Positions 1-8,455 of a stretch of DNA of 8,455 nucleotides are shown in pieces (within the stretch, counting starts at the first letter, position 1; each line of letters begins with the position of its first letter). Below the pieces are notes generated by a model, which had not been told where the DNA came from, made no database searches, and worked only from the letters and a program-made list of their open reading frames with translations. Location of the stretch: contig MHDQ01000110.1 of NCBI GenBank assembly GCA_001803565.1, forward strand, positions 1-8,455, written 5' to 3'. Position numbers and translations under genes: made by a program. The stretch is from Nitrospinae bacterium RIFCSPLOWO2_12_FULL_45_22. Lineage in GTDB: Bacteria; 2-12-FULL-45-22.

Positions 1-1
1 C

Positions 2-103
2 ATTGTAGTATTGCTCACCAATAGAATCCATCCTCAACGCTCGAAGGAGCAAATAAAAATCTATCGCCCCCTGCTCCACAACCTTGTAATGGAGGAGCTA
101 TAG
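2..103 (+). CDS. C-terminal end of a serine beta-lactamase-family hydrolase (5' part outside window)
   Basis: The window opens inside a reading frame giving 33 residues before a TAG stop at 101-103. It begins with a hydrophobic strand leading into VVLLTNRIHP, then a basic helix containing IKIYRPLLHNLVMEEL. I recall 'VLLTNRVHPT...R...HD.V' as the usual C-terminal strand and final helix of class C beta-lactamase-like serine hydrolases/esterases (EstB-like, often secreted or lipid-anchored). The SxxK and YxN catalytic motifs would lie upstream and cannot be checked. The gene appears to end normally, in the expected place for the family, so it is probably intact to the left. The assignment rests on this short tail only. 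Confidence 0.6.
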   Translation: MVVLLTNRIHPQRSKEQIKIYRPLLHNLVMEEL

Positions 104-281
104 TAAGCATTCACTGGATGATAGGAATTTGCTTTTTTAACAGAAATCCTTTCTTGATGGTATGCTATTCCAAGGGCATTAAAGAGCTTTGGAAAACTTC
201 AAAGATGCCTAATGTCAATCGACTATAGAAGGTATAATTATATGATGTTATACAAACGATATCAAGAAAAAAATTTCCGTC
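104..281. other. Intergenic region without a visible gene
   Basis: AT-rich spacer between the hydrolase stop and the promoter of the radical SAM gene. All frames are short and none shows a recognisable protein. An imperfect inverted pair (about 123-129 with 144-150, followed by TTCTT) might be a weak terminator for the hydrolase gene, but it has mismatches and a long loop, so I do not call it. Confidence 0.4.
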
Positions 282-289
282 TTGATATC
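258..289. repeat. Perfect 10-bp inverted repeat, candidate operator
   Basis: GATATCAAGA at 258-267 is followed, after a 12-nt A/T-rich spacer, by its exact reverse complement TCTTGATATC at 280-289. The right arm contains the TTGATA hexamer that serves as the -35 box of the promoter described next. A protein bound to this dyad would therefore cover the -35 region. The same sequence could form a stem-loop, but no T-tract follows, so a terminator is unlikely. No regulator gene is visible nearby. Confidence 0.5.
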
Positions 290-310
290 AGCCGGGGCGG
301 TAGGTATACT
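282..310 (+). promoter_or_regulatory. Sigma-70-type promoter of the radical SAM gene
   Basis: TTGATA at 282-287 and TATACT at 305-310 are separated by exactly 17 bases. Each hexamer differs from consensus at one position (TTGACA, TATAAT). Transcription would start near 317, leaving a leader of about 32 nt before the start codon at 349. The 10-bp inverted repeat at 258-289 overlaps the -35 box, which suggests repression at this site. This is inference from the sequence only. Confidence 0.6.
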
Positions 311-348
311 TTATAGATACGCAAAAACGCCGCTATTCATAGAGGAAC

Positions 349-1347
349 ATGATGGACCTTTCGATCATCTGCACTTACCGGTGTATCTCTAAATGCCGGA
401 TGTGTAATATCTGGCAAAACCCCTCCAATCCCAAGGATGAACTGAGCTTGGAAACTCTCGCAAAGCTGCCGAAAGGCTTAGGCCACGTGAATATTCAGGG
501 CGGCGAACCAACCCTGCGGGCGGATCTGATGGAAATCATCGATACGGTTTATCCTAAAGCCCGCGTGACCGAGATCAGCTCGAATGGGCTGCTACCCGAC
601 CGGTTGGTCCCGATTATAAAAAAATATCCCCGTGTTAAAGTGCGGGTCAGTCTCGAAGGAGATGAAAAGACCAACAACAGGATCCGCGGTGAGTCGGACG
701 GATTCAAGACCAAGGTCGAAGGTTTAAAAAAACTTAAAGCGGCCGGCGGAAAAGATCTCGGTTTCGCGATCGTGGTCCAGGACGAGAACGCTTCCCAATT
801 GGCCTCTGTTTATGAAGCGGCCAAATCGATAGGCGCGGATTTTTCGGCCTCAGCGCTCCATAATGGCTGGCAATTCCACAAAGCCGATAACTGTCTTCGC
901 GATCAAGCGACCGCCGCGCGGGAGATCGAAAAAACAATCACCGCTTTTATCCGGTCAAACTCGATCAAGTCCTGGTTTCGGGCGTACATGATCCTCGGGC
1001 TCAGGAAACAGATCATGGGGCATGATCCGTCAGAGAAATGTACGGCCGGCACCGGTTTCGCTTTTATCGACCCGTGGGCCAATGTGTTCGCGTGCAATGT
1101 TAGAGCGGATCTCCTGATGGGCAATCTTCGAAAGCAGTCCTGGGAAGATATTTTATCGAGTTCGGCGGTCCGGCGATGCCGAACGCAAGTGGTTCAATGC
1201 GAGAAAAAATGCTGGAAAGTGGTGAACGCACGCGTCGCCATGAGGTCGGCCCTCATACCCCGCTTTCCGAAGTTCGGTACTATCCGGTGGGTGGTCACAA
1301 ACAAGATCCGGGCCGCGATCGGCCTGGACGTGCTGTTCGATCACTAA
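349..1347 (+). CDS. Radical SAM protein with SPASM-like C-terminal cysteine cluster
   Basis: This 332-residue cytosolic protein should bind a [4Fe-4S] cluster and cleave S-adenosylmethionine to start radical chemistry. The cluster motif CxxxCxxC is at C12-C16-C19, very near the N-terminus, followed by the SAM-contacting GGEP at 51-54. The C-terminal part has C231, C249, C277, C284 and C288, with the latter in CEKKCW, resembling a SPASM/Twitch auxiliary-cluster domain. Such proteins modify peptides, mature enzymes or act on small molecules; the substrate cannot be read here. The frame is closed by a TAG just upstream, so the start is ATG 349 or ATG 352. AGAGGA at 341-346 fits 352 better by spacing. 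The gene is GC-richer than the genes after 1920. A broken fatty-acid-hydroxylase-family gene follows 31 bases later, so the two may once have formed a membrane-lipid-related operon. Confidence 0.85.
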   Translation: MMDLSIICTYRCISKCRMCNIWQNPSNPKDELSLETLAKLPKGLGHVNIQGGEPTLRADLMEIIDTVYPKARVTEISSNGLLPDRLVPIIKKYPRVKVRVSLEGDEKTNNRIRGESDGFKTKVEGLKKLKAAGGKDLGFAIVVQDENASQLASVYEAAKSIGADFSASALHNGWQFHKADNCLRDQATAAREIEKTITAFIRSNSIKSWFRAYMILGLRKQIMGHDPSEKCTAGTGFAFIDPWANVFACNVRADLLMGNLRKQSWEDILSSSAVRRCRTQVVQCEKKCWKVVNARVAMRSALIPRFPKFGTIRWVVTNKIRAAIGLDVLFDH

Positions 1348-1378
1348 GCAGGACAATTCCGGATGTTCATCATGAGCT

Positions 1379-1916
1379 TTGATGTTTGTAATGACGCGCA
1401 TGACCGCTGAAATGAAAAAGATACGTTTATGGCCGGCGATCGCCGTAGCGGCTCTGGCTGCGTTCATATTCATTCTTTATTATCCCTGGATAGATCAGCG
1501 CATCCTCGCGCCTTCTCTTAAAGCTATCTTAAGAATTTTTAGTAAACCTTTTTTTTATCCGGCCTTGGCGCTCATCCTAATCCTTAGAGCGGCGGTACCC
1601 GGTCTACCCTTCCCAAAAAACTCTGAGCGTCGGCTTTATACACGACTTCGCCTGGTTGATCCTTCAGGCGTCGATAGCGGTGACTATCACGCTCAGCTAT
1701 GTCGCGTTTTTAAAATCATACTATCACCGGCACCTGGATTTTCTGACGATCCGCGCGATACTCGAATGGCCGCTTACGGCCCAATTCCTGGTTTGGTTTC
1801 TTGTAACCGATTTTCTCAACTGGTTCCATCATTGGCTAAGGCACAAGGTGCCGTGGTTATGGCATTTCCATGCGGTGCACCCCCGGCCCCCCCCGGTTTA
1901 CCTGGTTTGTGGTTAA
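1379..1916 (+). pseudogene. Broken fatty acid hydroxylase / sterol desaturase family membrane protein
   Basis: The 5' part (from TTG 1379, or more likely an ATG at 1382, 1403 or 1415) encodes two hydrophobic helices up to GLPFPK near 1614. Downstream homology continues one base over: the frame through about 1618-1916 reads LSVGFIHDFAWLILQ, another membrane helix, and then FHHWLRHKVPWLWHFHAVHP. That last stretch matches the HxxxH and HAVHH di-iron motif region of the family, which hydroxylates or desaturates lipids in the membrane. Removing one A from the A6 run at 1615-1620 joins the frames. The protein then stops soon after HAVH, where HHS and a further catalytic His-rich segment would be expected. 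The break falls in CCCCCGGCCCCCCCCGG at 1880-1896, and the sequence becomes AT-rich after it. I see both a frameshift and a 3' truncation, so a functional product is unlikely. Confidence 0.75.
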
Positions 1917-1964
1917 ATATCTAGAGACATTTTAAACAACAAAAAGATCGGAGAGCGGCAAAGA

Positions 1965-2312
1965 ATGGATATTACAGAAAACAAAAAGACTTCGCTTAAA
2001 GATAACGAAATAAAGGCATTAATGAGGTTCAAGGAATTATTATTGGAAAGGTATAGCCTGGTGGACATAAAACTATTTGGCTCTAAAGCAAGAGGGTTGG
2101 ATACCCCAGATTCTGATATTGACATATTGATTGAAATTGAAGAATTAAGCCCAGAAATTGAGACAGAAATTGGCCATATTGCGTTTGAAATTAATCTGGA
2201 ATATAACTGCTTTATATCAACTATTATTTTTAGTAGAAAAGAACTCGAAGAGGGTCCTCTGTCTGAGTCCCCATTATATAAGAACGTTCAATATGAGGGT
2301 GTGAAGATATGA
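1965..2312 (+). CDS. MNT-type nucleotidyltransferase (antitoxin-like partner of HEPN)
   Basis: This 115-residue protein has the polymerase-beta-like minimal nucleotidyltransferase signature: LFGSKARG at about 37-44, then SDIDILI with the metal-binding pair D51 and D53. In MNT/HEPN pairs the MNT protein neutralises the HEPN toxin, in the MntA-HepT case by transferring AMP groups to it. The usual third acidic residue is not evident: the expected strand reads NCFISTIIFS at about 81-90. That is seen in some relatives, but activity is therefore uncertain. GGAGAG at about 1950-1955 precedes the ATG at 1965. Its stop overlaps the HEPN start in ATGA (2309-2312), so the two are translationally coupled. 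Composition is much more AT-rich than the block upstream. Confidence 0.85.
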   Translation: MDITENKKTSLKDNEIKALMRFKELLLERYSLVDIKLFGSKARGLDTPDSDIDILIEIEELSPEIETEIGHIAFEINLEYNCFISTIIFSRKELEEGPLSESPLYKNVQYEGVKI

Positions 2313-2707
2313 CCTCAGAAGAGAAAAGGCGAGAGTTGGCTATTTATAGGCTAAAACAGGCCGAAGAAAGCTTGGATGAGGCAAGGTTTTTACTTTCACC
2401 ACGGGCTGTTATTAATAGGGCTTACTACACTATGTTTTATGCAACTCTAAGTTTGCTTATCTTCGAAAAGTATTCTTCTTCGAAACATATTGGGGTGATT
2501 TCATATTTTAATCAACACTTTATAAAAACAGGCATTTTCTCCAAGGAATTGGGATGGGCATTTAGCCGGGCCTTTGATCTGAGACAAAGGAGCGATTACA
2601 AGGAATATGTGACTATTACCTATGAACAGGCCAAGACTATTATAGAGGAGGCGGAAAGATTCGTTGATACCGTGAAAAGACATTTACGGCAGAAAAACTT
2701 GATTTAA
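2309..2707 (+). CDS. HEPN domain protein, UPF0332 type (toxin-like partner of MNT)
   Basis: This 132-residue, all-helical protein has features typical of UPF0332/COG1895: RLKQAEESLDEARFLL near the start, NRAYYTMFYA at 36-45, SKHIGVISYFN at 58-68 and LRQRSDYKEY at 91-100. HEPN proteins of such pairs are usually RNases that act as dimers through Rx4-6H. Here that segment has Arg92 and Arg94 followed by D96-Y97 and no histidine in place, as I recall for this subfamily, so catalysis cannot be assumed. The gene overlaps the MNT gene by four bases and ends 65 bases before the next unit. The pair is best read as a toxin-antitoxin or defence-type module; which target it acts on is not visible. Confidence 0.85.
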   Translation: MTSEEKRRELAIYRLKQAEESLDEARFLLSPRAVINRAYYTMFYATLSLLIFEKYSSSKHIGVISYFNQHFIKTGIFSKELGWAFSRAFDLRQRSDYKEYVTITYEQAKTIIEEAERFVDTVKRHLRQKNLI

Positions 2708-2772
2708 ACAGGGTTTACCGGAGAAATAAAGGATACCCAAGATTTATGAGATTAAAGTGTCTTAACGGATAA

Positions 2773-3170
2773 ATGAAGATAAGGAGGGTAATAACTATTT
2801 GGGCTCCTTATATATATGCTGGAGATACTGGTAATATTCTCAATAAAAGACAAGAGAATATCGGCCATTATAGAAAAGATGGTGATAGGATTATAATCTA
2901 TGACCGGCAATGGAATAAGTTAAGTAAGGGTACCTGGAAAATTCTGGCAAGGATTGGGAAAGAGGCAGTATCTTTGATAGCTATTATAGAAGACTTGGCT
3001 ATATAGAAAAGAAGGGTGAACAAATAAGCATATTTGATAAGGAATGGAATAGAAAGGGTTACGCAATAGTTGATGATAAAGAGCAAGGATATTTTAACAA
3101 GGAATCTGAAAGGGTAGATTCAGATGAGCTTCTCAGGGAATTAGAAATTCTAATCATCAGGGATAAATGA
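2773..3170 (+). pseudogene. Two-repeat small beta-rich protein, frameshifted; coupled to GIY-YIG gene
   Basis: Frame 1 from ATG 2773 reads well to about 2940, then hits a stop at 3004-3006. A second frame then carries the coding signal to TGA 3168-3170. Adding one A to the A4 run at 2938-2941 joins them into about 132 residues. The join is supported by two matching repeats of about 36 residues: GNILNKRQENIGHYRKDGD then RIIIYDRQWN, and GSIFDSYYRRLGYIEKKGE then QISIFDKEWN. Shared positions are G-x-I, G-(H/Y), K-x-G, I-x-(Y/F)-D-x-x-W-N. The alternating pattern suggests short beta strands, like small beta-propeller or beta-flower repeat proteins, but I do not recognise the family. No strong ribosome site precedes 2773, and an in-frame TAA lies directly before it, so the true start may differ. 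The stop overlaps the next start (ATGA). Confidence 0.6.
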
Positions 3171-3754
3171 AGAAAAGAATAATAAATTATATTGGTAAAG
3201 TCGTTAAGAAAGCGTTTGAAGATTTTCTGTATAAGGTCCTTGCCGACTGGTTATCTAGATTTGACGAGGAAGAAGAGGAAAGCGAAGATAATAGCGACAT
3301 TGAGGAAAGATCTAGAGAACCAAAAAGTAATATGGAAGAGGTTAGAATTCAATGGGAAGGCCCTTATTTAATCGAAAGGGTTCCGAAATTAGATATTTCA
3401 GAGGAATTTGGTGTTTACATGATAACTAGACGATGGGGCACAAACAGAGAAAAGATTTTGTATATAGGTAAAACATATTGGCGAGATTTTAGGAGTCGAG
3501 TAAGGGAGCATCGAAGGGAGTGGTTAAATGAAGAAGTAGGAAATCTTAAAGTTAGATTAGGCATTATAAAACTTTCAAGGGGGAAAAAAATCTCTGTGCA
3601 AAGGGTTCAGGATATTGAAGCGTTATTAATTTATTGGTGTCAGCCAAGATATAACACCATATATAAAGATTCCTACAATGGAAGGGATTTAAAAATCATA
3701 AACGAGGGCAGACGAGGACCTATCGATAACATTATAACAACTGATGATATCTAA
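3167..3754 (+). CDS. GIY-YIG domain protein with N-terminal acidic linker
   Basis: This is a 195-residue protein. Residues 1-30 form a basic/hydrophobic helix, 32-52 a strongly acidic linker, and 80-165 a GIY-YIG domain. Visible family positions are GVY (82-84), YIG (99-101), Arg111 and His115 in RVREH, Glu151 in DIEALLIYW and Asn163 in PRYNT. Compared with I-TevI (Tyr, Tyr, Arg, His, Glu, Asn), the full catalytic set is kept, with the same four-residue Arg-His spacing. The expected activity is cutting one DNA strand or making a double cut; the DNA-binding part and target are unknown. Some stand-alone GIY-YIG proteins have unknown roles, so nuclease activity is inferred. The gene starts inside the stop of the repeat-protein gene (ATGA at 3167-3170), so the two probably work together. 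A possible 7-bp hairpin follows the stop. Confidence 0.75.
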   Translation: MKKRIINYIGKVVKKAFEDFLYKVLADWLSRFDEEEEESEDNSDIEERSREPKSNMEEVRIQWEGPYLIERVPKLDISEEFGVYMITRRWGTNREKILYIGKTYWRDFRSRVREHRREWLNEEVGNLKVRLGIIKLSRGKKISVQRVQDIEALLIYWCQPRYNTIYKDSYNGRDLKIINEGRRGPIDNIITTDDI

Positions 3755-3756
3755 GA

Positions 3757-3777
3757 ATGATTATGTATTGTAATCAT
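3757..3777 (+). terminator. Possible weak stem-loop after the GIY-YIG gene
   Basis: ATGATTA (3757-3763) and TAATCAT (3771-3777) form a 7-bp stem with a 7-nt loop, starting two bases after the stop codon. The stem is AT-rich and no clean T-tract follows, so this is a weak terminator candidate. A second 6-bp stem, TTTGAT/ATCAAA, lies at 3804-3819, with a T-rich stretch about a dozen bases further on. Confidence 0.3.
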
Positions 3778-3911
3778 ATCTTATAGTGTTGCTTACCAGT
3801 ATATTTGATGAATATCAAACTATTAAATCTGATTTTTCTTATGCCTTTTTCTGACCTATGCTAGTCCATAGTTAGGAGGGAGACAGTTTCTTTAACAAAA
3901 AACTAGAATGA

Positions 3912-3934
3912 AAATGTAGGGACAGCGCCCATTT
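3912..3934. repeat. Small inverted repeat upstream of the 72-residue gene
   Basis: AAATG-ta-GGG (3912-3921) pairs with CCCATTT (3928-3934) around a short loop, with a 2-nt bulge. It lies within the roughly 210-base gene-free stretch 3755-3968. That stretch has no other recognisable content apart from the two stem-loops near 3757-3819. It resembles small hairpins found near transposable elements, but no transposase is present, and it could equally be a leader structure for the gene at 3969. Confidence 0.3.
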
Positions 3935-3968
3935 ATTCCCAACAGGGCGTTATGTTAAGGATTGAACA

Positions 3969-4187
3969 ATGCGGCTAGCCGAAGGGATACAAAAACAGAT
4001 TGAGATATACCGCTTGATGACCGGCGCCCAGCGGCTTTGTATAGGGTTTGAACTTTACGAAACAGCTATTGCCATTTGCCATGCTGGTATTAAGCGACCG
4101 TATCCAGATTGGGCCGAAAGGGAAATAAAAGCAGAACTTGTTACGAGATTAAGAGATGCGGCAACTCGACAGGCTGTTACAGAATAG
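3969..4187 (+). CDS. Small hypothetical helical protein, 72 residues
   Basis: A short gene with a good ribosome site: AAGGA at 3957-3961, 7 bases before ATG 3969. The protein looks helical and charged: QKQIEIYRLMTGAQRLCIGF near the start, ELYETAIAICHAGIKRPYPD in the middle, and a basic C-terminal helix. The layout 'Q-x-E-x-Y-R-x-M-(T/S)-G-x-Q-R-L-x-I...ELYE-x-A...GI+...PD' recalls a family of small uncharacterised bacterial proteins of this size, usually genomically scattered and sometimes beside nucleotidyltransferase genes. No partner is adjacent here: gaps of about 210 and 150 bases separate it from its neighbours. It has no membrane segment, signal peptide or metal motif. Its function is unknown. 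Confidence 0.65.
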   Translation: MRLAEGIQKQIEIYRLMTGAQRLCIGFELYETAIAICHAGIKRPYPDWAEREIKAELVTRLRDAATRQAVTE

Positions 4188-4306
4188 AGTCTAGCAAAAT
4201 TTGTTATCATATAATTAGATGTATTTGTGATGCCTTTTTGATTCAATAGCATCAAACAAAACGCATGATTTTATATTTCGTAACAACCTGTCGACTTTAT
4301 TAGAAA

Positions 4307-4332
4307 TATAATCTTTCTTTCCTTCGGGGGAG
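4307..4332 (+). promoter_or_regulatory. -10 box and ribosome site of the SNF2 operon
   Basis: A perfect TATAAT at 4307-4312 lies 30 bases before the start codon. No good -35 hexamer is seen at 16-18 bases upstream, so use of this box is tentative. GGGGGAG at 4326-4332, 9 bases before ATG 4342, is a strong ribosome site that supports this start. If transcription started about 7 bases after the -10 box, the leader would be only about 23 nt. The rest of 4188-4306 is AT-rich and without a visible gene. Confidence 0.4.
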
Positions 4333-4341
4333 CGTGGGCAG

Positions 4342-6633
4342 ATGAGGAAATTTGTGGATCATTGGGCCAGGCAGAAGATGCTCCGGCAACTCTATGCCCA
4401 GGCCAATAAGGCATTCAAACAAAAGTCTTATAAGACCGAGGCCCCTTTGTTGGAAAAGATATTGGAGCTTGAACCGGACCGTTCGGATATAATCCAGCGG
4501 CTCGGCTCCCTGTACTATAACGAATTGGGGGATTTTGGGAAGGCTGCCGTTTACTTTGAGAAGATGAGAAAGATGTCTCACCCCCTGGAGCTATTCTTCC
4601 ACCTGGGATATTGCTATTACCAATGCAAAAATTTTTTGAAGGCCAGGGAAAATTTAGAAAAGTACCTTAAGAAGATCCAGGGGCAAAAAGACCGCCAGGC
4701 CAGAGAGCTCAGCAAGAGGGCGGAAGGGTTGCTGGAATCATGCAAGGAGCAACTCATCCGAGAGAAGGAGAGGAAGCTCCAGCTTAAAGAGGAGCGGGGG
4801 AAAGAAGCTGCAACCAAAAAGATGCCCCCTGTCCAAGAGGTAAGTTCAGAGCAAGAAAAAGCGACTCCCTTAACCCAACCAGCAAAAGAAGAGAGGGAGT
4901 GGCGGATTAAGATAACCTATCTCCCCCCAGAAGATAAAGCGACTATAGAGCTTCTCAAAAACTCCTCTTATGACAACCTTGCGAATTATCAACTGAGGCT
5001 CCAATATCATCACCTCACCCTCTTCAAGGGATATGATGAGCTAGTATGCCTGAACCAATTGCATAATGTAGAAAAGTTCTGGTACCAGATTGAGACGGTG
5101 AAAAAGGTCTTAAAGCAGTTTCGGGGCAGGGTACTGCTCTGTGATGAGGTGGGATTAGGAAAGACCATTGAGGCCGGGATGCTGATCAAGGAATACCTCT
5201 TAAGGGGGATGATAAAGAAGATACTTATTCTTACCCCCACCTCCCTGGTTTCTCAATGGAGGGAAGAACTCCTCACCAAGTTTGATCTATATTTTGCTAC
5301 TACCGATGATCCTGCTTTCAAACAATCTCCGGCAGAATTCTGGAAAAAGGATCAAATCATTGCCTCCCTGAATATCGCCAAATCCAGGCACCATTTCCAA
5401 TCTGTAATAGATAAAGAATACGACCTGGTTGTAGTAGATGAGGTGCACCACTTGAAGAACCGTCAGACCCTGAATTGGAAATTAGTGGATTCCTTAAAGA
5501 AGAGGTTCATCTTTCTCTTGAGCGCCACTCCGGTACAGAACAATCTGGTTGAGCTCTATAATCTATTGACCCTCTTAAAGCCCGGGATATTTAAGACCGA
5601 GAGCCATTTCAAGAAGGAGCATGTCAGGCGGGGTAACTCACGCCTCCCTTCTAATAGAGAGAAGCTCCAGGGGCTCTTGCGCGAGGTAATGATCAGGAAT
5701 AAGCGGAGCCTGGTGGATGTCAGGCTCCCTAAGAGATTCGCCCAAACTATCTTGATAGAGCCCTCAGAGTTAGAAAAGGGGGTCTATGAGAGGGTGAGTA
5801 ACTTTGTTCGGGAAAATTACCATAAAGATGGTAACATGAATAAATTTACCCTGAACCTGCTCCTAATGGAGGCGGGCAGTAGTCCTTTCGCCCTTAAAGA
5901 GTCCCTGAATAAATTGCTGGATCGGGGAAACATGGATATGTCCTCTGTCCTTAAACTGAAAGAGATCATCTCTCTTACCCAGGAGGTTTCTACATTGGAA
6001 AAAGGGAAACGGCTACTGGAGCTGGTTAAAAAGACGGGAGATAAAAAGATTGTATTCGCCCGCTACTATAAGACCCTGGCTTATATCGCCTCCCTCCTTG
6101 AAAGAGAGGGGATACCTTTTACCCAATTCCGGGGTGACCTGACCAACCTGGAAAAGGATAAGGCCCTTACCCAATTCCGTGATGGGGTTGATCTGCTCCT
6201 CTCTTCTGAATCGGGCGGAGAAGGTAGAAATATCCAGTTCTGTAATACCATGATAAATTATGATCTCCCCTGGAACCCTATGCTTATAGAACAGCGGATC
6301 GGCCGCATCCACCGCATCGGCCAGACCCGCGATATCTTCATCTTTAACCTCTCGGTAAAGGATACCATAGAGGATTACATCCTGAGGGTACTGGACCAGA
6401 AGATCAATATGTTCCAACTGGTAATCGGTGAGATAGAGAGCATCCTGGGGAATATGGAGACAGAAGAGGACTTTGAGGGGATTATTATGGATATATGGGT
6501 GAAGTCCAGCAACAGACAGGAACTGGAGGAACATTTTGATGACTTAGGAGAGAGACTGCTTGAGGCCAAAAGGAGCTATGAGAAGACCAAAGAGCTGGAT
6601 GAGACCCTCTTTGGCGATGATTATGAGGTATAG
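4342..6633 (+). CDS. TPR-SNF2 family (RapA/HepA-like) ATPase
   Basis: A 763-residue SF2 translocase. Residues about 15-116 form three TPR-like helical hairpins, followed by a charged linker to about 190. The ATPase core carries a Q-motif region around Q249, motif I DEVGLGKT (268-275), motif Ia LTPTSLVSQW (297-306), motif II DEVH (366-369) and motif III SATP (394-397). It continues with IVFARY (570-575), motif V SSESGGEGRNIQ (621-632) and motif VI QRIGRIHRIGQT (651-662). DEVH rather than DEAH, and RIHRIGQ, are typical of SNF2/RapA relatives, which move along double-stranded DNA and displace proteins rather than unwinding strands. All ATPase motifs look intact. The C-terminal ~100 residues are acidic and helical. 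The TPRs suggest protein-guided recruitment. The next gene begins directly after the stop, so the partner protein is probably part of the same complex. No nuclease domain is visible. Confidence 0.9.
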   Translation: MRKFVDHWARQKMLRQLYAQANKAFKQKSYKTEAPLLEKILELEPDRSDIIQRLGSLYYNELGDFGKAAVYFEKMRKMSHPLELFFHLGYCYYQCKNFLKARENLEKYLKKIQGQKDRQARELSKRAEGLLESCKEQLIREKERKLQLKEERGKEAATKKMPPVQEVSSEQEKATPLTQPAKEEREWRIKITYLPPEDKATIELLKNSSYDNLANYQLRLQYHHLTLFKGYDELVCLNQLHNVEKFWYQIETVKKVLKQFRGRVLLCDEVGLGKTIEAGMLIKEYLLRGMIKKILILTPTSLVSQWREELLTKFDLYFATTDDPAFKQSPAEFWKKDQIIASLNIAKSRHHFQSVIDKEYDLVVVDEVHHLKNRQTLNWKLVDSLKKRFIFLLSATPVQNNLVELYNLLTLLKPGIFKTESHFKKEHVRRGNSRLPSNREKLQGLLREVMIRNKRSLVDVRLPKRFAQTILIEPSELEKGVYERVSNFVRENYHKDGNMNKFTLNLLLMEAGSSPFALKESLNKLLDRGNMDMSSVLKLKEIISLTQEVSTLEKGKRLLELVKKTGDKKIVFARYYKTLAYIASLLEREGIPFTQFRGDLTNLEKDKALTQFRDGVDLLLSSESGGEGRNIQFCNTMINYDLPWNPMLIEQRIGRIHRIGQTRDIFIFNLSVKDTIEDYILRVLDQKINMFQLVIGEIESILGNMETEEDFEGIIMDIWVKSSNRQELEEHFDDLGERLLEAKRSYEKTKELDETLFGDDYEV

Positions 6634-7752
6634 ATGGAAGGGCTGATGAGCTTTTTGACCCTGGTACTGGAAAGCAATGATGTCCTGGTAGAACGAAAGG
6701 ATGGAGGCAGGATCGAGGCCCTTTTACCCAGGGATATAGCCACCTCCCTTGGTATCAGGGAATATCAAACCTTCTGCTTTGACTCCCAGGAGGCCCGTTC
6801 GGACGATCTGGTAGTTACCTATGATTCTGATCTCATAGATAGGCTTTCTGTATTGCTGGATAGAAAGGGCCAGCTTTCTCAGATTATCCTCCCCGGCGCT
6901 TTTATCAGGCGGGACCGGGCTGAGGAGTCCTTACGGAAGAGGCTGGTACTCAATAATGCCGTATATCGCATAAAAGACTTTGAAGAAAAAAGGGTCGCTT
7001 ATAGGGTCTTCAACCTCAAATATACCGCTATCTCTGATGAAAAGAGGGAAGATATAATAACGATAATTATCAATGAGGCTACCCTCTCTTTCCCAGAAGA
7101 GATGCTGGAGGTTATTGGCCCTTATTTGAGAGAAGGGCAGGAACCGAATGAGAGTGTTCAAATTCCGTCCTCTCGGCCTATAGAAGAGGTCTATAGGATG
7201 GCTTTGAGGGTTCTTAGGAGGAAGATTGGAGAGGAGTTATCTGATTTTGAACGGAGTATGAACCGCCGATTGAAGAAGGATATTTTAAGATTAGAAGATT
7301 ACTATGAAACTATAAAGGAGGAGATCCGTCAGAAGATTGCCAAAAAAAACCTGGAAGGAGAGCACAGAAAAGCAGAAGAGTCAAGGTTAAAGGCTACCGA
7401 GGTCGAACTGGAACGGCGTATAAAGGATCAGATAGAGAAGTATTCCGTTAAGGTAGAATCAAAGCTGATTAATGCCCTGAGGGTAATAGTTCCCTCTGCC
7501 CTGTTTAATGTTGAGCTACAACGCAAGAAGGAAAAAAGAGAGGTAAAGATAGGTTATAATCCTCTGCTTAAGAAGATAGAGTATCTGAGTTGTGAAGGGT
7601 GTTTGGCCAGGGGCTGCTATCTCTGTGATGACTTGCACGTCCTGTGCCAGAGATGCTTTTTTAAATGCCCGGGGTGCGAAAAAACCTTATGCCGTGTTTG
7701 TTATCCTGATAGTTGCCCCCGTTGCAAAGGTATAATTGACAGCGGATTGTAA
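6634..7752 (+). CDS. SNF2-partner protein: central charged helical region and C-terminal six-CxxC zinc cluster
   Basis: This 372-residue protein is encoded with no spacer after the SNF2 gene (TAG-ATG). GAGGT at 6625-6629 supports ATG 6634, while GGAAGGG at 6636-6642 leaves Met5 (6646) possible. Residues 1-165 look like a mixed alpha/beta domain. The piece RVFNLKYTAISDEKRED at 124-140 recalls segments I associate with C-terminal extensions of large SNF2/HelD-like proteins, so this may be a split-off part of such an ATPase; that is inference. Residues about 185-300 are long, highly charged helices, probably coiled coil. Residues 320-364 hold twelve cysteines as six CxxC pairs (320/323, 328/331, 338/341, 345/348, 353/356, 361/364), enough for about three zinc ions in a RING- or treble-clef-like array. 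No catalytic motif is seen. It is likely a DNA-, protein- or RNA-polymerase-binding subunit of the ATPase. I do not recognise a named family. Confidence 0.75.
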   Translation: MEGLMSFLTLVLESNDVLVERKDGGRIEALLPRDIATSLGIREYQTFCFDSQEARSDDLVVTYDSDLIDRLSVLLDRKGQLSQIILPGAFIRRDRAEESLRKRLVLNNAVYRIKDFEEKRVAYRVFNLKYTAISDEKREDIITIIINEATLSFPEEMLEVIGPYLREGQEPNESVQIPSSRPIEEVYRMALRVLRRKIGEELSDFERSMNRRLKKDILRLEDYYETIKEEIRQKIAKKNLEGEHRKAEESRLKATEVELERRIKDQIEKYSVKVESKLINALRVIVPSALFNVELQRKKEKREVKIGYNPLLKKIEYLSCEGCLARGCYLCDDLHVLCQRCFFKCPGCEKTLCRVCYPDSCPRCKGIIDSGL

Positions 7753-7771
7753 ACTGTGAAAGGGGGGGAGA

Positions 7772-7885
7772 CTATATTATCAATAGAACAAAATTTTTGG
7801 GTCCACCATTTTTTTCTAAAGCCGCTAATGTTCTTTTAATTCGCTCACCGACAAACCAATCTTTTAACTCTTTTGCTGTTTCCAT
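7772..7885 (-). pseudogene. 5' remnant of a likely LUD-domain (LutC-like) gene
   Basis: On the minus strand, GGGAGGGG (7889-7896) precedes an ATG at 7885 by three bases. The frame gives METAKELKDWFVGERIKRTL then AALEKNG before unrelated residues and a stop after 37 codons. This opening (acidic start, DWF, then a helix ending in AL-x-K-N-G) is what I recall for LUD-domain proteins related to lactate-utilisation LutC. The family normally exceeds 150 residues, so everything after NG (near 7807) has been lost. The ribosome site and start are intact, so a short peptide could still be made. The break abuts the end of the SNF2 operon, which suggests that the operon inserted here or that a deletion joined the two. 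Assignment is from the N-terminal pattern alone. Confidence 0.45.
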
Positions 7886-8188
7886 ATGACCCCTCCCAAA
7901 ATCAATTCTTTCAGTCTTAGCTGTTTAGTCTTTATTGCTATATTTATTGAAATATTCTAGTTGGATAAAATGTTATGCAAACCAAATAATGAGAAGCCAG
8001 GGAGAATTTCTTTAACAGATAAGGCTTTTTTGTCTTATATTCAAGTTTTAAGACTTCTATAAACGGCCAAAGGTACATTTTTCTGGTTAGTTCACTTCTC
8101 TCGCATATCAGGTATTTTTTGTCAACCTGTTCTTTTGCAAAAAAATTATTGACAAAGGTCCTGCTCAAAAAATACAATTTATTACGAC
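7886..8188. other. AT-rich gene-free stretch
   Basis: About 300 bases between the LUD-like remnant and the recombinase remnant. A minus-strand frame of 83 codons from a TTG near 8195 crosses it, but there is no ribosome site, no recognisable motif, and its Phe/Leu/Lys/Tyr-rich content is what AT-rich DNA gives by chance. The part next to 7885 should hold the upstream region of the minus-strand remnant; I see no convincing promoter. Confidence 0.4.
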
Positions 8189-8455
8189 GAAACAATCACA
8201 GCCCTGCCAGCCGGCATGGGGGAACGTACCCAGCAGCCCGGTGCATGTTCTGTACGGATGCTTACCGAGTTTCATAAAAAACACCGGCCTGCATATTCGA
8301 GGATGAACTCCAAGAATATTTCCTCTACCGCAAAAACGTCAATAAGTGGTCCCCCCAACACCATGTGCATTTGTTACTGTGTAATCTGCCTCTTCTATGT
8401 CAAGGTGTTCAAACGGCTAAGGAAGGCCAATAATGGTTACATTACAGGCAAATTT
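8189..8455 (+). pseudogene. Tyrosine recombinase (phage integrase family), N-terminal part with two frameshifts, cut by window edge
   Basis: One frame reads ITALPAGMGERTQQ and then CSVRMLTEFHKKHRP (about 8195-8290). The coding signal then moves one base over to FEDELQEYFLYRKNVNKWSP (about 8296-8354) and back to NTMCICYCVICLFYVKVFKR (from 8357). Together these match the order of the N-terminal SAM-like core-binding domain of integrase/XerC-type recombinases: a TQQAY-like helix, a VRML helix, the (E)DEL-x-x-YFLYRKN segment, and the NTMRI...FFY helix. The second shift is repaired by removing one C from CCCCCC at 8351-8356; the first is a lost base near 8294-8298. Because the two cancel, the outer frame stays open. 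After KR the similarity fades. The catalytic R...HxxR...Y domain would lie to the right and is not seen. It is probably a relic of a mobile element, or a gene with sequencing errors. Confidence 0.65.

Follow-up and report, generated by a model that had tools for sequence, protein, structure and literature searches.

A SNF2 ATPase gene paired with a YqhG-like gene that resembles the C-terminal module of RapA in a Nitrospinae bacterium

Results

Organization of the locus

The window, by which we mean the whole stretch of DNA analysed, spans 8,455 nt (positions 1–8,455 of the forward strand of contig MHDQ01000110.1, assembly GCA_001803565.1, from Nitrospinae bacterium RIFCSPLOWO2_12_FULL_45_22). 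Within it, a SNF2 ATPase gene is followed by a partner gene (Table 1), the TAG stop codon of the first abutting the ATG of the second, so that the partner reading frame begins directly after it. An earlier sequence-only reading had described these reading frames and their zero spacing, an intact SNF2 ATPase with N-terminal TPRs, and a partner with a charged helical middle and twelve C-terminal cysteines, all of which were confirmed here; there is likewise no methylase gene among the window ORFs, as it had stated. Its picture of a pair standing alone among spacers and gene wrecks needs correction, since upstream lie MNT nucleotidyltransferase and HEPN genes, intact and paired, as well as a gene for a possible GIY-YIG protein. 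This copy of the SNF2-partner pair lies near a toxin-antitoxin-like pair. Because the SNF2-partner arrangement recurs in dozens of genomes, its presence in the window reflects more than chance.

Table 1. Positions in the window of the SNF2 and partner genes, their internal features and the upstream genes.
Feature	Position	Strand	Basis
MNT nucleotidyltransferase/HEPN pair	1965-2707		intact
Possible GIY-YIG protein	3167-3754		
SNF2/RapA-type ATPase gene, YqhH-clade motor	4342..6633	+	763 aa; SNF2-rel_dom 4.6e-37, Helicase_C 2.1e-23; split-clade tree
N-terminal TPR/helical region, residues 1-157, in place of RapA N-terminal domain	4342..4812	+	TPR_19 5.8e-5; helices 3-157 in model; missing from cyanobacterial homologues
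Walker A, DEVGLGKT, residues 268-275	5143..5166	+	conserved in alignments
Walker B / motif II, DEVH, residues 366-369	5437..5448	+	sequence motif
Motif VI, QRIGRIHRIGQ, residues 651-661	6292..6324	+	sequence motif
Post-helicase stretch KINMFQLVIGE, residues 687-697	6400..6432	+	alignments; pattern in 46/97 clade sequences, well conserved near the window's branch
Shine-Dalgarno-like GAGGT for partner gene	6625..6629	+	inside SNF2 gene; read from sequence
Partner gene, YqhG-like, RapA C-terminal module as separate protein	6634..7752	+	372 aa; hhalign to YqhG, Foldseek to RapA, hhalign to RapA C-terminus
Partner N-terminal alpha/beta part, residues 1-147	6634..7074	+	model pLDDT mostly >90; start of RapA 712-967 match
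Helical hairpin insert (charged middle), residues 183-270	7180..7443	+	predicted structure; similar two-helix insert in RapA/BrxHII C-terminal domains (PMC12839542)
Closing beta-hairpin, residues 273-309	7450..7560	+	predicted structure
Twelve-cysteine probable zinc tail, residues 320-364	7591..7725	+	variable within family; model confidence low from about residue 350

The SNF2 motor and its partner

The N-terminus of the SNF2 protein is all-helical in the predicted structure, and we judge its TPRs to be real, the TPR_19 match falling slightly short of the curated Pfam cut-off. In addition to the motifs listed in Table 1, SATPVQNN (residue 394) and GGEGRN (residue 625) are intact. A split-clade tree placed the window and Bacillus SNF2 sequences in one clade (support 0.92, with one long-branch extra member), apart from RapA and DrmD; by sequence, the motor belongs to the clade that includes Bacillus YqhH.

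The structure model of the partner is confident (pLDDT 91), and searches by sequence against Pfam, NCBIfam, PADLOC and PDB gave no significant match. Twelve of its cysteines are found between residues 320 and 364, with a further one at C48. Partner length and tail vary widely across the family (260 to >700 aa), and the Cys-rich region is missing in cyanobacterial and Bacillus partners. This region, noted in the earlier reading, therefore does not define the family.

Conservation of the pair

Among the 80 SNF2 loci that form the best-scoring part of the matches from a SNF2 search of genome contigs, more than half of them from Bacilli, 74 had the partner or YqhG as the next gene downstream, and three more had it no further than 1.1 kb away; it was missing at one assessable locus. 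All six plasmid matches (6/6) carry both genes as a pair, and three genomes in which the two genes lie apart still hold both. Co-occurrence across 385 genomes was far from random (p 8e-17), and the SNF2 and partner trees mirrored one another (r 0.91; shuffled maximum 0.23). The arrangement spans many bacterial phyla and an archaeon, a haloarchaeon. The proposal of a two-gene module, for which rare adjacency of the homologues would have been fatal, is thus upheld. A mobile accessory module, as suggested earlier, would agree with the window and with the six copies on plasmids; the majority of loci, being chromosomal, do not match that description.

Apart from the pair itself, neighbour clustering found no gene family that recurs across phyla; conserved neighbours were confined to Bacilli or to other related loci. 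A single chromosomal neighbourhood is retained around the pair in Bacilli, and yqhG is a core gene present in all Bacilli (PMC3533761). In several lineages the pair is flanked by a related AAA ATPase gene (L168, L037 and L098) or by DUF1257 and DUF2997 genes (L034, L035 and L038/L074), and at L027 a UvrA-family gene (UvrA_inter 4.7e-20) directly follows the partner with a 1-base overlap.

Relationship to Bacillus YqhH-YqhG

The genes downstream of SNF2 in Bacillus match PF11079 (YqhG) at 1e-118 to 1e-127. Comparison of the window partner with this family by hhalign gave E-values of 2.5e-10 and 4e-18, with controls no better than 0.013, which identifies it at the profile level as a distant homologue of Bacillus YqhG. 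Direct hmmscan against PF11079 gave no match up to E 1, and the 25-bit gathering cut-off was not reached; on sequence grounds the partner is a distant homologue and not a curated PF11079 member. The window thus holds both elements of the Bacillus pair, a YqhH-clade SNF2 gene and a YqhG-family gene directly downstream. The pair had been put forward as undescribed, a label that is not supported, given that its SNF2 clade contains YqhH and its partner is homologous both to YqhG and to the C-terminal module of RapA, a characterised protein.

The proteins called YqhG in uropathogenic E. coli and MRSA were set aside as probable namesakes rather than the same protein, that of MRSA being described as periplasmic. 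In B. thuringiensis a yqhH null is modestly UV-sensitive, with survival lower at 30 min and slightly higher at 60 min (PMC10054049). An interaction of YqhH with RNA polymerase is stated, via citation only, in a study where losing hepA (yqhH) failed to suppress PcrA depletion (PMC7385302). Insertions in yqhG and mfd were recovered in one B. subtilis screen (PMC3487849), the former potentially exerting a polar effect on the adjacent sinIR genes.

Similarity to RapA

RapA (HepA) is the E. coli RNA polymerase-associated Swi2/Snf2 ATPase that frees stuck RNA polymerase. When the partner model was compared with the PDB using Foldseek, RapA took all of the first four places (E 1.6e-6 to 5e-6, against 0.39 for the following match), and its alignment on RapA (VIA Z 10 over 234 residues) covers RapA 712–967, behind the SNF2 core. 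The partner profile also matched the RapA C-terminus by hhalign (E 6e-6; controls 0.38 or worse). The relationship is visible only in the fold and in profile-profile comparison; a search of PDB sequences with the partner family profile did not find RapA. A read-through model of both genes (pTM 0.56) again returned RapA for its top five PDB matches, over about 950 columns (next about 620), with model residues 196–1052 collinear with RapA 108–967. The structural superpositions on RapA are loose (rmsd about 8–20 Å), so that relative domain placement is not reproduced. These comparisons establish that the partner resembles the RapA C-terminus and that the pair is collinear with RapA.

By family model, the pair stands outside the RapA equivalog. 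The SNF2 core scores alike against the models for RapA (235.5 bits, with a cut-off of 576 bits for NF003426) and DISARM DrmD (234.6 bits), and the RapA N-terminal and RapA_C Pfam domains have no match in the pair. The single chain of the equivalog, which carries both an N-terminal domain and the C-terminal module, has no counterpart here, since the module sits in the second gene; the module fold behind the SNF2 core is present as a separate protein, without its relative domain placement being reproduced. RapA D744, within the region matched by the partner, contacts the zinc-binding domain of the RNA polymerase beta' subunit (PMC8501970).

Discussion

We propose, with a probability of about two in three, that the pair is a RapA-type machine split in two genes, with a putative role in using ATP to clear or recycle RNA polymerase that has stalled. 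Of the functions offered by the sequence-only reading, transcription recycling is the one supported. Gene 1 would encode a SNF2 ATPase that tracks along double-stranded DNA, and gene 2 the post-helicase module of RapA (the end of the Spacer and the C-terminal domain) as a separate protein of the same family as YqhG. The co-translated proteins would form one complex. By analogy with RapA, we infer that its motor sits on DNA behind RNA polymerase while the partner touches the polymerase near the RNA exit channel; ATP-driven translocation could then push the polymerase, whether stalled or past termination, backwards until it leaves the DNA. The regulatory domain at the RapA N-terminus may be replaced by the TPRs, and a further contact, to the polymerase, to nucleic acid or to some other protein, is probably made by the Cys-rich tail. 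A polymerase target is not proven by the fold alone, because BrxHII has the same C-terminal fold as RapA (PMC12839542).

The UV phenotype of B. thuringiensis at 30 min (PMC10054049) and the overlapping UvrA-family gene at L027 would suit a DNA-repair or protein-DNA remodelling machine that strips proteins from DNA or flags lesions for nucleotide excision repair, with RNA polymerase not its main target. We consider this unlikely: the structural match is to RapA, a polymerase-bound protein, a uvrA-like gene directly adjoins the pair at only one of about 100 loci, and the UV effect is slightly reversed at 60 min. Wide variation in partner length and tail, together with the AAA ATPase or DUF1257 and DUF2997 genes beside the pair in several lineages, might instead indicate a regulator or inhibitor of the motor, or an adaptor connecting it with a different machine, for example the Ycf46/DUF1257 module, the likeness to the RapA tail then being one of fold only. 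As such neighbours are a minority, and profile comparison and fold both indicate the RapA C-terminus, this seems very improbable.

The sequence-only reading had also suggested phage defence. An anti-phage or anti-plasmid module akin to DISARM and the type 3 BREX SNF2 helicases of RapA-like architecture would account for the matches of the motor to PADLOC SNF2 models (DrmD 3.7e-69; BrxHI/BrxHII 6e-65), the C-terminal fold shared with BrxHII (PMC12839542), the six plasmid copies and the toxin-antitoxin-like genes near the window copy. However, the motor misses the curated defence and RapA cut-offs by far (DrmD, 210.4 and 234.6 bits against 610 or 950; DpdE of the Dpd system, 193.4 against 500), and the window, on a contig of only 8.4 kb, has no DrmA, DrmB, BrxC, PglZ or methylase gene. 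Defence-model matches among neighbours are scattered, none in more than two of 77 by PADLOC, and halophile copies have no defence neighbours. Phage records contained no match; in a narrow scan of viral contigs, none of 14 pattern matches was confirmed, such single-sequence patterns reaching close relatives only, and the partner model found nothing below E 0.001 among viral structures. The single chromosomal neighbourhood in Bacilli, all of which carry yqhG (PMC3533761), also argues against defence, which we regard as quite doubtful.

More broadly, RapA-type polymerase recycling may be an ancient, widespread two-subunit function, in which the C-terminal module is a free-standing, near-obligate partner, single-chain gammaproteobacterial RapA is a special form, and YqhG takes a place in the transcription machinery; we give this broader view even odds. 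YqhG, conserved throughout the Bacilli, is named yet has so far been functionally unexplained, and YqhH has been called HepA/RapA-like from its motor alone, though the C-terminal half of RapA is missing from it. The presence of this half in the adjacent gene leads to the prediction that YqhH and YqhG together correspond to RapA. For polymerase recycling, B. subtilis uses HelD. More generally, a putative role is offered for a pair that in many phyla is annotated merely as ‘SNF2-related protein’ and ‘hypothetical protein’, and a fold that a 2026 description confines to RapA/BrxHII-type helicases appears here as a free-standing protein.

Among known systems, DISARM DrmD and BREX BrxHII have SNF2 cores related to the window motor but, unlike the pair, are single large proteins within multi-gene defence loci; the partner gave no alignment, and no match comparable to that with RapA, with the DrmD C-terminus. 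BrxHII reportedly has the C-terminal domains of RapA (PMC12839542); the genome sample yielded no BrxHII-bearing genome. RapA has the same order, a SNF2 motor and then the module (RapA 712–967) that the partner matches, but in a single gene, whereas the window has two genes, TPRs where RapA has its N-terminal domain, an extra Cys-rich tail, and a SNF2 core whose clade is separate from RapA rather than branching within it. Bacillus YqhH-YqhG shares with the window pair its gene order, near-zero spacing, SNF2 clade and homologous partner, although YqhH is shorter (about 560 aa) and lacks the N-terminal TPR region, and YqhG (about 265 aa) lacks the Cys tail.

Results

The window is one entire contig (C110, 8455 bases) from a metagenome-type genome that totals 3.67 Mb over 321 contigs, and ORF calling returned exactly the coordinates that the sequence-only reading had given to the SNF2 gene and its downstream partner. 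That reading also held the SNF2-like ATPase to be intact, and every SNF2 motif is indeed present and undamaged. The two genes share one frame, such that read-through of the TAG would give a single 1136-residue chain. TPRs are present in the window SNF2 protein and some relatives, with cyanobacterial homologues lacking them; TPRs and cysteine tails are lineage-specific additions. Because C320 of the partner is kept in 19 of 20 aligned rows, and C353, C356 and C361 in 11/11 sequences of that alignment long enough to cover them, its cysteine tail probably forms one or more zinc sites.

Features of the window and of related loci
Location	Position	Strand	Feature
Window	349-1347		Radical SAM/SPASM gene (identity by eye)
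Window	1379-1924		Two overlapping frames, membrane fatty-acid-hydroxylase-like (judged by eye); apparently a broken gene, downstream of the radical SAM/SPASM gene
Window	1965-2707		Nucleotidyltransferase (NTP_transf_2 2.7e-10) and HEPN (5e-15) genes, 4-base overlap; apparently an intact MNT/HEPN toxin-antitoxin-like pair
Window	3167-3754		195-aa protein, acidic N-terminus, weak UvrC N-terminus match (E 0.0037); possible GIY-YIG nuclease
Window	3969-4187		72-aa ORF, weak likeness to Rv0078B-related antitoxin family (4.4e-5, under curated cut-off)
Window	6625-6629	+	GAGGT, candidate ribosome site of partner gene
Window	6631-6633	+	SNF2 gene stop TAG
Window	6634	+	Partner start ATG, abutting the SNF2 stop
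Haloarcula argentinensis L100	7863-10761		SNF2 and 397-aa partner (HMM E 2e-10)
Terrihalobacillus L056	9636-12395		Partner in two pieces (9636-10052, 11736-12395), other ORF between; probably interrupted by insertion
L027	8337-10766		UvrA-family gene (809 aa) directly after partner gene, 1-base overlap

The partner had no sequence relative above cut-off in Pfam, NCBIfam, PADLOC or the PDB. At the Bacillus, Priestia, Neobacillus and Paenibacillus loci, the gene after SNF2 encodes Pfam YqhG (E 1e-50 to 1e-127). Profiles of 20 window-type partners matched six Bacillus-type YqhG proteins at E 2.5e-10 and eleven broader ones at E 4.1e-18, each over ~240 columns, with reversed or column-shuffled controls at 0.013 or worse. 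Intermediates from halophilic Bacilli link the two groups (E 3e-59), and most YqhG proteins are matched directly by the window-type HMM. Judged by these comparisons, the partner is a relative of YqhG.

Among 386 genomes spread over the domain, the partner profile matched 17, the window's own included. The SNF2 profile left a clear gap between the YqhH-like clade (at least 421 bits) and all others (at most 267 bits), and found that clade in 26 genomes besides the window's. Both genes occur in 14 of 385 genomes, against 16 with the partner and 26 with the SNF2 gene (Fisher p 8e-17, the genomes not being independent of one another); in three of the 14 (G054, G328, G332) the genes lie apart, the SNF2 gene being elsewhere in the genome at E ≤1e-143. 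Of the two partner matches lacking SNF2, G287 is a fragment and G064 is weak, and at least 5 of the 12 SNF2-positive, initially partner-negative genomes have YqhG or a diverged form of the partner at the SNF2 locus (G053, G062, G255, G326, G327).

An independent start from SNF2 covered 80 loci from Desulfobacterota-like, cyanobacterial, alphaproteobacterial, acidobacterial, planctomycete, actinobacterial, Bacillota and other genomes and Haloarcula, with high scorers favoured and more than half from Bacilli. A partner or YqhG lies directly downstream in 74 of the 80 listed (71 by ORF coordinates, 3 with over-long ORF starts) and 0.5–1.1 kb downstream in three, all cyanobacteria; L113 had neither at its SNF2 locus, and L046 and L114 end with their contigs, where partner presence is not assessable. 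All six plasmid homologues of the partner found by tblastn (four Nostocales or Oscillatoriales plasmids, Chondrocystis, Rhodovastum) stand immediately 3′ of an SNF2 gene. The pair is conserved, and the recurrent adjacency that the earlier reading had named as a check is borne out by these loci and plasmids. The correlation between the SNF2 and partner trees is r 0.91, against at most 0.23 after shuffling, as expected for a co-inherited pair, with common descent of the genomes contributing. The pair reaches Archaea, since Haloarcula argentinensis carries both genes. Actinobacterial partners (L080, L084, L102) are 650–730 aa long with large C-terminal additions; that of L080, the one scanned, had no Pfam match.

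An AlphaFold2 model of the partner from 32 rows had a mean pLDDT of 90.7, and in Foldseek against the PDB it retrieved RapA four times (E 1.6e-6 to 5.1e-6, probability 1.00), the next entry standing at 0.39. By VIA, partner residues 1–288 aligned with RapA 712–967 (Z 10, 234 residues, rmsd ~8 Å), while unrelated rows paired only with the helical hairpin 202–271. Independently of the model, hhalign matched the partner family to a C-terminal profile from eight RapA proteins at E 6e-6 (partner 10–235 against RapA ~730–944, C-terminal columns 111–325 after motif VI), with controls at 0.38 or worse; against the DrmD C-terminus the best value was 0.015 over 48 columns. Both profiles and models thus indicate that the partner is the counterpart of the RapA tail. 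For the modelled read-through chain (pLDDT 87, pTM 0.56), the five best Foldseek matches were RapA structures over ~950 columns, the next SNF2 proteins covering mostly ~480–660, and VIA paired residues 196–1052 with RapA 108–967 (725 residues, rmsd 12.7 Å); the model agrees with RapA in order and folds but, at this rmsd, does not establish domain placement.

Discussion

The phage-defence role suggested from the sequence is disfavoured: the window SNF2 falls far short of the curated DrmD and DpdE cut-offs, any given PADLOC model matched at most two of 77 neighbour proteins, and in Bacilli the pair occupies a fixed chromosomal neighbourhood. A published listing records yqhG for every one of the bacilli and for none of the clostridia (PMC3533761). 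In several lineages the SNF2–YqhG-like pair has such neighbours as DUF1257 plus DUF2997 genes downstream (L034, L035, L038/L074) or a related, possibly Ycf46-like AAA ATPase gene upstream (L168, L037, L098); the pair may thus be functionally connected with Ycf35/Ycf46, genes conserved in plastids.

RapA translocates on dsDNA; it docks on RNAP close to the RNA exit channel and clears stalled polymerase through backtracking (PMC8666675, PMC9303389); its N-terminal domain restrains the ATPase until opened by RNAP, and its Spacer residue D744 contacts the β′ zinc-binding domain (PMC8501970). Given this biology, and because D744 falls inside the partner-matched region, the first gene of the split version would most likely supply the motor and the second the polymerase-touching module. 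RapA itself occurs in 8 of 290 genomes and the split pair in 0 of those 8, which fits the idea that the two are alternative versions of a single function, the numbers being too few to be significant.

The literature offers hints from single genes rather than from a complex. yqhH is under sigma-F control, and Tn-seq put it among the candidates for sporulation timing (PMC4703394). The YqhH protein shows ATPase activity, and without yqhH fewer cells survived UV at 30 min, though not at 60 min (PMC10054049). One eDNA/colony screen gave yqhG, mfd and topA insertions (PMC3487849), with polarity of the yqhG insertion possible because the gene adjoins sinIR (PMC6123443). In the searchable literature, which leaves out most subscription papers, we found neither YqhG described as a RapA-like module nor the pair described as a complex.

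We do not claim RapA equivalog membership for the window pair. Its SNF2 core scores no nearer RapA than DrmD and forms its own clade in the tree; the proposal that the pair may work like RapA therefore rests on the partner's predicted fold and on collinearity. The C-terminal domain of RapA and BrxHII, which has no other homologues according to the published analysis, consists of a sheet of five strands, with a pair of long helices between the fourth and the fifth (PMC12839542), and the partner model is laid out in a similar way, with strands, long helices (183–270) and then a β-hairpin (273–309).
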